From the NCBI RefSeq assembly GCF_000166395.1, contig NC_014655.1:2852001-2916000 (forward strand): a DNA stretch of 64,000 nt, given 5' to 3'. The DNA is from Leadbetterella byssophila DSM 17132 (GTDB lineage Bacteria > Bacteroidota > Bacteroidia > Cytophagales > Spirosomataceae). Made by a program: the position numbers and the translations under genes. The notes under the pieces were generated by a model. It did not search any database and was not told the DNA's origin. It saw only the letters and a list, made by a program, of their open reading frames with translations. This document shows, piece after piece, positions 1 through 64,000 of the stretch (within the stretch, counting starts at the first letter, position 1; every line of letters begins with the position of its first letter).

Positions 1-282
1 CCCAAGCCATTGGGAAATGCTTTGCTGAATAACACGGTCGATGACCGTTGGGATACCCAGCATACGCTTGCCGCCACTTGCTTTGGGAATCTCTACTTTC
101 CGAACAGCTTGTGGGCGGTAAGTGCCAGAGAGAATATCCGATCGCAGGGATTGCCAGTGCGTGTTAAGGTAGTCACGAAGATTATCGATCTGCATACCAT
201 CAACTCCGCTAGCACCTCCATTAGAGATGACACGATCAACTGCGTGTTTGACATTTCGGATGTGTAATATCTCTTCCAACAT
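1..282 (-). CDS. Group II intron reverse transcriptase/maturase, N-terminal 94 residues (partial)
   Basis: This is the 5' end of the intron-encoded protein. Its ATG is at 280-282 on the minus strand and it runs off the window edge. The visible 94 residues match the N-terminus of the complete protein at 57340-58614 and cover the RT0/RT1 region (SGVDGMQ). The product would be a reverse transcriptase and splicing maturase acting on its own intron RNA. Whether this copy is intact beyond the edge cannot be seen. The open frame on the opposite strand is a shadow. Confidence 0.9.
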   Translation of the reverse strand, partial: MLEEILHIRNVKHAVDRVISNGGASGVDGMQIDNLRDYLNTHWQSLRSDILSGTYRPQAVRKVEIPKASGGKRMLGIPTVIDRVIQQSISQWLG

Positions 283-866
283 AGTATTACTAAAAAAAAC
301 CTCAGGCATTGTGTCCACTTCGTTGCACGACTCAGCTAAGCTCCTCTTGCATTTTACTATCAGTTTCCGACCTACCCTCATGCAAGCAGTTCTCTTATGT
401 GGTTCGGCTTTTAACACTTCGTCATAAACTTCATGGTTCCTTTGCCATTCTAACATTCAGACCTTCCCCTGTATAAAGTAGAGAAGCAGGGTACTATGTC
501 CTCTGCTGACTTCTGACTAAAGCATACTAGCATTATTATTCTGCTATATGTTTCTTCGCGGGCATTCGCGTATACCTTTGACAGAGTTTAGTCAGATCTC
601 CCCAGGTAAGAACAATAACTTTCACCTCATATATCCGCTACATTTACCATAGTGTTTCCGTACAGTTTAGGGCTTCGGCTTGTTTTGCAGCCTCACCCAA
701 CACTTGCGGCCTTGTATGTAGTTTCTGTTCGTCGGATCGAGGTTTTGCCTCAGACTTCCTTCAGATTCCACCTCACGGTGGACACCCTTGTCATAAGCTA
801 ACACTTCCCACTGTAAAGGCGTGTTCGGGACTTACACCCTAGAGTTATTGCACATGCTGGGCACAC
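1..866 (-). mobile_element. Group IIC intron, 5' part (left copy, truncated by window edge)
   Basis: Read on the minus strand, an intron begins at 866 with GTGTGCCCAGCATG, followed by the structured 5' RNA domains and the start of its reverse transcriptase gene. It is the reverse complement of 56755-57621. By eye the segments compared are identical except for one base in a homopolymer (8 A at 292-299 versus 9 T at 57322-57330). The 5' end and domain I resemble the Oceanobacillus-type group IIC intron. It starts directly after the T-run of the terminator of the RND efflux operon, the usual IIC target. The 3' part lies outside the window. Confidence 0.93.
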
Positions 867-898
867 AAAAATAATCCCCTCCTTTCAGAAGGGGATTA
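867..898 (-). terminator. Rho-independent terminator of the efflux operon; intron target
   Basis: On the minus strand, 8-bp arms AATCCCCT and AGGGGATT enclose a 9-nt loop and are followed by ATTTTT. It lies 4 nt past the stop of the outer-membrane factor gene. The last T is directly joined to the first base of the intron, so the hairpin and T-run are the 5' exon of the insertion. Confidence 0.85.
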
Positions 899-901
899 AA
901 C

Positions 902-2320
902 TTATTTCCATCCACCACCCAGTGCTTTGTAGAGCGATATAGATGACAACCACTGTCGCTTATACGCCTCCACCCTATCTAACTGAGCTTGCAAGGCATT
1001 CTGCTGCGCTACTAGTACTTCCAAATAAGTAGCCTTTGCTGCCATATACAGTTCGTTTGAAGTTTGGACAGACAACTGTAAGACCTGAGCTTCCTCATTT
1101 TTCAAGTCGGAAATTTCCTTGTATGCCTCTATCCTATTTAACTCATTCAAAACCTCTGTATATCCATTCAATAGGGCCTGATGATAATCTAACAAAGCTA
1201 GGACTTGAGAAGACTTAGCCGTAGAGAAACGTGCTTCAATAGCTTTTCTATTCAATAAAGGTGCCGTAAGACCTCCCACTAAGGAATAGGCCAAAGAAGT
1301 AGGTGTTTCAAGCAAATATTTGGGATTGAAGGCTTGATAACCTATTCCAGCGCTCAGTTGTATACTTGGCAGGAATTCAGCTCTGGCAGAAAGTACGTCT
1401 AAACGCTTTGATTCTACTTCTAAAGCAGCCGCTTTAATATCCGGACGGTTATGTAAAACCTGTACAGGAATACCTGCAGATATATCTTTTGGCAATCCTC
1501 TAAAAAGCAAATCCTTACTTCTCACTATAGGCTGAGGATATCTTCCCAAAAGTATATTCAATCTGTTTTCAACCTCAGAGATTTCCTGCTTGACTTGCCT
1601 TTCAAGCGTCTGAGTATTCAATTGTTGAGCCTTAAACTGCTGCACCACTAACTCATTTGCTCTGGCTGCTTCTTTCTGAGCACGGATGACATCTAAAACC
1701 TCCTCCTGATTCCTTACCGTCTCACTTAAAACCGTTAATTCATGATCCAAAGCCACCAACTCAAAATAGGCTGAAGCCACTTCTGCAACCAACTGCGTCT
1801 GCACATAATTTACCCCTTCCACAGAAGCCAAGAATTGCTGATAAGCAGATTTCTTTCTGTTCGACAACTTCTTCCATGCGTCTATCTCCCATGTCGACTG
1901 TAAGCCGATATAGAAATCAGGTAGATCCACAGGCACTCTTTTCCCCGGTAGAATGTCAGTTGTAGCATTCCCTACACCATCCATGGTATAATAACCGTAT
2001 CTCCTCAAAGCAGGTGAAAAGTTACCTGAAAGCGTAGGAAGCATAGCTCCTTTAGCAGCCAGCACCTGCGCCTGGGCCATTTGAATTCTTTCCAATGCCA
2101 TCTTCTTGTCCAGGTTATTGACAAGGGCCGTATCAATGAGCGCCTGTAATGACGGATCAGAGAAGTAATTTCTCCAACTTAAGTTGCCTATATGACTGGT
2201 ATCCGCGCTTCCTTTGAACGTTTCTGGTAGGGCTTTTTCCTGTACTGAAACCTGGGTCTGCGGGAGTTTACAAGCTCCCGCAACTAGTCCTATTACTATA
2301 TATTTAAACCACTTTTTCAT
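902..2320 (-). CDS. RND efflux outer-membrane factor (TolC/OprM/NodT family lipoprotein)
   Basis: A 472-aa protein with a lipoprotein signal peptide (lipobox VAGAC, Cys17), as usual for the OprM/NodT branch of TolC-like channels. The rest is the long alpha-helical, Ala/Gln/Leu-rich pattern of two outer-membrane-efflux repeats. It should form the trimeric exit duct of a tripartite pump with the two genes upstream. Its ATG lies 17 bp inside the end of the RND gene, indicating translational coupling, and the operon ends at the hairpin just downstream. The substrate cannot be told from sequence. Confidence 0.9.
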   Translation of the reverse strand: MKKWFKYIVIGLVAGACKLPQTQVSVQEKALPETFKGSADTSHIGNLSWRNYFSDPSLQALIDTALVNNLDKKMALERIQMAQAQVLAAKGAMLPTLSGNFSPALRRYGYYTMDGVGNATTDILPGKRVPVDLPDFYIGLQSTWEIDAWKKLSNRKKSAYQQFLASVEGVNYVQTQLVAEVASAYFELVALDHELTVLSETVRNQEEVLDVIRAQKEAARANELVVQQFKAQQLNTQTLERQVKQEISEVENRLNILLGRYPQPIVRSKDLLFRGLPKDISAGIPVQVLHNRPDIKAAALEVESKRLDVLSARAEFLPSIQLSAGIGYQAFNPKYLLETPTSLAYSLVGGLTAPLLNRKAIEARFSTAKSSQVLALLDYHQALLNGYTEVLNELNRIEAYKEISDLKNEEAQVLQLSVQTSNELYMAAKATYLEVLVAQQNALQAQLDRVEAYKRQWLSSISLYKALGGGWK

Positions 2321-5300
2321 GCTTCATTTTTTTAGCAAACACCACATACAATCCAGGAATGATAATGACACCAAATACGGTACCTAATAACATCCCTCCT
2401 ACTGTTGCAGAACCAATGGTCCTGTTGCCTATCTCCCCTGCTCCAGAAGCTAGCATCAAAGGAATCAATCCTGCGATAAAAGCAAATGAAGTCATTAGAA
2501 TAGGCCTTAAACGCGCCGTTGCAGCTTCTATGGCAGCCATTAAAGGACTCAAGCCTTTTTCATTTTGAATCAACACCGCAAACTCCACAATCAGGATGGC
2601 ATTTTTACCTAGGATACCTATTAACATAACCATGGAAATCTGCGCATAGATGTTGTTCTCTAAGCCCAAAATCCATAAGAAGAATAATGCGCCGAAGATT
2701 CCTATAGGAAGAGACAAGATAATAGGCAAAGGCAAGGCAAAACTCTCATACTGTGCTGCCAATATCAGATAAACGAACAACAAACAAAGCGCAAAGATGA
2801 TATAGGTCTCATTCCCTGCATTTGCCTGATCTCTAGAGGCTCCGGCCCAGTCGTATCCATAACCTTTAGGCAAGTACTGCGCCGCTACTTCCTTGATCGC
2901 AGCGATAGCGTCTCCACTACTGTATCCTAAGGCCGGTTGACCATTGATCATAGCTGAAGGATACATGTTATAGCGCGTAATCTGCTCGGGTCCATATACC
3001 TTTTCTACTTTTAAGAAGGTAGAATACGGTACTAGTTCTCCATTGTCATTCTTTACGGTCAGCTTCAAAATATCCTCTGGCTCCGCTCTAAATTCAGGAG
3101 AGGCCTGCACCATCACCTTATACATCTGTCCAAAACGTATGAAATTAGTAGCATATTCACTACCTATCAACGTTTGCAAGGTACTCATGGCATTGTCTGC
3201 AGTTACCCCCTTTTGAGCGGCTTTGTCCTCGTCTATATCCAAAAGGAATTGAGGGAAAGTAGCGTCAAATGTGGTAAACACATTCATTAACTCCGGTCGC
3301 TTATTCAATTCCGTCACAAAACCGTCCGCCACCTCTTGCAAATCTCCTATCTCATCACTACCCGAACGGTTCAATAATCTCAATTCAAAACCACTGGAGT
3401 TACCATATCCCGGCACAGGAGGTGGGCGGAAGAATTCTATGGTAGCGTCTTTGATATGGCGGGTTTTAGCCGCTAATTCCTCGATAATTTGAGCATCTGA
3501 TCGGCCACGCTCACTCCAGTTTTTCAAACTGATCAAGTTCATTCCGTAGATGGCACCTGTACCCTCAGATAAGGTACTAAAGCCTGACAAACTGGATACG
3601 GTAGCTACTTCTTCCATACCGTTAGCTATGGCCTGAACCTCATCCACTACCCTCTCCGTACGTTCCAATGTGGCTCCTGAAGGAGTGGTGATGTTAGCAT
3701 AGAAGGCTCCTTGGTCCTCCTCTGGTATAAAGCCGGTAGGTACAAACACACCTACTAATCCCGTAGCAAAACAAAAGCCTGCTAATACACCAAAAGTAAC
3801 TACTCTACGATTTGCTATTAGGCCTAAAAGCTTTTGATATTTGGTAGATAAGCCATTATACCACCTGTTAAATCCATCGAAGAATCTGGCAATAAATCCC
3901 TTTTTATGTTCACCATGAACATCCTTTAAGAACAATGCACAAAGGGCGGGGGTCAATGTTAAGGCCGTTACCCCTGATAATACGATGGCCACCGCCATAG
4001 TCAAAGAGAACTGCCTATAGAATATTCCGGAAGGCCCTTCCATAAAGGACACAGGGACAAACACCGCAGACATCACTAAAGTAATGGCAATGATGGCTCC
4101 ACTGATCTCGCTCATGGCTTCTTCCGTAGCCTTCAAAGGTGAAAGCCCTTTACTCTCCATCTTAGCATGCACCGCCTCAATCACTACTATGGCGTTATCC
4201 ACCACAATACCAATAGCCAGTACCAAAGCGAATAGGGTGATCAGGTTCAAGGAGAACCCTAACATCTGCATAAAGAAGAAAGTACCAATCAAGGACACCG
4301 GCACCGCAATGATAGGGATGATGGTAGAGCGTGTATCCTGCAAGAATATAAAGATCACCAAGGCTACCAGTAGGAAGGCCTCCACCAATGTACGAAGTAC
4401 AACGGCAATAGATGCATCTAAGAATGCTGACACATCATAACCTATAGTATAACTCATGCCCGGAGGGAAACTACTATCCTTTAGTTCTGCCATCCGGGTC
4501 TTTATGTTTTCAATTACCTCTTTCGCGTTCGAACCGGGACGCTGCTTGATCATAATGGAAGCCGAAGGCTGACCATTCTCTTTGGACAAAACATTATAAT
4601 CTTGTGAATCAAATTCGATTTCAGCTATATCCCTCAAGCGCAAGATCTCCCCATCTGATTTACTTCTTAAAACCAGATTTTCATACGCTTGTTCTGTATT
4701 CAATTTCCCCGTGTAACGAAGTACGTATTGGAGAGACTGTCCCGCTTTGCCAGAACTTTCCCCGATTTTTCCGGGTGCGGCTTCTACGTTTTGCTGCTTT
4801 AATTTCTCGATGACTTCGTTAGCTGATATATTGTACATCAACATCTTCTCAGGATTAAGCCATACCCTCATGGCATAGTCCCTCCTACCCATCATCTCCG
4901 CAAAACCTACACCGTCAATACGCTTTAATTCCTTAAGAACATTGATATCCACAAAGTTGAAAAGGAATTTCTCATCCAAATCTTTGTCCTCACTAAGAAT
5001 ATTCAGGTACATCAACATACTGTTCTGTACCTTTTCTACTATAACCCCTGCCTTAATAGCTTCTTCAGGTAATTCATCCATTACAGATGTCACCCGGTTC
5101 TGCACGTTAACGGCAGCCACATCCGGATCCACCCCTGCTTTGAAGATGATTTGAATAATACCGGTACCATCATTTCCGGAAACGGACGTCATGTAAGACA
5201 TCCCAGGCACACCATTAATGGCCTTTTCAAGGGGGGTAATTACCGCCTTCACCACGGCGTCTGCATTCGCACCCGTAAACCTGGTGGTTACGTTTACTTC

Positions 5301-5423
5301 CGGAGGAGCAATGTCCGGATATTGGGTAATGGGCAACTGAACTAAGGATATCAGTCCCACTAACACCATCAGCACCGATATTACTATTGATAATACGGGT
5401 CTATGTATGAACTTTTGAAACAT
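2304..5423 (-). CDS. RND multidrug efflux permease, HAE1 family (AcrB-like)
   Basis: A 1039-aa inner-membrane proton antiporter of normal AcrB length with the expected layout: TM1 at about 10-30, a large periplasmic loop, a TM2-6 cluster at about 340-500, a second loop, and a TM8-12 cluster at about 870-1030. The N-terminal FIHRPVLSIVIS, the porter region and GKNAILIVEFA (TM10 Lys) are typical. In TM4 the paired acidic residues of AcrB are Asp409-Asn410 (VVDNAIVV), so the second is Asn. I believe this also occurs in other Bacteroidota pumps. The ATG is 6 nt after the upstream adaptor gene's stop, and the 3' end overlaps the outer-membrane factor gene by 17 bp. Confidence 0.95.
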   Translation of the reverse strand: MFQKFIHRPVLSIVISVLMVLVGLISLVQLPITQYPDIAPPEVNVTTRFTGANADAVVKAVITPLEKAINGVPGMSYMTSVSGNDGTGIIQIIFKAGVDPDVAAVNVQNRVTSVMDELPEEAIKAGVIVEKVQNSMLMYLNILSEDKDLDEKFLFNFVDINVLKELKRIDGVGFAEMMGRRDYAMRVWLNPEKMLMYNISANEVIEKLKQQNVEAAPGKIGESSGKAGQSLQYVLRYTGKLNTEQAYENLVLRSKSDGEILRLRDIAEIEFDSQDYNVLSKENGQPSASIMIKQRPGSNAKEVIENIKTRMAELKDSSFPPGMSYTIGYDVSAFLDASIAVVLRTLVEAFLLVALVIFIFLQDTRSTIIPIIAVPVSLIGTFFFMQMLGFSLNLITLFALVLAIGIVVDNAIVVIEAVHAKMESKGLSPLKATEEAMSEISGAIIAITLVMSAVFVPVSFMEGPSGIFYRQFSLTMAVAIVLSGVTALTLTPALCALFLKDVHGEHKKGFIARFFDGFNRWYNGLSTKYQKLLGLIANRRVVTFGVLAGFCFATGLVGVFVPTGFIPEEDQGAFYANITTPSGATLERTERVVDEVQAIANGMEEVATVSSLSGFSTLSEGTGAIYGMNLISLKNWSERGRSDAQIIEELAAKTRHIKDATIEFFRPPPVPGYGNSSGFELRLLNRSGSDEIGDLQEVADGFVTELNKRPELMNVFTTFDATFPQFLLDIDEDKAAQKGVTADNAMSTLQTLIGSEYATNFIRFGQMYKVMVQASPEFRAEPEDILKLTVKNDNGELVPYSTFLKVEKVYGPEQITRYNMYPSAMINGQPALGYSSGDAIAAIKEVAAQYLPKGYGYDWAGASRDQANAGNETYIIFALCLLFVYLILAAQYESFALPLPIILSLPIGIFGALFFLWILGLENNIYAQISMVMLIGILGKNAILIVEFAVLIQNEKGLSPLMAAIEAATARLRPILMTSFAFIAGLIPLMLASGAGEIGNRTIGSATVGGMLLGTVFGVIIIPGLYVVFAKKMKHEKVV

Positions 5424-5429
5424 GATATC

Positions 5430-6542
5430 TTAAGGATTAATTTTTGCCTCTACTTCTTCCGCACTGATCAATTTAATTTCGATCTGTTGACCTGCTTTCA
5501 CCTGCTGAGCACCTTCAAAAAGTATCCTTTCATCAGGGGCTACACCCTTATCCACAATATAGAAATGAGGAACCCTCAAGATAGGCTCAATGGACCTTTG
5601 TTCTAAGATATTATCTTTCTTAACCACATAAACATATAGTTTATCCTGCACCTCAAAAGTGGAGACTTGTGGGATATGTATAGCTTCTTGGATATATTGA
5701 TTCAAAATCACCTTACCACTACCTCCGTGTTTTAGGAGCTTGTCGGGATTAGGGAATCTGGCCCTAAAGGCAATGTTCCCCGTATTCCTATCAAATTCAC
5801 TCTCCATGGTTTCAACCACCCCCTTGTGAGGATATTCCATACCATTGGCTAGCATAAGGGTCACTTTAGATTTTGAATCTCCTTGATTATCTAGTACATA
5901 ATCCAGATAATCCTTTTCAGAAACGTTGAAATATGCAAATACTTCGGAATTATTAGAGAGTGTAGTTAATAAGGTTCCTTCTTCTACAAGAGATCCTGCC
6001 TTTTGAGGAATCCTGTTGATCACCCCATCAAAAGGTGCTCTAATCTCTGAGAAGGTCAGGTTTAATCTAGCCCTTTCCGTATCTGAATGCGCCTCTGCAA
6101 CCTTTGCACTGGCAGCTTCTACTTTAGCACCTGCTAAATCTAACTCAGCCTTTGAGATGATCTTCTTGTCAAATAATTTTTTAGCGTTTTCTAATTCTAA
6201 TCGAACGGCCTTTAGATCAGCCTCCGCAATTTTCAATTGCGCTTGAGCCTTTGCAACGTCTTGCTGATGAGACACTGTAGACAGGGAAAACAGCAATTGA
6301 CCTTTACGAACAGCTTGACCTTCGTCCACCCAAACCCTTTCAAGGAAACCCCTGATTTTTGAGCGAACTTCTACGTTCTGTCTTGCGTGAATATCTGCTA
6401 CATATTCACTTTTCTGGTCAGCTGCTTTAATGATAGGATACGTGACCAAAAATGTATCTTTCTCCTCCTTATTTTCCTCTTCTTTAGCTTTACAGGAAAG
6501 CCCAGCCCATACCAAGGCTATAAAAAGAATGTAATTCTTCAT
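5430..6542 (-). CDS. RND efflux periplasmic adaptor (membrane fusion protein, HlyD/AcrA family)
   Basis: A 370-aa adaptor. I start it at the ATG at 6540-6542 because this gives a clean lipoprotein signal (MKNYILFIALVWAGLSC, Cys17); the open frame extends 8 codons further up. Features are the lipoyl/barrel-sandwich halves (VEVRSKIRGFLERVWVDEG at about 50-70; RAPFDGVINRIP near 165), an alpha-helical hairpin rich in Ala/Lys/Glu between them, and a beta-barrel C-terminus. It links the AcrB-like pump to the TolC-like channel encoded just downstream. It is probably co-transcribed with the small gene at 6615-6956, 72 nt upstream. Confidence 0.93.
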   Translation of the reverse strand: MKNYILFIALVWAGLSCKAKEEENKEEKDTFLVTYPIIKAADQKSEYVADIHARQNVEVRSKIRGFLERVWVDEGQAVRKGQLLFSLSTVSHQQDVAKAQAQLKIAEADLKAVRLELENAKKLFDKKIISKAELDLAGAKVEAASAKVAEAHSDTERARLNLTFSEIRAPFDGVINRIPQKAGSLVEEGTLLTTLSNNSEVFAYFNVSEKDYLDYVLDNQGDSKSKVTLMLANGMEYPHKGVVETMESEFDRNTGNIAFRARFPNPDKLLKHGGSGKVILNQYIQEAIHIPQVSTFEVQDKLYVYVVKKDNILEQRSIEPILRVPHFYIVDKGVAPDERILFEGAQQVKAGQQIEIKLISAEEVEAKINP

Positions 6543-6614
6543 GATATAATAATATAAATGACTCAACTACCGAAAATTCGATAGCTCAAAACAAAACAAT
6601 GAATCTGGAAGAAC

Positions 6615-6956
6615 TTAGGATTCCGGCGGAGAATATACTACATCCGGGCCAAATTGTGCCCGACAATTATCATGGTAGGAATAAATTAGTTCAGAATGGA
6701 ATACCTCTTCTTTCGGGGCCACAACGGTATTTTTGGCTATCAAAGCTACTAAATCAGGAAGATCAACCGGCTCATCAGGAAGTAAAACATCTTCATTATT
6801 TAATGAAGCCTTGATCTTCTTAAAATAGGTCTGTTCCGCAGTTTCCCCATATACAGCATCCTCCCAAATGGCAGGTACATCAATACTCAATGCCAAGACA
6901 TAACTCGCCATAAGTATGTAGAAGAAGGAGGTTATATAACTACGTATTTTCACCAT
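6615..6956 (-). CDS. Small hypothetical protein with N-terminal membrane segment
   Basis: A 113-aa protein with no family I recognise. Residues 1-25 (MVKIRSYITSFFYILMASYV) form a membrane anchor or signal peptide. The rest is acidic with a Pro/Asp-rich patch (LLPDEPVDLPDLV). An ATG at 6954-6956 is preferred to an upstream TTG because a TAnnTTTG promoter element (minus strand, 6966-6973) sits directly upstream, which also supports the gene being real. It precedes the adaptor gene by 72 nt on the same strand with no terminator seen, so it may be the first gene of the efflux operon. An opposite-strand frame over the same DNA lacks such support. Confidence 0.55.
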   Translation of the reverse strand: MVKIRSYITSFFYILMASYVLALSIDVPAIWEDAVYGETAEQTYFKKIKASLNNEDVLLPDEPVDLPDLVALIAKNTVVAPKEEVFHSELIYSYHDNCRAQFGPDVVYSPPES

Positions 6957-6965
6957 AGGAACTAA

Positions 6966-6973
6966 CAAATATA
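6966..6973 (-). promoter_or_regulatory. Candidate -7 element (TATATTTG) of the efflux operon
   Basis: CAAATATA on the plus strand reads TATATTTG on the minus strand, matching the Bacteroidota -7 consensus TAnnTTTG. It lies 9 nt upstream of the ATG at 6956, so the leader would be very short. No clear -33 TTTG was found. Confidence 0.4.
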
Positions 6974-7061
6974 TCTATTTTTCCCGTTTTTAACAGGATA
7001 AATAGGCAAAACATCTGTTAGTACATAGATCAAAGCCCTTATTGAGTCGGCGTCTGTAGAT

Positions 7062-7271
7062 TTATTGCGCCCTGTTTCTTCTGAAATTTCCCCAAAAAGC
7101 AAAGATGAATACCGCTGCAAAAACCAAACACTTGATTCTGTATCCGTTTATATCTGTGTCCCAAAATAGCACTTTAAACGGACCTGCTACCTCAGAAAAA
7201 AATGTTTCAGCAAAGCGATATAAATTTAATATCCCAAAAACAAGAAAGATATAGGGGATGATTTTCTGCAT
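7062..7271 (-). CDS. Small hypothetical membrane protein, two TM helices
   Basis: A 69-aa protein, ATG at 7269-7271. It has two hydrophobic segments (about residues 4-20 and 46-62) joined by a short polar loop, and a basic C-terminus (GNFRRNRAQ) that suggests a cytoplasmic tail. I do not recognise a family. A TATCTTTG promoter element lies about 20 nt upstream (7291-7298, minus strand) with a TTG 21 nt further out, which supports an expressed gene. It is divergent from the flavin-dependent oxidoreductase gene and separated from the efflux genes. Confidence 0.6.
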   Translation of the reverse strand: MQKIIPYIFLVFGILNLYRFAETFFSEVAGPFKVLFWDTDINGYRIKCLVFAAVFIFAFWGNFRRNRAQ

Positions 7272-7290
7272 AATTTATGATTCTTTATAC

Positions 7291-7298
7291 CAAAGATA
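7291..7298 (-). promoter_or_regulatory. Candidate promoter -7 element (TATCTTTG) for the 69-aa membrane protein
   Basis: CAAAGATA on the plus strand is TATCTTTG on the minus strand. A TTG (plus strand CAA, 7320-7322) lies 21 nt upstream, within the usual -33/-7 spacing. The ATG is at 7271. Confidence 0.45.
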
Positions 7299-7345
7299 GA
7301 ACATTTTATTATCATATATCAATGCTTTCCCCTCATCAAATCTTC

Positions 7346-7353
7346 TATTTTTG
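7346..7353 (+). promoter_or_regulatory. Candidate -7 element (TATTTTTG) for the flavin-dependent oxidoreductase
   Basis: TATTTTTG matches TAnnTTTG and lies 15 nt upstream of the ATG at 7369. It overlaps the TTG at 7351 that would extend the reading frame, which argues for the ATG as the true start. No -33 element is evident. Confidence 0.45.
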
Positions 7354-7368
7354 AAAAAAAAGAGAATT

Positions 7369-8403
7369 ATGGAATTAGGAATAGGAATGTTTGGCGACTT
7401 AGCCATAGATAAAAACACCGGAAAAATTCAAGATACCGGAGAAAAACTACGGGAGATATTAGAAGAAGTAAAGTTAGCTGATGAAGTAGGCTTGGACGTC
7501 TTTGGAATGGGCGAACACCACCGCCCTGATTACGCAGTGTCTTCACCTGAAATCCTTCTTGCTGCAGCAGCATCCGTAACTAAAAATATCAAGCTTATGA
7601 GTACAGTAACGGTCCTAAGCTCCTCTGAGCCCGTTAATGTATATCAAAACTTCTCTACCATAGACCAAATCTCAGGCGGTAGAGCTGAAATAGGCGTAGG
7701 TAGAGGTAGTTTCATTGAGTCTTTCCCCCTTTTTGGCTATAACCTTAAAGATTATGATGCCCTTTTCGAGGAAAAATTAGATCTTTTATTGAAGATCAAT
7801 ACACAAGAAAAGGTGAGCTGGAAAGGAACTTTGAGACCTCCTATGGTTAATCAAACCGTGTATCCGAGAGCAGTGAATAATGGACAACTGCCCATCTGGA
7901 TTGCTGTAGGTGGCACTCCGGAATCCATACTTAGAGCAGCTAAATTAGGCCTACCATTGATCTTAGCCATCATAGGAGGTATGCCTGCTCAATTCAAACC
8001 CCACATGGATTTCTACAAGGAACAATACTTAAAACACGGTCACGATCCGGCCAAAATGCAACTTGGTATTCATTCACATACTTTTGTAAGTGATAATGAG
8101 GCCATTTGTGATGGATATTTTGAGAATTATGCTGCTCAAATGGACAGAATAGGATCAAGCAGAGGATGGGCTCCCTATACCAAGCATCAGTTCAATGGAG
8201 GCCGTTCGAAAGACGGAGCACTGTTTATAGGAGACCCGTCAGCCGTGACGGATAAAATTCTGCACATGCACGAATTGTTCGGAATCACCCGTTTCATAGC
8301 CCATATGGACGTAGGTGCTCCTGATCATAAACTGATGATGAAGTCTATAGAATTATTCGGAACCAAAGTAGCTCCCGAAATCAGAAAAGCACTACAGAAG
8401 TGA
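7369..8403 (+). CDS. LLM-class (luciferase-like) flavin-dependent oxidoreductase
   Basis: A 344-aa protein of the bacterial luciferase-like monooxygenase superfamily, a TIM barrel using reduced FMN or F420-type flavin. Diagnostic stretches are GLDVFGMGEHHRPDYAVS near residue 45, the ISGGRAEIGVGRGS loop at about 105, and WIAVGGTPES near 180. Length fits the family. The substrate is unknown. It is a single-gene unit: an upstream TAnnTTTG promoter and a hairpin overlapping its stop codon bound it. It converges on the SBF-like transporter gene, with stops 6 bp apart. Confidence 0.88.
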   Translation: MELGIGMFGDLAIDKNTGKIQDTGEKLREILEEVKLADEVGLDVFGMGEHHRPDYAVSSPEILLAAAASVTKNIKLMSTVTVLSSSEPVNVYQNFSTIDQISGGRAEIGVGRGSFIESFPLFGYNLKDYDALFEEKLDLLLKINTQEKVSWKGTLRPPMVNQTVYPRAVNNGQLPIWIAVGGTPESILRAAKLGLPLILAIIGGMPAQFKPHMDFYKEQYLKHGHDPAKMQLGIHSHTFVSDNEAICDGYFENYAAQMDRIGSSRGWAPYTKHQFNGGRSKDGALFIGDPSAVTDKILHMHELFGITRFIAHMDVGAPDHKLMMKSIELFGTKVAPEIRKALQK

Positions 8404-8425
8404 GGCTCTTAAGCCTCATTTCTTT
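8401..8425 (+). terminator. Hairpin terminator containing the stop codons of two convergent genes
   Basis: TGAGGCT and AGCCTCA form a 7-bp stem with a CTTA loop, followed by TTTCTTTTT. The TGA of the oxidoreductase is the first three bases of the stem, and the TAA of the opposing transporter gene (8409-8411) lies in the loop. The T-tract exists only for the plus strand. Confidence 0.7.
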
Positions 8426-9341
8426 TTGCATATTTCCCTGCAATATATCCTACTATCAAGATCTGTAATGCATGGAATAACATCAAGGGTAAAAGAATCA
8501 AACCTACAGTAGGTGAACTTCCCCAAAATACCTTAGAAAATACGGTGCCATGAACCAAAGATTTCTTTGTCCCACAGAATAAAGCCGTGATCTTATCCTC
8601 CGTATTATACCCTAATTTCTCTGTTACAAAGTAAATTAATCCGTAGATGAGCCAAAATAGAGCCATCACCCAAACGGCTAATACCGCCATTTCTCCGTAG
8701 GGAATAGATTGAAAAACTCCATCTTCAAAAGAATGTACAAAGCTTTTATATATGACGGCTAAGATGACTGCTCTATCAAACTTACTAAAGAAAGAATTAT
8801 ACTGTTGAACATATTTGCCCAAGCATTTTTGGAAGAAAAACCCTAAACAAATAGGCAATAAGATCTCATACAGCAACTTTATATAGATCTCCGTAAAATC
8901 CCCTCCGGAAGAATGTAAGAAAATACTCATCCACAATGGGGTGATAAGTATCCCTATAAGTCCGGATAAGCTGGCATTAAAGATTCCTGCCGGTATATTC
9001 CCCTTCGCTAATGAAATCATCACTACAGATGAAGATACGGTAGAAGGTAATGCAGCTAAGAAGAATAAACCTAACCACAAATCCTGATTCGGAAAGAAGC
9101 GCTTAACGGCCAATACCACCAAAGGGAATACTAAAAAGGTGAAGGCTTGAATTAAAAAATGTAAGGATATATTTGATAACCCTGATTTTAATTTATCCTT
9201 ACTTAACTTCAAACCATAAAAGAAGAATACCAGTGATACCCCGGCACTGGTGATGGTTTCAAAAGGAAGTACATGAGCAGGCTCCGGAAAGAAATAAGCC
9301 AGACCTACTACACCCAAAAGGTAAAAGATAAAAGGGTCCAT
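8409..9341 (-). CDS. SBF-like (bile acid:sodium symporter superfamily, YfeH-type) membrane transporter
   Basis: A 310-aa protein with about nine to ten hydrophobic segments spread over its length, in the pattern of the SBF-like/YfeH branch of the BASS transporters. FFAALPSTVSSSVVM-like sequence near residue 105 (here FLAALPSTVSSSVVM) and GLIGILITPLWM are characteristic. I start at the ATG at 9339-9341; the frame extends to a TTG inside the accD terminator. The gene begins 4 nt beyond that terminator's T-run, so it needs read-through or its own promoter. The substrate is undefined. Confidence 0.85.
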   Translation of the reverse strand: MDPFIFYLLGVVGLAYFFPEPAHVLPFETITSAGVSLVFFFYGLKLSKDKLKSGLSNISLHFLIQAFTFLVFPLVVLAVKRFFPNQDLWLGLFFLAALPSTVSSSVVMISLAKGNIPAGIFNASLSGLIGILITPLWMSIFLHSSGGDFTEIYIKLLYEILLPICLGFFFQKCLGKYVQQYNSFFSKFDRAVILAVIYKSFVHSFEDGVFQSIPYGEMAVLAVWVMALFWLIYGLIYFVTEKLGYNTEDKITALFCGTKKSLVHGTVFSKVFWGSSPTVGLILLPLMLFHALQILIVGYIAGKYAKRNEA

Positions 9342-9344
9342 TTC

Positions 9345-9369
9345 AAAAAAAAAGCCCTTCAAGAGGGCT
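9345..9369 (-). terminator. accD terminator with the TGA stop in its loop
   Basis: On the minus strand AGCCCT and AGGGCT (6-bp stem) enclose CTTGA and are followed by nine T. The accD stop TGA (9359-9361) occupies the loop. The transporter ATG lies just past the T-run. Confidence 0.85.
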
Positions 9370-10210
9370 GCATCATTATCGTTACTACGGAAGAAAGCTT
9401 ATCCTTCAATTCCTTCCTGTCTACAATGAAATCCAAGAATCCGTGCTCCAATACAAACTCAGCGGTTTGGAAACCTTTAGGTAGATCTTTTCCTATGGTC
9501 TCTTTAATAACCCTAGGCCCTGCAAATCCGATTAAAGAACCCGGCTCCGCTATGTTCAAGTCACCTAACATGGCAAAAGAGGCCGTAACCCCACCAGTAG
9601 TAGGATCCGTTAATAAAGATATATAAGGAATCTTTGCTTCTTCTAATAAGGCTAACTTTGCTGAAGTCTTAGCCATCTGCATCAAAGAGAATCCGGCTTC
9701 CATCATCCTTGCCCCTCCTGATTTGGAGATCATTAAGAATGGAGTCTTTTTCTTCAAAGCATGATCTATACCTCTGGCTATCTTCTCTCCTACTACAGAA
9801 CCCATGGATCCCCCGATAAATCCGAAATCCATACAGGAAATAGTGAAGTCTACTCCGTTTATCTTTCCGTATGCAGTTCTACATGCATCCTTAAGCCCGG
9901 TTTTCTCCACCGTAGCTTTAATACGTGCAGGATAGGCCTTTGTGTCCACAAAGTTTAATGGGTCCCCGGAGATCATGTCCTTGTCTAACTCGGTATATTT
10001 ACCTTCATCAAACAAAAGATTAAAATAGGCTTCTGAACCTATCTTATCGTGATAATTACACTTGGGACATGTATATGCATTTTGCTGATGCTCACGCGTT
10101 TGAACCACATTCTTACACTCCGGACACTGATACCATAAACCATCTGGGGTTTCACGCTTTAGCTCAGTGGGAGTACTTATTCCTTTTTCTGTTCTTCTAA
10201 ACCACGACAT
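9359..10210 (-). CDS. accD: Acetyl-CoA carboxylase carboxyltransferase subunit beta
   Basis: A 283-aa AccD. It transfers CO2 from carboxybiotin to acetyl-CoA with AccA, making malonyl-CoA for fatty acid synthesis. [11 protein letters not shown] is the usual start, so the ATG at 10208-10210 is chosen over an upstream TTG. A four-Cys zinc ribbon is present (CPEC at about 31-34 and CPKC at about 50-53). The crotonase-fold core has [20 protein letters not shown] and [18 protein letters not shown], as expected. accA is not nearby. It is a single-gene unit with its own promoter element and terminator. Confidence 0.97.
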
Positions 10211-10234
10211 AACGTACGATAAGGTAATGGGGGA

Positions 10235-10242
10235 CAAATATA
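10235..10242 (-). promoter_or_regulatory. Candidate -7 element (TATATTTG) of accD
   Basis: CAAATATA on the plus strand reads TATATTTG on the minus strand, 24 nt upstream of the accD ATG. No convincing -33 element. The remaining spacer between accD and the aminopeptidase gene (10243-10467) shows no gene. Confidence 0.45.
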
Positions 10243-10467
10243 AAGCAAAAATCTACTACCTTATCCATTTTTCTTGAACAGATTCACTTTACCATTCTTA
10301 AATGGAGGTAAGATTTTCAGAATATAAGGGGGTGGAAAGCACAGTAAGTCAGAACCGCTTTTACACCTAAACGTAGTTTTCTCTTCTTCCATATATTAAT
10401 CCTACAATTTCTGAAAGATTTTTTTTTAAACTACTCAGCGCACGAAGTTTGACTTCTAGAGCACTTC

Positions 10468-10494
10468 AATAAAACAGGGTGACTATGCACCCTG
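10468..10494 (-). terminator. Aminopeptidase terminator with the TAG stop in its loop
   Basis: On the minus strand CAGGGTG and CACCCTG (7 bp) enclose CATAGT and are followed by TTTTATT. The stop codon TAG of the aminopeptidase gene is in the loop. Confidence 0.8.
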
Positions 10495-11832
10495 ACTTTC
10501 TAAATACTCTACTAATAATCTCACCCCGAATCCGGTGGCTGATTTCATGCTGCCAAATTCTGAATCCATAAAAGCCGTCCCGGCTATATCCAAATGCGCC
10601 CAGGCTTGATGTTCACGAATGAATTCCTGCAAGAACTTACCCGCATTAATGGCTCCACCAATAGGTGATCCCGCCAAATTCTTAAGATCCGCTATATCCG
10701 ACTTCAAGGCGTCTTTATACTCGTCCCAATGCGGCATTCTCCATACCTTCTCCCCTGTCTTTAATCCTGCATGGAAAAGACTCTGTGCTAATTCATCATT
10801 CGGACTGATCAAGGCCGCTGCTTTATAACCTAAGGCCATTATAGCGTTACCCGTTAGCGTTGCTAAATCTATCAGAACATCTGTATGATACTTATCCGTA
10901 ATGTAACTTAATGCATCAGCTAATATCAATCTACCCTCAGCATCCGTATTGATCACCTCAATAGTCTTCCCAGAATAGGAAGAAATAACATCTCCAGGCT
11001 TGATAGCATAACTATCAATACAGTTTTCCGTGATAGGAATAGCCCCAATCAAGTTTATTTTCAATCCTAATCGGGCAGCCACTTCCAGGGTTCCGGCCAC
11101 AGCTGCAGCACCGCCCATATCAGACTTCATGTAATTCATGTTATCTCCCGGCTTCAGAGATACACCTCCGGTGTCAAAAGTTACCCCCTTACCCACTAAT
11201 CCTACGGTTTTTGTGGCTTCAGGATGGGTATATTTTAATACACAAAAGACAGGAGGGTTTTCCCTACTTCCCCTACCTACTCCTAGAAGCGCATGCATTC
11301 CTAAGTTTTCGCAAGCAGTCTTATCAAAGACTTCCACTTGAAAGCCATTCTCCTCCCCTGAAGCCTTGATCCATTCCGCTAATTTCTGAGGCGTCTTATG
11401 ATTTCCCGGAGCATCTCCCCAGCGCATTATGCGTTTGATAGCGCGAGCGAAATGCTGACCTCTTTCTACATCAGAAGCATCTGCTTCAAATTCAATGGAT
11501 GGGAATTCCGACTGCTCTCCCTTTAAGTACCCAATGGAATAATCGCTCAAATAAGCACCTTGAACTATATCTGACAGATACTCTTGCCCTCCTAAAAACT
11601 TAATCTTAACGCCAGTGGACAGATTTTCCTTTTGCTTGAAAATAAAACTTCTTACCGTTTGAATTACCTCCAAATGATGCTTGGGATCTCCTAAACCTAA
11701 AAAATAATGACGATTTGCCTCTCCATCTATAAAAAAGGCCACCTCTCCTGTCTTTCCCTTAAATCCTTCCAGATAAGGAGAGTCAAAAGAGCTCAAAGAA
11801 GTAGTATTAAATACAGGATATAAATAATTCAT
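10483..11832 (-). CDS. M17 family leucyl aminopeptidase
   Basis: A 449-aa cytosolic metallo-exopeptidase removing N-terminal residues with two divalent metals. The M17 signature NTDAEGRLILADAL is present near residue 300, and the metal/substrate loop GKGVTFDTGGVSLKPG and KSDMGGAAAV near 230-255. The N-terminal macro-like domain is shorter and divergent, as in other Bacteroidota members. The ATG at 11830-11832 is preferred; a longer frame would enter the HNH gene. A TATATTTG element lies 19 nt upstream, between the two genes. Confidence 0.93.
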   Translation of the reverse strand: MNYLYPVFNTTSLSSFDSPYLEGFKGKTGEVAFFIDGEANRHYFLGLGDPKHHLEVIQTVRSFIFKQKENLSTGVKIKFLGGQEYLSDIVQGAYLSDYSIGYLKGEQSEFPSIEFEADASDVERGQHFARAIKRIMRWGDAPGNHKTPQKLAEWIKASGEENGFQVEVFDKTACENLGMHALLGVGRGSRENPPVFCVLKYTHPEATKTVGLVGKGVTFDTGGVSLKPGDNMNYMKSDMGGAAAVAGTLEVAARLGLKINLIGAIPITENCIDSYAIKPGDVISSYSGKTIEVINTDAEGRLILADALSYITDKYHTDVLIDLATLTGNAIMALGYKAAALISPNDELAQSLFHAGLKTGEKVWRMPHWDEYKDALKSDIADLKNLAGSPIGGAINAGKFLQEFIREHQAWAHLDIAGTAFMDSEFGSMKSATGFGVRLLVEYLESQGA

Positions 11833-11851
11833 GCAGTGAAAAGTTGAAAGC

Positions 11852-11859
11852 CAAATATA
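11852..11859 (-). promoter_or_regulatory. Candidate -7 element (TATATTTG) of the aminopeptidase gene
   Basis: CAAATATA on the plus strand (TATATTTG on the minus strand) sits in the 32-nt gap between the HNH stop and the aminopeptidase ATG. The aminopeptidase may therefore have a promoter of its own besides read-through. Confidence 0.4.
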
Positions 11860-11864
11860 CGCTT

Positions 11865-12368
11865 TTACCTCCACCTATTTAAATACGGCAACCAGGTACT
11901 TTCCACATTTCCTGAATAATCCCGAACAAACATCACAAAGGTAGGTCGAAAAGGTTTTTGACGAAGTTTCATCCCTATCTCCTCCGGTAAAGAGTCCCCC
12001 TTCTTTGAATTGCAATGTTTACAAGCAGCCACTAAATTATCCCAAGTGGTTTTACCTCCCCGGGACTTTGGTAAAACATGATCTAAAGTCAAATCTCTGT
12101 TTGAACCGCAGTACTGACACTGATGGTGATCCCTTTTGAAGATATTATGCCGGTTTAAAATGATCCTTTTGTAAGGAACCTGCACATAAGCATGTAAGCG
12201 AATAATGGTAGGTAATGCATACGAAGAGGTCACCGTCCTGAGATGTTCAGAATCAGATTCTGCCACCATCTCAGCCTTATTTAGATAAACCAATAAAAAT
12301 GCCTTAGGAACAGTACATACGCTTAAAGCACTGTAGTCGGCATTAAGTACTAACACTTGCCGCCCCAT
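11865..12368 (-). CDS. HNH endonuclease domain protein
   Basis: A 167-aa protein. MGRQVLVLNADYSALSV is the typical start of a widespread stand-alone bacterial HNH family, so the ATG at 12366-12368 is used. The HNH/McrA-type core is at about 80-135: CQYCG, LTLDHVLPKSRGG (the DH pair and the K/SRGG turn), NLVAACKHCNSKKG. Four Cys (two CxxC) should bind a structural zinc, and the His/Asn a catalytic metal. Its in vivo target is unknown. It is not intron-borne: it is a free-standing gene just upstream of the aminopeptidase gene on the same strand. Confidence 0.9.
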   Translation of the reverse strand: MGRQVLVLNADYSALSVCTVPKAFLLVYLNKAEMVAESDSEHLRTVTSSYALPTIIRLHAYVQVPYKRIILNRHNIFKRDHHQCQYCGSNRDLTLDHVLPKSRGGKTTWDNLVAACKHCNSKKGDSLPEEIGMKLRQKPFRPTFVMFVRDYSGNVESTWLPYLNRWR

Positions 12369-12551
12369 GAATACACATATATTTCTCTCTAAATTATGAT
12401 TTTTTTTTGACAAAACCTAAAGAACAGAGCGATTTAACAAAATATTAAAATTCTGAATAACAGACATATACAACCTTATGCTCGGATTCCGTTGTATTTC
12501 CTGCTTTCAGAAAACTTTCAAAAGCACTTAAAAGAATTTCATGATTAGTTG

Positions 12552-12559
12552 TATTTTTG
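12552..12559 (+). promoter_or_regulatory. Candidate -7 element (TATTTTTG) of the GHMP kinase gene
   Basis: TATTTTTG fits TAnnTTTG and lies 25 nt upstream of the ATG at 12585. The region 12369-12551 between the divergent HNH and kinase genes shows no other feature. Confidence 0.4.
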
Positions 12560-12584
12560 ACCCCTTAAAACCATTCGGTACTAT

Positions 12585-13652
12585 ATGCATATTTCAACAC
12601 CCGGCAGGATCTGCCTTTTTGGTGAGCATCAAGATTATTTGGGACTTCCTGTGATAGCGGCAGCCATTTCCAGAAGAATCCACGTAACAGGAGAAGCCAG
12701 ACCTGACCAAAAAATCCACATACACATGCCGGACATACAGTCCGAAGAAGTCTTTTATCTAGAACCAGAATTAAAGTACACCCGTGCAAGGGATTATTTC
12801 AAATCCGCGATCAACGTCCTGAAAAGAGACGGATACGAGTTTGAAAATGGCTTTGATGTACATGTGCACGGAAATATTCCTATCAACTCCGGAACTTCTA
12901 GTTCTTCCGCCTTACTTGTGTCATGGATCCATTTCCTAACCCAAACGGCTTCCAAGAAACCAAAGGCAACTGTAACCCAATTTGAAATAGGTAAATATGC
13001 AGTAGCAGCTGAGGTCCTGGAGTTCGGTGAACCGGGAGGGATGATGGACCAGTTTTCCACTGCCTTAGGAAATATCATGTACCTGGAGAGTCTGCCTACT
13101 CCCCAAGCTTTCTCTTATCCCGTAAAACTAGGTACTTTCGTCTTAGGTGACTCTTTGGAACCAAAAGATACTTTGGGCATATTAAAACATGTGAAATTTG
13201 GGATGCTGGATATCATTGATATCCTAAAACAAAAAGATTCTTCTTTTGAACTTGCAGAATTCCCAGCCACCGAAGTGGAATCCTTTAAAGAGTATCTAAG
13301 TCCGGAACAATTCAAACTGCTTCAAGGCAATCTCTCTGATAGGGATATCCTAAGAGAAGCTTTAACCATGTTTAGAAATAATTCCATTGATCAACATAGA
13401 ATAGGAGAACTGCTAAATATTCATCAGGACAGCTTGAGGGATGCCAAAAAGGTTTCCACTCCAAAAATCAATAGAATGGTGGATGCTGCCCTGAAAGCAG
13501 GTGCTCTAGGAGCGAAAATCAACGGTTCAGGTGGCGGCGGATGCATGTTTGCCTATGCACCTAATGATCCTGAAGCTGTAGCTGCAGCCATAGAAAAAGA
13601 AGGTGGAAAACCGTATATCATTGAAGTAGATGAAGGAACCCGGGTACATTAA
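12585..13652 (+). CDS. GHMP kinase family protein (galactokinase/mevalonate kinase-like)
   Basis: A 355-aa sugar- or isoprenoid-type kinase of the GHMP superfamily. All three signatures are visible: GRICLFGEHQDY near residue 7 (galactokinase-like motif 1), the ATP-loop PINSGTSSSSAL at about 98-110, and GAKINGSGGGGCMFAYAP near 310. FGEPGGMMDQFSTALG fits the catalytic-Asp region. Which sugar or alcohol is phosphorylated cannot be decided from the sequence; galactokinase-like is more likely from motif 1. No pathway genes flank it. Its stop overlaps that of the convergent mscS gene by 3-4 bp. Confidence 0.85.
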   Translation: MHISTPGRICLFGEHQDYLGLPVIAAAISRRIHVTGEARPDQKIHIHMPDIQSEEVFYLEPELKYTRARDYFKSAINVLKRDGYEFENGFDVHVHGNIPINSGTSSSSALLVSWIHFLTQTASKKPKATVTQFEIGKYAVAAEVLEFGEPGGMMDQFSTALGNIMYLESLPTPQAFSYPVKLGTFVLGDSLEPKDTLGILKHVKFGMLDIIDILKQKDSSFELAEFPATEVESFKEYLSPEQFKLLQGNLSDRDILREALTMFRNNSIDQHRIGELLNIHQDSLRDAKKVSTPKINRMVDAALKAGALGAKINGSGGGGCMFAYAPNDPEAVAAAIEKEGGKPYIIEVDEGTRVH

Positions 13653-13661
13653 TTCCGGGTT
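13637..13661. terminator. Stem-loop over the two convergent stop codons (GHMP kinase / MscS)
   Basis: AACCCGG (13637-13643) and CCGGGTT (13655-13661) form a 7-bp stem. The 11-nt loop holds both stop codons. No strong T-run follows immediately on either strand, so terminator function is uncertain. Confidence 0.45.
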
Positions 13662-14425
13662 TCACAAATTCTTCTTTTTACTTCTTCATTTAAATAGTCT
13701 TCTACTGCTCCTGTGTCAGATGGTGAACACCACACCTTCACCGTGTAAATGGTCATCACCCAATCTTCAGCATTTACAGAGATATGTGGTTCTGGTTGTA
13801 AATGAATCTTTGAAAAACCTTTACACGCATCTAAAATCTGGCTTTTGATCCATTCAGTATCCTTCTGGCGTGGAACCTTAAAACTTAATTCTACCCTCAA
13901 CTCTCCATTACCGGAAATATTCGTAATTGGATTTGAAGTGATGGAACTGTTGGGAATGATAATTCTCCGGTTCTCTTTGGTCTGCAAAACCGTATTGAAT
14001 ATTAATATCTCTCTCACTACTCCGGTAAAACCACTGATGATCACACTATCTCCTATCTTGTAAGGTTTAAAAGCCAAAATCATTACCCCACTGGCAAAAT
14101 TGGAAAGATTCCCTTGCAAAGCCAAACCTACTGCTAATCCCGCCCCACCTAATAAGGCTATAAAGGAAGTAGTCTCTATACCAAACTTGGCGGCAGCACT
14201 TAATACCACCATCACTTTGATCAAGATGGATACTAAGGAAACCACAAAAGGAACAATGGAAGATTCAGGAACCCTACGCGTAAGCACTTTCCTCAAACCG
14301 CTACTGATTCTGTTGGCCAACCAAAAGCCAATGATTAAGGTAACTATGGCTATAGCCAACTTATGTCCATACTTGATCATCAGCCCTTTAAACATTTCTA
14401 AAAGACTATCCAGATTATAATTCAT
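13649..14425 (-). CDS. Small-conductance mechanosensitive ion channel (MscS family)
   Basis: A 258-aa MscS-type channel that releases osmolytes on hypo-osmotic shock. Three hydrophobic helices are at about 20-40, 58-80 and 85-115. TM3 has the Gly/Ala-rich pore pattern GGAGLAVGLALQGNLSNFASG, split here by its register, then the beta domain (FKPYKIGDSVIISGFTGVV; IIIPNSSITSNPITN) and a C-terminal alpha/beta domain. Length is normal for the minimal MscS. The ATG is at 14423-14425, with no TAnnTTTG match upstream. It is convergent with the GHMP kinase gene. Confidence 0.93.
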   Translation of the reverse strand: MNYNLDSLLEMFKGLMIKYGHKLAIAIVTLIIGFWLANRISSGLRKVLTRRVPESSIVPFVVSLVSILIKVMVVLSAAAKFGIETTSFIALLGGAGLAVGLALQGNLSNFASGVMILAFKPYKIGDSVIISGFTGVVREILIFNTVLQTKENRRIIIPNSSITSNPITNISGNGELRVELSFKVPRQKDTEWIKSQILDACKGFSKIHLQPEPHISVNAEDWVMTIYTVKVWCSPSDTGAVEDYLNEEVKRRICETRN

Positions 14426-14542
14426 GACAAAATTTTGGGTTTAAAAACTGCAAAAGTCCACAAAAACTCAGCTTTTGGCTAAAGATTTGGGGAAAATTCT
14501 AATAATTAGGGCTTTAGTGCTAAAAATGTTCAGAAATAGCTT

Positions 14543-14550
14543 TATCTTTG
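14543..14550 (+). promoter_or_regulatory. Candidate -7 element (TATCTTTG) of rpsA
   Basis: TATCTTTG matches TAnnTTTG and lies 82 nt upstream of the rpsA ATG, giving a leader of roughly 75 nt that contains the hairpin at 14591-14613. No clear -33 element. Confidence 0.45.
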
Positions 14551-14590
14551 CACTCCTTTTTAAGGAACGATTTTGTATAACATTAAATTT

Positions 14591-14613
14591 CAGTAGTATA
14601 GCTCGGACTACTG
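14591..14613 (+). promoter_or_regulatory. Hairpin in the rpsA mRNA leader
   Basis: CAGTAGT and ACTACTG form a perfect 7-bp stem with the 9-nt loop ATAGCTCGG, ending 19 nt before the rpsA start codon. S1 synthesis is autoregulated in other bacteria, so this may be an S1-responsive element. That role is inferred. Confidence 0.45.
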
Positions 14614-14632
14614 ATGTATTTAGAGCTTTTTT

Positions 14633-16447
14633 ATGGCAAATCAACAATTCCCAGCATTTGATTGGGACAAAGTAACCAAGAAAGGTATTGGTGGTGGTTA
14701 TTCTGCAACCGAAAAAGCAGAGTTAGAAAAATTGTACGGAGAAACTTTCTCCCCAATTGAAGAAAAAGATGTAGTAGAAGCTCTTGTGGTAGGTGTTACT
14801 GACCGCGAAGTTCTTTTGAACATCGGATTCAAATCAGACGGTATCGTATCTCGTTCTGAATTCCGTGACCTACCGGATCTTAAAGTAGGTGACAAAGTAG
14901 AAGTATTCATCGAAAAGCAAGAAGATGCATTAGGTCAACTAGTGATCTCTCGTAAAAAAGCTAGAATCCTTACTGCTTGGTCTAAAATTGAAAAGGCGTT
15001 GGAAACAGACATCATCGTGGACGCTCTTATCAAACGTCGTACGAAAGGTGGTCTTATCGTAGATATTTACGGTATTGAAGCTTTCCTTCCTGGTTCACAA
15101 ATTGACGTTAAACCTATCAGAGACTTCGATGTATTCGTAGGCAAACGTATGGAAGTGAAAGTGGTGAAAATCAACCACACTAATGACAACGTGGTAGTTT
15201 CTCACAAAGTATTGATCGAGAAAGATCTTGAATCACAAAGACAACAGATTCTTACTAACCTTGAAAAAGGTCAAGTATTGGAAGGTGTGGTTAAAAACAT
15301 CACTAACTTCGGTGTATTCATCGACTTGGGTGGTGTGGATGGTCTCCTTCACATTACAGATATCTCTTGGGGTCGTGTTAATCATCCAAACGAAGTACTT
15401 AACCTTGATGACAAAATCAAAGTGGTGGTACTTGACTTTGATGATGAGAAGAAACGTATCTCTCTAGGTATGAAACAATTGGAAGCTCACCCTTGGGATT
15501 CCTTAGCTCAAAACCTTGAAGTAGGTTCTAAAGTAAGCGGTAAAATCGTGAACATCGCTGATTACGGTGCTTTCCTAGAATTGAAACCAGGTGTGGAAGG
15601 TTTGATCCACGTTTCTGAAATGTCTTGGTCTCAACACTTGAGAAACCCATCTGATTTCTTACAAATCGGTGACGAAATCTCTGCAGTGGTATTGACTCTA
15701 GACAAAGAAGAAAGAAAAATGTCTTTGGGTATTAAACAATTGACTGAAGATCCATGGACTAAACAAGATCTATTAGCTAAATACGCTATCGGAACGAAAC
15801 ATACAGGTACTGTAAGAAACCTTACTAACTTCGGTCTATTCTTAGAACTTGAAGAAGGTATTGACGGTCTAGTACACGTTTCTGACCTTTCTTGGACGAA
15901 GAAAATCAAGCATCCTTCTGATTTCGTGAAAATCGGAGATACGCTTGAAGTTGTAGTTCTTGAATTGGATGTTGAAAACAGAAGATTAGCGCTTAGCCAC
16001 AAACACATCGAAGAAAACCCTTGGGATACTTTCGAATCTGTGTTTGAAGTAGGTTCTGTACATGACGCAAGCATCATCTCTAAATCTGATAAAACTGTAG
16101 TTCTTGAACTTCCTTACGGAATCGAAGGTACAGTTGCCCTTAAAGGCATCAACAAAGAAGATGGTACTGTAGCTGAAGTAGGTGAGAAATTGAAATTCGA
16201 GGTTATCGAGTTCAATAAAGACGAAAAGAAAATCGTTCTTTCTCACTCTAAAACTTGGGAAGCTCCTTCTGAAGAGCCAGCTGAGAAGAAAAAATCTTCT
16301 GCTAAAGCTGACAAAGTAAAACTTCCTGAAGCAGAAAAATCAACTCTTGGTGATATCTCAGCACTTGCTGCTTTGAAAGACCAATTGGTAAACGAGGAAG
16401 CTGCATCTAAGAAGAAAGCTACAAAGAAGAAATCTGACGAAGAATAA
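14633..16447 (+). CDS. rpsA: 30S ribosomal protein S1
   Basis: A 604-aa S1 that binds mRNA at the small subunit. Six S1/OB repeats can be followed, beginning near VVEALVVGVTDREVLL, IIVDALIKRRTKGGL, VLEGVVKNITNFGVF, KVSGKIVNIADYGAF, KHTGTVRNLTNFGLF and VHDASIISKSDKTVV. The middle three are the most canonical (GLLHITDISW-type ends). The C-terminal 60 residues are a Lys/Ala/Glu-rich tail. Third positions look strongly biased (runs of GGT, CTT, AAA), suggesting high expression. The ATG is preceded by an A/T-rich leader with a hairpin and no Shine-Dalgarno. Confidence 0.97.
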   Translation: MANQQFPAFDWDKVTKKGIGGGYSATEKAELEKLYGETFSPIEEKDVVEALVVGVTDREVLLNIGFKSDGIVSRSEFRDLPDLKVGDKVEVFIEKQEDALGQLVISRKKARILTAWSKIEKALETDIIVDALIKRRTKGGLIVDIYGIEAFLPGSQIDVKPIRDFDVFVGKRMEVKVVKINHTNDNVVVSHKVLIEKDLESQRQQILTNLEKGQVLEGVVKNITNFGVFIDLGGVDGLLHITDISWGRVNHPNEVLNLDDKIKVVVLDFDDEKKRISLGMKQLEAHPWDSLAQNLEVGSKVSGKIVNIADYGAFLELKPGVEGLIHVSEMSWSQHLRNPSDFLQIGDEISAVVLTLDKEERKMSLGIKQLTEDPWTKQDLLAKYAIGTKHTGTVRNLTNFGLFLELEEGIDGLVHVSDLSWTKKIKHPSDFVKIGDTLEVVVLELDVENRRLALSHKHIEENPWDTFESVFEVGSVHDASIISKSDKTVVLELPYGIEGTVALKGINKEDGTVAEVGEKLKFEVIEFNKDEKKIVLSHSKTWEAPSEEPAEKKKSSAKADKVKLPEAEKSTLGDISALAALKDQLVNEEAASKKKATKKKSDEE

Positions 16448-16454
16448 TCTAGTT

Positions 16455-16578
16455 GTTAGGGCGTAGTTAGGGCGTATTGCAATACGCCCTAACTTTTTAG
16501 CCCATCTCTGCAGCTTATTGTGGCGTATTACAATACACCACAACAAAAAGGGGACGTATCACGATACGCCCCCTTTTT
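16455..16578. repeat. Cluster of three related palindromes (core GGCGTATyrcrATACGCC)
   Basis: Three inverted repeats share one core. (1) 16465-16494 is a perfect 30-bp palindrome centred on GGGCGTATTGCAATACGCCC, followed by TTTTT. (2) 16518-16543 is centred on GGCGTATTACAATACACC with one internal mismatch. (3) 16545-16578 is centred on GACGTATCACGATACGCC, flanked by AAAAAGGGG and CCCCTTTTT. The first arm GTTAGGGCGTA also occurs as a direct duplicate at 16455-16465. The cluster fills the space between the convergent rpsA and ABC-F genes. It resembles a REP-type family rather than a single terminator. Confidence 0.8.
16545..16578. terminator. Bidirectional terminator between rpsA and the ABC-F gene
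   Basis: The third palindrome has a stem of about 16 bp with one mismatch, a 2-nt apex and A-run/T-run flanks on both sides, so it can terminate transcription from either direction. The first palindrome (16465-16494 plus TTTTT) can serve rpsA as well. Confidence 0.75.
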
Positions 16579-16598
16579 GATTCATATATTCTTTCTTT

Positions 16599-18218
<1,620 letters not shown>

Positions 18219-18241
18219 CTATGTATAAATAAATTGAAATG

Positions 18242-18249
18242 CAAAGTTA
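18242..18249 (-). promoter_or_regulatory. Candidate -7 element (TAACTTTG) of the ABC-F gene
   Basis: CAAAGTTA on the plus strand reads TAACTTTG on the minus strand, 26 nt upstream of the ABC-F ATG at 18215. No clear -33 element. Confidence 0.45.
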
Positions 18250-18872
18250 CGCATTTTTAAGGGGTTTTCAGTATAAAATCTCCTCTATAGTACTCGCCTT
18301 CATTAAGGTAGACAAACAGCACTCCACTTGTATCTTAATCCTTTCATAGACTTATCATTTTACATTAAAATTTGTAAGGTCCATTGAGTCTTGAAGTTTA
18401 CTATAGCATGATTCTGTCTATACTACCACAGCTAAACCACCCTAAGTTCATATGTTCACCCTTTTATTCCTCCTACTTTTCTCCTAACCACCCACTTTAA
18501 AGTGCAAGCATGGAACTTCAGAATTACTTACCATTCACAATGAACCGTCCTTTAAATCCATCACTTGTGCCAGTTCATTATCTTTTGCCTTAATCAAATC
18601 AACCGCTTCAATCCTCCACATTGCCCTTCAATCCTAATAAAAGTTCCATCTATCTTCTTTAAAAGTTTATCGTCCAAGTAGTTCGTCTACATTATATGTA
18701 GTTCTAGCGCAATCACATTAAGGTTATGGAGAAGTATCTCTATGTAAGGCTTTATTGTTGTTTAAATTACCATCACAACAACCAATTTATAATAGTAACA
18801 TTCCTGAATACCAGTACTTTATTTACTCCGTGATTTATTCTAAGGATTCTTAGTCCTATATTGTACTTTTTT
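18250..18872. other. Long non-coding, apparently decayed stretch
   Basis: About 620 bp without an intact gene between the ABC-F promoter and the next promoter. On the minus strand, roughly 18535-18675, two coding-like fragments can be read in different frames (DDKLLKKIDGTFIRIEGQ, then RIEAVDLIKAKDNELAQ followed by VMDLKDGSL and a stop). This suggests a frameshifted gene remnant. I cannot assign its family. Elsewhere it is AT-rich with stops in every frame. Confidence 0.4.
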
Positions 18873-18880
18873 TACCTTTG
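18873..18880 (+). promoter_or_regulatory. Candidate -7 element (TACCTTTG) of the orphan gene
   Basis: TACCTTTG matches TAnnTTTG. It overlaps the first possible TTG of the downstream frame (18878), so translation must begin further in, most simply at the GTG at 18899. Confidence 0.45.
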
Positions 18881-18898
18881 TTTATCAATCGAACTAAA

Positions 18899-19603
18899 GT
18901 GGAAGATGTAATTAACCGTTTGCTGAAAGCCAAAAATGAGAAAGACATCATTTTACGATTACAGGAAATAAACGAGGTATTCGCAAAATATTCCTATTTC
19001 ATTATGGGAAACATAGAGATCTTCCCCATCGAAGTAGAATCTTACTTTTACCATCCACAATGGTTTCCTGACACATACTCCCATATAAATGAGTTGCAAA
19101 GCAACCGCTTCTTACATCCCTACTTACATAGAAGAGGTAATAAAGCTAAGAACAAAGTTATTTTAGGTAAGAGAGGTGGAATAGATATCGTGCTTTCAAA
19201 TGGTACTGATTATTATTTCGGCCTATTAATTAGAATGGCAGAACTCAAGATAAAAGGGGATTATCTTTCATTTGAAGGACCTGCAAAACTTAAAAACTTC
19301 CTTTTAAAGAAAATGGACAAAATGGAGGATCTCCCTATAGAGTTAAAAAATAGAGTGGAGCTAATCCCAAGGCAGGTTTTTCACCTACCACGAATAAACC
19401 TTAATCCACTAAGAAATCCCGCCTATTTTGAACAACCTCTTCGTACCTTATATAACTTGCAAAAGTCAAAACTGAAATCAAAAGATCTGGCCTCAATTAT
19501 TGCTAGTAAGAAAATGCCTTTAACCCAAAATACTATAGAAACCCTATTAGGGAGACCATCTACCGTGATATTAAATGGCGTAAAAAGAATACTTCTGCCC
19601 TAA
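18899..19603 (+). CDS. Uncharacterised protein (possible distant relative of 3-methyladenine-glycosylase-like proteins)
   Basis: A 234-aa protein if started at the GTG at 18899, chosen because the promoter -7 element overlaps the earlier TTG. No signal peptide or TM helix. A mid-protein pattern (EVESYFYHP, DTYSH, LHRRGNK, RGGIDIVL, FGLLIRMAE, about residues 45-125) recalls a poorly characterised family with EVEFYY...H...GGxDIT...GGxLIR spacing, sometimes compared with Mpg-type glycosylases. This is from memory and is weak. It is AT-rich, stands alone, and lies next to a decayed stretch, so it may be a recent acquisition. Confidence 0.6.
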   Translation: MEDVINRLLKAKNEKDIILRLQEINEVFAKYSYFIMGNIEIFPIEVESYFYHPQWFPDTYSHINELQSNRFLHPYLHRRGNKAKNKVILGKRGGIDIVLSNGTDYYFGLLIRMAELKIKGDYLSFEGPAKLKNFLLKKMDKMEDLPIELKNRVELIPRQVFHLPRINLNPLRNPAYFEQPLRTLYNLQKSKLKSKDLASIIASKKMPLTQNTIETLLGRPSTVILNGVKRILLP

Positions 19604-19670
19604 TCCTATTGTACTATTTTTTATTTTCCCTATACTTCACCTTTTTTGTGCCTGGATTCGTTGGATATTT

Positions 19671-22577
19671 ATGAGTAAGAGATTTTTATTATGCGTTCTG
19701 GCCGCCGTGGTCAGCATATCTGCACGCCCTATAACAGATTATACAAAAAAGCAGGAAGCATGGGTGGAGACCATCCTTTCCGAAATGACTTTAGAGGAAA
19801 AGGTGGGCCAATTGTTCATGATCGCCGTCTTCTCTAACCGAAGAGAAGCAGATTATACCATCGTAGAAAATCAAATCAGAAAATATCACCTCGGTGGACT
19901 AGCCTTCTTCCAGGGAAATGCCCTAAAACAAGCAGAACTTACTAACCGATATCAAGCAGCCGCAAAGATCCCCCTCCTGATAGGTCTGGATGCAGAATGG
20001 GGATTAGGTATGCGACTGAATAACGCATTCTCCTTCCCAAAAGCCATCACCATAGGTGCAGCTAAAGACATAGAACTTGCCGAACAAGTCAGCGAGGAAA
20101 TAGCTCGCCAATGCAAACGCATTGGAGTACATTTTAACTTCTCTCCAGTTGGAGATATCAACTCAAATCCAAAAAATCCGGTCATCAACTACAGATCTTT
20201 CGGAGAATCCCCACTGAACGTATCTGAGCTTACCAGCGCCTTTGTTCGTGGACATAGAAAGTACAATATCCTTACCAGTGCCAAGCACTTCCCCGGACAC
20301 GGAGATACCCATGTAGATTCTCACTATGACCTACCCGTACTTCAACACTCTCTAAAACACATTCAAGAGGTTGAGTCTGCTCCTTTCAAAGCCATGATAG
20401 CAGATAGCGTATCTTCTGTCATGATAGGACACCTCAATGTCCCTGCCTTAGATAATGGCGTTCCGGCTACTGTATCCGAAAGGATCATTAAGGATTACCT
20501 TCAAAAAGAACTCGGTTTTACCGGATTAGTCATCTCTGATGCCTTAAACATGAAAGGCCTACTCAAATCCTTCCCGGTAGGAGAAGCGGAAGTTCGTGCC
20601 TTCAAAGCCGGTAATGATATGTTACTACAAACCTCAAACCTTGATAAAGCCTACAATGCCGTACTTGCGGCATGCATTAACGGTAGAATCACAGAAGAAG
20701 AACTGAATCACAGCGTTAGAAAAATACTTAAATCCAAATATTGGGCAGGTCTTCACTCCTATAAACCCGTTGACCTTAGAAATATTAGTGAAGATCTGGA
20801 CACCGAAAGAAGCAAAGAACTTAAACAACTCATTTATAACAAAGCCGTAACCGTAACCAGAGATGAATTTGGACTTATCCCTTTGAAAGGTCTTGCAACA
20901 CTAAAAATGGCTAGTATTGGTGTAGGAGTTGATCAGGAAAACCTCTTTCAAAGTACCTTAGAACTCTACGGAGACGTGAACTCCTACCTCCTACAAGATA
21001 AACCAGCCAGAAGCACAGATTGGAAATCCATAGCAGAAGAGGCCGTAAAAAATGATCTGGTGATTGTCAGTATTCACAAGGTAAGGCAATCTGAAAAATT
21101 AGATTACGGCATCACAGAGGAAACCCTGAATATGTTAAGATATATTCAAGAGAACTCCCGACTCATCGTTTGCGTCTTCGGAAACCCCTATAGCTTGAAG
21201 TTTTTTGATGAATTCGAGACTGTCATGTGCGGATTTGAAGACGAGGAAGAAGCTCATATGGCCGCTGCCAATGTACTTTTCGGAGTCAATTCCGCCCAAG
21301 GTAAGGTTCCTGTTAATACCCTCTCTGCAGATGGTAAGCTCGATTACGGATATGAAGTAGAATCCTTCGCCCGACTAGGTTTCGCTATGCCTTCAGAAGT
21401 TGGAATGAGTGCTGCAAAACTGCAAGAAATCAGAAAGGTGGTTAATTCCGCTATCATGGGGGAAGAATTTCCGGGTTGTCAGGTTTTAGTAGCCAGAAAA
21501 GGCAAAGTCGTCTTCTACGAAGGTTTCGGTAACATGAAATACAATAACGGCCAAGCGGTCAACAGACATACCTTGTATGATTTAGCTTCTGTTACCAAAG
21601 TAGCCTCCACCTTACAGGCTATAATGATGCTCTACGATCAAGGTAAAATAAACCTCGACGAGAAATTATCCACCTACCTTCCCGAACTTCTGGGAACCAA
21701 TAAAAGTAGATTGATCATAAAAGATATCCTTTTGCATCAAGCCGGGTTGAAAGCATTTGTACCCTTCTTTGATCAAACGCGATTCGGAAGCGGGCAATAC
21801 AATCCTTACTACTTCTCCAACGCTCCCATCACTTCCGGGCACATTCCTATTTCAGATGAATTAGGAGTTAATCCCATTATCAAAGATTCAGTATTCTCAT
21901 GGGTGGAAAAGTCGGCTCTAATCAATGCTCCAGGTTCACAATATGTGTATTCTGACCTGGGACTACTCCTACTTCAGAAATTAGTTGAACGCATAAGCGG
22001 TAGAAATTTAGATGCCTTTGTAGGAGCAAATATCTATGAACCTATGGGCTTGCATTCCATGATGTATAATGCATTCACCCAAAAAACGAAAGACCAAATC
22101 GCACCTACTGAAGTAAACGGAGACTTCAGAAAGGCAGCCATCCATGGCACCGTACATGATCCTAATGCTGCCCTTATTGGAGGAGTAGCAGGACACGCAG
22201 GACTTTTCTCTAATGCATGGGATCTGGCCCGACTGATGCAGATGAACCTCAACGGAGGGTATTATGATGACCGTCAGTTCTTCTCTAAAGAAACGATAGA
22301 CTTCTTCACTAAACCTCAATCCAAAGTAAGTCATAGAGCTCTGGGTTGGAATAGACCTACAGGTCCCGGCGACGGAACTGTCTCCCAATACGCCTCCTCT
22401 AAGACCTACGGACATACCGGCTTTACCGGTACTTGCGTGTGGGTTGACCCTGAAAAAGACTTGATCTTCGTGTTTCTTTCTAACAGAGTATATCCTTCTG
22501 CGAACAACCAAAAGATCATAAAAAATAAAACTCGACAAAAAATTCACGATATCGCGTACAAGGCCCTGTTATACTAA
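19671..22577 (+). CDS. Exported GH3 beta-N-acetylglucosaminidase (NagZ-like) fused to a serine beta-lactamase-family domain
   Basis: A 968-aa protein with a signal peptide (MSKRFLLCVLAAVVSISA). Residues about 30-380 are a GH3/NagZ domain: KHFPGHGDTHVDSH at 205-218 carries the Asp/His dyad, and Asp290 (SDALNMKG) is the likely nucleophile. A Rossmann-like GH3 C-domain follows to about 575. Residues about 590-965 are a class C/PBP4*-type serine hydrolase: S640-V-T-K643, YSD near 765, and HTG near 915. It probably acts on peptidoglycan fragments in the periplasm or at the cell surface. GH3-lactamase fusions are known in Bacteroidota. A separate upstream promoter was not identified. Confidence 0.9.
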   Translation: MSKRFLLCVLAAVVSISARPITDYTKKQEAWVETILSEMTLEEKVGQLFMIAVFSNRREADYTIVENQIRKYHLGGLAFFQGNALKQAELTNRYQAAAKIPLLIGLDAEWGLGMRLNNAFSFPKAITIGAAKDIELAEQVSEEIARQCKRIGVHFNFSPVGDINSNPKNPVINYRSFGESPLNVSELTSAFVRGHRKYNILTSAKHFPGHGDTHVDSHYDLPVLQHSLKHIQEVESAPFKAMIADSVSSVMIGHLNVPALDNGVPATVSERIIKDYLQKELGFTGLVISDALNMKGLLKSFPVGEAEVRAFKAGNDMLLQTSNLDKAYNAVLAACINGRITEEELNHSVRKILKSKYWAGLHSYKPVDLRNISEDLDTERSKELKQLIYNKAVTVTRDEFGLIPLKGLATLKMASIGVGVDQENLFQSTLELYGDVNSYLLQDKPARSTDWKSIAEEAVKNDLVIVSIHKVRQSEKLDYGITEETLNMLRYIQENSRLIVCVFGNPYSLKFFDEFETVMCGFEDEEEAHMAAANVLFGVNSAQGKVPVNTLSADGKLDYGYEVESFARLGFAMPSEVGMSAAKLQEIRKVVNSAIMGEEFPGCQVLVARKGKVVFYEGFGNMKYNNGQAVNRHTLYDLASVTKVASTLQAIMMLYDQGKINLDEKLSTYLPELLGTNKSRLIIKDILLHQAGLKAFVPFFDQTRFGSGQYNPYYFSNAPITSGHIPISDELGVNPIIKDSVFSWVEKSALINAPGSQYVYSDLGLLLLQKLVERISGRNLDAFVGANIYEPMGLHSMMYNAFTQKTKDQIAPTEVNGDFRKAAIHGTVHDPNAALIGGVAGHAGLFSNAWDLARLMQMNLNGGYYDDRQFFSKETIDFFTKPQSKVSHRALGWNRPTGPGDGTVSQYASSKTYGHTGFTGTCVWVDPEKDLIFVFLSNRVYPSANNQKIIKNKTRQKIHDIAYKALLY

Positions 22578-22639
22578 AGGATATTTGGAAAAACCAATAT
22601 CAATACAGACATTTGAATCAAAAAGTTAATTCGCAGTAT

Positions 22640-25048
22640 ATGAAAAAATTACTAACCATCTTCTTGGGATTGGGTTGCGCTTACGTATCCTTTGCTCAAG
22701 AAAACCTTACCTATCAAAAACCTCCAAAAGAAATCCTCGAATTAGTGGATTATGAAAGACCTCCTTCGGTTTCTCTTGGAAGTAAGTCAGATTATATGCT
22801 CTTTACTTACAGAGATACCTATAAGACTCTTGATGATTTATCTCAAGATGAGCTTAAATTAGGTGGTTTGAGAATCAATCCTAAGACCAATATTTCCAGT
22901 ACGGTAACATACCTTAATAACTTAAAAGTTAGAAAGTTAAAAGACAGAGAAGAGATTCAGGTTAAAGGATTACCACAATCACCTAAGATCACTAACATCA
23001 CCTGGTCACCTGACGAATCTAAAATTGCATTCACCCATACATCAGAGAACGGTGTGGAACTTTGGGTGTTAGAAGTAGCAAGTGCAAGCGCTAAAAAAGT
23101 TGGATCAGGTTATTTAAATGCAAATTTAGGAAACCCGATAAGTTGGTTTAAAGATAACAACAGCTTACTGGTTAACTACCTACCTGCAAATAGAAAACCA
23201 CTAATCAACACCTTAGTAAGTTTGCCTACCGGTCCCATTATCTCTACTGCAGAAGGTAAAGCTTCTCAAAACCGTACATATCAGGATTTGCTGAAAAATC
23301 CTGCTGATGAGCAAAACTTTGAGACTTTGATCACTTCAGAACTAAAAAAGGTTGATCTATCCGGAAATGCTGTAGCTTTCCTTCCTGCAAACTTGTATAC
23401 AGATGCTACTTTCTCTCCTGACGGAAACTATGTGCTTGTAAGCGTATTGCAGAAACCATTCTCCTATATCGTTCCTTATAACCGTTTTCCTAGCAAAACC
23501 TTTGTTTATGACAAAGCAGGAAAATTAGTTAAAGAAGTGAATAGCCTGCCTTTGAATGAAACCCTTCCAAAAGGATTCATGGCTGTAAGAACAGGAAAAA
23601 GAAGCATGAACTGGAGAGCTGATGAACCGGCTACTTTAGTTTATGTAGAGGCCTTAGACGAAGGAGATCCGGCGAAAAAAGTTGAATTTAGAGACGAAGT
23701 ATTCACTTGGAAAGCTCCATTTAACCAAGCTCCGGTTTCCCTAGTAAAAACTACTCAGCGTTACGGCGGAATTACCTGGGGTAATGAAAAACTAGCTATC
23801 TTGAGAGATCAATGGTACGATACTCGTAGCTCCAGAACCTTTGTTTTTGACCCATCTTCTAAAGCAGCTCCTAAACTCATCTTTGACAGAAATTCTCAAG
23901 ATATCTATTCAGATCCGGGTAGTTTCGAAACCGTTAAAAATCAATACGGAAGAAATGTACTAGCTATAGAAAATGGCAAAAGCTATTTGATAGGTGACGG
24001 ACACACCAAGAAAGGACAATTCCCGTTCATAGACGAATTAGATTGGAAAACCCTGAAGACAAACAGGATTTATCAATCTGCATATAAAGACAAGTTGGAA
24101 AACATTCTTTCTTTCAAAGATATCAAAACCGGTGAAGTTCTGGTAATGCTTCAATCTGCTACAGAATATCCTAACTATTACTTGAGAAACCTTAAGAATA
24201 GAATGGCTCCTGTACAAATCACCGACTTCAAAAATCCATTCGCAGGATTAGAAAAAGTCCACAAAGAAGTGATCAAATACAAACGTAAAGATGGAGTAGA
24301 CCTTTCGGGTACTCTTTATTTACCAGCAGGTTACAACAAAAAAGATAAGCTTCCTCTACTTATTTGGGCTTATCCACAGGAATTCGTAGATAAAAACTCG
24401 GCATCTCAAACCACTTTGAATCCGAATCAATTTACTTTCCCTGCGTATGGATCATTCATTTTCTGGGTTACCAGAGGATACGCAGTATTGAATGACGCTG
24501 CCTTTCCTATCGTTGGAGAAAATGGTGCAGAACCAAATGATACATTTGTTGAGCAGTTAATCGCTAACGCCGAAGCAGCCATCAAAGCCGTTGATGACTT
24601 AGGATATATAGATCCTAAACGTGTAGCAGTAGGTGGTCACTCTTACGGGGCCTTCATGACCGCTAACTTATTAACACATTCAAACCTGTTTGCAGCGGGT
24701 ATAGCAAGAAGTGGAGCCTATAACAGAACATTGACTCCTTTCGGTTTCCAAAGAGAGCAAAGAAACTATTGGGATGCTCCGGAAGTATATAACCGCATGT
24801 CTCCATTTATGAACGCTCATAAAATGAAGACGCCTATCCTACTCGTTCATGGAGAAGCGGATAATAACCCTGGTACATTTACCCTACAAACCGAGCGTTA
24901 TTTCCAAGCTTTGAAAGGATTAGGAGCTCCTGCTAGAATGGTTATTCTACCAAAAGAAGCACATGGATATGTAGCAAAAGAAAATATTTTGCACCTTCTT
25001 TGGGAACAAGACCAGTTCTTAGAAAAACATCTAAAAGGTAAAAAATAA
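22640..25048 (+). CDS. Secreted S9 family peptidase (prolyl oligopeptidase/glutamyl endopeptidase type)
   Basis: An 802-aa exported serine peptidase. The ATG at 22640 gives a signal peptide (MKKLLTIFLGLGCAYVSFAQ); the frame extends 9 codons higher without one. The N-terminal about 500 residues look like a WD/Kelch-type beta-propeller (ITWSPDESKIAFT). The C-terminal alpha/beta hydrolase domain has the triad Ser668 (GGHSYGAF), Asp741 (HGEADNNPG) and His775 (EAHGY). Length and layout match the S9C/D glutamyl-peptidase-like group common in Bacteroidota. It follows the GH3 gene by 62 nt on the same strand and is followed after 11 nt by the DUF3467 gene. Confidence 0.92.
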   Translation: MKKLLTIFLGLGCAYVSFAQENLTYQKPPKEILELVDYERPPSVSLGSKSDYMLFTYRDTYKTLDDLSQDELKLGGLRINPKTNISSTVTYLNNLKVRKLKDREEIQVKGLPQSPKITNITWSPDESKIAFTHTSENGVELWVLEVASASAKKVGSGYLNANLGNPISWFKDNNSLLVNYLPANRKPLINTLVSLPTGPIISTAEGKASQNRTYQDLLKNPADEQNFETLITSELKKVDLSGNAVAFLPANLYTDATFSPDGNYVLVSVLQKPFSYIVPYNRFPSKTFVYDKAGKLVKEVNSLPLNETLPKGFMAVRTGKRSMNWRADEPATLVYVEALDEGDPAKKVEFRDEVFTWKAPFNQAPVSLVKTTQRYGGITWGNEKLAILRDQWYDTRSSRTFVFDPSSKAAPKLIFDRNSQDIYSDPGSFETVKNQYGRNVLAIENGKSYLIGDGHTKKGQFPFIDELDWKTLKTNRIYQSAYKDKLENILSFKDIKTGEVLVMLQSATEYPNYYLRNLKNRMAPVQITDFKNPFAGLEKVHKEVIKYKRKDGVDLSGTLYLPAGYNKKDKLPLLIWAYPQEFVDKNSASQTTLNPNQFTFPAYGSFIFWVTRGYAVLNDAAFPIVGENGAEPNDTFVEQLIANAEAAIKAVDDLGYIDPKRVAVGGHSYGAFMTANLLTHSNLFAAGIARSGAYNRTLTPFGFQREQRNYWDAPEVYNRMSPFMNAHKMKTPILLVHGEADNNPGTFTLQTERYFQALKGLGAPARMVILPKEAHGYVAKENILHLLWEQDQFLEKHLKGKK

Positions 25049-25059
25049 CTGCTTTGGGT

Positions 25060-25380
25060 ATGAAAAAGAAAGAAAATCAAGAGGAACACCAAATCAACAT
25101 TGAGCTACCTGAAGACATCGCAGAAGGCGTGTACGCCAATCTAGCCATGATCGCCCACTCGAATAGTGAGTTTGTTTTGGACTTCATCAGACTGATGCCT
25201 GGTATACCCAAAGCAAAAGTTAAAGCCAGAGTAATTCTAACGCCTGAACATGCCCAAAGGCTTCTTCATGCATTAGAAGACAACATTCGAAAGTACGAAG
25301 AAACCTTTGGTGAAATTCGTCAATCCAGTGAACCCGTGCCTTTTCCAATGAATTTTGGAGGGCCTATCGGAGAAGCTTAA
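25060..25380 (+). CDS. DUF3467 domain protein
   Basis: A 106-aa soluble protein that matches DUF3467 by eye (ANLAMIAHSNSEFVLDFIRLMPG, then AKVKARVILTPEHAQRLL). The function is unknown. The family is small, conserved and often next to information-processing genes. The ATG at 25060 is used; a TTG two codons earlier is possible. It begins 11 nt after the S9 peptidase stop, so it is probably co-transcribed. A strong inverted repeat follows 12 nt after its stop. Confidence 0.88.
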   Translation: MKKKENQEEHQINIELPEDIAEGVYANLAMIAHSNSEFVLDFIRLMPGIPKAKVKARVILTPEHAQRLLHALEDNIRKYEETFGEIRQSSEPVPFPMNFGGPIGEA

Positions 25381-25392
25381 AACAAAATTGAG

Positions 25393-25425
25393 ATAGATTG
25401 CCTAAATTTGTATTAGGCAATCTAT
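25393..25425. promoter_or_regulatory. 13-bp perfect inverted repeat enclosing a TAAATTTG promoter element
   Basis: ATAGATTGCCTAA (25393-25405) is perfectly inverted at 25413-25425 around a 7-nt centre. The -7 element TAAATTTG (25403-25410) spans the left arm and centre, 23 nt upstream of the yjbQ ATG. It could be an operator over the promoter or a terminator for the upstream DUF3467 gene. The following TCTCTTTT is a poor T-run. Confidence 0.6.
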
Positions 25426-25433
25426 TCTCTTTT

Positions 25434-25865
25434 ATGACTCAATTCTTTCAAAAGGAAATCAAACTCAAACCCTATAAACGAGGCTTCCACCTTATCACTG
25501 AACAAGTGACGAATGCCTTGCCGGAAATCTCTCAAATCCAGATAGGTTTTCTACACATTTTCCTCAAGCATACTTCTGCTAGCATCACCATAAACGAGAA
25601 TTTTGATCCAACTGTCCGCGCAGATTTTGAAGCTCATTTCAATGCTTCCGTACCCGAAAATGCACCCTATTATCAACATAATTATGAAGGAGCAGATGAT
25701 ATGCCTGGCCATCTGAAATCTTCTATCTTGGGAAATTCCCTACAAATACCCATCACAGAGGGGAAATTAAATCTGGGAAGATGGCAAGGTATCTATTTAG
25801 GAGAACATCGGAATTATGATACCGGAAGGAAGTTAGTTTTGACGGCTTGGGGAAATATAAAATAA
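25434..25865 (+). CDS. yjbQ: YjbQ/UPF0047 family protein (secondary thiamine-phosphate synthase type)
   Basis: A 143-aa protein of the YjbQ family. The ATG at 25434 gives the usual start (MTQFFQKEIKLKPYKRGFH). Hallmarks are FLKHTSASITINENFDP at about 43-60, DDMPGHLKSSILG at about 84-97 and GRWQGIYLGEHR near 122. These supply the conserved His/Asp cluster. Some members have weak thiamine-phosphate synthase activity; the physiological role is unsettled. It lies behind its own candidate promoter and is closed by a hairpin terminator overlapping its stop. Confidence 0.93.
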   Translation: MTQFFQKEIKLKPYKRGFHLITEQVTNALPEISQIQIGFLHIFLKHTSASITINENFDPTVRADFEAHFNASVPENAPYYQHNYEGADDMPGHLKSSILGNSLQIPITEGKLNLGRWQGIYLGEHRNYDTGRKLVLTAWGNIK

Positions 25866-25900
25866 GCCCCCAAGTACTTACTTCTTGGGAGCTTATCTCT
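25862..25900. terminator. Hairpin terminator after yjbQ, shared with the convergent DUF1080 gene
   Basis: ATAAGCcCCCAAG pairs with CTTgTTGGGaGCTTAT-type arms (25862-25874 with 25881-25896, small interruptions), followed by CTCTCTTT on the plus strand and TTATTTTATATTT on the minus strand. The yjbQ TAA is inside the left arm. Confidence 0.6.
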
Positions 25901-25917
25901 CTTTAAAATCGTATTTT

Positions 25918-26589
25918 TTATAATTCTTTAATACGAATATTCTTGAACCAAACGGTGTCTCCATGTCCTTGTAAAGAGATCTTACCTTTGGCATGAGGAG
26001 TAGCATATGGCCAGCTTTTGAATTTGCTTTTAGCAATGTCTTCTACCCATTTAGGACTTGCATATTCATATTCAATTACCTTCTTCCCATTTAACCAATG
26101 CTCCACTTTATTGTTCAAGATCTTGATCTTACCCTTGTTCCATTCCCCTGCAGGCTTCACAGCACTTAAATCAGAAGGTGCGTATACATCATAATTACCT
26201 CCAGTTTTATGTACATCTTTTGGAGTACTTGGATAATTAACATCATCAATGATCTGATACTCCGGACCATAGATATAAGGTTGTTCCTTTTCCTTCTGCT
26301 TATCTTGCACCTTATAGATCACACCCGAATTACCTTTTGGAGAAACTTTGAATTCAAATTCTAGTTCGAAGTTTTCATACTCTTTCTTTGTCACCAAATC
26401 TCCACCTTTACCATCTGTTGTCAATTCTCCATTGACCACTGACCAGCCAGCCGTACTATTTCCGTCATTTACATTCCAAGAATACCAATGTTCCAAGGAT
26501 TTTCCATCAAATAGTTTAACCCACTTGTTCTTCTGCGCAAAACTTGTATTTGCGACTAGCGCAGCCATAATTAAGACTAAAATTCTCAT
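25918..26589 (-). CDS. Secreted DUF1080 (3-keto-disaccharide hydrolase-type) protein
   Basis: A 223-aa exported protein, signal peptide MRILVLIMAALVANTSFAQ. The single concanavalin/LamG-like DUF1080 fold is recognisable from KWVKLFDGKSLEHW at the start, FELEFEFKVSPKGNSGVIY near 73, YGPEYQIIDD near 107 and GKISLQGHGDTVWFKNIRI at the end. The family includes 3-keto-glucoside/disaccharide hydrolases and carbohydrate-binding proteins. It lies 14 nt downstream of the alpha-fucosidase gene on the same strand, so a joint role in glycan degradation is likely. Confidence 0.9.
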   Translation of the reverse strand: MRILVLIMAALVANTSFAQKNKWVKLFDGKSLEHWYSWNVNDGNSTAGWSVVNGELTTDGKGGDLVTKKEYENFELEFEFKVSPKGNSGVIYKVQDKQKEKEQPYIYGPEYQIIDDVNYPSTPKDVHKTGGNYDVYAPSDLSAVKPAGEWNKGKIKILNNKVEHWLNGKKVIEYEYASPKWVEDIAKSKFKSWPYATPHAKGKISLQGHGDTVWFKNIRIKEL

Positions 26590-26603
26590 AGTTATTAGGT
26601 TTT

Positions 26604-28016
26604 TTATTGTTCAAATTTAAAGGTAATCGCCGCATCCTTAGCTAATTTATCCAAAGATTTTTTAGGAATAAATACTCGGGTTAATTCCCCCTCTTGCTGC
26701 CATTTCACCGGGATATTTCCATCTAGGATGAACATCTTACTCCCTTTTTTAGGCGCATTTCCTTTCCAAGACACCTCTTCTGTCAAAGGTTCATTATTTA
26801 AACGAATAGCAAACCTCCTCTGATCTTTGGCACGGGTAAAATAAAAATGTTCGTACTTGAACTGATCTACTGTCCTCGTTTCATAAATGCCCTCTCCGTT
26901 CCTTTCTAACCACTTTCCTATCTCTTTTAATCTCTCCAACTGTACCGGTAAAAATTCCCCTTCAGGTGTAGGTCCCACTCCTAGCAACAAGTTTCCTCCC
27001 TTAGACACAATTTCCACAAGGGTCTTGATAGCCCACTCAGCGCTCTTAAACTGATCTCCGGGTACATAACTCCAAGCACCTCCTAAAGTTATGCAACTCT
27101 CCCAAGGATCCTCAGATTTCGTACTCGGAATACCTTGTTCAGGAGTTCTGTAGTTTTCAAATTCACCGTGTACTGTTCTGTCCACTACCAATATGCCCGG
27201 TTGATTCGCTCTGGCTATTTGTGCTACCTTTGGCATATCAATTTCCTGGTCGAAATCTGGAATGGGTGCACCCCAACTTAATACTTCCTCCGTGACCGTA
27301 TTTCTTGGTCTCACCCAGCCTCCATCTAACCACAAGATATCAACCGGACCGTACTCGGAAGTTAACTCGTTAATCTGACCATGCGTAAATTCTTTAAATT
27401 TATTCCATCTCCAAGGATGCTTTCTGATATCATAATTGACATTCCTGTCAGGAGTAGCATATTTATCCCACCAAAAGTACTGTGAATGCCAATCAGGCTT
27501 GGAAAAATACGCCCCAATCATCATACCTTCCTTTCTGAAAGCTTCAAATACATGTTGGGTAACGTTCGCGCGTGGATGATTTCTAAATGGCCCTGAAGTG
27601 ATTTTGAAGTCCGTCCACTTGGTATCAAACATGGAAAATCCATCGTGATGCTTAGTTGTAAAAACTAAGTATTTCATACCTGCCTCTTTCGCTGCAGATG
27701 CCCATTGTTCAGGATTAAATTTGATGGGATTAAATTTTTCGCTTTGCGACCAATACCACCGCTTGTAATCGTCATATCTGATAGTACTGTCTCTTTCTAT
27801 CCAATCTTCATTGCAGATGCTCCAACTTTCTATGATCCCAGGTACAGCATAAATACCCCAATGGATGATCATTCCAAATTTCTGATCTCTCCATTTTTCA
27901 AGCTTTTCCGCTACTAATGGGTCTGTGGGATAGGTATAGGAAGTGGATACCGGATGTAAGGTGTTTTGAGCCTTCAAAGTGAAAGCAAAGAAAAGTAAGT
28001 AAATGCAGATCCTCAT
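26604..28016 (-). CDS. Secreted alpha-L-fucosidase (GH29)
   Basis: A 470-aa exported glycosidase (signal peptide MRICIYLLFFAFTLKAQ). It carries the GH29 barrel signatures FGMIIHWGIYAVPG at about 47-60, YLVFTTKHHDGFSMFDTKW near 116-134 and VDILWLDGGW at 225-234, where Asp231 is the expected nucleophile. A C-terminal beta-sandwich follows from about 380. It should release alpha-linked fucose from glycans in the periplasm or outside. It is first in a two-gene unit with DUF1080. No SusC/D pair or regulator is adjacent, so this is not a full polysaccharide utilisation locus. Confidence 0.92.
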   Translation of the reverse strand: MRICIYLLFFAFTLKAQNTLHPVSTSYTYPTDPLVAEKLEKWRDQKFGMIIHWGIYAVPGIIESWSICNEDWIERDSTIRYDDYKRWYWSQSEKFNPIKFNPEQWASAAKEAGMKYLVFTTKHHDGFSMFDTKWTDFKITSGPFRNHPRANVTQHVFEAFRKEGMMIGAYFSKPDWHSQYFWWDKYATPDRNVNYDIRKHPWRWNKFKEFTHGQINELTSEYGPVDILWLDGGWVRPRNTVTEEVLSWGAPIPDFDQEIDMPKVAQIARANQPGILVVDRTVHGEFENYRTPEQGIPSTKSEDPWESCITLGGAWSYVPGDQFKSAEWAIKTLVEIVSKGGNLLLGVGPTPEGEFLPVQLERLKEIGKWLERNGEGIYETRTVDQFKYEHFYFTRAKDQRRFAIRLNNEPLTEEVSWKGNAPKKGSKMFILDGNIPVKWQQEGELTRVFIPKKSLDKLAKDAAITFKFEQ

Positions 28017-28144
28017 AGTTTATGTTTAGAGACATAATATTAAGAAATAAAATCGAGCCATTTTAAAAAAAAGTGAGGTCCTCAGGACAAAATATGCATT
28101 GAAATGCGTTGTTTTGCATGTGCTATTTCTAAAAAATATCTTCT

Positions 28145-28747
28145 TTGAGAAAATTATTCATTCCCTTGATATTTTGTCCCATTGCAGTTTTTTCGCAGTG
28201 GAATAGTCGTTATACCCAAGGGTATTTCGTAGAACTAGGCGGTTTCAGCAAAGGTGCCGGAATCAATTACCACCGCATGTTCTATCCTACGAAAAAATCC
28301 TTTGTTTCCGGTAGTATCGGATTATCCTATGTATGGGGTGCAAGTTCAATCCCTAACGAACCCAATCCCTTTGGATATGAAAACAGTGGACTAGGTATTC
28401 CAGTAACCTTGACTTATAATTATTTCATTGGTCATATAGATCATGAAATAGCGGAATTATTCAATACCAGTTGCTACAAAAGACCCCCAAAAGTTTTAAT
28501 AGATTGGTTTGCGGAAGCCGGAGCAGGCGCCGTTCCCGCCTTCTATAATCGTAATTCCAATGAGCAAAATAGAGTAGTGCCTCACGGGTATTTAGGCATT
28601 AGAACTCAAGTGAAAAAGGTTAGACCATACAAAGAAAACGACTTGGTACTTTTTGCCAGAATGGGAGTTTCACCTTTCTATTATAGGCAAAACCTGCACA
28701 TGTCTTCTCTAGGTTCAGTTAGTTTTTCTCTGGGCTGGGGTTTCTGA
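28145..28747 (+). CDS. Exported hypothetical protein, probably outer-membrane beta-barrel-like
   Basis: A 200-aa protein read from a TTG at 28145, since no suitable ATG precedes the signal peptide (MRKLFIPLIFCPIAVFSQ). The mature part has alternating aromatic/glycine strands (FVSGSIGLSYVWG, LGIPVTLTYNYFIG, GSVSFSLGWGF) and ends in Phe, typical of small outer-membrane barrels. I do not recognise a family. Its 3' end overlaps that of the convergent exonuclease gene by 29 bp. Confidence 0.65.
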   Translation: MRKLFIPLIFCPIAVFSQWNSRYTQGYFVELGGFSKGAGINYHRMFYPTKKSFVSGSIGLSYVWGASSIPNEPNPFGYENSGLGIPVTLTYNYFIGHIDHEIAELFNTSCYKRPPKVLIDWFAEAGAGAVPAFYNRNSNEQNRVVPHGYLGIRTQVKKVRPYKENDLVLFARMGVSPFYYRQNLHMSSLGSVSFSLGWGF

Positions 28748-29417
28748 TTATTTCTGTGTACAAAGTTTGTCCCCTCAGTCTTCTAAAGACCTGAGCTAGA
28801 ACTACTACATCCTCCATACAATAGTGGATAATATCTGTAATCCTATCTTCCAAATAATATGCTGCATTTACCTTAGACCCATCTAAGCTGCCTTTACTCC
28901 CCTCAATTCCTAAAACGGCAGCCAATAAATCCAAAGAAGTGAAGTGCTTATAATCCCCAAATTTCCACATTTCCAAAGTATCTAAATGTGGTATTTCCCA
29001 AGGTTTCTTTCCACTCATCTGGAGAACATCAGGTAAGGGTATTCCGTGTATGATCATTCGCCTGCACAAATAAGGGAAATCAAATTCCTTTCCATTATGA
29101 GCACATAAAATCAATCTCTTCCCTGCCGGATGTCTTTCTATTAATTCCTTAAACTGTAGAAGTAAAGTCCTTTCATCTTCATGATAAAGACAACTAACCT
29201 TCAGATCCCCAGAGGTTTCACCTCCTACCCCAATACAAATAATCTTACCAAATTCAGCGAAAATGGCTGCCCGTTCTACATATACATCTTCCACAGGTTC
29301 AGCTCTTTTCATATGCTGAACTTTCTTTTGCCAATGCTCTTGTAAACGTTCCGGTAGGTCGTTAAAATCCTCTGTTAAGGATACAGTTTCTATATCCAAA
29401 AAGAGAATATCCTTCAT
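28719..29417 (-). CDS. Predicted 3'-5' exonuclease (PolB-type exonuclease, RNase H-like fold)
   Basis: A 232-aa DEDD-type exonuclease resembling the stand-alone PolB-exo2 family. ExoI motif FLDIETVSL at 6-14 has the DxE pair. ExoII lies around HNGKEFDFPYLC near 107-118, and ExoIII around DVVVLAQVFRRL near 203-214, with the last Asp. No polymerase domain. It probably trims or repairs nucleic acid ends; the substrate is unknown. Its ATG touches the nadA stop with no gap, so it is co-translated with nadA. Confidence 0.85.
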   Translation of the reverse strand: MKDILFLDIETVSLTEDFNDLPERLQEHWQKKVQHMKRAEPVEDVYVERAAIFAEFGKIICIGVGGETSGDLKVSCLYHEDERTLLLQFKELIERHPAGKRLILCAHNGKEFDFPYLCRRMIIHGIPLPDVLQMSGKKPWEIPHLDTLEMWKFGDYKHFTSLDLLAAVLGIEGSKGSLDGSKVNAAYYLEDRITDIIHYCMEDVVVLAQVFRRLRGQTLYTEIIRNPSPEKN

Positions 29418-30365
29418 TTATAATCCAAATTGAGCTGAAATCTCAAGCATCCTGTCAATTGGCTTACGCGCATCTCTGATGGTAGACTCAGGAAGAATGA
29501 TCTCCGGAGATTCATCTCTCATACAGAGATATAATTTCTCCATGGTATTCAACTTCATATGAGGACAATCTGCACATGAAGCACAGTACGTACCATTTCT
29601 CTCCGTAGCAGCCACATGAAAAATCTTGTCCGGATTAGCTTTTTGCATCTGATGCAAAATACCCGTCTCAGTAGCTATGATGAATTCCTTCTCCGGACTG
29701 TTTATAGTATATTTCAATAAACCGGTAGTAGAACCTATATAATCAGCATGCTCTAAAACCGCATTTACGCTCTCTGGATGCGCCAGAAGCTTGGCATTGG
29801 GGTACTTGTTCCTCATCTCCTCAATTAGGCGAGCAGAGAAGGTTTCATGCACCATACATGCCCCATCCCATAAGATCATATTTCTACCGGTAACCTTGTT
29901 CAAATATGCTCCTAAATTCTTATCAGGTGCAAAGATGATTTGTTGATCTTCCGGTACACTTTCCACAATCTTAACTGCATTTGTACTGGTACAAACAATA
30001 TCTGTTAAGGTTTTAAGCTCCGCAGAACAATTGACGTAGGATATCACTAATGCATCCGGATACTGTTCTTTAAAAGCCATGAATTTATCAGCCGGAGCAG
30101 ACTCTTCTAAAGAACATCCTGCATTAAAATCAGGAAGTACTACCTTCTTCTGTGGCGAGAGTATCTTAGCCGTCTCTGCCATAAATCTCACACCGGCAAA
30201 AACGATCATATCTGCTTCCGTTTTCGCAGCTTCCTGAGATAACCCAAGACTGTCACCTATATAATCTGCTACATCCTGAATATCTGCTGTTTGATAATAA
30301 TGCGCTAGAATCACCGCATTTTTCTCCTTTTTCAGTCTTTGTATCTCTTCAACCAAATCTTTCAT
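29418..30365 (-). CDS. nadA: Quinolinate synthase
   Basis: A 315-aa NadA. It condenses iminoaspartate with dihydroxyacetone phosphate to quinolinate in de novo NAD synthesis using a [4Fe-4S] cluster. The three ligand cysteines fit [14 protein letters not shown] (about 84), [10 protein letters not shown] (about 170) and [15 protein letters not shown] (about 260-274). The start [20 protein letters not shown] is canonical. nadB and nadC are not in the window. The next gene (exonuclease) starts at the following base. No TAnnTTTG element was found upstream. Confidence 0.97.
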
Positions 30366-30441
30366 CTGCCCAATAATTAAACTTTCACCTGCAATAATAC
30401 GTCCTATTTGCGGCTAAAAAAACTCTTTTTCTTCTAGTGAA

Positions 30442-32247
30442 TTAATTTATATAATCTCCACGTAATTCTCTGAATCTTACCCTGGATTGGGCACTAAAGA
30501 CACTGCCAGGATAATCCGTCAAAACCTTTCTATACAGGCTCATAGCCTTCTCTTTATCCTTTAAATTTTCCTCAGTAACTCGTGCCAAAAGATAGAGCGC
30601 ATCATCTGCCAGTATATCCTGATGAAATTCACTTACTAAGATTTCTAGATCCTTTATGGCTTCTTCTATCTTATTCACTTTTAGTAGAGTATTGGCTCTT
30701 AACCAGAGAATTTCATCTGCTAAGGCATGAGATTTATAGTCTTTCCACAAAACACTCAAAGTATCTAAACCTTGTTGATATTTGTTTTGGAATATTAACA
30801 AATCAGCCCTTGAAAAGCGTTCCAGTGCTACCTCTGAAGTATCTAATCCGGTGTTATCTTCAATAAGCAAACTCAGTTGCATAGCATCATTTGAAATCTC
30901 TTTTGAAGTTGCTTTTTTTAATACATCCAAAATATCTCTGGACAGTTCAAATTGACCAGTATAATACTGCAACTTTGCGTTCTTCAGTCGAGCCAATTCA
31001 CCCAAATTATCCTCTTTCTGAGACTTTTCTACTTGCATATACAACAAAGTAGACTCCCAGGGTTCATCCCTAAGTAAGTAGATATCACCCATATCTAACT
31101 TACACTGATCTCTGAACTTAGGATTTCCATGAACGGTATTAACCGCTGTCTCTAAAGTAGATACGGCCTCTGTATAATCATGTAAATAAAAAGCTTGCAG
31201 TAAAGCCATGTTTCGCATGGCCTCAGAAGTTTTAATATTATGGCCTAGTTCCTGTATCATTTTCTGATACTGCGCTATTAAATCCCGGATGGCTTCTTCT
31301 TCAATGGGAAAAGTAGTTTTCACTAATTCCTCTTTGCTTTTTATCATCCAAGTACGGGCATAAGGATATAGATCTGAATCGGGATACTCGTCCATAATAT
31401 ACTGATACATTCGCGCTGCGCTCTTATAATCCTTAGAAATGTAACTCTGGTAGGCCAACTCAAAGATCTTCGCTCCACCCAGGTTTAAACGCTTATCCAT
31501 GGCTCTCGCCTGCGTGAACGCTCTAGGGAAATCCCCTTTTTGTGCAAACCACCAAACCAAAAGATCCGTATAGAAGGTCTCATTAGGTTCATTCTGGATC
31601 TTTTGAAAAAGTAAATCCTCTATATATTTAATTTCTTCTTCCGTCACAAAGGAATCCTGTATTGCCGACTTTACATAATCCGGATTATTTTGCCTCTTGC
31701 CAAATCCCATGGCTTCCTCCACCATTTTATCTTTCTGATTTAAGACATTGTAGGTTCTGGCAAGTACATTATCGTACTTAAACGGTATTTTGGATACTTC
31801 TCTATCTTTAAGAATTAGTTTTACTATCCATTCCAATTTCTGATTACGATAGAAGAAATTATATACCTCGAAAAACTTATTATCTGTACCCGCTGCTTGC
31901 TCTATAATCTTTTCAAACTCTTTTGCGGCCAAATCCTTTTTTCCACTAGCCTCATACACCTCTGCTAAATCTGCCTGGTAAGTGAGAGTAGTTCCGAATC
32001 TGCTTACTTGTTGTTTAATGAACCGTTCCGCAGAAGTAAAGTCACGCAACTTCATCAAAGTGGCTACATATTCATTATGTATCAAGTTGGCATACTTCTT
32101 ATCCTCCGATAATTTTTTATAAATCTCAGCAGCTTTCTCATATTCCCCCTGTGAGAAATACGCGTAGGCCATCTCCACCTCCTGCCCCTTGCAAAAACCA
32201 AGCGACAACAAGATCAATAAAAAACTATACACTATAGACCTGCACAT
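30442..32247 (-). CDS. Exported tetratricopeptide-repeat protein
   Basis: A 601-aa protein with an N-terminal signal (MCRSIVYSFLLILLSLGFCKG; Cys19 might be lipidated, but the lipobox is imperfect). TPR units are visible from the N-terminus (AYAYFSQGEYEKAAEIYKKL) to the C-terminus (DKEKAMSLYRKVLTDYPGS). This is probably a periplasmic scaffold, and similar long TPR proteins accompany envelope assembly systems. No partner is encoded beside it. It is the last gene before the candidate origin and points away from it. Confidence 0.8.
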   Translation of the reverse strand: MCRSIVYSFLLILLSLGFCKGQEVEMAYAYFSQGEYEKAAEIYKKLSEDKKYANLIHNEYVATLMKLRDFTSAERFIKQQVSRFGTTLTYQADLAEVYEASGKKDLAAKEFEKIIEQAAGTDNKFFEVYNFFYRNQKLEWIVKLILKDREVSKIPFKYDNVLARTYNVLNQKDKMVEEAMGFGKRQNNPDYVKSAIQDSFVTEEEIKYIEDLLFQKIQNEPNETFYTDLLVWWFAQKGDFPRAFTQARAMDKRLNLGGAKIFELAYQSYISKDYKSAARMYQYIMDEYPDSDLYPYARTWMIKSKEELVKTTFPIEEEAIRDLIAQYQKMIQELGHNIKTSEAMRNMALLQAFYLHDYTEAVSTLETAVNTVHGNPKFRDQCKLDMGDIYLLRDEPWESTLLYMQVEKSQKEDNLGELARLKNAKLQYYTGQFELSRDILDVLKKATSKEISNDAMQLSLLIEDNTGLDTSEVALERFSRADLLIFQNKYQQGLDTLSVLWKDYKSHALADEILWLRANTLLKVNKIEEAIKDLEILVSEFHQDILADDALYLLARVTEENLKDKEKAMSLYRKVLTDYPGSVFSAQSRVRFRELRGDYIN

Positions 32248-32607
32248 GCTAATAAATATAAAATCTTATTTAATTAATTCTTTTTTCTATTATCTTCTAT
32301 TCCTGTGAATTTGTGGAATAGTTTATTTGTATTTGTGGATTGTGGGTAATTGACTTCTAATGTTTATAACTTGAAACGATATTAACATTTAATTGTTTGA
32401 TTTTCAATTCTTGATCCGTTTATGTTGATTTCTTATCCGTACTCCTTCCACAGGGTGGTGGATAGAGGATAAATCCTGGGTAACTTAGATGTTTATTCCA
32501 CTTTATCCCCCATCCTGTTTCTTTCCTTTTATTAAAATAGAGTTAATGTTTATTACTTCCATTTTATCCTTGCTTTTGCACAGACTTATCACAGGGTTTT
32601 CCACATT
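32248..32607. other. Candidate chromosomal replication origin (oriC)
   Basis: This 360-bp spacer has no gene. Nonamers within one or two mismatches of the DnaA box TTATCCACA or its complement lie at 32312-32320, 32334-32342, 32341-32349 (one mismatch), 32433-32441, 32457-32465, 32464-32472, 32503-32511 and 32597-32605 (TTTTCCACA, one mismatch). An A/T-only-like tract at 32251-32300 could be the unwinding element. Hand counts show plus-strand C above G on the left (31921-31980: 19 C, 8 G) and the reverse on the right (37981-38040: 3 C, 12 G). mnmG and two parS sites lie within 4 kb. dnaA is not in the window. Confidence 0.6.
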
Positions 32608-34191
32608 CTATTCTATTTTTAGATTCCTAAATTCATAGTTCGCTCTAATTCGTATAGGCTCCTTAGTACTAAGTACTTCTTCAGGTAGTTTTCTTAATTC
32701 CAGATTTCCCGGATCCCAAATACCATTTTTATTATCATCGAATACAATAGTGATTTGGTATGAGCCTGGTACTATTTTATCAAAAATGAATCTGTCTGTA
32801 AAGTTTATCTGTCGGATTATTTTTGTCCGGTTTTCGTCTTGTAACAGGGCTATTTTAGGCCTCTCCTTGTCTTGAACCTCTCCCTCCACTAAACCTAGCT
32901 GATCGTCCTTTAAAAGGGGGTTTTTAAGTACTACAACCGTATTGGTGTCTCCTTGGTAATTTTCTAGTATGTTTGATGGTATATGTATTTCAATATCTTT
33001 CGCATTAACCTTAGGGATCTCTATAGTAAAATGTTGATTATCAATTATATATATATTGTTTACTGCAATCTCATTAGTATCTGCTTTCAATTGAATCTTT
33101 TCCAAATCTAATCTCTTTAAGGGTTGATCTACTGAAAATTCATACTTCATATCGGTGGTTACTTCCTGTTGATTTTTGATAGAGGAAAGTAGGCTTATAG
33201 TGCCTATTTTCTTTTTTCTATTGCTTTCTGGTTTGAAGTATATTTTCTGTTGCAGTGTATCGGAAATCAATAGGGAATCCTGTAATACTATTTTTGCTTT
33301 AATACTGTCTTGAATTTCCTTCTCTAACCTAAAGAACTTTATTTCTGGCCCTTTTGCAAACATGGAGGTTTTTAAACTATCCTCTTTATTTTCAAAGATT
33401 ATACTTGCGCGCAGCACTGGTTTTTCTAATTGTAAAACCATTTCATTTTCGCGTACTATAGTTCTTTTAATTTTATTTTTAGTGTGATTCGCTCTATATA
33501 TTTCTATTGAAGACAAGTTTAAATTTTGGTTGACATGTATACTGTCTGGCAAAAATCCTACTTGTTCCTCTTTTTGATCGAATCGGAGATTATTGTTTTT
33601 ATCTGTAAATGCTAAAAGGAAATATTTATCGCTTTTGATGTTTTCAAAGGTATAGTTTCCGGAGGAATCCGTTTTAATAAAGTATAATGGTTTCTTTTTA
33701 CCAAAGTCTAGAGTGTCATAAGGGTATAGCCCTACAGTAACATCTAGTTTTTCTTCCTTAGTGAATAAGTCTTTTATATTACCTGATACTTGTAAGGAAT
33801 CTATTTCTGATCCAGTGCTAATAACTAATTTTAGGTTTTTTGCTGGATTTTTTTCTGTTAGATCCGTTATTCCATTTCTGAAATTTAGGGTGTAGGTTGT
33901 ATTCTCGGCAAGCTCTTTGTCGAATTTGATGATTACCTCCTTGTTCTTTACCTTAACTTCATAGGGTTGACCGGGATCTGGTACTATCACTAATTCACTG
34001 TTTAATTTACTAGCATCAATTAGTTCATTGAAGCTTAATTTAAATTCTTTTCCTTTATAGTTTTTAGTTTTGTTTTCCGGATAAGAGCTTACTAATTCGG
34101 GTGGAGTTTTATCTGGCTCTCCTCCTGTGGGTGCAATGATTTGAGCACAGGAGGAAAGCAGTATACAAGCTAAATATATTATTTTCTTCAT
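32608..34191 (-). CDS. Lipoprotein with Ig-like (SbsA/Big_5-type) domain
   Basis: A 527-aa lipoprotein (lipobox LLSSC, Cys15). Residues about 28-130 match a bacterial Ig-like SbsA domain (TPPELVSSYPENKTKN, then YTLNFRNGITD). Further beta-rich repeats of the prealbumin/CarboxypepD type follow (DSSGNYTFENIKSDKYFLLAF; PGSYQITIVFDDNKNGIWDP). It is probably surface- or periplasm-exposed at the outer membrane; the function is unknown. Its ATG overlaps the mnmG stop by 4 bp (ATGA), so it is translated with mnmG. Confidence 0.8.
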   Translation of the reverse strand: MKKIIYLACILLSSCAQIIAPTGGEPDKTPPELVSSYPENKTKNYKGKEFKLSFNELIDASKLNSELVIVPDPGQPYEVKVKNKEVIIKFDKELAENTTYTLNFRNGITDLTEKNPAKNLKLVISTGSEIDSLQVSGNIKDLFTKEEKLDVTVGLYPYDTLDFGKKKPLYFIKTDSSGNYTFENIKSDKYFLLAFTDKNNNLRFDQKEEQVGFLPDSIHVNQNLNLSSIEIYRANHTKNKIKRTIVRENEMVLQLEKPVLRASIIFENKEDSLKTSMFAKGPEIKFFRLEKEIQDSIKAKIVLQDSLLISDTLQQKIYFKPESNRKKKIGTISLLSSIKNQQEVTTDMKYEFSVDQPLKRLDLEKIQLKADTNEIAVNNIYIIDNQHFTIEIPKVNAKDIEIHIPSNILENYQGDTNTVVVLKNPLLKDDQLGLVEGEVQDKERPKIALLQDENRTKIIRQINFTDRFIFDKIVPGSYQITIVFDDNKNGIWDPGNLELRKLPEEVLSTKEPIRIRANYEFRNLKIE

Positions 34192-36050
34192 CTTCCTAAA
34201 TATAGCATAAGTACTGAAATGTCTGCTGGAGATACCCCGCTGATTCTAGAGGCTTGTCCGAGGTTCATCGGTTTTGCTGCAGTTAATTTTTGTCTTGCCT
34301 CTATAGAAAGGGATTTTAAAGCCATATAGTCGAATTCCGTGTTTAACTTTACTTCGTCTAGTTTGGCTATTTTTTCTGCCATTAGTAGTTCCTTTTCTAT
34401 ATATTTCTCATACTTAATTTTTATCTCAGCTTGTTCTTTTTGTTCCTTAGTATAAGTATTGGTTATTTCCTGAACTAGTACATTTCCTTCTTCTAGTTCC
34501 TTTATACCTATTTCAGGTCTTTTTATTAGAGAACTTATTGTACTTTTTTCCCTTAATGGAGATGAATTAATTTTTGTTAAGTACGGATTTATCTCTTCAG
34601 GGCTCAATTTTGTGGTTTCTAACTTATGTATTAATTCTTCTGAATTCTTTATTTTTTCCTCTACCCTATCCAGTCTTTCTTTATTTGCTAAGCCTATTTC
34701 ATATCCTTTTTTTGTTAAGCGGATATCGGCGTTATCTTGTCTTAGTATGGTTCTGAATTCCGCTCGGGAAGTGAACATACGGTACGGCTCATCTGTGCCT
34801 TTATTCACCAAGTCATCTATTAGAACGCCTATGTATGCCTCGTCTCTTTTTAGGATAAATGCTGATAATTCATGGGCTTTTCTATGTGCATTTATACCCG
34901 CTATTAATCCTTGTGCCCCTGCTTCTTCATAGCCTGTAGTGCCGTTGATTTGTCCAGCGAAGAAAAGGTTTTCTACTCTCTGGGTTTCTAAAGTAAGTTT
35001 TAATTGGGTAGGTGGGAAATAGTCGTATTCTATGGCATATCCTGGACGTAGTAGTTTTACGTTTTCGAAACCAGGTATTTTTCTGATGGCTTTATATTGT
35101 ATATCTTCCGGTAGTGAGGTAGAGAATCCATTTACATACATCTCTATGGTTGTTCTACCTTCCGGTTCTAAGAAGATTTGGTGGCTATCTTTTTCTGCAA
35201 ATCTGTTGATTTTGTCTTCTACAGATGGGCAGTACCTTGGTCCTAGTCCTTTAATTCTACCGTTAAACATCGGTGATTTATCGAATCCTTTTCTTAATTC
35301 TTCATGGACGGCTAGGTTGGTATAGCTGATCCAACAAGAATTTTGTTTCTCTAGTTTTGGAGTATCTGTATATGAGAATTTTTCTGGATTCTCATCTCCT
35401 AGTTGCTCTTGCATTGCTTCGTAGTTGATGGTCCTTCCATCTACTCGAGGTGGTGTTCCCGTTTTCATTCTTCCGGATTCAAATCCTAATGAAACTAGTT
35501 TCTCCGTTATTCCAAATGCTGCGGATTCCCCGGTCCTTCCTCCCCCAAAGTTCTTTTCTCCTATATGTATTTTTCCATTTAGGAATGTGCCGTTAGTTAG
35601 TACAACTGTTTTTGCATGTATTTCTAGTCCGAGTGATGTTTTGACTCCATATACTATATTGTCTTTTACCAGGATGTCAGTTACCATTTCTTGCCAGAAG
35701 GATACTTTTGGATTTCTTTCCAGTTTATCTCTCCAGTTTAATGCAAATTCCATTCTGTCTGATTGACACCTTGGCGACCACATGGCTGGACCCTTTGATC
35801 TATTTAACATGCGGAATTGGATCATTGTTTCGTCTGAAACAATTCCTGACATCCCTCCTAGCGCGTCGATTTCTCGTACTATTTGCCCTTTTGCAACCCC
35901 TCCCATAGCAGGATTGCAAGACATCTGTGCTATGGTCTGTAAGTTCATGGTGATTAATAGAACTTCTGATCCCATAGTTGCAGCTGCGTGTGCAGCTTCA
36001 CATCCTGCGTGGCCTGCTCCTACCACGATAACATCATATTTACTAAACAT
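34188..36050 (-). CDS. mnmG: tRNA uridine-5-carboxymethylaminomethyl modification enzyme MnmG (GidA)
   Basis: A 620-aa FAD enzyme. With MnmE it builds the cmnm5 group at the tRNA wobble uridine. The FAD dinucleotide fold is at the start (DVIVVGAGHAGCEAA, 5-19). The GidA signatures MSCNPAMGGVAKGQIVREID and MLNRSKGPAMWSPR lie at about 43-120, and GQINGTTGYEEAGAQGL near 370. The C-terminal helical domain ends SPADISVLMLYLG. The length is normal. mnmG is a classic oriC neighbour in bacteria, and here it lies between the candidate oriC and twin parS sites. Confidence 0.98.
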   Translation of the reverse strand: MFSKYDVIVVGAGHAGCEAAHAAATMGSEVLLITMNLQTIAQMSCNPAMGGVAKGQIVREIDALGGMSGIVSDETMIQFRMLNRSKGPAMWSPRCQSDRMEFALNWRDKLERNPKVSFWQEMVTDILVKDNIVYGVKTSLGLEIHAKTVVLTNGTFLNGKIHIGEKNFGGGRTGESAAFGITEKLVSLGFESGRMKTGTPPRVDGRTINYEAMQEQLGDENPEKFSYTDTPKLEKQNSCWISYTNLAVHEELRKGFDKSPMFNGRIKGLGPRYCPSVEDKINRFAEKDSHQIFLEPEGRTTIEMYVNGFSTSLPEDIQYKAIRKIPGFENVKLLRPGYAIEYDYFPPTQLKLTLETQRVENLFFAGQINGTTGYEEAGAQGLIAGINAHRKAHELSAFILKRDEAYIGVLIDDLVNKGTDEPYRMFTSRAEFRTILRQDNADIRLTKKGYEIGLANKERLDRVEEKIKNSEELIHKLETTKLSPEEINPYLTKINSSPLREKSTISSLIKRPEIGIKELEEGNVLVQEITNTYTKEQKEQAEIKIKYEKYIEKELLMAEKIAKLDEVKLNTEFDYMALKSLSIEARQKLTAAKPMNLGQASRISGVSPADISVLMLYLGR

Positions 36051-36061
36051 ACTTCCTTTGG

Positions 36062-36093
36062 TGTTTCACGTGAAACATGTTTCACGTGAAACT
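36062..36093. other. Two abutting parS centromere sites
   Basis: TGTTTCACGTGAAACA (36062-36077) is a perfect match to the consensus ParB-binding parS 16-mer. It is followed at once by a second copy, TGTTTCACGTGAAACT (36078-36093), with one end mismatch. Together 36063-36092 form a 30-bp perfect palindrome. They occupy the 47-nt gap between mnmG and the DUF4175 gene. parS sites normally cluster near oriC. parA and parB are not in the window. Confidence 0.9.
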
Positions 36094-36097
36094 TTTT

Positions 36098-39000
36098 TTA
36101 ATTTATCTTCTTGAAATAATTTTCTGTCTGGTTCTTATAGAATGGTGTGTAATTAGGGGGTGTGGTTCTCAATAATTCCACTTGTTTTTCTTTTTCTTTT
36201 TTGAATTTTTCTAGATCTGGTGGTGTGGATCTTTGAATCTTTTGTGCTGTTTTAGCTTGGCGATTTGGATCAAGTTCTTGCTCTTTTATTGCTTTGTCTG
36301 CTTCTAGTAGTCTTGTTTCAATTAACTTTTGTCTTCTTTTTAATTCTGGGGTGATCTTTTTGTTGACAAGATCCTCCTCTGATTTCTCCATTTCTTTTTG
36401 AAGATTTTTGAGTTCGTCTCCAAGTTTTTTGCCCACTTCGGTTCCGTTTAGTTTGTCTTGCATTTCTTGAAGTTCCTTTCTTAGTTTAGCTTGTTCATTA
36501 ACTAGTTTAGCTATTTCTTCAGAAATTTCTCTTTGTGTTTTACCTTCGGATCCAATACCTTCCATCCTTTGGTTAATCATTTGTTGTTTCTTTCCGAAAT
36601 CCCCTGGGCTTGATCCATTTTGTTTTCCTTTACCGGATCCTGGAGTTGCCATTTGTGATTGCATCTGTTTGAAAACATCACTTAATAATAAAGCTAAATT
36701 ATTCATAGAGGTCATGCTTGACTGCTGACGCATGGATGCCTGAGGTAATTTTCTCTCGCGGATCAGTTTTACAGATTCATCAATGTGGTTCTTCATTGCC
36801 GTCACTTCTTTTGTGACTGTAGCTTCTAGTTGCATTACTCTACTCGCTAGTGTGAATAAGGAGTCTTCAATTATTTTTGCGTCATTCGCTATGTTTAATT
36901 GTTCCTGTGATAATTGAACAAACCTTGGATCAGATACAGAAAGTGTTCTAAATGTTTTCATGATTCTTTCCTGATCGTGCGAGACCTTGATTAGATTTTC
37001 GAGAATTTCTCTCATGGCATTAAGGTCTACTTGGGCTTGTTGCATTTCAGCCGACTGCATTTGTTGCTCCATCTCCTCTGCCATCTGTTTCATTTTTTTG
37101 GCAGCATTCTTCTGTGCTTTGGATGCAGCATCTTTATTTTGTTGTGATAGTTCCTTTTTAGCCTGCTTCTGATCTTCCGATATTTCTGATTGCTTATCGT
37201 CCATCGGGTCGAAGGACTTATTTAACTCATTGCTTCTATTCTCTATATCCTCCAGCTTCTTTTTGATATCCTCAAACTTTTGATTGATCTTTTCTTGATC
37301 TTGTGGATTTGCATCTGCCTCACTAAGTTTCTCTTGCTCTTCAGCAAGTTCTTTTAATTCATTAGAGGTTTCCTCTATCTTTTGTTTCCTTTGTAGTTCT
37401 TGGAATAACTTCAATGTTCTATCTAGTTCTTTATCCAGGTTTCTCTGGTTCTTATTGAATTTTTCCAATTGGTCTAGTGATTTCTCATCTAGACTCTTTT
37501 CCATCATTTTCTTTAGTTCTTCTAATACTTTGGAGTCTTTACTTTCCATTAACTCGTTTAACATCTTCTGGATCATTTCCATTTTTTGTTGAAGCTGTGG
37601 ACTTTGTTGTTCAAATCTGCTTTGCTTCTCCAATAATTCCTGAAGTTGGTTTTTTAGATCTTGAATCTCCTTATTTAATTCCTCTTTCTTTTGAAGTAGG
37701 CGATCTAGGTCTTTTTTATCCTGAAAATCGAGTTGTTTCTTTTTCTTTAATTCATTCTCTATGGTATTGAGGTCCTTTTTGAAATCACGCGATTTTTTTA
37801 CTAATTCATCAAATTGGTTTTCTGCTTTATTCACCTGGTTTTCCACATCCTGTGAATATTCTTGATCCGTGGGCATGAGGTAACGTAGCGTACTGGTTTT
37901 TGTGGATTTTGGTCCCTTCACCCCATCATTGTCCGTAACCATCAAATAATATTCCAATTGGTCATTTCTTGATAATCCCAATTCTTGTAAATCTAATTGG
38001 TAAAAGAAAGTTTGTGACAAAGAAGATTTGTTAAAAGGTATTTGTATGGATTTGAATTGTGGATTATTTGAATTTCTATAAAATAACTGAAGCTTAGTAA
38101 TACCGTAATCGTCAGATATGGTCCCTCCTATTCCTATGTATTGATATAAGGCGGTATCTGCCATTTGTTCAAAAGTGATCTGTGGATATCTATCGGGGAT
38201 AACGTTGATAAAGTAGTGAATAGGATCTGCATTCTCACTGTGTTCATTGTGTAATTGGATTTCGTATGCGGTGCTTTTGGAAATTTTTCGCTGATAGTTG
38301 AAGTCTCGAAAAATGCCTTTATCCACATTAACCACATCGCTACTGTCGAAAACTATTTCAAATTTATCTGCAGCATCCGTCTTAAAGGACCAGCGTACTA
38401 TAGTACCTTCCGGGATGATTAAGTTACCCACATTATCAAAATTTTCTGGGGATTTCCCTAAATATGCTGGGTACTTTAAAGAAACATTGAATGATAATAA
38501 TTGTGGTCTACCTACTAGGTCAATCTTATATGAATCTGAAGTATATCCTGCTGCTTCAAAATGAAAAGGTGTGGGTTCTTGAATATGATTAAAGGTATGG
38601 CTATAATTAATACCATCCTCTGTTAACATTTTATATCTTCTTCCTTGAGCTAGAATAAAAACTTCATCAGGTAAAGTTTCTCCCTGCATTTTTACGTGTA
38701 GGGTGAAATCTTCATGCTTGTAAGCCTGTAGTTTTTCATTTTCTATATAGAAAGTAAAGGGAGCCGGGTCTGCAAAAGTCTTGGTGAACTTTACAATTCT
38801 TTCTGTACTATGATAAAATTTAGGTAAGGCTAAAGCTATACACAGAGCGATGGCAACTGGCGGTAATACAAATTTGAGATACTTACGATTATCCCGAAAC
38901 TGGATAGCATCCGCAAATTTAATCCATTTTAGCTCTTCGGTTCTTTGCGCTATACTAGCCTCCAATAAAGAATTATCCACAGAATTTACCTGTGCTAACT

Positions 39001-39340
39001 GTATAGTGTTAATAAGTTTATCCTTAATCTCTGGAAAGTATCTCCCTATTTGAATTGCAGCCTCTTCGTTACTTAATTTGTTGTCTGTATTAAATAGATA
39101 ATATAAGGGTTTCAGGATAAATTGTGCCAAAGTATAAGCAGATGCCGCAATGTATATGACAAATAGTATTAGTCGTGGATAAGTGCCAAATCTTCCGATG
39201 AATTCCAGAAAATTAATTAACAAAAACAAACCTAATAGCAAAGCCGTACTGATTAATAGGCCTTTAATTAGCTGGTTTTTGTATAATTTTTTCTTATACT
39301 CCCCTATTTTGTCTATCGTATTTTGCATTGCGGCATTCAT
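36098..39340 (-). CDS. DUF4175 family membrane protein with long coiled coil
   Basis: A 1080-aa protein. Two hydrophobic segments are near 27-45 and 57-80 and one is near 155-175. An extracytoplasmic beta-rich region (about 185-500) follows, then a very long charged Lys/Glu/Gln coiled coil (about 510-1040; KKKQLDFQDKKDLDRLLQKK is representative). This matches the Bacteroidota DUF4175 family, whose function is unknown. The ATG at 39338-39340 lies 5 nt after the xth stop. A second Met four codons in is possible. Its 3' end is 4 bp from the twin parS. Confidence 0.85.
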   Translation of the reverse strand: MNAAMQNTIDKIGEYKKKLYKNQLIKGLLISTALLLGLFLLINFLEFIGRFGTYPRLILFVIYIAASAYTLAQFILKPLYYLFNTDNKLSNEEAAIQIGRYFPEIKDKLINTIQLAQVNSVDNSLLEASIAQRTEELKWIKFADAIQFRDNRKYLKFVLPPVAIALCIALALPKFYHSTERIVKFTKTFADPAPFTFYIENEKLQAYKHEDFTLHVKMQGETLPDEVFILAQGRRYKMLTEDGINYSHTFNHIQEPTPFHFEAAGYTSDSYKIDLVGRPQLLSFNVSLKYPAYLGKSPENFDNVGNLIIPEGTIVRWSFKTDAADKFEIVFDSSDVVNVDKGIFRDFNYQRKISKSTAYEIQLHNEHSENADPIHYFINVIPDRYPQITFEQMADTALYQYIGIGGTISDDYGITKLQLFYRNSNNPQFKSIQIPFNKSSLSQTFFYQLDLQELGLSRNDQLEYYLMVTDNDGVKGPKSTKTSTLRYLMPTDQEYSQDVENQVNKAENQFDELVKKSRDFKKDLNTIENELKKKKQLDFQDKKDLDRLLQKKEELNKEIQDLKNQLQELLEKQSRFEQQSPQLQQKMEMIQKMLNELMESKDSKVLEELKKMMEKSLDEKSLDQLEKFNKNQRNLDKELDRTLKLFQELQRKQKIEETSNELKELAEEQEKLSEADANPQDQEKINQKFEDIKKKLEDIENRSNELNKSFDPMDDKQSEISEDQKQAKKELSQQNKDAASKAQKNAAKKMKQMAEEMEQQMQSAEMQQAQVDLNAMREILENLIKVSHDQERIMKTFRTLSVSDPRFVQLSQEQLNIANDAKIIEDSLFTLASRVMQLEATVTKEVTAMKNHIDESVKLIRERKLPQASMRQQSSMTSMNNLALLLSDVFKQMQSQMATPGSGKGKQNGSSPGDFGKKQQMINQRMEGIGSEGKTQREISEEIAKLVNEQAKLRKELQEMQDKLNGTEVGKKLGDELKNLQKEMEKSEEDLVNKKITPELKRRQKLIETRLLEADKAIKEQELDPNRQAKTAQKIQRSTPPDLEKFKKEKEKQVELLRTTPPNYTPFYKNQTENYFKKIN

Positions 39341-39345
39341 AGCTT

Positions 39346-40110
39346 CTACAATTTGAATTCTAAAGAAACCGGGCAGTGATCAGACATCATCACATCTGAG
39401 TGAATGTGCACATTCTGAATACTTTCCGGTAACATATTTGCTGCAAATATATAATCAATACGCCATCCAAGGTTCTTTCCTCTTGCCCCTGCTCTGTATG
39501 ACCACCAAGTGTAATGATGAGGGTCTTTTACTTTATGTCTGAAAGTATCCACAAATCCGCATTCGCAAAAACGGTCTACCCATGCTCTCTCTTCTGGCAA
39601 GAAACCGGATGTTTTTGCATTGGATTTAGGATTATGTATATCTATTTCCTTGTGACAAATATTTACATCTCCACAAATCAACAAAGGCGTACCTGTAGCT
39701 TTGAGTTTCTCTGCATAGATTAAAAAGTCATCTAGAAACTTATATTTTATTTCCTGGCGAACATCTCCTGTGGTTCCGGAAGGAAAATATGCTGAAACCA
39801 ACTGGAAATCAGCGAATTGTGCTAAAATTATTCTTCCTTCTGAGTCGTATAATTCGTGTTCTATTCCTTTAACTATTTGATTAGCAGGTATTTTACTTAA
39901 AATAGCTACTCCACTGTAACCTTTTTTAATTGCCGGATACCAATAGCAATGGTAACCCAGATCTGTGAAAAGACTTTCAACTAGTTCAGTTTCTGAAAGT
40001 TTTATTTCTTGTAAACATAAAATATCTGGGTTTTCTTTGCTTAGCCATTCCAGCAAGCCTTTGTTAATGGCTGATCGGATGCCGTTTACGTTAAATGTAG
40101 TAATTTTCAT
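39346..40110 (-). CDS. xth: Exodeoxyribonuclease III / AP endonuclease
   Basis: A 254-aa Xth-type enzyme of base excision repair that cuts at abasic sites and removes 3'-blocks. The EEP-fold motifs are all present: TTFNVNGIRSA at 4-14, LCLQEIK at 33-39 (Glu metal ligand), YSGVAILSK near 65, LICGDVNI near 145 (Asp/Asn), LGWRIDYIF near 215 and MSDHCPVSLEF at the end (catalytic Asp-His). It is in the middle of a tightly packed three-gene unit with the 116-aa gene 3 nt before it and DUF4175 5 nt after. Confidence 0.95.
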   Translation of the reverse strand: MKITTFNVNGIRSAINKGLLEWLSKENPDILCLQEIKLSETELVESLFTDLGYHCYWYPAIKKGYSGVAILSKIPANQIVKGIEHELYDSEGRIILAQFADFQLVSAYFPSGTTGDVRQEIKYKFLDDFLIYAEKLKATGTPLLICGDVNICHKEIDIHNPKSNAKTSGFLPEERAWVDRFCECGFVDTFRHKVKDPHHYTWWSYRAGARGKNLGWRIDYIFAANMLPESIQNVHIHSDVMMSDHCPVSLEFKL

Positions 40111-40113
40111 AGT

Positions 40114-40464
40114 TTAGATATGTAAGCCGACTTCCTCGCGGAAATATCGGATGATATAATGCTTTAGTAGGTTTTCTTGGGCTAAAAGGTCCATATTGGG
40201 CAATTCCTTCAGCTTTTCCCAATGTGGCCAGCCTTCTTGATCTGTACCTGCCAATCGGTAATAGCCGTCTAGGCTAAGTACTTTACAAATGGCTATATGC
40301 AATAGGTCTTGCTTCTGTTCTTTTTCAAATCTAAGGGCTCCCTTTCCTAATTCTTGAACGCCTATTAGGAACAATACTCCATTTAAATCCTTGGGTTTCT
40401 TACCTGTAGTCTGTTCTAAAAAACGAAGAAGTTTGTCCCATATTTCTTTATCTTCAATGGTCAT
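40114..40464 (-). CDS. Conserved hypothetical protein
   Basis: A 116-aa soluble, mostly helical protein (MTIEDKEIWDKLLRFLEQTT...), with the motif GVQELGKGALRFEKEQKQDL near 35-54. I cannot name the family. It precedes xth by 3 nt, so it is co-transcribed with a DNA-repair gene. Its start codon lies 3 nt from that of the divergent comF-type gene, so the promoters of the two must overlap each other's coding regions. Confidence 0.75.
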   Translation of the reverse strand: MTIEDKEIWDKLLRFLEQTTGKKPKDLNGVLFLIGVQELGKGALRFEKEQKQDLLHIAICKVLSLDGYYRLAGTDQEGWPHWEKLKELPNMDLLAQENLLKHYIIRYFREEVGLHI

Positions 40465-40467
40465 AAA

Positions 40468-41151
40468 ATGATGAATATTAATCTATACTATCTACGATCT
40501 TCCCTCCTTGATTTCTTCTTTCCAAGGTTTTGCGTAGCATGTGAAAAACAAATCACAGAGTGGGAAAGTGCCATTTGTTTACCTTGCTTCTGGTCTATGC
40601 CTAGATATTCAGCTTTACAAATGGACCACCTAAGGTCTAAATTTTGGGGTAAAGTCAAGATTCACGGCGTATTTGCCTACCTCAAGTTTCAGAAAGGAAA
40701 CGCTGTTCAGGATGTTCTGCATGCCATTAAATATAAAAATCAAAGGGAATTAGCCATCTGGTTAGGCCAATCTATGGGCAGAGAATTTTTCTGGAATGTG
40801 GATGCTATTGTACCCATACCCTTGCATAAAGATAAATGGAAAACCAGAGGTTTTAATCAGGCAGCATGTTTGGCTTTAGGTATTAGTAAAATTTGGAATG
40901 TGCAAATAAGAGCAGATTTACTTCTTAAAAAGAGAAATACGGTTACCCAAACAAAATCAGGAGGTAGATTAAGCAGGTTTTTAAATCTACAGAAAGCATT
41001 TGTGGGTGTTCCGCAAGAAAATATACCTCAGCGAGTACTTCTGGTGGATGATGTTTTAACTACAGGTGCCACCTTAGAAGCGGCATCTGTAGTCCTTTTG
41101 GGTCTAGGAGTTAAGGAGGTTTATATAGCTTGCTTAGCTGCAGCCGACTAG
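40468..41151 (+). CDS. ComF family phosphoribosyltransferase-like protein
   Basis: A 227-aa ComF-type protein. An N-terminal zinc ribbon (CVACEKQI and CLPCFW, two CxxC at about 22-25 and 37-40) is followed by a PRT domain with the PRPP loop VLLVDDVLTTGATLEAAS at about 191-208 and the hood pattern PIPLHKDKWKTRGFNQA near 116-132. In naturally competent bacteria ComF assists DNA uptake; elsewhere the role is unclear. Either of two adjacent ATGs could start it. Its TAG stop overlaps the TAG of the convergent M14 gene within a shared CTAG. Confidence 0.9.
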   Translation: MMNINLYYLRSSLLDFFFPRFCVACEKQITEWESAICLPCFWSMPRYSALQMDHLRSKFWGKVKIHGVFAYLKFQKGNAVQDVLHAIKYKNQRELAIWLGQSMGREFFWNVDAIVPIPLHKDKWKTRGFNQAACLALGISKIWNVQIRADLLLKKRNTVTQTKSGGRLSRFLNLQKAFVGVPQENIPQRVLLVDDVLTTGATLEAASVVLLGLGVKEVYIACLAAAD

Positions 41152-42317
41152 TATTTTTTAAGTATTTCTACTAGTTCCCTTGCTGATGCTCTGCTCTTCT
41201 TACGTATAAATTCATCTTCCGTCTTATCCCCGATCTCAAATACCAATGCTTCCGTGCCATACGTTTCAAATAAGTAACTGAATGCTGTAGAAGTAGGTGG
41301 TTCGAAATATAAAGGTTTAATGTGTGGAGAATAATCCGGTAAATGTTTACTCGATGTCCTGATCCATTCCTCTACAAATCTGGTTCTACCCTTCTTAAGG
41401 TCCGGATTTACGATATAATAGATGTCTTCATAAGTAGAATGGAAATCTATAGAGAATATTAAGTCTCCTTGTACCCAATTTTTCAGGAAATCCCGTACCA
41501 AACGCGTTTCATCTTGATGAAATTCATACCAGTCTCTATTCAGATCAACTCCCCTTGAATTATGCCTCCAGTTGCCCGCGTCCACACCATCAGGATTCAA
41601 CAACGGTAATACTAATGCATGATAATTATCGGTAAATTCAGGAAGCTGGGATAATTCTTCTATGAAGTACTGCATGGCCTTATGACCCGTCACTTCTGGT
41701 GGATGCTGTCTTCCTAAAAAGACCAATTGTCTTTTTGAAGACTTATTCCCTATTTCAAAATAGGGAATGGGTAAACCATTTGGCGTATTTCCTATTTTTA
41801 GCGGTTCTGAGCCTGTTAAATCTAAAATCCATCTGTAGACATCAGAACTAGTAAAAAGTGGCTGTGAGGCCACGAAAAGAGGCCTATTGGACAGTTCCAA
41901 ATAAAAGGTATACTCACTCCCCGAAGATTTTCCTCCCAATTGATGCCAATGCACCCGGTCTCCGCTCCATTTGGGATCATATCTGTGCTTGTATTTGGAA
42001 GGATATATTAACTTTATCTCCACTTCTCTATGTTCTTCTGTGCTAATTCTAAATGCATACCAGGGACTCGAATTTATGGGTTCATTTTCCGGTGCAATGG
42101 GTATACAAATGGCGCCTGTTGAATCCAAGTAAGGCTGCTCACATGCGCCTCCTTCAAACTTGTTTTCGATGATAACATCCCCTAATTCTACCCTGCCTTT
42201 GCACCGTCCTAAAGTAGGCCTACTTCGCGTATCCACAGGCTTAATGGGCTCTTGTCCTTTAAAGTTTTGGGCTATAAGCGTAATGCTGAAGCTCATTAGT
42301 AGTAAAATCTTATACAT
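41148..42317 (-). CDS. Exported M14 family zinc carboxypeptidase
   Basis: A 389-aa peptidase with signal peptide MYKILLLMSFSITLIAQ. An N-terminal beta-sandwich (about 30-165) precedes the M14 domain: HPPEVTGH near 204 (HxxE zinc ligands), NPDGVDAGNW, NSRGVDLNRDW near 253 (Asn-Arg substrate clamp), SIDFHST near 288 (third zinc His), and the catalytic Glu in VFEIGDKTEDE near 365. The order fits the cytosolic-carboxypeptidase-like/M14-6 group. A TAACTTTG promoter element lies 20 nt upstream. It is a single-gene unit. Confidence 0.9.
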   Translation of the reverse strand: MYKILLLMSFSITLIAQNFKGQEPIKPVDTRSRPTLGRCKGRVELGDVIIENKFEGGACEQPYLDSTGAICIPIAPENEPINSSPWYAFRISTEEHREVEIKLIYPSKYKHRYDPKWSGDRVHWHQLGGKSSGSEYTFYLELSNRPLFVASQPLFTSSDVYRWILDLTGSEPLKIGNTPNGLPIPYFEIGNKSSKRQLVFLGRQHPPEVTGHKAMQYFIEELSQLPEFTDNYHALVLPLLNPDGVDAGNWRHNSRGVDLNRDWYEFHQDETRLVRDFLKNWVQGDLIFSIDFHSTYEDIYYIVNPDLKKGRTRFVEEWIRTSSKHLPDYSPHIKPLYFEPPTSTAFSYLFETYGTEALVFEIGDKTEDEFIRKKSRASARELVEILKKY

Positions 42318-42337
42318 TTTTAATGATTATTAGTCTA

Positions 42338-42345
42338 CAAAGTTA
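42338..42345 (-). promoter_or_regulatory. Candidate -7 element (TAACTTTG) of the M14 peptidase gene
   Basis: CAAAGTTA on the plus strand reads TAACTTTG on the minus strand, 20 nt upstream of the ATG at 42317. It is in the divergent spacer shared with the thioesterase promoter. Confidence 0.45.
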
Positions 42346-42375
42346 GTAGAGTAAATAATAAATCCAGCATTTTTA

Positions 42376-42383
42376 TACCTTTG
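42376..42383 (+). promoter_or_regulatory. Candidate -7 element (TACCTTTG) of the thioesterase-helicase pair
   Basis: TACCTTTG matches TAnnTTTG and ends 20 nt before the GTG start at 42404. Confidence 0.5.
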
Positions 42384-42403
42384 TTCCATCAATAAATTTT
42401 ATA

Positions 42404-42901
42404 GTGACTCCATATTTTGCAGAAACTCGCATCAGATGGTCAGATCTTGATGCAAATAGACATCTAGCGAATGCTTCCTACATGAATTTTACATCCTATG
42501 CCCGAATGGACTACCTTCGTCATCTAGGCATTCATATGCGGGATTTGATGAAGTGGAATCTAGGTCCTGCCGTACTAAGAGAGGAATTTTCCTTTTTTAA
42601 AGAAGGGTATGATAACGAAGACATTATCATTACGGTAGAAGTAACCGGTATGTCTAAACAGGGTGAAATGTTTGAATTTACCCATAATCTTTACAAGAAA
42701 AAAGATGGAACACACATGGCATATTCACGCGTATTAGGAGTATGGTTTAGTATGGACCAAAGAAAAATAACTCCCCCTCCTACTGAAATGTTAGAGAAGT
42801 TCCAAAAGGTAGTAGCTCAGGATGCTAAGGTACTAAGCCTTGCAGATCTGAAAAACCTACCTGTAAAGCCTCAAAACATTAATATTGAAGATTGGCTTTG
42901 A
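42404..42901 (+). CDS. Acyl-CoA thioesterase, 4HBT hotdog family
   Basis: A 165-aa hotdog-fold protein. The motif RWSDLDANRHLANASYMNF at 10-28 contains the catalytic Asp region of 4-hydroxybenzoyl-CoA thioesterase-like enzymes. It probably hydrolyses acyl-CoA or acyl-ACP thioesters; the substrate is unknown. It starts at a GTG at 42404 (no upstream ATG in frame) behind a TACCTTTG element. Its TGA overlaps the TTG start of the SNF2 gene, so the two are translationally coupled although functionally unrelated. Confidence 0.87.
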   Translation: MTPYFAETRIRWSDLDANRHLANASYMNFTSYARMDYLRHLGIHMRDLMKWNLGPAVLREEFSFFKEGYDNEDIIITVEVTGMSKQGEMFEFTHNLYKKKDGTHMAYSRVLGVWFSMDQRKITPPPTEMLEKFQKVVAQDAKVLSLADLKNLPVKPQNINIEDWL

Positions 42902-45213
42902 TTCTTCAGGATAACATAGTTCTACTCTCCAGAGGAATTGATTTTCTAGAGCTGGAAGTGCAGGATGCTATGGGTAATTTCCTGGTTACCTTTGCACCAT
43001 CTCCCTCCTGCAACTGTTCTGAACCTCAGCCTTGCCCTCATATCCAAGCAGCGATGACTTGGAAAGATACCCAAAAAAAGGAAGTCATAACCTCTAAAGA
43101 AGGAAAGGCATATACCCGTCAGGGAATGATCCGACGCGTGCTAGCCGAACGAAAGAAACGTGCGGATTCTGAGAAATATGTACTAAAAAAGGCGTCAAAC
43201 TCACACGGAGAACATAAACTAATCACCGCAGGAGGAAAAACCTATAAACTTACCTTAAGGACGAAGGATAATGGGTATTGCGACTGCTCCGACTATGCTA
43301 CTAATAAACTGGGAACTTGCAAGCACCTCATGTTTGCCAAAAAACATTTGTCGGTATCTGATGATGCCTTCCCCTTTCTGGAGATATACCTAGATCCTCT
43401 AAATCATTACCAGATCACTTGGTTTGGCCCAGAAACGCTCCCTTTAGAACAGCAAAAATTGATTCGATTATACTTTGGTAACCAAAAATTCATACCCGAA
43501 AAGCAAACATTGATGTTTTTTGGCTTTATCAAAGAGGCAAAGAAGTTCAAGAATATTCTAATCCGCCCGGATGTACTGGAGAAAATCGAAAGCGAATTTG
43601 AAAAACAATTGTTGTTTCAAAAAGAAGCTGATACCCAACTGGATTTCTCTCTAATCAAAGCAGATTTATTCGAATATCAGAAAGAAGGGATCCAATTTGC
43701 TACCTTTAGAAAGGGCGCCATCTTGGCGGATGAAATGGGTTTGGGCAAAACCATTCAGGCCATTGGCGCAGCCATCTATAAAAAACAACTCCTGGGCTTC
43801 AAAAATTGCCTAATTGTTTGTCCTGCTTCCCTGAAAATGCAATGGAAGGCAGAGATTGAAAAGTTTACCAGTGAAACAGTCTTCCTGCCTGCTGACGGTA
43901 AATTTCAATTGAAAGATATTCCCTCCTACTTTATACTTCTAACGTATGAAACTATAGTTAAAGATATTTCTTACCTAAAGGAGCAGGGGTTTGATTTGAT
44001 TATCCTGGATGAAGCACAAAGGATAAGAAACTTTGAAACCCAAACTTCAAATGCCATAAAAGCCCTACAAAAGAATCATGCTCTGGTTCTCACAGGTACA
44101 CCCATTGAAAATAAACTGGTGGACCTTTATTCCATCACCGCTTTCATTGATCTAAAACTCTTGTCGCCCCTATGGGAGTTTTCTTACCAGCATTGTTACT
44201 TCGATGTTGAAAATGAAAACAAGATAACCGGGTATTACAACCTGAACAGTCTAAAGGAAAAACTGCAGCCTATCCTACTACGGAGAGAAAGAACAGAGGT
44301 GATGACTCAGTTGAACAAACGAACAATTATAGACATTCCGGTAGAAATGCATCCCGTTCAGAGGGAAATGCATGCCCAATTAGCCCAGAAGGTATCCATG
44401 ATTGTCAGTAAAAAATTGAAAACTCCTTATGATTGGCAGATGTTAACCCAATATCTGCAGAAGATGAGGATGCTTTGCGACGGTGTTTTTCTCTTAGATC
44501 AGGAGCAAGATATATCTCCAAAATTAAAGGAATTAGAAGAAATTCTTCTAGAAAAGTTAGATTTAAAGGTTCAAAAGGTGCTCATCTTCTCCGAGTGGCT
44601 AGCGGTATTAGATAAGATAGCTATCATTTTACAAAGAAACGAGATAGATTTTGCCGTTTTAACTGGAAATGTACCTGTAAAATCTCGACAAAAGTTAGTA
44701 GATCAGTTTAACACAGACCAAAGGTGTAGAGTATTCTTATGCACAGAAACTGCCGGTTCGGGTCTAAACCTGCAATCTGCAGATACCGTTATAAACTTTG
44801 AACTTCCCTGGAATCCTGCAAAGAAAAATCAGAGAATAGGAAGGATTGATAGAATAGGTCAAAAAAATAGTAAGTTGACCATCATCAATCTGATCATGAG
44901 AGATTCCATTGAAACCAAGCTGATCCAAGGGCTAAAGCTCAAACAGGATTTGTTTGATAGTATCTTGGAGACGGGTAATGAGTCAGATGATGTAGACCTA
45001 ACAGAAAAGGCTCAATTCCTTCAGGAATTGGAGCATGCATTTGCAGAGCAAGAGCACCCAAAAGATGAAATTCAGGAGATCTTGCAAAAGGGTATAGATT
45101 TCCTTTCAGGGATTTATAAGATTAGCACCGGAAAAGAGCTAAATCCGGAAGGATGTAGATTAGAAAAGGATATCCATACCGGAGAATGGGTTATCCGTTT
45201 TAAAATAGACTAA
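42898..45213 (+). CDS. SNF2-family helicase with two N-terminal SWIM-type zinc fingers
   Basis: A protein of about 771 aa. The TTG at 42898 overlaps the preceding TGA (TTGA); a TTG at 42892 is also possible. Near the N-terminus, CNC...CPH (about residues 38-48) is a short SWIM-like CxC...CxH set. CDC...CKH (about 128-143) is a complete SWIM finger. The SNF2 ATPase follows: DEMGLGKTIQ near 278 (motif I), LDEAQR (motif II, DEAQ form), LTGTPIEN (III), then the C-terminal lobe with LIFSEW, TETAGSGLNLQ and QRIGRIDRIGQ (VI). Such proteins remodel DNA-protein complexes. Its 3' end overlaps the convergent radical SAM gene by 14 bp. Confidence 0.92.
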   Translation: MILQDNIVLLSRGIDFLELEVQDAMGNFLVTFAPSPSCNCSEPQPCPHIQAAMTWKDTQKKEVITSKEGKAYTRQGMIRRVLAERKKRADSEKYVLKKASNSHGEHKLITAGGKTYKLTLRTKDNGYCDCSDYATNKLGTCKHLMFAKKHLSVSDDAFPFLEIYLDPLNHYQITWFGPETLPLEQQKLIRLYFGNQKFIPEKQTLMFFGFIKEAKKFKNILIRPDVLEKIESEFEKQLLFQKEADTQLDFSLIKADLFEYQKEGIQFATFRKGAILADEMGLGKTIQAIGAAIYKKQLLGFKNCLIVCPASLKMQWKAEIEKFTSETVFLPADGKFQLKDIPSYFILLTYETIVKDISYLKEQGFDLIILDEAQRIRNFETQTSNAIKALQKNHALVLTGTPIENKLVDLYSITAFIDLKLLSPLWEFSYQHCYFDVENENKITGYYNLNSLKEKLQPILLRRERTEVMTQLNKRTIIDIPVEMHPVQREMHAQLAQKVSMIVSKKLKTPYDWQMLTQYLQKMRMLCDGVFLLDQEQDISPKLKELEEILLEKLDLKVQKVLIFSEWLAVLDKIAIILQRNEIDFAVLTGNVPVKSRQKLVDQFNTDQRCRVFLCTETAGSGLNLQSADTVINFELPWNPAKKNQRIGRIDRIGQKNSKLTIINLIMRDSIETKLIQGLKLKQDLFDSILETGNESDDVDLTEKAQFLQELEHAFAEQEHPKDEIQEILQKGIDFLSGIYKISTGKELNPEGCRLEKDIHTGEWVIRFKID

Positions 45214-46228
45214 GTTGACCTGGCCTCTGAAAATGATCTTTACTTAGATCCGGAAGCTTTCTATCCGGCATATATTTTCGAATAGAAACTTGGTGGAGTG
45301 CGCGAATATTTTCGGCAAATCTACCCTCCCCTCTCATTCTTACCCCAAATCTGGAATCGTTAAGCTTTCCTCCATGACAGTCTTTGATTTGATTTAACAC
45401 TTTCTCCGCTTTGTCCGGAAATGCTTGATAAATCCAATCTTCAAAGATAGGACCTATGGCTCCGTTCAGCCTAACTACCGTATAGCCCGCATATAAGGCA
45501 CCTGCTTCTGCAGCGGCCTGGATTAGTTGAGGAATTTCATGATCATTTAGACCGGGAATAATGGGAGCAGTCATAACACCGGTAGGAATTCCCGCATCCG
45601 ATAAGGTTTTCAAAGTCTGAAAACGTTTTACAGCAGTAGAGGTCCTAGGTTCTAGAGCTAGTCGTAGCTTTTCATCCATAGTAGTTACCGAAAGCAACAC
45701 ATGGACCAAATTCTTTTTGTTCAATGATTGCAGTAAATCCAGGTCCCTCAAAACCATCGAGTTTTTAGTTAAGATAGAAACGGGGTTACCGTATTTCAGG
45801 CATACTTCGAGCATCTTTCTAGTCAACTGGTATTTCCTTTCTGCAGGCTGATAGCAATCCGTATTGCCGGATAAACTGATGGTTTCAGGCTTCCATTTTT
45901 TGGATAAAAAGGTTTTCTCCAATAGTTCTGGAGCATTTCTTTTGATCATGATCTTACTCTCAAAATCCATTCCTGCTGAAAATCCCCAATACTCGTGCGA
46001 ATTCCTAGCATAACAATAAATACATCCGTGTTCGCAACCCTGATAAGGATTTACATAGATCATGGCTCGCAGATCCGGACTATCGGTGAAGTTTACTACC
46101 TTTTTGGGATACTCTTCGAAATACTTCGTCTTTGGACTAAGGGTTTCGTCCAGTTCATATCTATTAGACTGGAAACCATTTGGAGTATTTATCTGCGCTC
46201 CCCTGCCCTTTGTACGTAAATGATCCAT
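45200..46228 (-). CDS. PA0069-type radical SAM protein (SplB-related)
   Basis: A 342-aa radical SAM enzyme. CEHGCIYCYARN near 65-76 is the CxxxCxxC cluster motif. NPYQGCEHGCIYC with the preceding FTDSPDLRAMIYVNPY and the later LSGNTDCYQPAERKYQLTR is typical of the PA0069 family related to spore photoproduct lyase. Its reaction is unknown; DNA- or nucleotide-directed repair has been suggested for relatives. The ATG at 46226-46228 lies behind a TATTTTTG element and is divergent from the patatin gene. Confidence 0.92.
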   Translation of the reverse strand: MDHLRTKGRGAQINTPNGFQSNRYELDETLSPKTKYFEEYPKKVVNFTDSPDLRAMIYVNPYQGCEHGCIYCYARNSHEYWGFSAGMDFESKIMIKRNAPELLEKTFLSKKWKPETISLSGNTDCYQPAERKYQLTRKMLEVCLKYGNPVSILTKNSMVLRDLDLLQSLNKKNLVHVLLSVTTMDEKLRLALEPRTSTAVKRFQTLKTLSDAGIPTGVMTAPIIPGLNDHEIPQLIQAAAEAGALYAGYTVVRLNGAIGPIFEDWIYQAFPDKAEKVLNQIKDCHGGKLNDSRFGVRMRGEGRFAENIRALHQVSIRKYMPDRKLPDLSKDHFQRPGQLSLF

Positions 46229-46232
46229 AGAA

Positions 46233-46240
46233 CAAAAATA
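46233..46240 (-). promoter_or_regulatory. Candidate -7 element (TATTTTTG) of the radical SAM gene
   Basis: CAAAAATA on the plus strand is TATTTTTG on the minus strand, only 4 nt upstream of the start codon at 46228. The transcript would be nearly leaderless. Confidence 0.4.
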
Positions 46241-46295
46241 CTTCCAATAAATGGTTTTAAGCAGGAGGGTTATGATAAGATTTGGATCAAAATAC

Positions 46296-46303
46296 TATCT
46301 TTG
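46296..46303 (+). promoter_or_regulatory. Candidate -7 element (TATCTTTG) of the patatin-cupin pair
   Basis: TATCTTTG lies 6 nt before the ATG at 46310, predicting a very short or absent leader. It supports the internal ATG over a start at 46220. Confidence 0.45.
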
Positions 46304-46309
46304 AGATTG

Positions 46310-47122
46310 ATGATTAGAGACAGAAAAATTTCATTGGTTTTAGGTAGTGGAGGAGCTAGAGGACTAGCTCATATTGGGGCTATTCGAGCCATTGAGGAAC
46401 AGGGTGGAATCATAGATGAAATCGTTGGCTCTTCTATAGGTGCATTGATAGGTGGGATCTATGCCAAAGGTGATTTGTCCATTTTTGAGGATTGGGTAAC
46501 TAAGTTGACCAACAGAGATGTACTGAGCCTGCTTGATTTTACTTGGCAAAGCACCGGTGTGGTTAAAGGTCAAAAGATATTAAATACGGTTAAACAACTT
46601 ATTCCGGATGCACAGATAGAAGACCTTCCCATTCCCTTTGCTGCGGTGACAACAAATTTGACGAAGGAGTGCGACTGCTGCCTGGAATCCGGTTCCTTGT
46701 ACGAAGCCATTAGGGCATCCATTTCTATCCCCGGAGTTTTTACTGCAGTACTTCAAGATGAAGACAAAATGGTAGATGGAGGAGTTCTTAATCCTTTGCC
46801 CTTAAAATACCTGAAGAAAAGAAAGGAAAACCTGGTTATTGCAGTGAACCTGGAAGCTCCCGCAGAGAAAAGAGAACAGATCTTCAGAGATAATAGCATG
46901 ATAGCAGTGCTACAACACGCCTACTATGTGATGCGTAACCAAATCACTCAGCTCACTTTAGACCTTTATACTCCGGACTACGTAGTCCAAATACCACGTG
47001 ATATCAGTGGAATTTGGGATTATGATAAAGCAAAATTCCTCATAGAAAGAGGTAAAGAACTAACCTATTCGGCCTTACAAGTAACTCCTAATTCATCATG
47101 CAACTCAAACCTATTGAAGTAG
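46310..47122 (+). CDS. Patatin-like phospholipase
   Basis: A 270-aa lipid acyl hydrolase with a Ser-Asp dyad. It has the oxyanion loop GSGGARGLAH at 11-20, the nucleophile elbow GSSIGALIGG near 39 (GxSxG) and DGGVLNPLP near 154 (Asp of DGG). The ATG at 46310 is chosen over a frame extension of 30 codons because of the promoter element at 46296-46303 and because patatins start close to the oxyanion loop. Its last 25 bp overlap the start of the cupin gene, so the two are co-translated. Confidence 0.93.
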   Translation: MIRDRKISLVLGSGGARGLAHIGAIRAIEEQGGIIDEIVGSSIGALIGGIYAKGDLSIFEDWVTKLTNRDVLSLLDFTWQSTGVVKGQKILNTVKQLIPDAQIEDLPIPFAAVTTNLTKECDCCLESGSLYEAIRASISIPGVFTAVLQDEDKMVDGGVLNPLPLKYLKKRKENLVIAVNLEAPAEKREQIFRDNSMIAVLQHAYYVMRNQITQLTLDLYTPDYVVQIPRDISGIWDYDKAKFLIERGKELTYSALQVTPNSSCNSNLLK

Positions 47123-47955
47123 TTTCAAATATCAGTAAAGAGGAATTTGTTAAAAAGTATTATTTGCCGCAAAGACCCGTACTAATGAAGGGTTTAACGG
47201 ATCAATGGAATCATAAATGGACTTTTGATCACATCAAAAAATTAGCTGGTGACCAAACCATTCCCCTATACAGTAATGCCAGAACTAAAGGGAACAAAAG
47301 CACCTATGAACCCGTGACCACTATGAATTTTGGAGAATATCTAGATATAATGCGTAGTGGTCCCACAGACCTCAGAATCTTCTTTTATACCATAAAAGAC
47401 CACTGTCCTGCCCTTTTAGATGACTTTGAATACCCACCTATAGGTTTGAAGTATTTTAAGCGCTTACCGGCCTTGTTTTTCGGGGGATCAGATAGTAAGG
47501 TTTTTGCTCACTATGACATTGATTTGCCAGATAACCTGCATATCCATTTCGAAGGACATAAGAGAGTACTCCTATTTGATCCAAGCCAAAGTACAGCCTT
47601 GTACAAGGTCCCATTTTCCATTCATAATGCTGAAGGGATAGATCTGGATCAACCTGATTATGAGAAGTATCCTGCACTAAGGTTGGTAAAAGGACTTGAA
47701 GCCCATATGGAACATGGGGATGCATTGTATATGCCAAGCCGCTGGTGGCATTATATCGTCTATAAAGACCCCGGATTTTCTATGACATTAAGATCATTAC
47801 CTTTAGGTCCAAAGGGAAAGTTAGGGATGTTGTACAATGTGTTCTTTATGCGAATGATTGACAACCTTATGCGTAAAATACAAGGGCAAAAATGGATAGA
47901 TTACAAGAATGAATGGGCTATTCGGAGAACCCATAAAAAGTTGGGAATATCTTAA
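47098..47955 (+). CDS. Cupin-like (JmjC-type, cupin_8) protein
   Basis: A 285-aa protein resembling Fe(II)/2-oxoglutarate JmjC-like hydroxylases. HYDIDLPDNLHIHFEGHKRV near 137-156 offers the HxD facial ligands, and HGDALYMPSRWWHYI near 209-223 the distal His. RPVLMKGLTDQWNHKW at the N-terminus fits the cupin_8 family. The substrate is unknown. It overlaps the patatin gene by 25 bp and ends before a hairpin terminator. Confidence 0.85.
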   Translation: MQLKPIEVVSNISKEEFVKKYYLPQRPVLMKGLTDQWNHKWTFDHIKKLAGDQTIPLYSNARTKGNKSTYEPVTTMNFGEYLDIMRSGPTDLRIFFYTIKDHCPALLDDFEYPPIGLKYFKRLPALFFGGSDSKVFAHYDIDLPDNLHIHFEGHKRVLLFDPSQSTALYKVPFSIHNAEGIDLDQPDYEKYPALRLVKGLEAHMEHGDALYMPSRWWHYIVYKDPGFSMTLRSLPLGPKGKLGMLYNVFFMRMIDNLMRKIQGQKWIDYKNEWAIRRTHKKLGIS

Positions 47956-47956
47956 A

Positions 47957-47990
47957 CAAAAAAAGGACTTCCAACAGGCAGTCCTTTTAA
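47957..47990. terminator. Bidirectional hairpin terminator after the cupin gene
   Basis: AAAAGGACT and AGTCCTTTT (9-bp stem) enclose TCCAACAGGC, with an A-run to the left and TTTTAAG to the right. It serves the plus-strand cupin gene and the minus-strand TonB/DUF4374 operon (stop at 48006). Confidence 0.65.
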
Positions 47991-48005
47991 GTTTGAATAG
48001 ATTTT

Positions 48006-49352
48006 TCAGTACGAACCTATAAACCAAGATCCGGATTGACCACTAAGTGTTGCACCCTTGGTTACAGTTTTTGTCTTCCAGTTGATCACATATAGTTTTC
48101 CTGATTCTCCTGATGGAGTTAAAGGGATATAAACTAAATCTTCATGAACTGCTATGTTCTGATATTGTGAGAAATCAAGACTACTCTCATACTCATTGCT
48201 GATTTTAGTGGCTGTCTTAGTATTTAAGTTTACTAAAGCGATATAGCCTCCTTTTCCGGCAATATTATAAAGCACCACTGCCTCTCCGTCTTTGATATAT
48301 CTGAAGGCTTGAATGCGCGCTCCAGTAACGCCTAATGCAGCGTCTAAACTGAAGTGGTACGAATTATCGTAGGTATTTGTGTTCTTGCTGATACGTAAGA
48401 TATCCTGACCGCTCGTCGCCGTAGCTTGATAGATATGTCCATCTGTACCCACGTACTGGGTCATGGTTCTGTAGCTGTGATTGTTTACCTTACTTACCTC
48501 AGAATAAATCAATTTTGGATTTGTTAAAGAAGGATAATCTACTACTAATGTGGTAGTTCCAATCTGACGATTTGCATTATCATTTGCCCAAGTTGGCTTT
48601 CCTTCAGCATTATAAGATAACTTTTTAGGGTCATATTTCGATACATTACATCCAATATAAATCTTGGTTTTTTCCGCATTCAATACCGGAACATCTATTC
48701 TACCCACATAGTAACCCTGAGCCTCCAATTCTTCCGGGAATGGGAATGCAAATTCAGCGGTATTAGGCACACGGGAGTTAATCAAATCAATGATGGCAAT
48801 TCTCACAGTACCTCTAGTATACTTGTACACATGATTAGGTGCTGTTCCATCATACACCGTGCTTGCACCAGTTAAGTGTACTCCTATTCCTATGCCTTCT
48901 GCTGCTTTTACCCAGCGAGGAGAGGTACCAATGATATCAGACAAAACTAATTCGTTTCCGGTATCTATAAAATTCTTACCTCCATTAACGCGATATTTAT
49001 TAAATACCCCACCGTCTTCTCCAGTGTATTGGATATTGTATAATTCCGTTCCGTCTTCTGAGGCTTGAACACGAGCTGTTCTTGCTGATCTTAATCCGAA
49101 ACCATTTTGGTAGATATTTAATACATAGCTAGGATCAATGGCCTGTTCAGGAGTTAAGGCAAAAGCCATGGTTCCTCCGTTTCCGGCAGTACCTGCTTCA
49201 TCAGGAATAGAAGCAGTTAGTGTGATAAATTCTCTTCCTTTTCCTTCCTCTTCTTTCTGTGGATCTGCAGTATTTTCTTCACAAGAGGTCAAAATACTTG
49301 CACCTAATATGGACATTAGGAATAGCGATCGTAGTTGGATCTTTTTCATCAT
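48006..49352 (-). CDS. DUF4374-type lipoprotein, partner of the TonB receptor
   Basis: A 448-aa lipoprotein (MKKIQLRSLFLMSILGASILTSC-type signal; lipobox LTSC). The mature part is a beta-propeller-like chain of repeats (YVLNIYQNG, GKLYVINWKTKTVTKG), matching DUF4374. These proteins are usually encoded beside TonB receptors for siderophores or haem. Two consecutive ATGs are possible starts; the first overlaps the receptor's stop by 4 bp. It probably binds ligand at the cell surface or in the periplasm; direct evidence is lacking. Confidence 0.82.
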   Translation of the reverse strand: MMKKIQLRSLFLMSILGASILTSCEENTADPQKEEEGKGREFITLTASIPDEAGTAGNGGTMAFALTPEQAIDPSYVLNIYQNGFGLRSARTARVQASEDGTELYNIQYTGEDGGVFNKYRVNGGKNFIDTGNELVLSDIIGTSPRWVKAAEGIGIGVHLTGASTVYDGTAPNHVYKYTRGTVRIAIIDLINSRVPNTAEFAFPFPEELEAQGYYVGRIDVPVLNAEKTKIYIGCNVSKYDPKKLSYNAEGKPTWANDNANRQIGTTTLVVDYPSLTNPKLIYSEVSKVNNHSYRTMTQYVGTDGHIYQATATSGQDILRISKNTNTYDNSYHFSLDAALGVTGARIQAFRYIKDGEAVVLYNIAGKGGYIALVNLNTKTATKISNEYESSLDFSQYQNIAVHEDLVYIPLTPSGESGKLYVINWKTKTVTKGATLSGQSGSWFIGSY

Positions 49353-51781
49353 TTACTTAGTGTATAATTTAATTTAACAGAGAAACTTCTACCCGGTTTT
49401 TGAACACCGAAGTTGTCATATATTTCAGCATTTAGAATATTCTTTGCATCCAAACTGGCTACGAATTTTTGGTTCGGAAATCTGTAGGAGAGTCCCAGAT
49501 CATGGTAAAACTGGGTAGGTGTAGTAAACCATTCAGAATCCATCCAAACCGTATTAAATGGTGCCACATAACCCGTACTATAGTAGATGGTTAAGTACGC
49601 TTTTTTCATAAAAAGATCTTTCCATCTGTACTGCACACTTCCGTTCATGGTGAAGAAAGGTTCGTTAGGAAGTTGACGGTTATAAAGGTCATGTGGCCTT
49701 CCTTTCTCGTCGTATTTTAACTTAAAAAGAGAGTTGAATTTTGAAAAATTGAACAAAGCGTGGAGCTTATTATCATAGGCGTATATAACTTCACCTTCAA
49801 AGCCCTTTGACTGCGTTTTTTGAAGGTTAGTGTATCGTGTAACTTCAATGTCTCCATCACTTTCTCTACCCGGAATAATGGCGTCTTGTACAGCCTGAAG
49901 GGTGATTTTATTGAAACCATTTCTCCAGAAGGTGTTGGCGTATAAGGTTAGTTTATGTTTTCCCTTGTCCCAAGAGCCGTATCGGAATCCTAGGTTATAA
50001 TTGATATTCTTTTCTCCTATTAGGCCGGGGTTATCAAGAATGTTGTTTTCAAAATCCCCATAGAGCTGGCTTTCTGTAGGCATTATATAGGAATTCTCAG
50101 TAGAGCTGATAAGGTTTAGAAGCGGGATGATTTCGTAAGATATAGTAGCGGCGTAACCTTTATTTCTATTGATGCTTTTGTTTTGAACTCTGTTTATTTT
50201 ATCATTTTCAATAACAGGTTTCGTTTGAATGGTTCTGTTAGTGGTGTATTTGCCTAAAACATTCGTTCTAAGTTTGTTTTGGAAGAACTGAGCCTCATAA
50301 TTTAAAGCGAAGATATTATTCATGACCGCACTGGTAGTCACCAGATCTTTATTTACTGGTTTCAATAGGTCATTGTCATTCCTGTCTGTAGATTCAAGTT
50401 TATGGTTAAAAGAAATACGGTGTCCCCTAACTATAGTGTAGGCTAAATTTGCTCGAGAATTCGTAACCCATCTTTCCACTTCTGTGATGCTTTTGGGACC
50501 TTGTTGGCCCATGCCTGCAACAGGCGGTACGGGTATTTCTACGCCGTTTCTAATGATCATTCTAGGTTTTCCATCCCAGTTGTACACTTGTCCTACCGTA
50601 TCTTGTATATAAGTGGTTCTATAACTACGTACAGCATTGATATTCATAGCCATACCTCGGGTCAGGAAATTGTTTTTATTGTAATTTAAGCTGACTACAT
50701 GAGCTTGATACTCACCAAATCTACCTACATACGGCCTCGCCATAGTAGTACCGTGAGGTATCTCTTTATAGGTATCAGAAACATTATAACCTAGGAAAAA
50801 CTGATCTGCCCATTTAACTCCTGTATATCCCATTTCTACACGAGCTCCAATGGATTCGTATTCGTCATTGAATCTTTTGGCTTTATAGTATCGTTCCAAA
50901 GTCAAATCAGAATGAACATACTTGGAAAACTTGCCCCAAGTGGTGTATGAATTATCTGTATGAAGGTAAAAAGCAGAGCCTCTTAAAGTAAATCCCGACT
51001 TAGTATTCCTATAAGAACCGGATAAATCACTCTGGAAAGTGTTAAAAGATCCATAGGAAACTGCACCAGTGATGTTATTGGATGAGGCATCTTTCTTTAA
51101 AACCACATTTATGGCTCCCCCTACATAGTCACCGGTAAGATGTGCGGGAAGTACTCCTTTATATACTTCTATTCGCTCTATCATGGCCGGAGGAATGTTG
51201 TTCAAGTTGAAAGAAGAACCGTAAGTAGAGATCTCAATTCCGTCTAGAAAGATTCCTACCGCACTGCCTGACATTCCGTTCAGGTTATATTCCACACGGG
51301 AGCCCATTCCCCCATTTTGTCTAACTCTAACTCCTACGGTTCTATCTAATAGCTCATTGGTGGTCACACTTCGTAAGGAAGCTTCTTTCGTCTGAATAAT
51401 GGAGACAGTAAAACCGGCTGTTTCCATCTGTCTCTTCTCTGTTTTCCCTTGAACCTTGACTTCAGATAATTCATTCTCCGTACGCATTTTCACGGAAAAA
51501 TCCTGTTTGTGTTCAGATTTTGATATTTGAACTTTAAAACTGGATGTGTGTATCTCTAAGGATGTAATCTTTAATTGGTATGTGCCAAATGGAACATTCC
51601 TAAATTCAAATCTTCCTTTATCATCACTCATTACAGCAAAAGAAGTACCTTCCAGTACTACTGTTGCAAAGGCTACCGGCTCCTGACGGTCTCCTACTAT
51701 TTTACCACTAAAATGGCTTTGTTGCGCAAATACTTTAGTTGGTAATAGTAAAATGGAAATAATCAGTAGTCGTATATACAT
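49349..51781 (-). CDS. TonB-dependent outer-membrane receptor with CarboxypepD_reg-like N-terminal domain
   Basis: An 810-aa receptor with signal peptide MYIRLLIISILLLPTKVFAQ. Residues about 24-100 form a CarboxypepD_reg-like domain (FSGKIVGDRQEPVAFATVVL). The plug follows at about 120-230 (LLDRTVGVRVRQNGGMGS, IFLDGIEISTYG, IERIEVYKGVLPAHLTGD), then the 22-strand barrel ending SVKLNYTLSK. It lacks a SusD partner and is followed by a DUF4374 lipoprotein, which fits siderophore-type rather than glycan uptake. The promoter region carries paired repeats that could bind an iron regulator. Confidence 0.93.
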   Translation of the reverse strand: MYIRLLIISILLLPTKVFAQQSHFSGKIVGDRQEPVAFATVVLEGTSFAVMSDDKGRFEFRNVPFGTYQLKITSLEIHTSSFKVQISKSEHKQDFSVKMRTENELSEVKVQGKTEKRQMETAGFTVSIIQTKEASLRSVTTNELLDRTVGVRVRQNGGMGSRVEYNLNGMSGSAVGIFLDGIEISTYGSSFNLNNIPPAMIERIEVYKGVLPAHLTGDYVGGAINVVLKKDASSNNITGAVSYGSFNTFQSDLSGSYRNTKSGFTLRGSAFYLHTDNSYTTWGKFSKYVHSDLTLERYYKAKRFNDEYESIGARVEMGYTGVKWADQFFLGYNVSDTYKEIPHGTTMARPYVGRFGEYQAHVVSLNYNKNNFLTRGMAMNINAVRSYRTTYIQDTVGQVYNWDGKPRMIIRNGVEIPVPPVAGMGQQGPKSITEVERWVTNSRANLAYTIVRGHRISFNHKLESTDRNDNDLLKPVNKDLVTTSAVMNNIFALNYEAQFFQNKLRTNVLGKYTTNRTIQTKPVIENDKINRVQNKSINRNKGYAATISYEIIPLLNLISSTENSYIMPTESQLYGDFENNILDNPGLIGEKNINYNLGFRYGSWDKGKHKLTLYANTFWRNGFNKITLQAVQDAIIPGRESDGDIEVTRYTNLQKTQSKGFEGEVIYAYDNKLHALFNFSKFNSLFKLKYDEKGRPHDLYNRQLPNEPFFTMNGSVQYRWKDLFMKKAYLTIYYSTGYVAPFNTVWMDSEWFTTPTQFYHDLGLSYRFPNQKFVASLDAKNILNAEIYDNFGVQKPGRSFSVKLNYTLSK

Positions 51782-51794
51782 TTTCGCCTGAACT

Positions 51795-51851
51795 ATTTAG
51801 ATTAATTAAAAATAATGACCGCAAAATTAGATTAATTCCAAATAGTGTCAA
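51795..51851 (-). promoter_or_regulatory. Promoter of the TonB receptor operon with duplicated operator-like repeat
   Basis: On the minus strand TTG (51849-51851) and TAATTTTG (51822-51829) are spaced by 19 nt, a good Bacteroidota -33/-7 pair. The 11-mer TTAGATTAATT occurs twice on the plus strand, at 51797-51807 and 51827-51837. One copy overlaps the -7 element and the other lies at the start of transcription. The 19-mers around them agree at most positions and are partly palindromic (ATTTAGATTAATTAAAAAT), resembling Fur-type boxes. Repressor binding is inferred. Confidence 0.5.
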
Positions 51852-52021
51852 GTAATATTTTAAAAGTATCCCTTATTTAGAATGAAAGTGGAGGTTTTGG
51901 CTTATGATTATAATAGTAATTCTTAAATAAATACAATATTTCAAAATCAAAGGAATCATAAGTTTTTGAAACTGATTTATATATCTGTGATAAGCTCTGC
52001 TCAATTTTAAAAGACAGTTCC

Positions 52022-52029
52022 TAACTTTG
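52022..52029 (+). promoter_or_regulatory. Candidate -7 element (TAACTTTG) of mfd
   Basis: TAACTTTG matches TAnnTTTG and ends 19 nt before the TTG start of mfd. No -33 match. Confidence 0.45.
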
Positions 52030-52048
52030 CAGCCCCAAATTTCTGGTT

Positions 52049-55000
52049 TTGAACGCACGCGATTTTCTTAAGATATACTCCCATGACAGTTTTGTGCAGA
52101 ACGTAGGTGATGCACTGGGCAGGACTCATCATGTCCGTATTCAGGGTTTAACTGGAAGCTTAAAGAGCATTAGTACGGCGGCTTTGTATGAAAATCTTAA
52201 GAAATTCATACTAGTTATTTTAGAAGATAGAGAAGAAGCCCTGTATTTCTACAATGACCTTCAGAACCTTTATGGTTATGAGGCAGAGGAAATTGCCTAC
52301 TTCCCCGCATCTTTTAAACATGAATCGGGTGAAATTGAAAATGCAAATATCATACAGAGATCAGCACTTTTGACTCGCTTCTCTAGTACACAGCCCTTAT
52401 TGATTGTGACATATCCGGAGGCTTTGGTGGAGAAAGTAGTAAGTAAGAAGTCTTTAGTGGCAAACACCCTCAAAGTAAAGGTAGGAGATACTCTGGATTT
52501 GAACTTTGTCACTGAACTTCTGGATTCTTATCAATTTGAGAAAACAGACTTTGTATATGAACCCGGTCAATTTGCCGTTCGTGGCGGGATTCTTGACGTA
52601 TTTTCGTATTCCGCTGAGGTTCCTTATAGAATTGAGTTATTTGGTGATGAAGTAGAAAGTATACGCGCCTTTGAAGCGGAATCTCAGTTATCAACCCAAA
52701 AGACGGATCAGATCAGCATTACGCCGAATCTACAGGATAAGCTGCAAGTAGAAGAAACCGTTTCTTTCTTTAACTTCTTGCCTTCAGATGCATTAATGGC
52801 TATAAATGATCTCAGTTTTATCTTAGACAGGTCAGATGCCTATTACCAAAAAGTAGAGAGAAGGTACGAAGAAACCGGTAGTGGAGATATTAATTTGAAC
52901 CTCCCTCCTCATGTTACCCACATGAACTCGGAGGAAATCAAGAAGGAAGTAGCCAAACATACCACCATAGAATGGGGTAAAAGTGGATATTTTACTAAAG
53001 CTGAGGTTTTTGAGTTTGAGTCTAAACCACAGCCTTCTTTTCATAAAGACTTTCAATTATTGAATCAGAACTTGACAGAAAAGCAAGTGGAAGGATATTC
53101 CATTTTTATCGCTTCTGATTCATTAAAACAATTAAACAGGTTAGAAACACTCTTTGCGGAAGTCAATCCCCAGTTCAAATTTACTCCCCTTTCGGCTAAT
53201 CTTAGAGAAGGGTTTATTGACGTCCAAAATAAACTCTTGGTATACACTGAACATCAGATCTTTGAAAGATTTAATAGATATAAAGAGAAGGAGAAATTTA
53301 ATAAGTCTAAGGCCTTAACACTGAAAGAGCTCAAGACCTTACAACCCGGAGATTTTGTAACCCATGTGGATTATGGAATAGGACGTTTCGCCGGGATGGA
53401 AACCATAGACGTAGGAGGTAAAAAGCAGGAAGCTATCCGATTAGTCTACCGAGACAATGACCTCTTGTATGTGAACATTCACAGCTTACACAAAATTTCC
53501 AAGTATTCTGGAAAAGAAGGTGAGCCACCTACCATGAGTAAATTAGGCTCAGGAGAATGGGAAGTTAGAAAATCTAAGGTCAAAAAACAGGTAAAGGATA
53601 TAGCCAAAGAGCTGATTGCCCTCTATGCGAAACGTAGGGAAGCACCTGGATTTGCCTTCTCTCCGGATAATTATCTCCAAATAGAGCTGGAATCTTCATT
53701 TATGTATGAAGACACTCCGGATCAGGCTGCAGCTACAGCTAAAGTCAAAGCAGATATGGAGAAACCCTATCCTATGGACCGTTTAGTATGCGGTGATGTA
53801 GGGTTTGGTAAGACGGAAGTGGCCATACGTGCTGCTTTTAAGGCCGCGGTGGATGGAAAACAGGTAGCAGTTTTAGTGCCCACGACTATCCTGGCCCTTC
53901 AACATTTCAGAACGTTCTCTGAACGTCTATCAAATATGCCGGTCACTGTAGATTATCTCAATAGATTTAAGACCACAAAGGATACGAATAAAACCCTTAA
54001 AGACGTGAAAGAGGGGAAAGTAGATATCCTAATTGGTACACAAAAGCTCTTGAGTAAGAGTTTACAGTTTAAGGATTTGGGACTTCTCATCATTGACGAA
54101 GAACAAAAATTCGGGGTGAAAGCAAAGGACAGAATCAAGGAATTGAAGCTAAACGTAGACGTCCTAACACTTACAGCCACCCCTATTCCGCGTACACTTC
54201 ATTTCTCTTTGATGGGTGCCAGAGATTTATCTGTGATCGCTACTCCTCCTCCTACCCGACAAACCGTAGAGACCAGAGTAGAAACCTTCAAAGAAGAAAT
54301 TATCCGTGACGCTATCACTTATGAATTAAACAGAGGTGGTCAGGTATTCTTTGTACATAACCGTGTGGGAGATATAGACAGAATAGCTAATATCATCTAT
54401 CGATTGGTGCCGGAAGCAAAGATTGGCGTAGCGCACGGACAGATGGAAGGTGAAAAACTAGAAAAGGTGATGATCAGGTTCATTGAAAATGAAACCAATA
54501 TCCTGATATCAACAAACATCATTGAATCAGGTCTGGATATTCCTAACGCAAACACCATCATCATTAACCAAGCCCATATGTTTGGTCTGTCAGACCTGCA
54601 CCAGATGAGAGGTAGAGTAGGTAGATCGAATAAAAAAGCTTTCTGCTATTTATTAACTCCTCCCCTATCCAGCCTCACTACAGATGCTAGGAAGCGAATG
54701 CAGACCATTGAACAATTCTCTGATTTAGGAGATGGTTTCAAGGTTGCCATGCGTGACCTAGACATCAGAGGAGCAGGTAATCTTCTTGGCGCAGAACAAA
54801 GCGGATTTATCAATGATTTGGGGTACGAAATGTATCATAAAATCCTGGATGAAGCAGTTTCTGAATTGAAAGAAACCGAATTCAGAAGCTTATTTGAAGA
54901 AGAATTAAGCGAGAAAAACTTCAAAATAGAAGATTGTCAGATAGAGACGGATATGCAGATCCTTATTCCGGATGCCTACATATCCAATATCGCCGAGAGG

Positions 55001-55390
55001 CTTTCGGTTTATAATACCATTGACACTCTAAAAACAGAAGATGAGCTGAATAAATTGAAGTCTTCTTTGATAGATAGGTTCGGGCCATTACCAGATGAAG
55101 TAGAGGAGCTGTTTAAGATTGTAAGAATCAGATGGAAAGCCGAATTTATAGGATTTGAAAAATTAGTTTTGAAAAATAATAAACTAAAAGGCTATTTCGT
55201 TTCAGAAAAGCATCAATCCTACTATCAAAACGATAAATTTGGCAAAATTCTTGATTTCATTAAATTGAATCCAAAACTTGCTGCTTTAAAGCAAGTTAAG
55301 GATAAATTGGTGTTTGAAGTGAATGATGTGAAAGCTATTCAGCAAATAGATGACCTATTTGATAAGATAAGAATTCACATTGAAAGCTAA
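52049..55390 (+). CDS. mfd: Transcription-repair coupling factor
   Basis: An 1113-aa Mfd. It pushes stalled RNA polymerase off DNA lesions and recruits UvrA. The UvrB-homology region is N-terminal (FVYEPGQFAVRGGILDVFS near 170). The RNAP-interaction domain follows (GDFVTHVDYGIGRFAGMET near 437), then a RecG-like translocase: GDVGFGKTEV near 580 (motif I), IIDEEQKFG near 680 (DEEQ), TLTATPIPRTLH, and LGAEQSGFINDLGYEMYHKIL of the TRG motif near 915. It begins at a TTG at 52049 (NARDFLKIYS), with no nearby ATG, 20 nt after a promoter element. Confidence 0.97.
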   Translation: MNARDFLKIYSHDSFVQNVGDALGRTHHVRIQGLTGSLKSISTAALYENLKKFILVILEDREEALYFYNDLQNLYGYEAEEIAYFPASFKHESGEIENANIIQRSALLTRFSSTQPLLIVTYPEALVEKVVSKKSLVANTLKVKVGDTLDLNFVTELLDSYQFEKTDFVYEPGQFAVRGGILDVFSYSAEVPYRIELFGDEVESIRAFEAESQLSTQKTDQISITPNLQDKLQVEETVSFFNFLPSDALMAINDLSFILDRSDAYYQKVERRYEETGSGDINLNLPPHVTHMNSEEIKKEVAKHTTIEWGKSGYFTKAEVFEFESKPQPSFHKDFQLLNQNLTEKQVEGYSIFIASDSLKQLNRLETLFAEVNPQFKFTPLSANLREGFIDVQNKLLVYTEHQIFERFNRYKEKEKFNKSKALTLKELKTLQPGDFVTHVDYGIGRFAGMETIDVGGKKQEAIRLVYRDNDLLYVNIHSLHKISKYSGKEGEPPTMSKLGSGEWEVRKSKVKKQVKDIAKELIALYAKRREAPGFAFSPDNYLQIELESSFMYEDTPDQAAATAKVKADMEKPYPMDRLVCGDVGFGKTEVAIRAAFKAAVDGKQVAVLVPTTILALQHFRTFSERLSNMPVTVDYLNRFKTTKDTNKTLKDVKEGKVDILIGTQKLLSKSLQFKDLGLLIIDEEQKFGVKAKDRIKELKLNVDVLTLTATPIPRTLHFSLMGARDLSVIATPPPTRQTVETRVETFKEEIIRDAITYELNRGGQVFFVHNRVGDIDRIANIIYRLVPEAKIGVAHGQMEGEKLEKVMIRFIENETNILISTNIIESGLDIPNANTIIINQAHMFGLSDLHQMRGRVGRSNKKAFCYLLTPPLSSLTTDARKRMQTIEQFSDLGDGFKVAMRDLDIRGAGNLLGAEQSGFINDLGYEMYHKILDEAVSELKETEFRSLFEEELSEKNFKIEDCQIETDMQILIPDAYISNIAERLSVYNTIDTLKTEDELNKLKSSLIDRFGPLPDEVEELFKIVRIRWKAEFIGFEKLVLKNNKLKGYFVSEKHQSYYQNDKFGKILDFIKLNPKLAALKQVKDKLVFEVNDVKAIQQIDDLFDKIRIHIES

Positions 55391-55408
55391 GATTCCAGAT
55401 ATTTAATT

Positions 55409-55416
55409 TATTTTTG
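55409..55416 (+). promoter_or_regulatory. Candidate -7 element (TATTTTTG) of gldJ
   Basis: TATTTTTG lies 27 nt upstream of the gldJ ATG, in the 53-nt gap after mfd, so gldJ can be transcribed independently. Confidence 0.45.
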
Positions 55417-55443
55417 CGATTCGTGTAATAAAAATAATTTATA

Positions 55444-56703
55444 ATGAAGAGACTAATTCTAAGTGTTCCTTTCCTAGCACTTACTCTTTTTGTTGCGGCA
55501 TCTTGCAGCAGCGGTAAAAAATCTTCGAATGATCCAGGCAAAAGAAGCCGCACCACCGGTGCTGCTTATGCAAAAAAAGAAGGTGAAGGTTTTAGAGTGG
55601 CTGATTTTAAAGGCCAACCTGCCGGTCCAAATATGGTATTTATTGAAGGTGGACGTTTCGTCATGGGTACCCTTGAGGAAGACGTTATGTATTCACGTGA
55701 TAACATAGATCGTACTGTTACCGTAAGTTCATTCTACATGGACGAAACGGAGATTGCTAACCTTGACTATCTGGAGTATCTATACGCTGTAAGTAGAGAT
55801 TCTACTCGTGAATTCTATGCTGCCGCTCTTCCGGATACTACCGTTTGGGCACATGAAATGTCTTTTAACGACCAGTATGTAGATCAATATTTACGTTACC
55901 CAGGTTTCCGTAGTTATCCTGTAGTAGGGGTTTCATGGGTACAAGCTAATGACTATTGTAAATGGAGATCCGCTGTAGTAAACCGCGAAATGTACGCTAA
56001 ATACGGTGGAAAAGGGGAAAAGAAAACCTTGTCATTCGGTAGAAAGAAGAAAGGTGCGGAAGAGGTAGCTGATAACACCCCTCAAGTTACAGGGAGAGTT
56101 CCTATTGAAACCGGTATTAACCTTCCAGATTTCCGCTTACCTACGGAGGCAGAATGGGAATATGCAGCTAAGGCAACTATTGGAACCCTTTCCGTAGATG
56201 AAAACTATGATAACCGTATTTATCCATGGGATGGTTCTTCATTAAGAAGAGCAAAAGGAAAGGCTCGTGGTGAAATGCAAGCTAACTATAAAAGAGGTAG
56301 AGGTGACTACGCCGGTATTGCAGGAAGATTGAACGATAAATACCAAATCACCGCCCCTGTATACGAATACTATCCTAATGATTTCGGTCTTTATAACATG
56401 GCCGGAAACGTGAACGAATGGGTGTATGACTTGTATCGTCCTAACTCTTATAGAGACTTTAACGACTTGAACCCCATTCGTAGAAGTGATTACCAAGACG
56501 AAGAAAAGAATTACGATAACGCCAATTATAATTCACTAATTAATAACCGCGTTAGAGTATACAAAGGAGGTTCTTGGAACGACGTAGCTTATTGGCTATC
56601 TCCTGGTACCAGAAGATTCTTAGATCAGGATTCTTCTACCGCTACTATCGGGTTCCGTTGTGCCATGATCTCTGTAGGCTCAGCCGGAAAAAGAAAATTA
56701 TAA
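55444..56703 (+). CDS. gldJ: GldJ-type gliding motility / type IX secretion lipoprotein (SUMF1/FGE fold)
   Basis: A 419-aa lipoprotein (lipobox VAASC, Cys21). The formylglycine-generating-enzyme-like fold is clear: MVFIEGGRFVMG near 65-76, FYMDETEIANLDYLEYL near 98-114, YPVVGVSWVQANDYCKWRS near 160-178, LPTEAEWEYAA near 236, NMAGNVNEWVYDLY near 320 and VYKGGSWND near 372. MDETE..N and YPVVGV.W.QA are typical of GldJ/GldK; the C-terminal spacing favours GldJ. FGE catalytic cysteines are not obvious, as expected for structural Gld proteins. It supports envelope motility or T9SS function. A terminator follows, into which the intron inserted. Confidence 0.85.
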   Translation: MKRLILSVPFLALTLFVAASCSSGKKSSNDPGKRSRTTGAAYAKKEGEGFRVADFKGQPAGPNMVFIEGGRFVMGTLEEDVMYSRDNIDRTVTVSSFYMDETEIANLDYLEYLYAVSRDSTREFYAAALPDTTVWAHEMSFNDQYVDQYLRYPGFRSYPVVGVSWVQANDYCKWRSAVVNREMYAKYGGKGEKKTLSFGRKKKGAEEVADNTPQVTGRVPIETGINLPDFRLPTEAEWEYAAKATIGTLSVDENYDNRIYPWDGSSLRRAKGKARGEMQANYKRGRGDYAGIAGRLNDKYQITAPVYEYYPNDFGLYNMAGNVNEWVYDLYRPNSYRDFNDLNPIRRSDYQDEEKNYDNANYNSLINNRVRVYKGGSWNDVAYWLSPGTRRFLDQDSSTATIGFRCAMISVGSAGKRKL

Positions 56704-56722
56704 GATATTCTTCTATGTTTTT

Positions 56723-56754
56723 AAGCCTGCATCCTCAAATGCAGGCTTTTTTTT
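56723..56754 (+). terminator. gldJ terminator; target of the group IIC intron
   Basis: AAGCCTGCAT and ATGCAGGCTT form a 10-bp stem with a 6-nt loop followed by a run of eight T. The intron's first base (56755) directly follows the last T, as in the left copy. Confidence 0.9.
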
Positions 56755-58695
56755 GTGTGCCCAGCATGTGCAATAACTCTAGGGTGTAAGTCCCGAACAC
56801 GCCTTTACAGTGGGAAGTGTTAGCTTATGACAAGGGTGTCCACCGTGAGGTGGAATCTGAAGGAAGTCTGAGGCAAAACCTCGATCCGACGAACAGAAAC
56901 TACATACAAGGCCGCAAGTGTTGGGTGAGGCTGCAAAACAAGCCGAAGCCCTAAACTGTACGGAAACACTATGGTAAATGTAGCGGATATATGAGGTGAA
57001 AGTTATTGTTCTTACCTGGGGAGATCTGACTAAACTCTGTCAAAGGTATACGCGAATGCCCGCGAAGAAACATATAGCAGAATAATAATGCTAGTATGCT
57101 TTAGTCAGAAGTCAGCAGAGGACATAGTACCCTGCTTCTCTACTTTATACAGGGGAAGGTCTGAATGTTAGAATGGCAAAGGAACCATGAAGTTTATGAC
57201 GAAGTGTTAAAAGCCGAACCACATAAGAGAACTGCTTGCATGAGGGTAGGTCGGAAACTGATAGTAAAATGCAAGAGGAGCTTAGCTGAGTCGTGCAACG
57301 AAGTGGACACAATGCCTGAGGTTTTTTTTTAGTAATACTATGTTGGAAGAGATATTACACATCCGAAATGTCAAACACGCAGTTGATCGTGTCATCTCTA
57401 ATGGAGGTGCTAGCGGAGTTGATGGTATGCAGATCGATAATCTTCGTGACTACCTTAACACGCACTGGCAATCCCTGCGATCGGATATTCTCTCTGGCAC
57501 TTACCGCCCACAAGCTGTTCGGAAAGTAGAGATTCCCAAAGCAAGTGGCGGCAAGCGTATGCTGGGTATCCCAACGGTCATCGACCGTGTTATTCAGCAA
57601 AGCATTTCCCAATGGCTTGGGTTAAAGTATGAGGGTGATTTTCACGATAACAGCTACGGCTTCCGTCCGAATCGTAATGCTCATCAGGCCGTCATTAAAG
57701 CGCAAGAGTATCTGAACTTGGGCTACACGTGGGTCGTTGAACTTGATTTGGAACAATTCTTCGATCAAGTGAACCACGACATACTGATGCATCTTTTGAG
57801 CAAGAAGATTACGGATCGTCGAGTCCTAGCGCTGATCGGGAAATACCTTCGTTGTGGGATTATGGATCATGGTCTTGAACAAAAGCGAACCAAGGGCACA
57901 CCACAGGGCAGTCCTTTAAGTCCACTTTTGTCAAACATCATCCTGAACGAACTGGATACGGAACTCAGCTCCCGTGGACATCGATTTGTACGTTATGCGG
58001 ATGACTGTAGTATCTACGCGAAGAGCAATAAATCCGCCACTCGTATTATGCGCAACATCACCAGTTACATCGAATCTACACTAAAACTGAAAGTGAACCG
58101 TGAAAAGAGTAAGGTAAGCAAACCTTCCCAAAGTAGTTTACTCGGCTTTAGTTTCTTCAAAACTCAAGGAGATTGGCAGATTCGTATCTCTGCAAAGAGT
58201 ATCGAACGAATCCGAGAGAAGTTACGTCAAAATACTCGACGTAATACAGCTACTCCTATGCATGAGCGACTGACTAAACTACGGCAAATTATTCACGGCT
58301 GGGTGGATTACTTTCGTATAGCAACGAATAAGAAGGTGATGGTAACACTAGATGAACTAGTGCGAAGACGCTTGCGTGTTCTGCTTTGGAAGCAATGGAA
58401 GACCGCAGGTAATCGAATTCGGAACTTAATGAAACTGGGAGCCAAACGCTGGCTTGCCTACCAACATGCGAACACCCGTAAATCCTATACTCGGACAGGG
58501 ACAAGCCCTATCGTTCAAACAACGCTAACAAACTCATACTTTACTAAATTAGGTTACGAAGGATTTGCAGACTACTATTACTGGAGAACAACGCATCAAA
58601 CGACGTTATTCTAACAAACCGCCTTGGTACGGATCCGTATGCCGGGTGGTGTGAGAGGACAGATAGGGAAATAATCCCTATCTTCCTACTCGATT
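56755..58695 (+). mobile_element. Complete group IIC intron (right copy)
   Basis: About 1.94 kb. The 5' end GTGTGCCCAGCATG and domain I (AGGGTG..AGTCCCGAAC, GAATCTGAAGGAAG) closely resemble the Oceanobacillus group IIC ribozyme. The RT gene occupies the domain IV position (57340-58614). Domain V is at about 58617-58653 (ACCGCCTTGG...GGGTGGTGT) with a CGC triad, as in class C. A domain VI hairpin (AGATAGGG/CCCTATCT) and the end CCTACTCGATT follow. The 3' boundary is placed at 58695 (plus or minus 1-2 nt). It is inserted exactly behind the gldJ terminator and nothing looks broken. Confidence 0.93.
57340..58614 (+). CDS. Group II intron reverse transcriptase/maturase (class C, no endonuclease domain)
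   Basis: A 424-aa intron-encoded protein. RT motifs run in order: SGVDGM at 25-30, WVVELDLEQFFD at 131-142 (first catalytic Asp), TPQGSPLSPLLSNI at 187-200, RYADD at 218-222 (catalytic Asp pair) and LLGFSFF near 265. A maturase X domain follows (IHGWVDYFRIA near 310). The protein ends about 110 residues later without an HNH endonuclease, as in class C. It splices the RNA and copies it into DNA, probably priming at replication forks. An upstream run of nine T precedes the ATG. Confidence 0.96.
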   Translation: MLEEILHIRNVKHAVDRVISNGGASGVDGMQIDNLRDYLNTHWQSLRSDILSGTYRPQAVRKVEIPKASGGKRMLGIPTVIDRVIQQSISQWLGLKYEGDFHDNSYGFRPNRNAHQAVIKAQEYLNLGYTWVVELDLEQFFDQVNHDILMHLLSKKITDRRVLALIGKYLRCGIMDHGLEQKRTKGTPQGSPLSPLLSNIILNELDTELSSRGHRFVRYADDCSIYAKSNKSATRIMRNITSYIESTLKLKVNREKSKVSKPSQSSLLGFSFFKTQGDWQIRISAKSIERIREKLRQNTRRNTATPMHERLTKLRQIIHGWVDYFRIATNKKVMVTLDELVRRRLRVLLWKQWKTAGNRIRNLMKLGAKRWLAYQHANTRKSYTRTGTSPIVQTTLTNSYFTKLGYEGFADYYYWRTTHQTTLF

Positions 58696-58914
58696 GCCTC
58701 CGTTGAAAAAATATGATCTATTCATTTCTATAGGTTCGAGAACGATTTCGAAATGAAGAATCTTTTGTCAAAGCGTCTTTTACTATATAAATTTTTGATT
58801 TTAACTAAACAAAAGTCTGTAAAAGGTCATTTTTGCAGAATATAATATAGTTTTACTAAGTGTTTTCAAGAAACCTTTCATCTATATTCGCGGTGAAACC
58901 TTAGGTTAAAAACA
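58696..58914. other. Intergenic spacer after the intron
   Basis: A 219-bp AT-rich stretch between the intron's 3' end and gapN. It should hold the gapN promoter. The best candidate is CATTTTTG near 58830, which misses the TA of the consensus. I see no gene or strong hairpin. Confidence 0.4.
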
Positions 58915-60534
58915 ATGAAAACACTAGAAGAAAGAATTTCGGAGATCTTTCCGGAGCAATTACCTGCAGCACATGAACTTACTCCCATTCACCAAAAGGA
59001 ATACCTATGCGGAGGCAAGATGATTCCTTGGGACGGTCCAGTTCAAAAGGTTTATTCTCCAATCTACTTAAAGAAAGAAGGGGGCTATGAAAATCTATGT
59101 ATAGGTTCTTACCCAATAGCCAGTGAAAAAGAAGCTCAGGAGGCTTTAGATGCAGCATTAAAGGCCTACGACTCCGGTAGAGGTGAGTGGCCTACCATGA
59201 GCGTGAGTGACCGTATTGCCTGCATGGACAACTTCGTTCGGAAGATGTTAGAGCAGAAGGAATTGATCGTTACTCTTCTTATGTATGAGATAGGTAAATC
59301 CTTGGCTGACTCAATAAAGGAATTTGACAGAACGGTGGAATACATTTATGATACCATAGACTGTCTAAAAGATATTGATAGGAATTCTTCAAGGTTTAAG
59401 ATAGAGCAGGGCATCATAGGTCAGATAAGACGTTCACCTTTCGGTGTAGTATTATGTATGGGTCCCTTTAATTATCCTTTGAATGAAACGTATACCATGC
59501 TTATTCCTGCTATCTTAATGGGGAATACTATACTTTTCAAACCTCCCAAACATGGTACTCTTCTGCATTATCCTATGCTAGAAGCGTTCAAATCCTGTTT
59601 CCCAAAGGGTGTGGTGAATACCATTTATGGAAGGGGTGCTAATGTGGTTCCTCCATTGATGCAATCCGGAAAAATCAATGTATTGACCTTAATAGGTTCT
59701 AGTAAAGTGGCCAGTGACCTGAAGAAAATGCACCCAAAATTGAACAGATTGAGAGCAGTATTAGGTTTAGACGCCAAGAACGCAGGCATAGTTTTGAAGA
59801 ACGCAGACGTGGAACTGGCGGTGAAAGAGTGTGTTTTAGGCTCTTTGTCCTTCAATGGACAAAGGTGTACGGCCATCAAAATCATCTGGGTGCATAGATC
59901 CATTGCTAAAAGATTCTTAAACCTTTTCGTAGAAGAAGTTGAAAAACTGAAATTTGGGATGCCATGGGAGCCTGGGGTTCAGTTAACACCTCTTCCGGAG
60001 CCGGGTAAGCCAGCATATCTGGCTGAATGCATTGCTGACGCCAAAGAAAATGGAGCGGATGTGATGAATGAAGGAGGTGGAACTACCGTCAATTCCTTCG
60101 TATATCCCGCTGTTTTATATCCAGTTAACGAAAAAATGAAGGTATATCGAGAGGAACAGTTTGGACCTATTATTCCGGTGGTACCCTTTGATGATATTGA
60201 AGAACCTATTCAGTATATCATAGATTCATCTCATGGCCAGCAGGTTAGTATTTTTGGGTCAAATCCGGAGCAGATTGCTAATCTGATAGATCCATTGGTG
60301 AATCAGGTAAGCAGGGTAAATATCAATGCTCAGTGTCAAAGAGGGCCGGATACTTTTCCTTTCACCGGTAGAAAAGATTCAGCGGAAGGCACACTGTCTG
60401 TAGAGGATGCTTTAAGGGCATTTTCCATACGTACGGTAGTGGCCACTAAGGATACGGACATGAATAAAGACATCTTCAACTGGATAGTAGAAGGAAATAA
60501 ATCTCATTTTCTATCTACCAAATACGTATTTTAG
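58915..60534 (+). CDS. gapN: NADP-dependent glyceraldehyde-3-phosphate dehydrogenase-type aldehyde dehydrogenase
   Basis: A 539-aa ALDH-superfamily enzyme resembling non-phosphorylating GapN, which oxidises glyceraldehyde-3-phosphate to 3-phosphoglycerate and yields NADPH. The catalytic Cys318 is in NGQRCTAIK, and the oxyanion Asn lies in PFNYPLN at 184-190. The ALDH ELGGK segment with the general-base Glu reads GLDAKN (284-289), so the usual Glu is not in its place and Asp286 is the nearest acid. I recall GLEAKN in relatives, so this may be a subfamily trait. It ends at a hairpin shared with the convergent PNGase gene. Confidence 0.82.
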   Translation: MKTLEERISEIFPEQLPAAHELTPIHQKEYLCGGKMIPWDGPVQKVYSPIYLKKEGGYENLCIGSYPIASEKEAQEALDAALKAYDSGRGEWPTMSVSDRIACMDNFVRKMLEQKELIVTLLMYEIGKSLADSIKEFDRTVEYIYDTIDCLKDIDRNSSRFKIEQGIIGQIRRSPFGVVLCMGPFNYPLNETYTMLIPAILMGNTILFKPPKHGTLLHYPMLEAFKSCFPKGVVNTIYGRGANVVPPLMQSGKINVLTLIGSSKVASDLKKMHPKLNRLRAVLGLDAKNAGIVLKNADVELAVKECVLGSLSFNGQRCTAIKIIWVHRSIAKRFLNLFVEEVEKLKFGMPWEPGVQLTPLPEPGKPAYLAECIADAKENGADVMNEGGGTTVNSFVYPAVLYPVNEKMKVYREEQFGPIIPVVPFDDIEEPIQYIIDSSHGQQVSIFGSNPEQIANLIDPLVNQVSRVNINAQCQRGPDTFPFTGRKDSAEGTLSVEDALRAFSIRTVVATKDTDMNKDIFNWIVEGNKSHFLSTKYVF

Positions 60535-60561
60535 GGGTTCATAAGAACCCCTTATTTTTTT
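60533..60561. terminator. Shared terminator hairpin of gapN and the PNGase gene
   Basis: AGGGGTTC and GAACCCCT (8-bp stem, ATAA loop) are followed by TATTTTTTT on the plus strand. The stem starts inside the gapN TAG, and the PNGase TAA begins at its right end. Confidence 0.8.
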
Positions 60562-62153
60562 CCCAGAAGGACGCCACTCACGTTCCAAAAACTAAAACTA
60601 CTTCCCTCCCTTTGCCCCTGAGGAATCTTTACGCGTATGCTATGTTTTCCTGCCTTTAAATCCCCTAATTCTATATATACAGGGTTAGTGACAGTGGCCG
60701 GGCACCAGTTGGATCTACTCAAATCCGAAGATGACAGTCCGCTGGCAAAATTCCCTGATACGGGATTGGAAAGTCGGTAAGAACCACAATCTTGTCGCCA
60801 AGGAGTAAAGCTATGTACCACAAAGTTATCGAGGTAAATGGTGTTCTTTTTAGGTAGGAATTCATCTCCATTTCCCCATCCACCATGACCTGTAGTAATG
60901 TATCTCAGTTGGGCGTCTTTAAGATCATGTTCAAGGGTAAATTCTACATTCAGTCCATTTTCATCCTTAAATAAGGTCGAGTAATTCTGTCCTCCCATTT
61001 CCATCACATTGACCGTATTAAATAGAGGCAGGGCAAAATCAAATCTATGGTATGCATTCTCTCCTTTGTGCAAAGTGATCTCCAGGCTGACTTCATGCCA
61101 ACCTTTATCGTAGTTGCCTATGTAGGTGCCTACATAAATTTCTTTATCACTGAGAAGGCTACGAAGCTCTGAAATTTCTTGTCGGAAGCTCGTATGATCT
61201 AACCACTCTTTACCTTTGATGGCATTATAATTGTAATGATTTATACCAAAGGATGTGAAGAAGCGCATCAGTTCTACGTTCGGTAAATAGTTGTTGGTCA
61301 GATGATACCCTTGGTATACCTCCCCGTCTTTACTAGTTAGTTGAGGGATCTTATCCAGTCCGTTTTGTAAACCTTCAAAGAAGTTGAGTGCATTACTCTC
61401 CGGTATAATAAAGACAGAGCCTGTCCTGTCGTATGCATCTCCGTTAGATCTTTGTTTCAGTTCTACAAATACTTGAGTATCAAATCCTATGGTAGGAAAT
61501 TTCACTTTTTTAACTAATAGTGTTCCATTTGCGAAGCGCATAACCCCTTCTTTGGCCTTAGTTTCTTCGTTCCAGTTTATTAGTTCATGATCTAAAACAG
61601 TTATGGCGGTGAAGCGGTTTTTCCATAGGATATCTCTGTAGGTTAAGATATCATGTGAGGTGTAAGTGGGAAGAGATGGGAATGAACTCGTTTTTTCAAT
61701 GTTTTTTGCCCTGGTAACCTGGTTTCCATTCCTAACTACTTCTAACACAGCTCCCAGTTCTATTCCTATGGCACTGGGTGCAACAAAGTACGGAAGTGCG
61801 TTAGTAAACCAGATTTCTATGGTGTTAGAATTAACTATGCTGACTGCTTTTTGACAGGTATAACCTAATATCTCTTTCCTGTCTTCTGCAAAGGTGTACT
61901 TGTACTTGAGGGTGTCTGTACCTCCTATGGTTTTACCTTCCCCCAGCGGTGTGATGTAGGTGATGGTTTTACTTTTAGCAGTATAAAGGGTCTGCTCCCC
62001 TCCTACTCTTTCTGTAGTTAGATAGGTTTTTTCAGGTTGAGCATAAGCATAAAGAGGTCTGCCCGTGGATTTATCATTAAAAAAGGTTTCGTATTCGATT
62101 TTTAGATTTTGTCCAAAAGTAGAAAAGCTCAGGAATAGAAGGAGGATTCTCAT
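60552..62153 (-). CDS. Secreted PNGase F-type peptide-N-glycosidase with GLPGLI-like N-terminal domain
   Basis: A 533-aa exported protein (signal MRILLLFLSFSTFGQ). Residues about 17-130 resemble the GLPGLI family (TDTLKYKYTFAEDRKEILGY then TCQKAV). The C-terminal half has the PNGase F double-sandwich signatures: ITTGHGGWGNGDEFLPKKNT near 398-417, YLDNFVVHSFTPWRQDCGSY and ASGLSSSDLSRSNWCP near 470. PNGase F cleaves N-glycans from glycoproteins. The motif agreement is strong, but which residues are catalytic was not confirmed. It is divergent from the LOG-family gene. Confidence 0.88.
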   Translation of the reverse strand: MRILLLFLSFSTFGQNLKIEYETFFNDKSTGRPLYAYAQPEKTYLTTERVGGEQTLYTAKSKTITYITPLGEGKTIGGTDTLKYKYTFAEDRKEILGYTCQKAVSIVNSNTIEIWFTNALPYFVAPSAIGIELGAVLEVVRNGNQVTRAKNIEKTSSFPSLPTYTSHDILTYRDILWKNRFTAITVLDHELINWNEETKAKEGVMRFANGTLLVKKVKFPTIGFDTQVFVELKQRSNGDAYDRTGSVFIIPESNALNFFEGLQNGLDKIPQLTSKDGEVYQGYHLTNNYLPNVELMRFFTSFGINHYNYNAIKGKEWLDHTSFRQEISELRSLLSDKEIYVGTYIGNYDKGWHEVSLEITLHKGENAYHRFDFALPLFNTVNVMEMGGQNYSTLFKDENGLNVEFTLEHDLKDAQLRYITTGHGGWGNGDEFLPKKNTIYLDNFVVHSFTPWRQDCGSYRLSNPVSGNFASGLSSSDLSRSNWCPATVTNPVYIELGDLKAGKHSIRVKIPQGQREGSSFSFWNVSGVLLGKK

Positions 62154-62269
62154 AATTTAGAAAATAGATGGCTAAATATAAGTGCTTTTGCTTAGTCAAT
62201 GCGAAAAATGAGGAAAATTGGGGGAAGGAGATAGGCTTCTATAAAATTTTTTTCACTGCTTTCTCGTCA

Positions 62270-62286
62270 TTATATTGCCAATATAA
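62270..62286. promoter_or_regulatory. Short palindrome upstream of the LOG-family gene
   Basis: TTATATTG-C-CAATATAA is an 8-bp perfect inverted repeat around one base, 14 nt before the ATG at 62301. It could be an operator. No TAnnTTTG element is obvious nearby. Confidence 0.3.
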
Positions 62287-62300
62287 CCAATTAAGAAACG

Positions 62301-63011
62301 ATGTTAAGAAACTCAGAAACCCGATTTCTGGAAGGACCACGGACCAGATGGAAAGAATTTAGATTTGCAGTAGATGTATTTATGGAGTTTATCAAAGGTT
62401 TCAGGACTTTGCATTTCGTTGGACCTTGTGTTACGGTATTTGGTTCTGCCCGTTTTGATGAGAATCATATATATTACAAAAAAGCGAGGGAACTATCTGC
62501 CAGGATTTCAACATTAGGTTTTACCATAATGACAGGCGGAGGTCCAGGAATCATGGAGGCAGCAAATCGCGGTGCTAAAGATGCAGGTGGACCTTCAGTG
62601 GCTTGTAATATTGAATTACCGCATGAGCAGCATGCAAATCCGTATCTGGATAAATTTGTCAATTTTAAGTTCTTCTTCGTTAGAAAGACCTTGTTAATCA
62701 AATACTCGTATGCTTTTGTGATTTGTCCGGGAGGCTTTGGAACCCTAGATGAATTCTTTGAGGCTTTGACCCTAATTCAGACAGAAAAGATTGAGCAGTT
62801 TCCTGTGGTGGTCTTTGGTTCAGAATATCATGATCATATGATAAAGCATATTAAAAGTATGGTTGACCAAAAGACCATATCTCTAAAAGATCCTGATCTA
62901 TTTATTGTTACTGATTCTATAGATGAAGCGGTGGAGTTTATCCGACAAAAAACAGATGGAAACTTCGGATTGCGCTTAAAACCTAGAATTATTTTAGGGG
63001 AAAAGAAGTAA
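62301..63011 (+). CDS. LOG family protein (TIGR00730-type; cytokinin riboside monophosphate phosphoribohydrolase-like)
   Basis: A 236-aa Rossmann-fold protein. It has FGSARFDENH near 47-56, the glycine-rich TIMTGGGPGIMEAANRGA at about 75-92, and the defining PGGFGTLDEFFEALT motif at about 143-157 with catalytic Arg/Glu. LOG enzymes release adenine-type cytokinin bases or cleave nucleoside monophosphates; the bacterial role is often nucleotide turnover. It is often mislabelled lysine decarboxylase. It ends at a good terminator and is not part of the ribosomal operon that follows. Confidence 0.92.
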   Translation: MLRNSETRFLEGPRTRWKEFRFAVDVFMEFIKGFRTLHFVGPCVTVFGSARFDENHIYYKKARELSARISTLGFTIMTGGGPGIMEAANRGAKDAGGPSVACNIELPHEQHANPYLDKFVNFKFFFVRKTLLIKYSYAFVICPGGFGTLDEFFEALTLIQTEKIEQFPVVVFGSEYHDHMIKHIKSMVDQKTISLKDPDLFIVTDSIDEAVEFIRQKTDGNFGLRLKPRIILGEKK

Positions 63012-63034
63012 GGGGTTTTAAAACCCCTTTTTTT
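63010..63034 (+). terminator. Terminator of the LOG-family gene
   Basis: AAGGGGTTTT and AAAACCCCTT form a 10-bp uninterrupted palindrome followed by TTTTT, beginning inside the TAA stop codon. Confidence 0.85.
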
Positions 63035-63088
63035 ATGCGTACGCTTGAGGTGGTATAGTAGGATTTACAGATAATTTTCAGATAACTA

Positions 63089-63119
63089 TTTGTTTGTCAA
63101 TTTATTTCTACTACCTTTG
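63089..63119 (+). promoter_or_regulatory. Promoter of the rplK-rplA operon (TTTG-N19-TACCTTTG)
   Basis: The -33 element TTTG (63089-63092) and the -7 element TACCTTTG (63112-63119) are spaced by exactly 19 nt, the best consensus promoter in the window. Transcription should start near 63125, giving a leader of about 205 nt before rplK. Confidence 0.7.
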
Positions 63120-63123
63120 CAGT

Positions 63124-63330
63124 CCATTTTAGGCGAAGAGTCTAAAATGGCGGAGTTCTGTTTGTCCTCTTGTCCTGTAATCAGCAGGTTACGCTTCCCC
63201 TGAGAGTACAAGACAGACTTTGGAGAATCGGATGATCGTCTTGGTCCCCTTTCTGATTGTGACTTAAGAAAGTTAGGAGTAAGATTGAGTTCGTTAGTTC
63301 GTATTTCTCAAATTTTAAAACAAAAGAAAG
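63124..63330 (+). promoter_or_regulatory. Long structured leader of rplK-rplA
   Basis: About 200 nt without a reading frame of note. A 9-bp perfect stem opens it: CCATTTTAG (63124-63132) with CTAAAATGG (63142-63150). A second domain is closed by TCTTGT (63168-63173) and ACAAGA (63208-63213), enclosing CCTG/CAGG. A third can form between AATCGGA (63226-63232) and TCTGATT further on. L11-L1 operons are autoregulated by L1 in other bacteria; an equivalent site here is inferred. Confidence 0.5.
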
Positions 63331-63768
63331 ATGGCGAAAGAAATCGCAGGCTACTTAAAACTTCAAGCCAAAGGTGGACAGGCTAACCCTGCACCTCCGA
63401 TTGGTCCTGCTTTAGGTTCTAAGGGTATTAACATCATGGAGTTCTGTAAGCAGTTCAATGCTAGAACTCAAGATAAAATGGGACAAGTGGTTCCTGTGTT
63501 AATTACATATTACACAGATAAATCCTTTGATTTCGTAATTAAGACCCCTCCTACTGCAGTACTTTTATTGGATGCCTCTAAAGCGAAGAAAGGATCAGAT
63601 CAGCCTAACCGTAACAAGGTAGGTTCTGTGACTTGGGATCAAGTGAAAACTATCGCTGAAACCAAGATGCCTGATTTGAACTGCTTTACTATAGAGTCTG
63701 CTATGAAAATGGTGGAAGGTACAGCTAATAACATGGGCTTGAACATTACGGGTGAAAGACCGTTTTAA
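63331..63768 (+). CDS. rplK: 50S ribosomal protein L11
   Basis: A 145-aa L11 of standard length, part of the GTPase-associated centre on 23S rRNA. The start [20 protein letters not shown] and [20 protein letters not shown] are canonical, followed by [19 protein letters not shown] and the C-terminal rRNA-binding domain. It is the first gene of the L11-L1 operon here. The usual nusG/secE neighbours are not directly upstream; the gene has its own promoter and leader. Confidence 0.98.
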
Positions 63769-63784
63769 TTAATTATTCATGGGA

Positions 63785-63804
63785 GTTCGAACAGAGAGTC
63801 GAAC
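63785..63804 (+). promoter_or_regulatory. Small hairpin between rplK and rplA
   Basis: GTTCGA and TCGAAC (6-bp stem, 8-nt loop) sit in the 53-nt gap, ending 17 nt before the rplA ATG. It may modulate rplA translation. Confidence 0.3.
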
Positions 63805-63821
63805 GTTAACTACCAACAATT

Positions 63822-64000
63822 ATGGCTAAAATAAGCAAAAAAAGAAAAGAGGCCTTAGCTAAATTCGATATCGAGAAATCGTACGGTTTAGAGGAAGCCG
63901 CGAAAATTCTGAAAGAGATCTCTTACACTAAATTTGACGCTTCAGTTGATATTGACGTAAGATTAGGTGTAGACCCTCGTAAAGCTGACCAAATGGTGCG
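63822..64000 (+). CDS. rplA: 50S ribosomal protein L1, N-terminal part
   Basis: The ATG at 63822 opens a frame that runs off the window (59 codons plus 2 bases). The protein begins [20 protein letters not shown] and continues with [33 protein letters not shown], which is the standard L1 N-terminus. L1 binds 23S rRNA at the L1 stalk and commonly represses its own operon mRNA. It lies 53 nt after rplK. Confidence 0.96.

Follow-up and report, generated by a model that had tools for sequence, protein, structure and literature searches.

At a chromosomal replication origin (oriC), DnaA binds its boxes, melts an AT-rich tract and loads the helicase. Within the Bacteroidota, oriC has been predicted beside mnmG with Ori-Finder 2022 in two Flavobacteriaceae, Mariniflexile litorale and the Algorimicrobium strain KMM 8389T (PMC11278836, PMC12843772). 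In Mariniflexile the position of dnaA does not fit the skew, and a figure legend of the same paper labels mnmG as ter, contradicting its own text (PMC11278836). An account of Prevotella intermedia that refers to DoriC places a DnaA-box locus at the skew switch and dnaA elsewhere, and states that an oriC far from dnaA is common in Bacteroidetes (PMC4755523). The locus studied here, from Leadbetterella byssophila DSM 17132, resembles the Flavobacteriaceae origins in its placement at mnmG and its match to the GC skew, but it belongs to another order of the phylum and carries parS sites and an intragenic DnaA-box cluster, neither of which is mentioned in the passages of those reports that deal with the origin (PMC11278836, PMC12843772). 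The corresponding passages on P. intermedia describe the same separation from dnaA, but without gidA (mnmG) or parS (PMC4755523). The L. byssophila genome is a single contig of 4,059,653 bp, of which a stretch of 64 kb (hereafter, the window) was analysed. We predict, with a probability of about 95%, that the 360-bp spacer at positions 32248-32607 of the window, between the ORFs 30442-32247 and 32608-34191 (both on the minus strand), is the chromosomal replication origin.

Strand composition and the candidate origin spacer

Genome-wide composition was sampled over 549,653 of the 4,059,653 bases. In the sampled stretches the sign of the GC skew switches at the window and, as at an oriC, switches again in the opposite sense about half a genome away. 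The skew sample consisted of 24 stretches of 16 kb, the twenty-fourth of which straddles the origin: of the 11 stretches between 2.90 Mb and 0.83 Mb (across position 0), 10 have a positive skew, and of the 12 between 1.015 and 2.884 Mb, 11 have a negative one, the two samples of the wrong sign being those at 203001 (-0.007) and 2639001 (+0.041). According to 15 further stretches, the opposite switch lies at about 0.83-0.96 Mb, where signs are mixed; the antipode of the spacer is, by arithmetic, at 0.854 Mb. The first-pass annotation, in proposing an origin, had included hand counts of C and G in four lines; these were all exact on recount, and the sampled genome-wide switch falls in the window and places no minimum elsewhere. 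Within the window, the cumulative keto-minus-amino (G+T) curve reaches its minimum at 32263, inside the spacer; the cumulative G-C curve bottoms out at 51708, away from it, and the raw GC skew stays close to zero over some 20 kb on the right-hand side of the spacer. Third codon positions were compared in 41 chosen ORFs of the window: the keto fraction is 0.36-0.47 in all 21 to the left of the spacer and above 0.47 in 19 of the 20 to its right, on either strand in both cases. The genes next to the spacer follow this division, with 0.41 in the TPR-repeat protein gene that forms its left border (30442..32247, minus strand), 0.60 in the Big_5 (Ig-like) protein gene that forms its right border (32608..34191, minus) and 0.67 in mnmG (gidA; 34188..36050, minus), the identification of which is borne out by Pfam GIDA (E 2.2e-163).

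The spacer contains ten nonamers within two mismatches of the DnaA box TTATCCACA, against an expectation of 1.75 +/- 1.30 from 1000 first-order Markov sequences, none of which reaches ten. Two of them have at most one mismatch, a number reached by 11 of the 1000 sequences. Thus the cluster exceeds chance, though none of the genome's 45 perfect boxes, all of which were located, lies in the spacer. Four near-boxes are found on the minus strand at 32312..32369 (32312 TATTCCACA, 32334 CAATCCACA, 32341 TTACCCACA and 32361 TTATAAACA), and six more at 32433..32605 (32433, 32457, 32464, 32503, 32574 and 32597 TTTTCCACA). The first four adjoin a candidate DNA unwinding element (DUE), an AT-rich tract at 32248..32300 (87% AT) immediately upstream of the TPR gene; no 53-mer of the 64 kb outside 32244-32304 is so rich in AT. 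When 12,562 windows of 360 bp over 384 kb of the genome were ranked by box density, the spacer came first at two or fewer mismatches (10, vs 9 in the DUF4175 gene discussed below and 8 in the locus L014), and the DUF4175 gene came first at one or fewer (4, vs 2 in the spacer). The claims of at least eight near-box nonamers in a gene-free spacer and of an adjoining AT-rich tract are therefore upheld, as is the cluster itself; what the earlier picture lacked is that the boxes of the spacer are degenerate in this species and that good boxes are most densely clustered inside DUF4175, beyond the region then annotated. A changed DnaA specificity was rejected as a simple explanation of the weak spacer boxes: domain IV was detected in nine of the ten genomes of the genus, that of L. 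byssophila included, and the GGRDHS/T signature is identical in these nine.

The genome record begins near dnaA, 1.17 Mb from the spacer. An origin at dnaA, leaving the feature in the window to be something else, would agree with this start of the record, though that is a numbering convention. Yet the skew keeps its positive sign across dnaA, and a search for a stronger DnaA-box cluster beside this gene found no cluster in the 17.7 kb before it or the 16 kb after it, where there are at most three boxes (one mismatch or fewer) per 1350 bp and at most six near-boxes (two or fewer) per 360 bp, vs ten in the spacer. An origin at dnaA is rejected on both grounds and seems to us practically out of the question.

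Conservation of the locus and twin parS sites

DnaA boxes are present in the corresponding spacer of all 20 relatives fetched, and in 19 of them boxes with at most one mismatch directly precede the TPR gene; in the remaining locus (L116) they lie just after Big_5, and no TPR match was found there. At a stricter count, in which the best 1-kb window had to hold at least four boxes and be centred at +3.9 to +6.3 kb, the layout is conserved in 25 of 80 named loci; two others have such a window elsewhere and 53 have none, many of these being Flavobacteriaceae or Saprospiraceae. Over 81 mnmG loci, box density amounts to 2.07/kb in the interval 4-5 kb from the start of mnmG, vs 0.19-0.51/kb outside 3-7 kb; in one locus (L123) the boxes spread over several kb and are not confined to the spacer. 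In an alignment of the genus, several DUE-side box columns are DnaA boxes, some of them perfect, the box at 32597 has a perfect counterpart in four genomes (G002, G003, G004 and G006), and the TPR-side end of the spacer also looks AT-rich. Local composition gives a mixed picture in the relatives: the keto fraction of Big_5 exceeds that of the TPR gene in 19 of 19 loci, and that of mnmG does so in 19 of 20. In seven loci of the same genus (L107-L113), nadA, which lies on the side of the TPR gene, has a keto fraction similar to that of mnmG (0.54-0.63), so that gene-specific composition may contribute. G013, a genome of one contig, was sampled at 11 places, 10 of which agree with a switch at mnmG (6.63 Mb) and not at dnaA (0.92 Mb), the misfit being the sample at 3.8 Mb; G033 showed no clear switch at mnmG. 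The skew switch, the box-bearing spacer of the relatives and the lack of a cluster near dnaA support the oriC of the first-pass annotation.

The interval between the TPR gene and nadA also varies in the genus. In the eight other members it carries, over about 1.0-1.4 kb, between 1 and 4 boxes; seven of these members have a long ORF there that holds most of the boxes, and in six a single box lies close to the TPR end; in L. byssophila and the sister species G009 the gap is short and without a box.

Two abutting 16-mers at 36062-36077 (16/16) and 36078-36093 (15/16) match the palindrome TGTTTCACGTGAAACA, which we take to be the 16-bp parS consensus. As had been claimed, they form a twin site, and it is the only parS place in the genome at two or fewer mismatches. 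A control pattern read backward has three places in the genome at two or fewer mismatches and none at one or fewer, so it is the near-exact tandem match that counts and not the number of sites. Parallel evidence comes from 80 named Bacteroidota loci, 64 of which have parS-like sites no more than 200 bp from mnmG (0/80 for the reversed pattern), and from the nine other genomes of the genus, all of which have at least one parS site adjoining mnmG. The twin also folds as a hairpin. A mere hairpin was rejected, since two separate 16-mers, kept 25-26 bp apart in seven of the nine sister genomes, fit parS better; it may act as both. The genome encodes ParB_N matches at 0.995 and 2.217 Mb, neighboured by ParA-like genes (named by eye from their translations), and thus has candidates for both partners of the site.

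What the sequence itself shows is a strand-composition switch at the spacer, DnaA boxes with an AT-rich tract next to them, a parS found nowhere else in the genome and a layout conserved in relatives. Judging from sequence, DnaA would bind the spacer boxes, melt the adjoining AT-rich tract next to the TPR gene and load the helicase, and two forks would leave the spacer in opposite directions. ParB, as far as the site itself suggests, would load some 3.5 kb from there, on the twin parS, for the segregation of the new origins.

The DnaA-box cluster within the DUF4175 gene

The locus has a second DnaA-box cluster, without a candidate DUE, inside the DUF4175 protein gene (36098..39340, minus strand; ORF and Pfam). 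It extends over 37839..39182 and comprises eight boxes at one or fewer mismatches, at 37839, 38058, 38181, 38319, 38328, 38424, 38973 and 39174, of which 38319 and 38973 are perfect. DnaA may bind here as well, the cluster then acting as a titration array or as an accessory at a distance. Melting probably does not start in it, given that the composition switch falls at the spacer and that the AT content of the cluster, 65%, is not distinctly high.

Several scenarios may explain the cluster, which may be a remote half of the origin, a DnaA-titration site or a by-product of the gene. One possibility is a bipartite origin: the DUE and weak boxes would have stayed in the spacer, strong boxes would have arisen within the coding sequence of DUF4175, and Big_5, mnmG and parS would separate the two parts. 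In its favour is the number of boxes: the whole gene has nine, vs 2.72 +/- 1.36 after synonymous-codon shuffling (0/1000), and seven fall within 1350 bp, the highest density in the 549,653 bases scanned (next densest place, 4; the genome has 1316 boxes at one or fewer mismatches). In addition, the closest pair among the 45 perfect boxes, 654 bp apart, is found here, and four boxes (37839, 38181, 38319 and 38424) are kept at homologous positions in G009, a retention reached by 3 of 5000 shuffles, even though third positions of unchanged residues are just 46% identical. Nevertheless, five of the nine boxes are lost in G009, including the perfect 38973, the perfect 38319 has a mismatch there, and the enrichment of the G009 gene itself is modest (4 boxes, 26/1000 shuffles). 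The gene has 0 or 1 box, and no cluster, in the eight other genus members and in the seven more distant relatives where it was found. Moreover, the two parts would be at least 5.2 kb apart and span about 6.9 kb (32248-39182), the second being intragenic, whereas known bipartite origins reach at most about 2000 bp with a spacer gene, as far as described in the sections concerned (PMC4285127). A bipartite origin is a tentative explanation that we regard as rather doubtful.

The same lineage restriction suggests a by-product of the gene sequence that DnaA does not use, as do the start of all eight boxes at the same codon position and the extreme AT skew nearby (-0.39 at 36001-38000). Against it stand the four boxes conserved in G009, the far lower yield of shuffling that keeps both codon usage and protein, and 16 other genes of the window, none of which has a box excess (100 shuffles each). 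A by-product is a serious possibility, if somewhat short of even odds. Alternatively, the cluster could serve to titrate DnaA or time initiation near oriC, in the manner of datA, a DnaA-titration and timing site; its boxes are dense without a distinctly AT-rich tract (35.3% GC), and its position, rightward of the composition switch, is therefore not where forks start. A titration role of this kind is possible but unlikely. In a further form of the bipartite reading, the strong DnaA-binding half of oriC might have moved, in the lineage of L. byssophila and G009, into the DUF4175 coding sequence, more than 5 kb from the DUE and beyond parS, leaving the old spacer boxes to decay; a single gene would then code for a protein and serve as a piece of the origin. 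This conjecture appears improbable.

Significance and relation to known origins

With oriC predicted in the spacer, the origin of a type strain whose record is numbered from near dnaA is narrowed down to about 360 bp. An mnmG flanked by parS-like sites, as in 64 of the 80 loci, offers a simple landmark for placing origins in related draft genomes, a step required when replication rates are estimated from metagenomes. Should the intragenic cluster be functional, part of an origin would be built into a protein-coding gene. None of the literature matches listed mentions DUF4175 or Leadbetterella; DoriC was outside their scope, and this does not show absence from print.

The spacer is in itself an ordinary oriC, a location far from dnaA or at mnmG being already in print for the phylum, and the cluster within the neighbouring gene is the unusual extra beside it. 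In the Bradyrhizobiaceae, whose oriC adjoins gidA (mnmG), this gene, a skew switch and the palindrome are likewise found together, but in another phylum, and the palindrome read here as parS is taken for two DnaA boxes in the part of that report describing it (PMC2275245). The bipartite origins of Bacillus subtilis and Helicobacter pylori also have two DnaA-box clusters with a DUE at only one of them; there, according to the sections on these origins, a spacer gene, usually dnaA, separates the two parts and the whole measures up to about 2000 bp (PMC4285127), whereas in Leadbetterella the second cluster is intragenic and more than 5 kb away.

Composition switch and DnaA boxes in the mnmG-proximal spacer

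A standard origin in the 360-bp gene-free spacer (32248-32607) between a TPR gene (30442-32247, minus strand) and a Big_5 gene (32608-34191, minus strand) is the best-supported account of this region: the boxes, the AT-rich tract, the composition switch and the layout in relatives agree with the oriC call of the first-pass annotation. The DnaA-box cluster on which that call relied comprises ten nonamers within two mismatches of TTATCCACA, a number reached by none of 1000 Markov controls; just two lie within one mismatch, and the spacer contains no perfect box. The AT-rich tract likewise claimed beside the boxes is the left end of the spacer (32248-32300, 87% AT), and 53-mers as AT-rich are found within the 64-kb window only at 32244-32304.

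The contig C1 is a single sequence of 4,059,653 bases; for Leadbetterella byssophila 4M15T, one circular chromosome of 4,059,653 bp with 40.4% GC has been published (PMC3072089). GC skew was sampled in 24 stretches, each 16 kb long (20 samples plus the four window quarters, the window being C1:2852001-2916000). It is positive in 10/11 stretches from 2.90 Mb through 0 to 0.83 Mb and negative in 11/12 stretches from 1.015 to 2.884 Mb, the remaining stretch straddling the origin. The opposite switch lies at about 0.83-0.96 Mb, with mixed signs (those at 0.835-1.0 Mb among fifteen extra stretches); the point exactly opposite the spacer is, by arithmetic, 0.854 Mb. Within the window, the cumulative keto-minus-amino (keto = G+T) minimum falls inside the spacer, at 32263, and the cumulative G-C minimum falls at 51708 because raw GC skew barely departs from zero over the 20 kb or so to the right of the spacer. 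The third-codon-position G+T fraction, read on the plus strand in 41 hand-chosen ORFs (several small ones left out), is 0.36-0.47 in all 21 ORFs to the left and exceeds 0.47 in 19 of the 20 to the right, including Big_5 (0.60), mnmG (34188-36050, minus strand; 0.67) and the DUF4175 gene (36098-39340, minus strand; 0.56). Gene orientation does not explain the switch between 32247 and 32608, as the spacer is flanked on either side by minus-strand genes. The change from C above G to G equal to or above C had first been proposed from four hand counts, all exact on recount, and the sampled genome skew also switches here.

Two further observations concern the right-hand side: T strongly exceeds A on the plus strand at 36001-38000 (AT skew -0.39), and transcription of Big_5, mnmG and DUF4175 (32608-39340) runs towards the origin and would meet the fork head-on.

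Layout of the probable origin in relatives

MnmG was found in 37/39 genomes, own included; its closest homologues among 80 named Bacteroidota mnmG loci come from Runella, Dyadobacter and others (about 70% identity; the comparison may omit records that are very close). DnaA boxes (at most one mismatch) directly precede the TPR gene in 19 of the 20 loci of relatives fetched for spacer comparison. In the twentieth (L116) they directly follow Big_5, and no TPR match was found; in another (L123) boxes also extend over several kb on both sides. The genus alignment places the boxes in common columns. Over the 80 named loci and our own, boxes are densest 4-5 kb from the start of mnmG (2.07 per kb, versus 0.19-0.51 per kb outside 3-7 kb). 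Four or more boxes fall within some 1-kb window in 27/80 named loci; in 25 of these the window centre is at +3.9 to +6.3 kb. The other 53 have no such window; thus the nonamer is not a marker of the place throughout the phylum.

Keto content is higher in Big_5 than in TPR in 19/19 loci, and higher in mnmG than in TPR in 19/20. The nadA gene, on the TPR side, is likewise keto-rich in L107-L113, so that the local composition test is not clean in these loci. In these seven same-genus relatives nadA resembles the other arm in composition, unlike in our genome and its same-genus sister G009, perhaps through rearrangement or gene-specific composition. In one compared genome (G013) 10/11 skew samples fit a switch at mnmG, not at dnaA; the samples from another (G033) show no clear switch at mnmG.

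parS sites beside mnmG

The twin parS reported beside mnmG (36062-36093) withstood a genome-wide search: the two sites match 16/16 and 15/16 letters and form the only place in the genome within two mismatches, the backward-read control giving three places at two mismatches and none at one. In 64 of the 80 named loci (1.47 Mb in all), 116 parS-like sites (at most two mismatches) lie no more than 200 bp from an end of mnmG; 21 others, in 13 loci, lie away from it, and the reversed pattern was not found in these 1.47 Mb. A site within one mismatch is present in 17/39 genomes. It adjoins mnmG in 14 of these (our own, nine same-genus genomes, G021, G026, G033 and G038) and lies elsewhere in G028, G029 and G035.

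The twin sites abut exactly in our genome and are spaced 25-26 bp apart in 7/9 same-genus genomes; our pair, located between mnmG and the stop codon of DUF4175, folds into a hairpin. Two ParB matches, at 0.995 and 2.217 Mb, are far from the twin parS, and two matches are present in 9/10 genus genomes (one in G002, 77% complete). As named by eye from translations, two loci are parA-parB-like (L145, C1:990001-1000000; L150, C1:2212001-2222000), one beside dnaG-like and gyrB-like genes, the other encoding a short ParA-like protein (198 aa), with a dapB-like gene nearby.

DnaA binding, melting and ParB loading are established features of oriC and ParABS systems. By analogy, DnaA would bind the spacer boxes and the DNA would melt, and ParB would load on the candidate parS.

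A box cluster inside DUF4175 and comparison with known origins

Outside the coordinates of the first-pass annotation, eight boxes within one mismatch, two of them perfect, lie at 37839-39182, within the DUF4175 coding sequence. The genome contains 1316 such boxes, hence 0.44 would be expected there; for any one place fixed in advance, the Poisson probability of at least eight is 2e-8, uncorrected for the search. On a 1350-bp grid over 549,653 own bases, the best window (7 boxes) is in DUF4175, followed by a place with 4. The whole gene holds nine boxes versus 2.72 +/- 1.36 after synonymous shuffling (0/1000 reach nine), an excess absent in 16 other window genes.

The position of the composition switch argues against forks usually starting in DUF4175. 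The cluster might form a distant half of the origin, which we consider rather unlikely, or a titration site, an equally doubtful proposal. G009 keeps four of the boxes (9, 8, 9 and 9 of 9 letters) whereas identity at the third codon positions of unchanged residues is only 46%, and four are kept in 3/5000 shuffles. The other five, the perfect box at 38973 included, are not kept, and the G009 gene is only modestly enriched (26/1000 shuffles). In each of the other eight genus members this gene contains at most one box, and only in G001 does one lie, within one mismatch, at a position of ours (38181). That the cluster is a by-product is a tentative reading, to which we give somewhat less than even odds.

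The standard origin at the spacer has precedents. An oriC far from dnaA is reported as common in Bacteroidetes (PMC4755523), and oriC was predicted at mnmG in two Flavobacteriaceae (PMC11278836, PMC12843772), although a figure legend in PMC11278836 labels mnmG as ter, contradicting its own text. An arrangement of gidA and a palindrome, the latter read as DnaA boxes, is described in Bradyrhizobiaceae (PMC2275245). Since all three are in print, the origin call at the spacer is sound but ordinary, and only the cluster inside DUF4175 might surprise a specialist.
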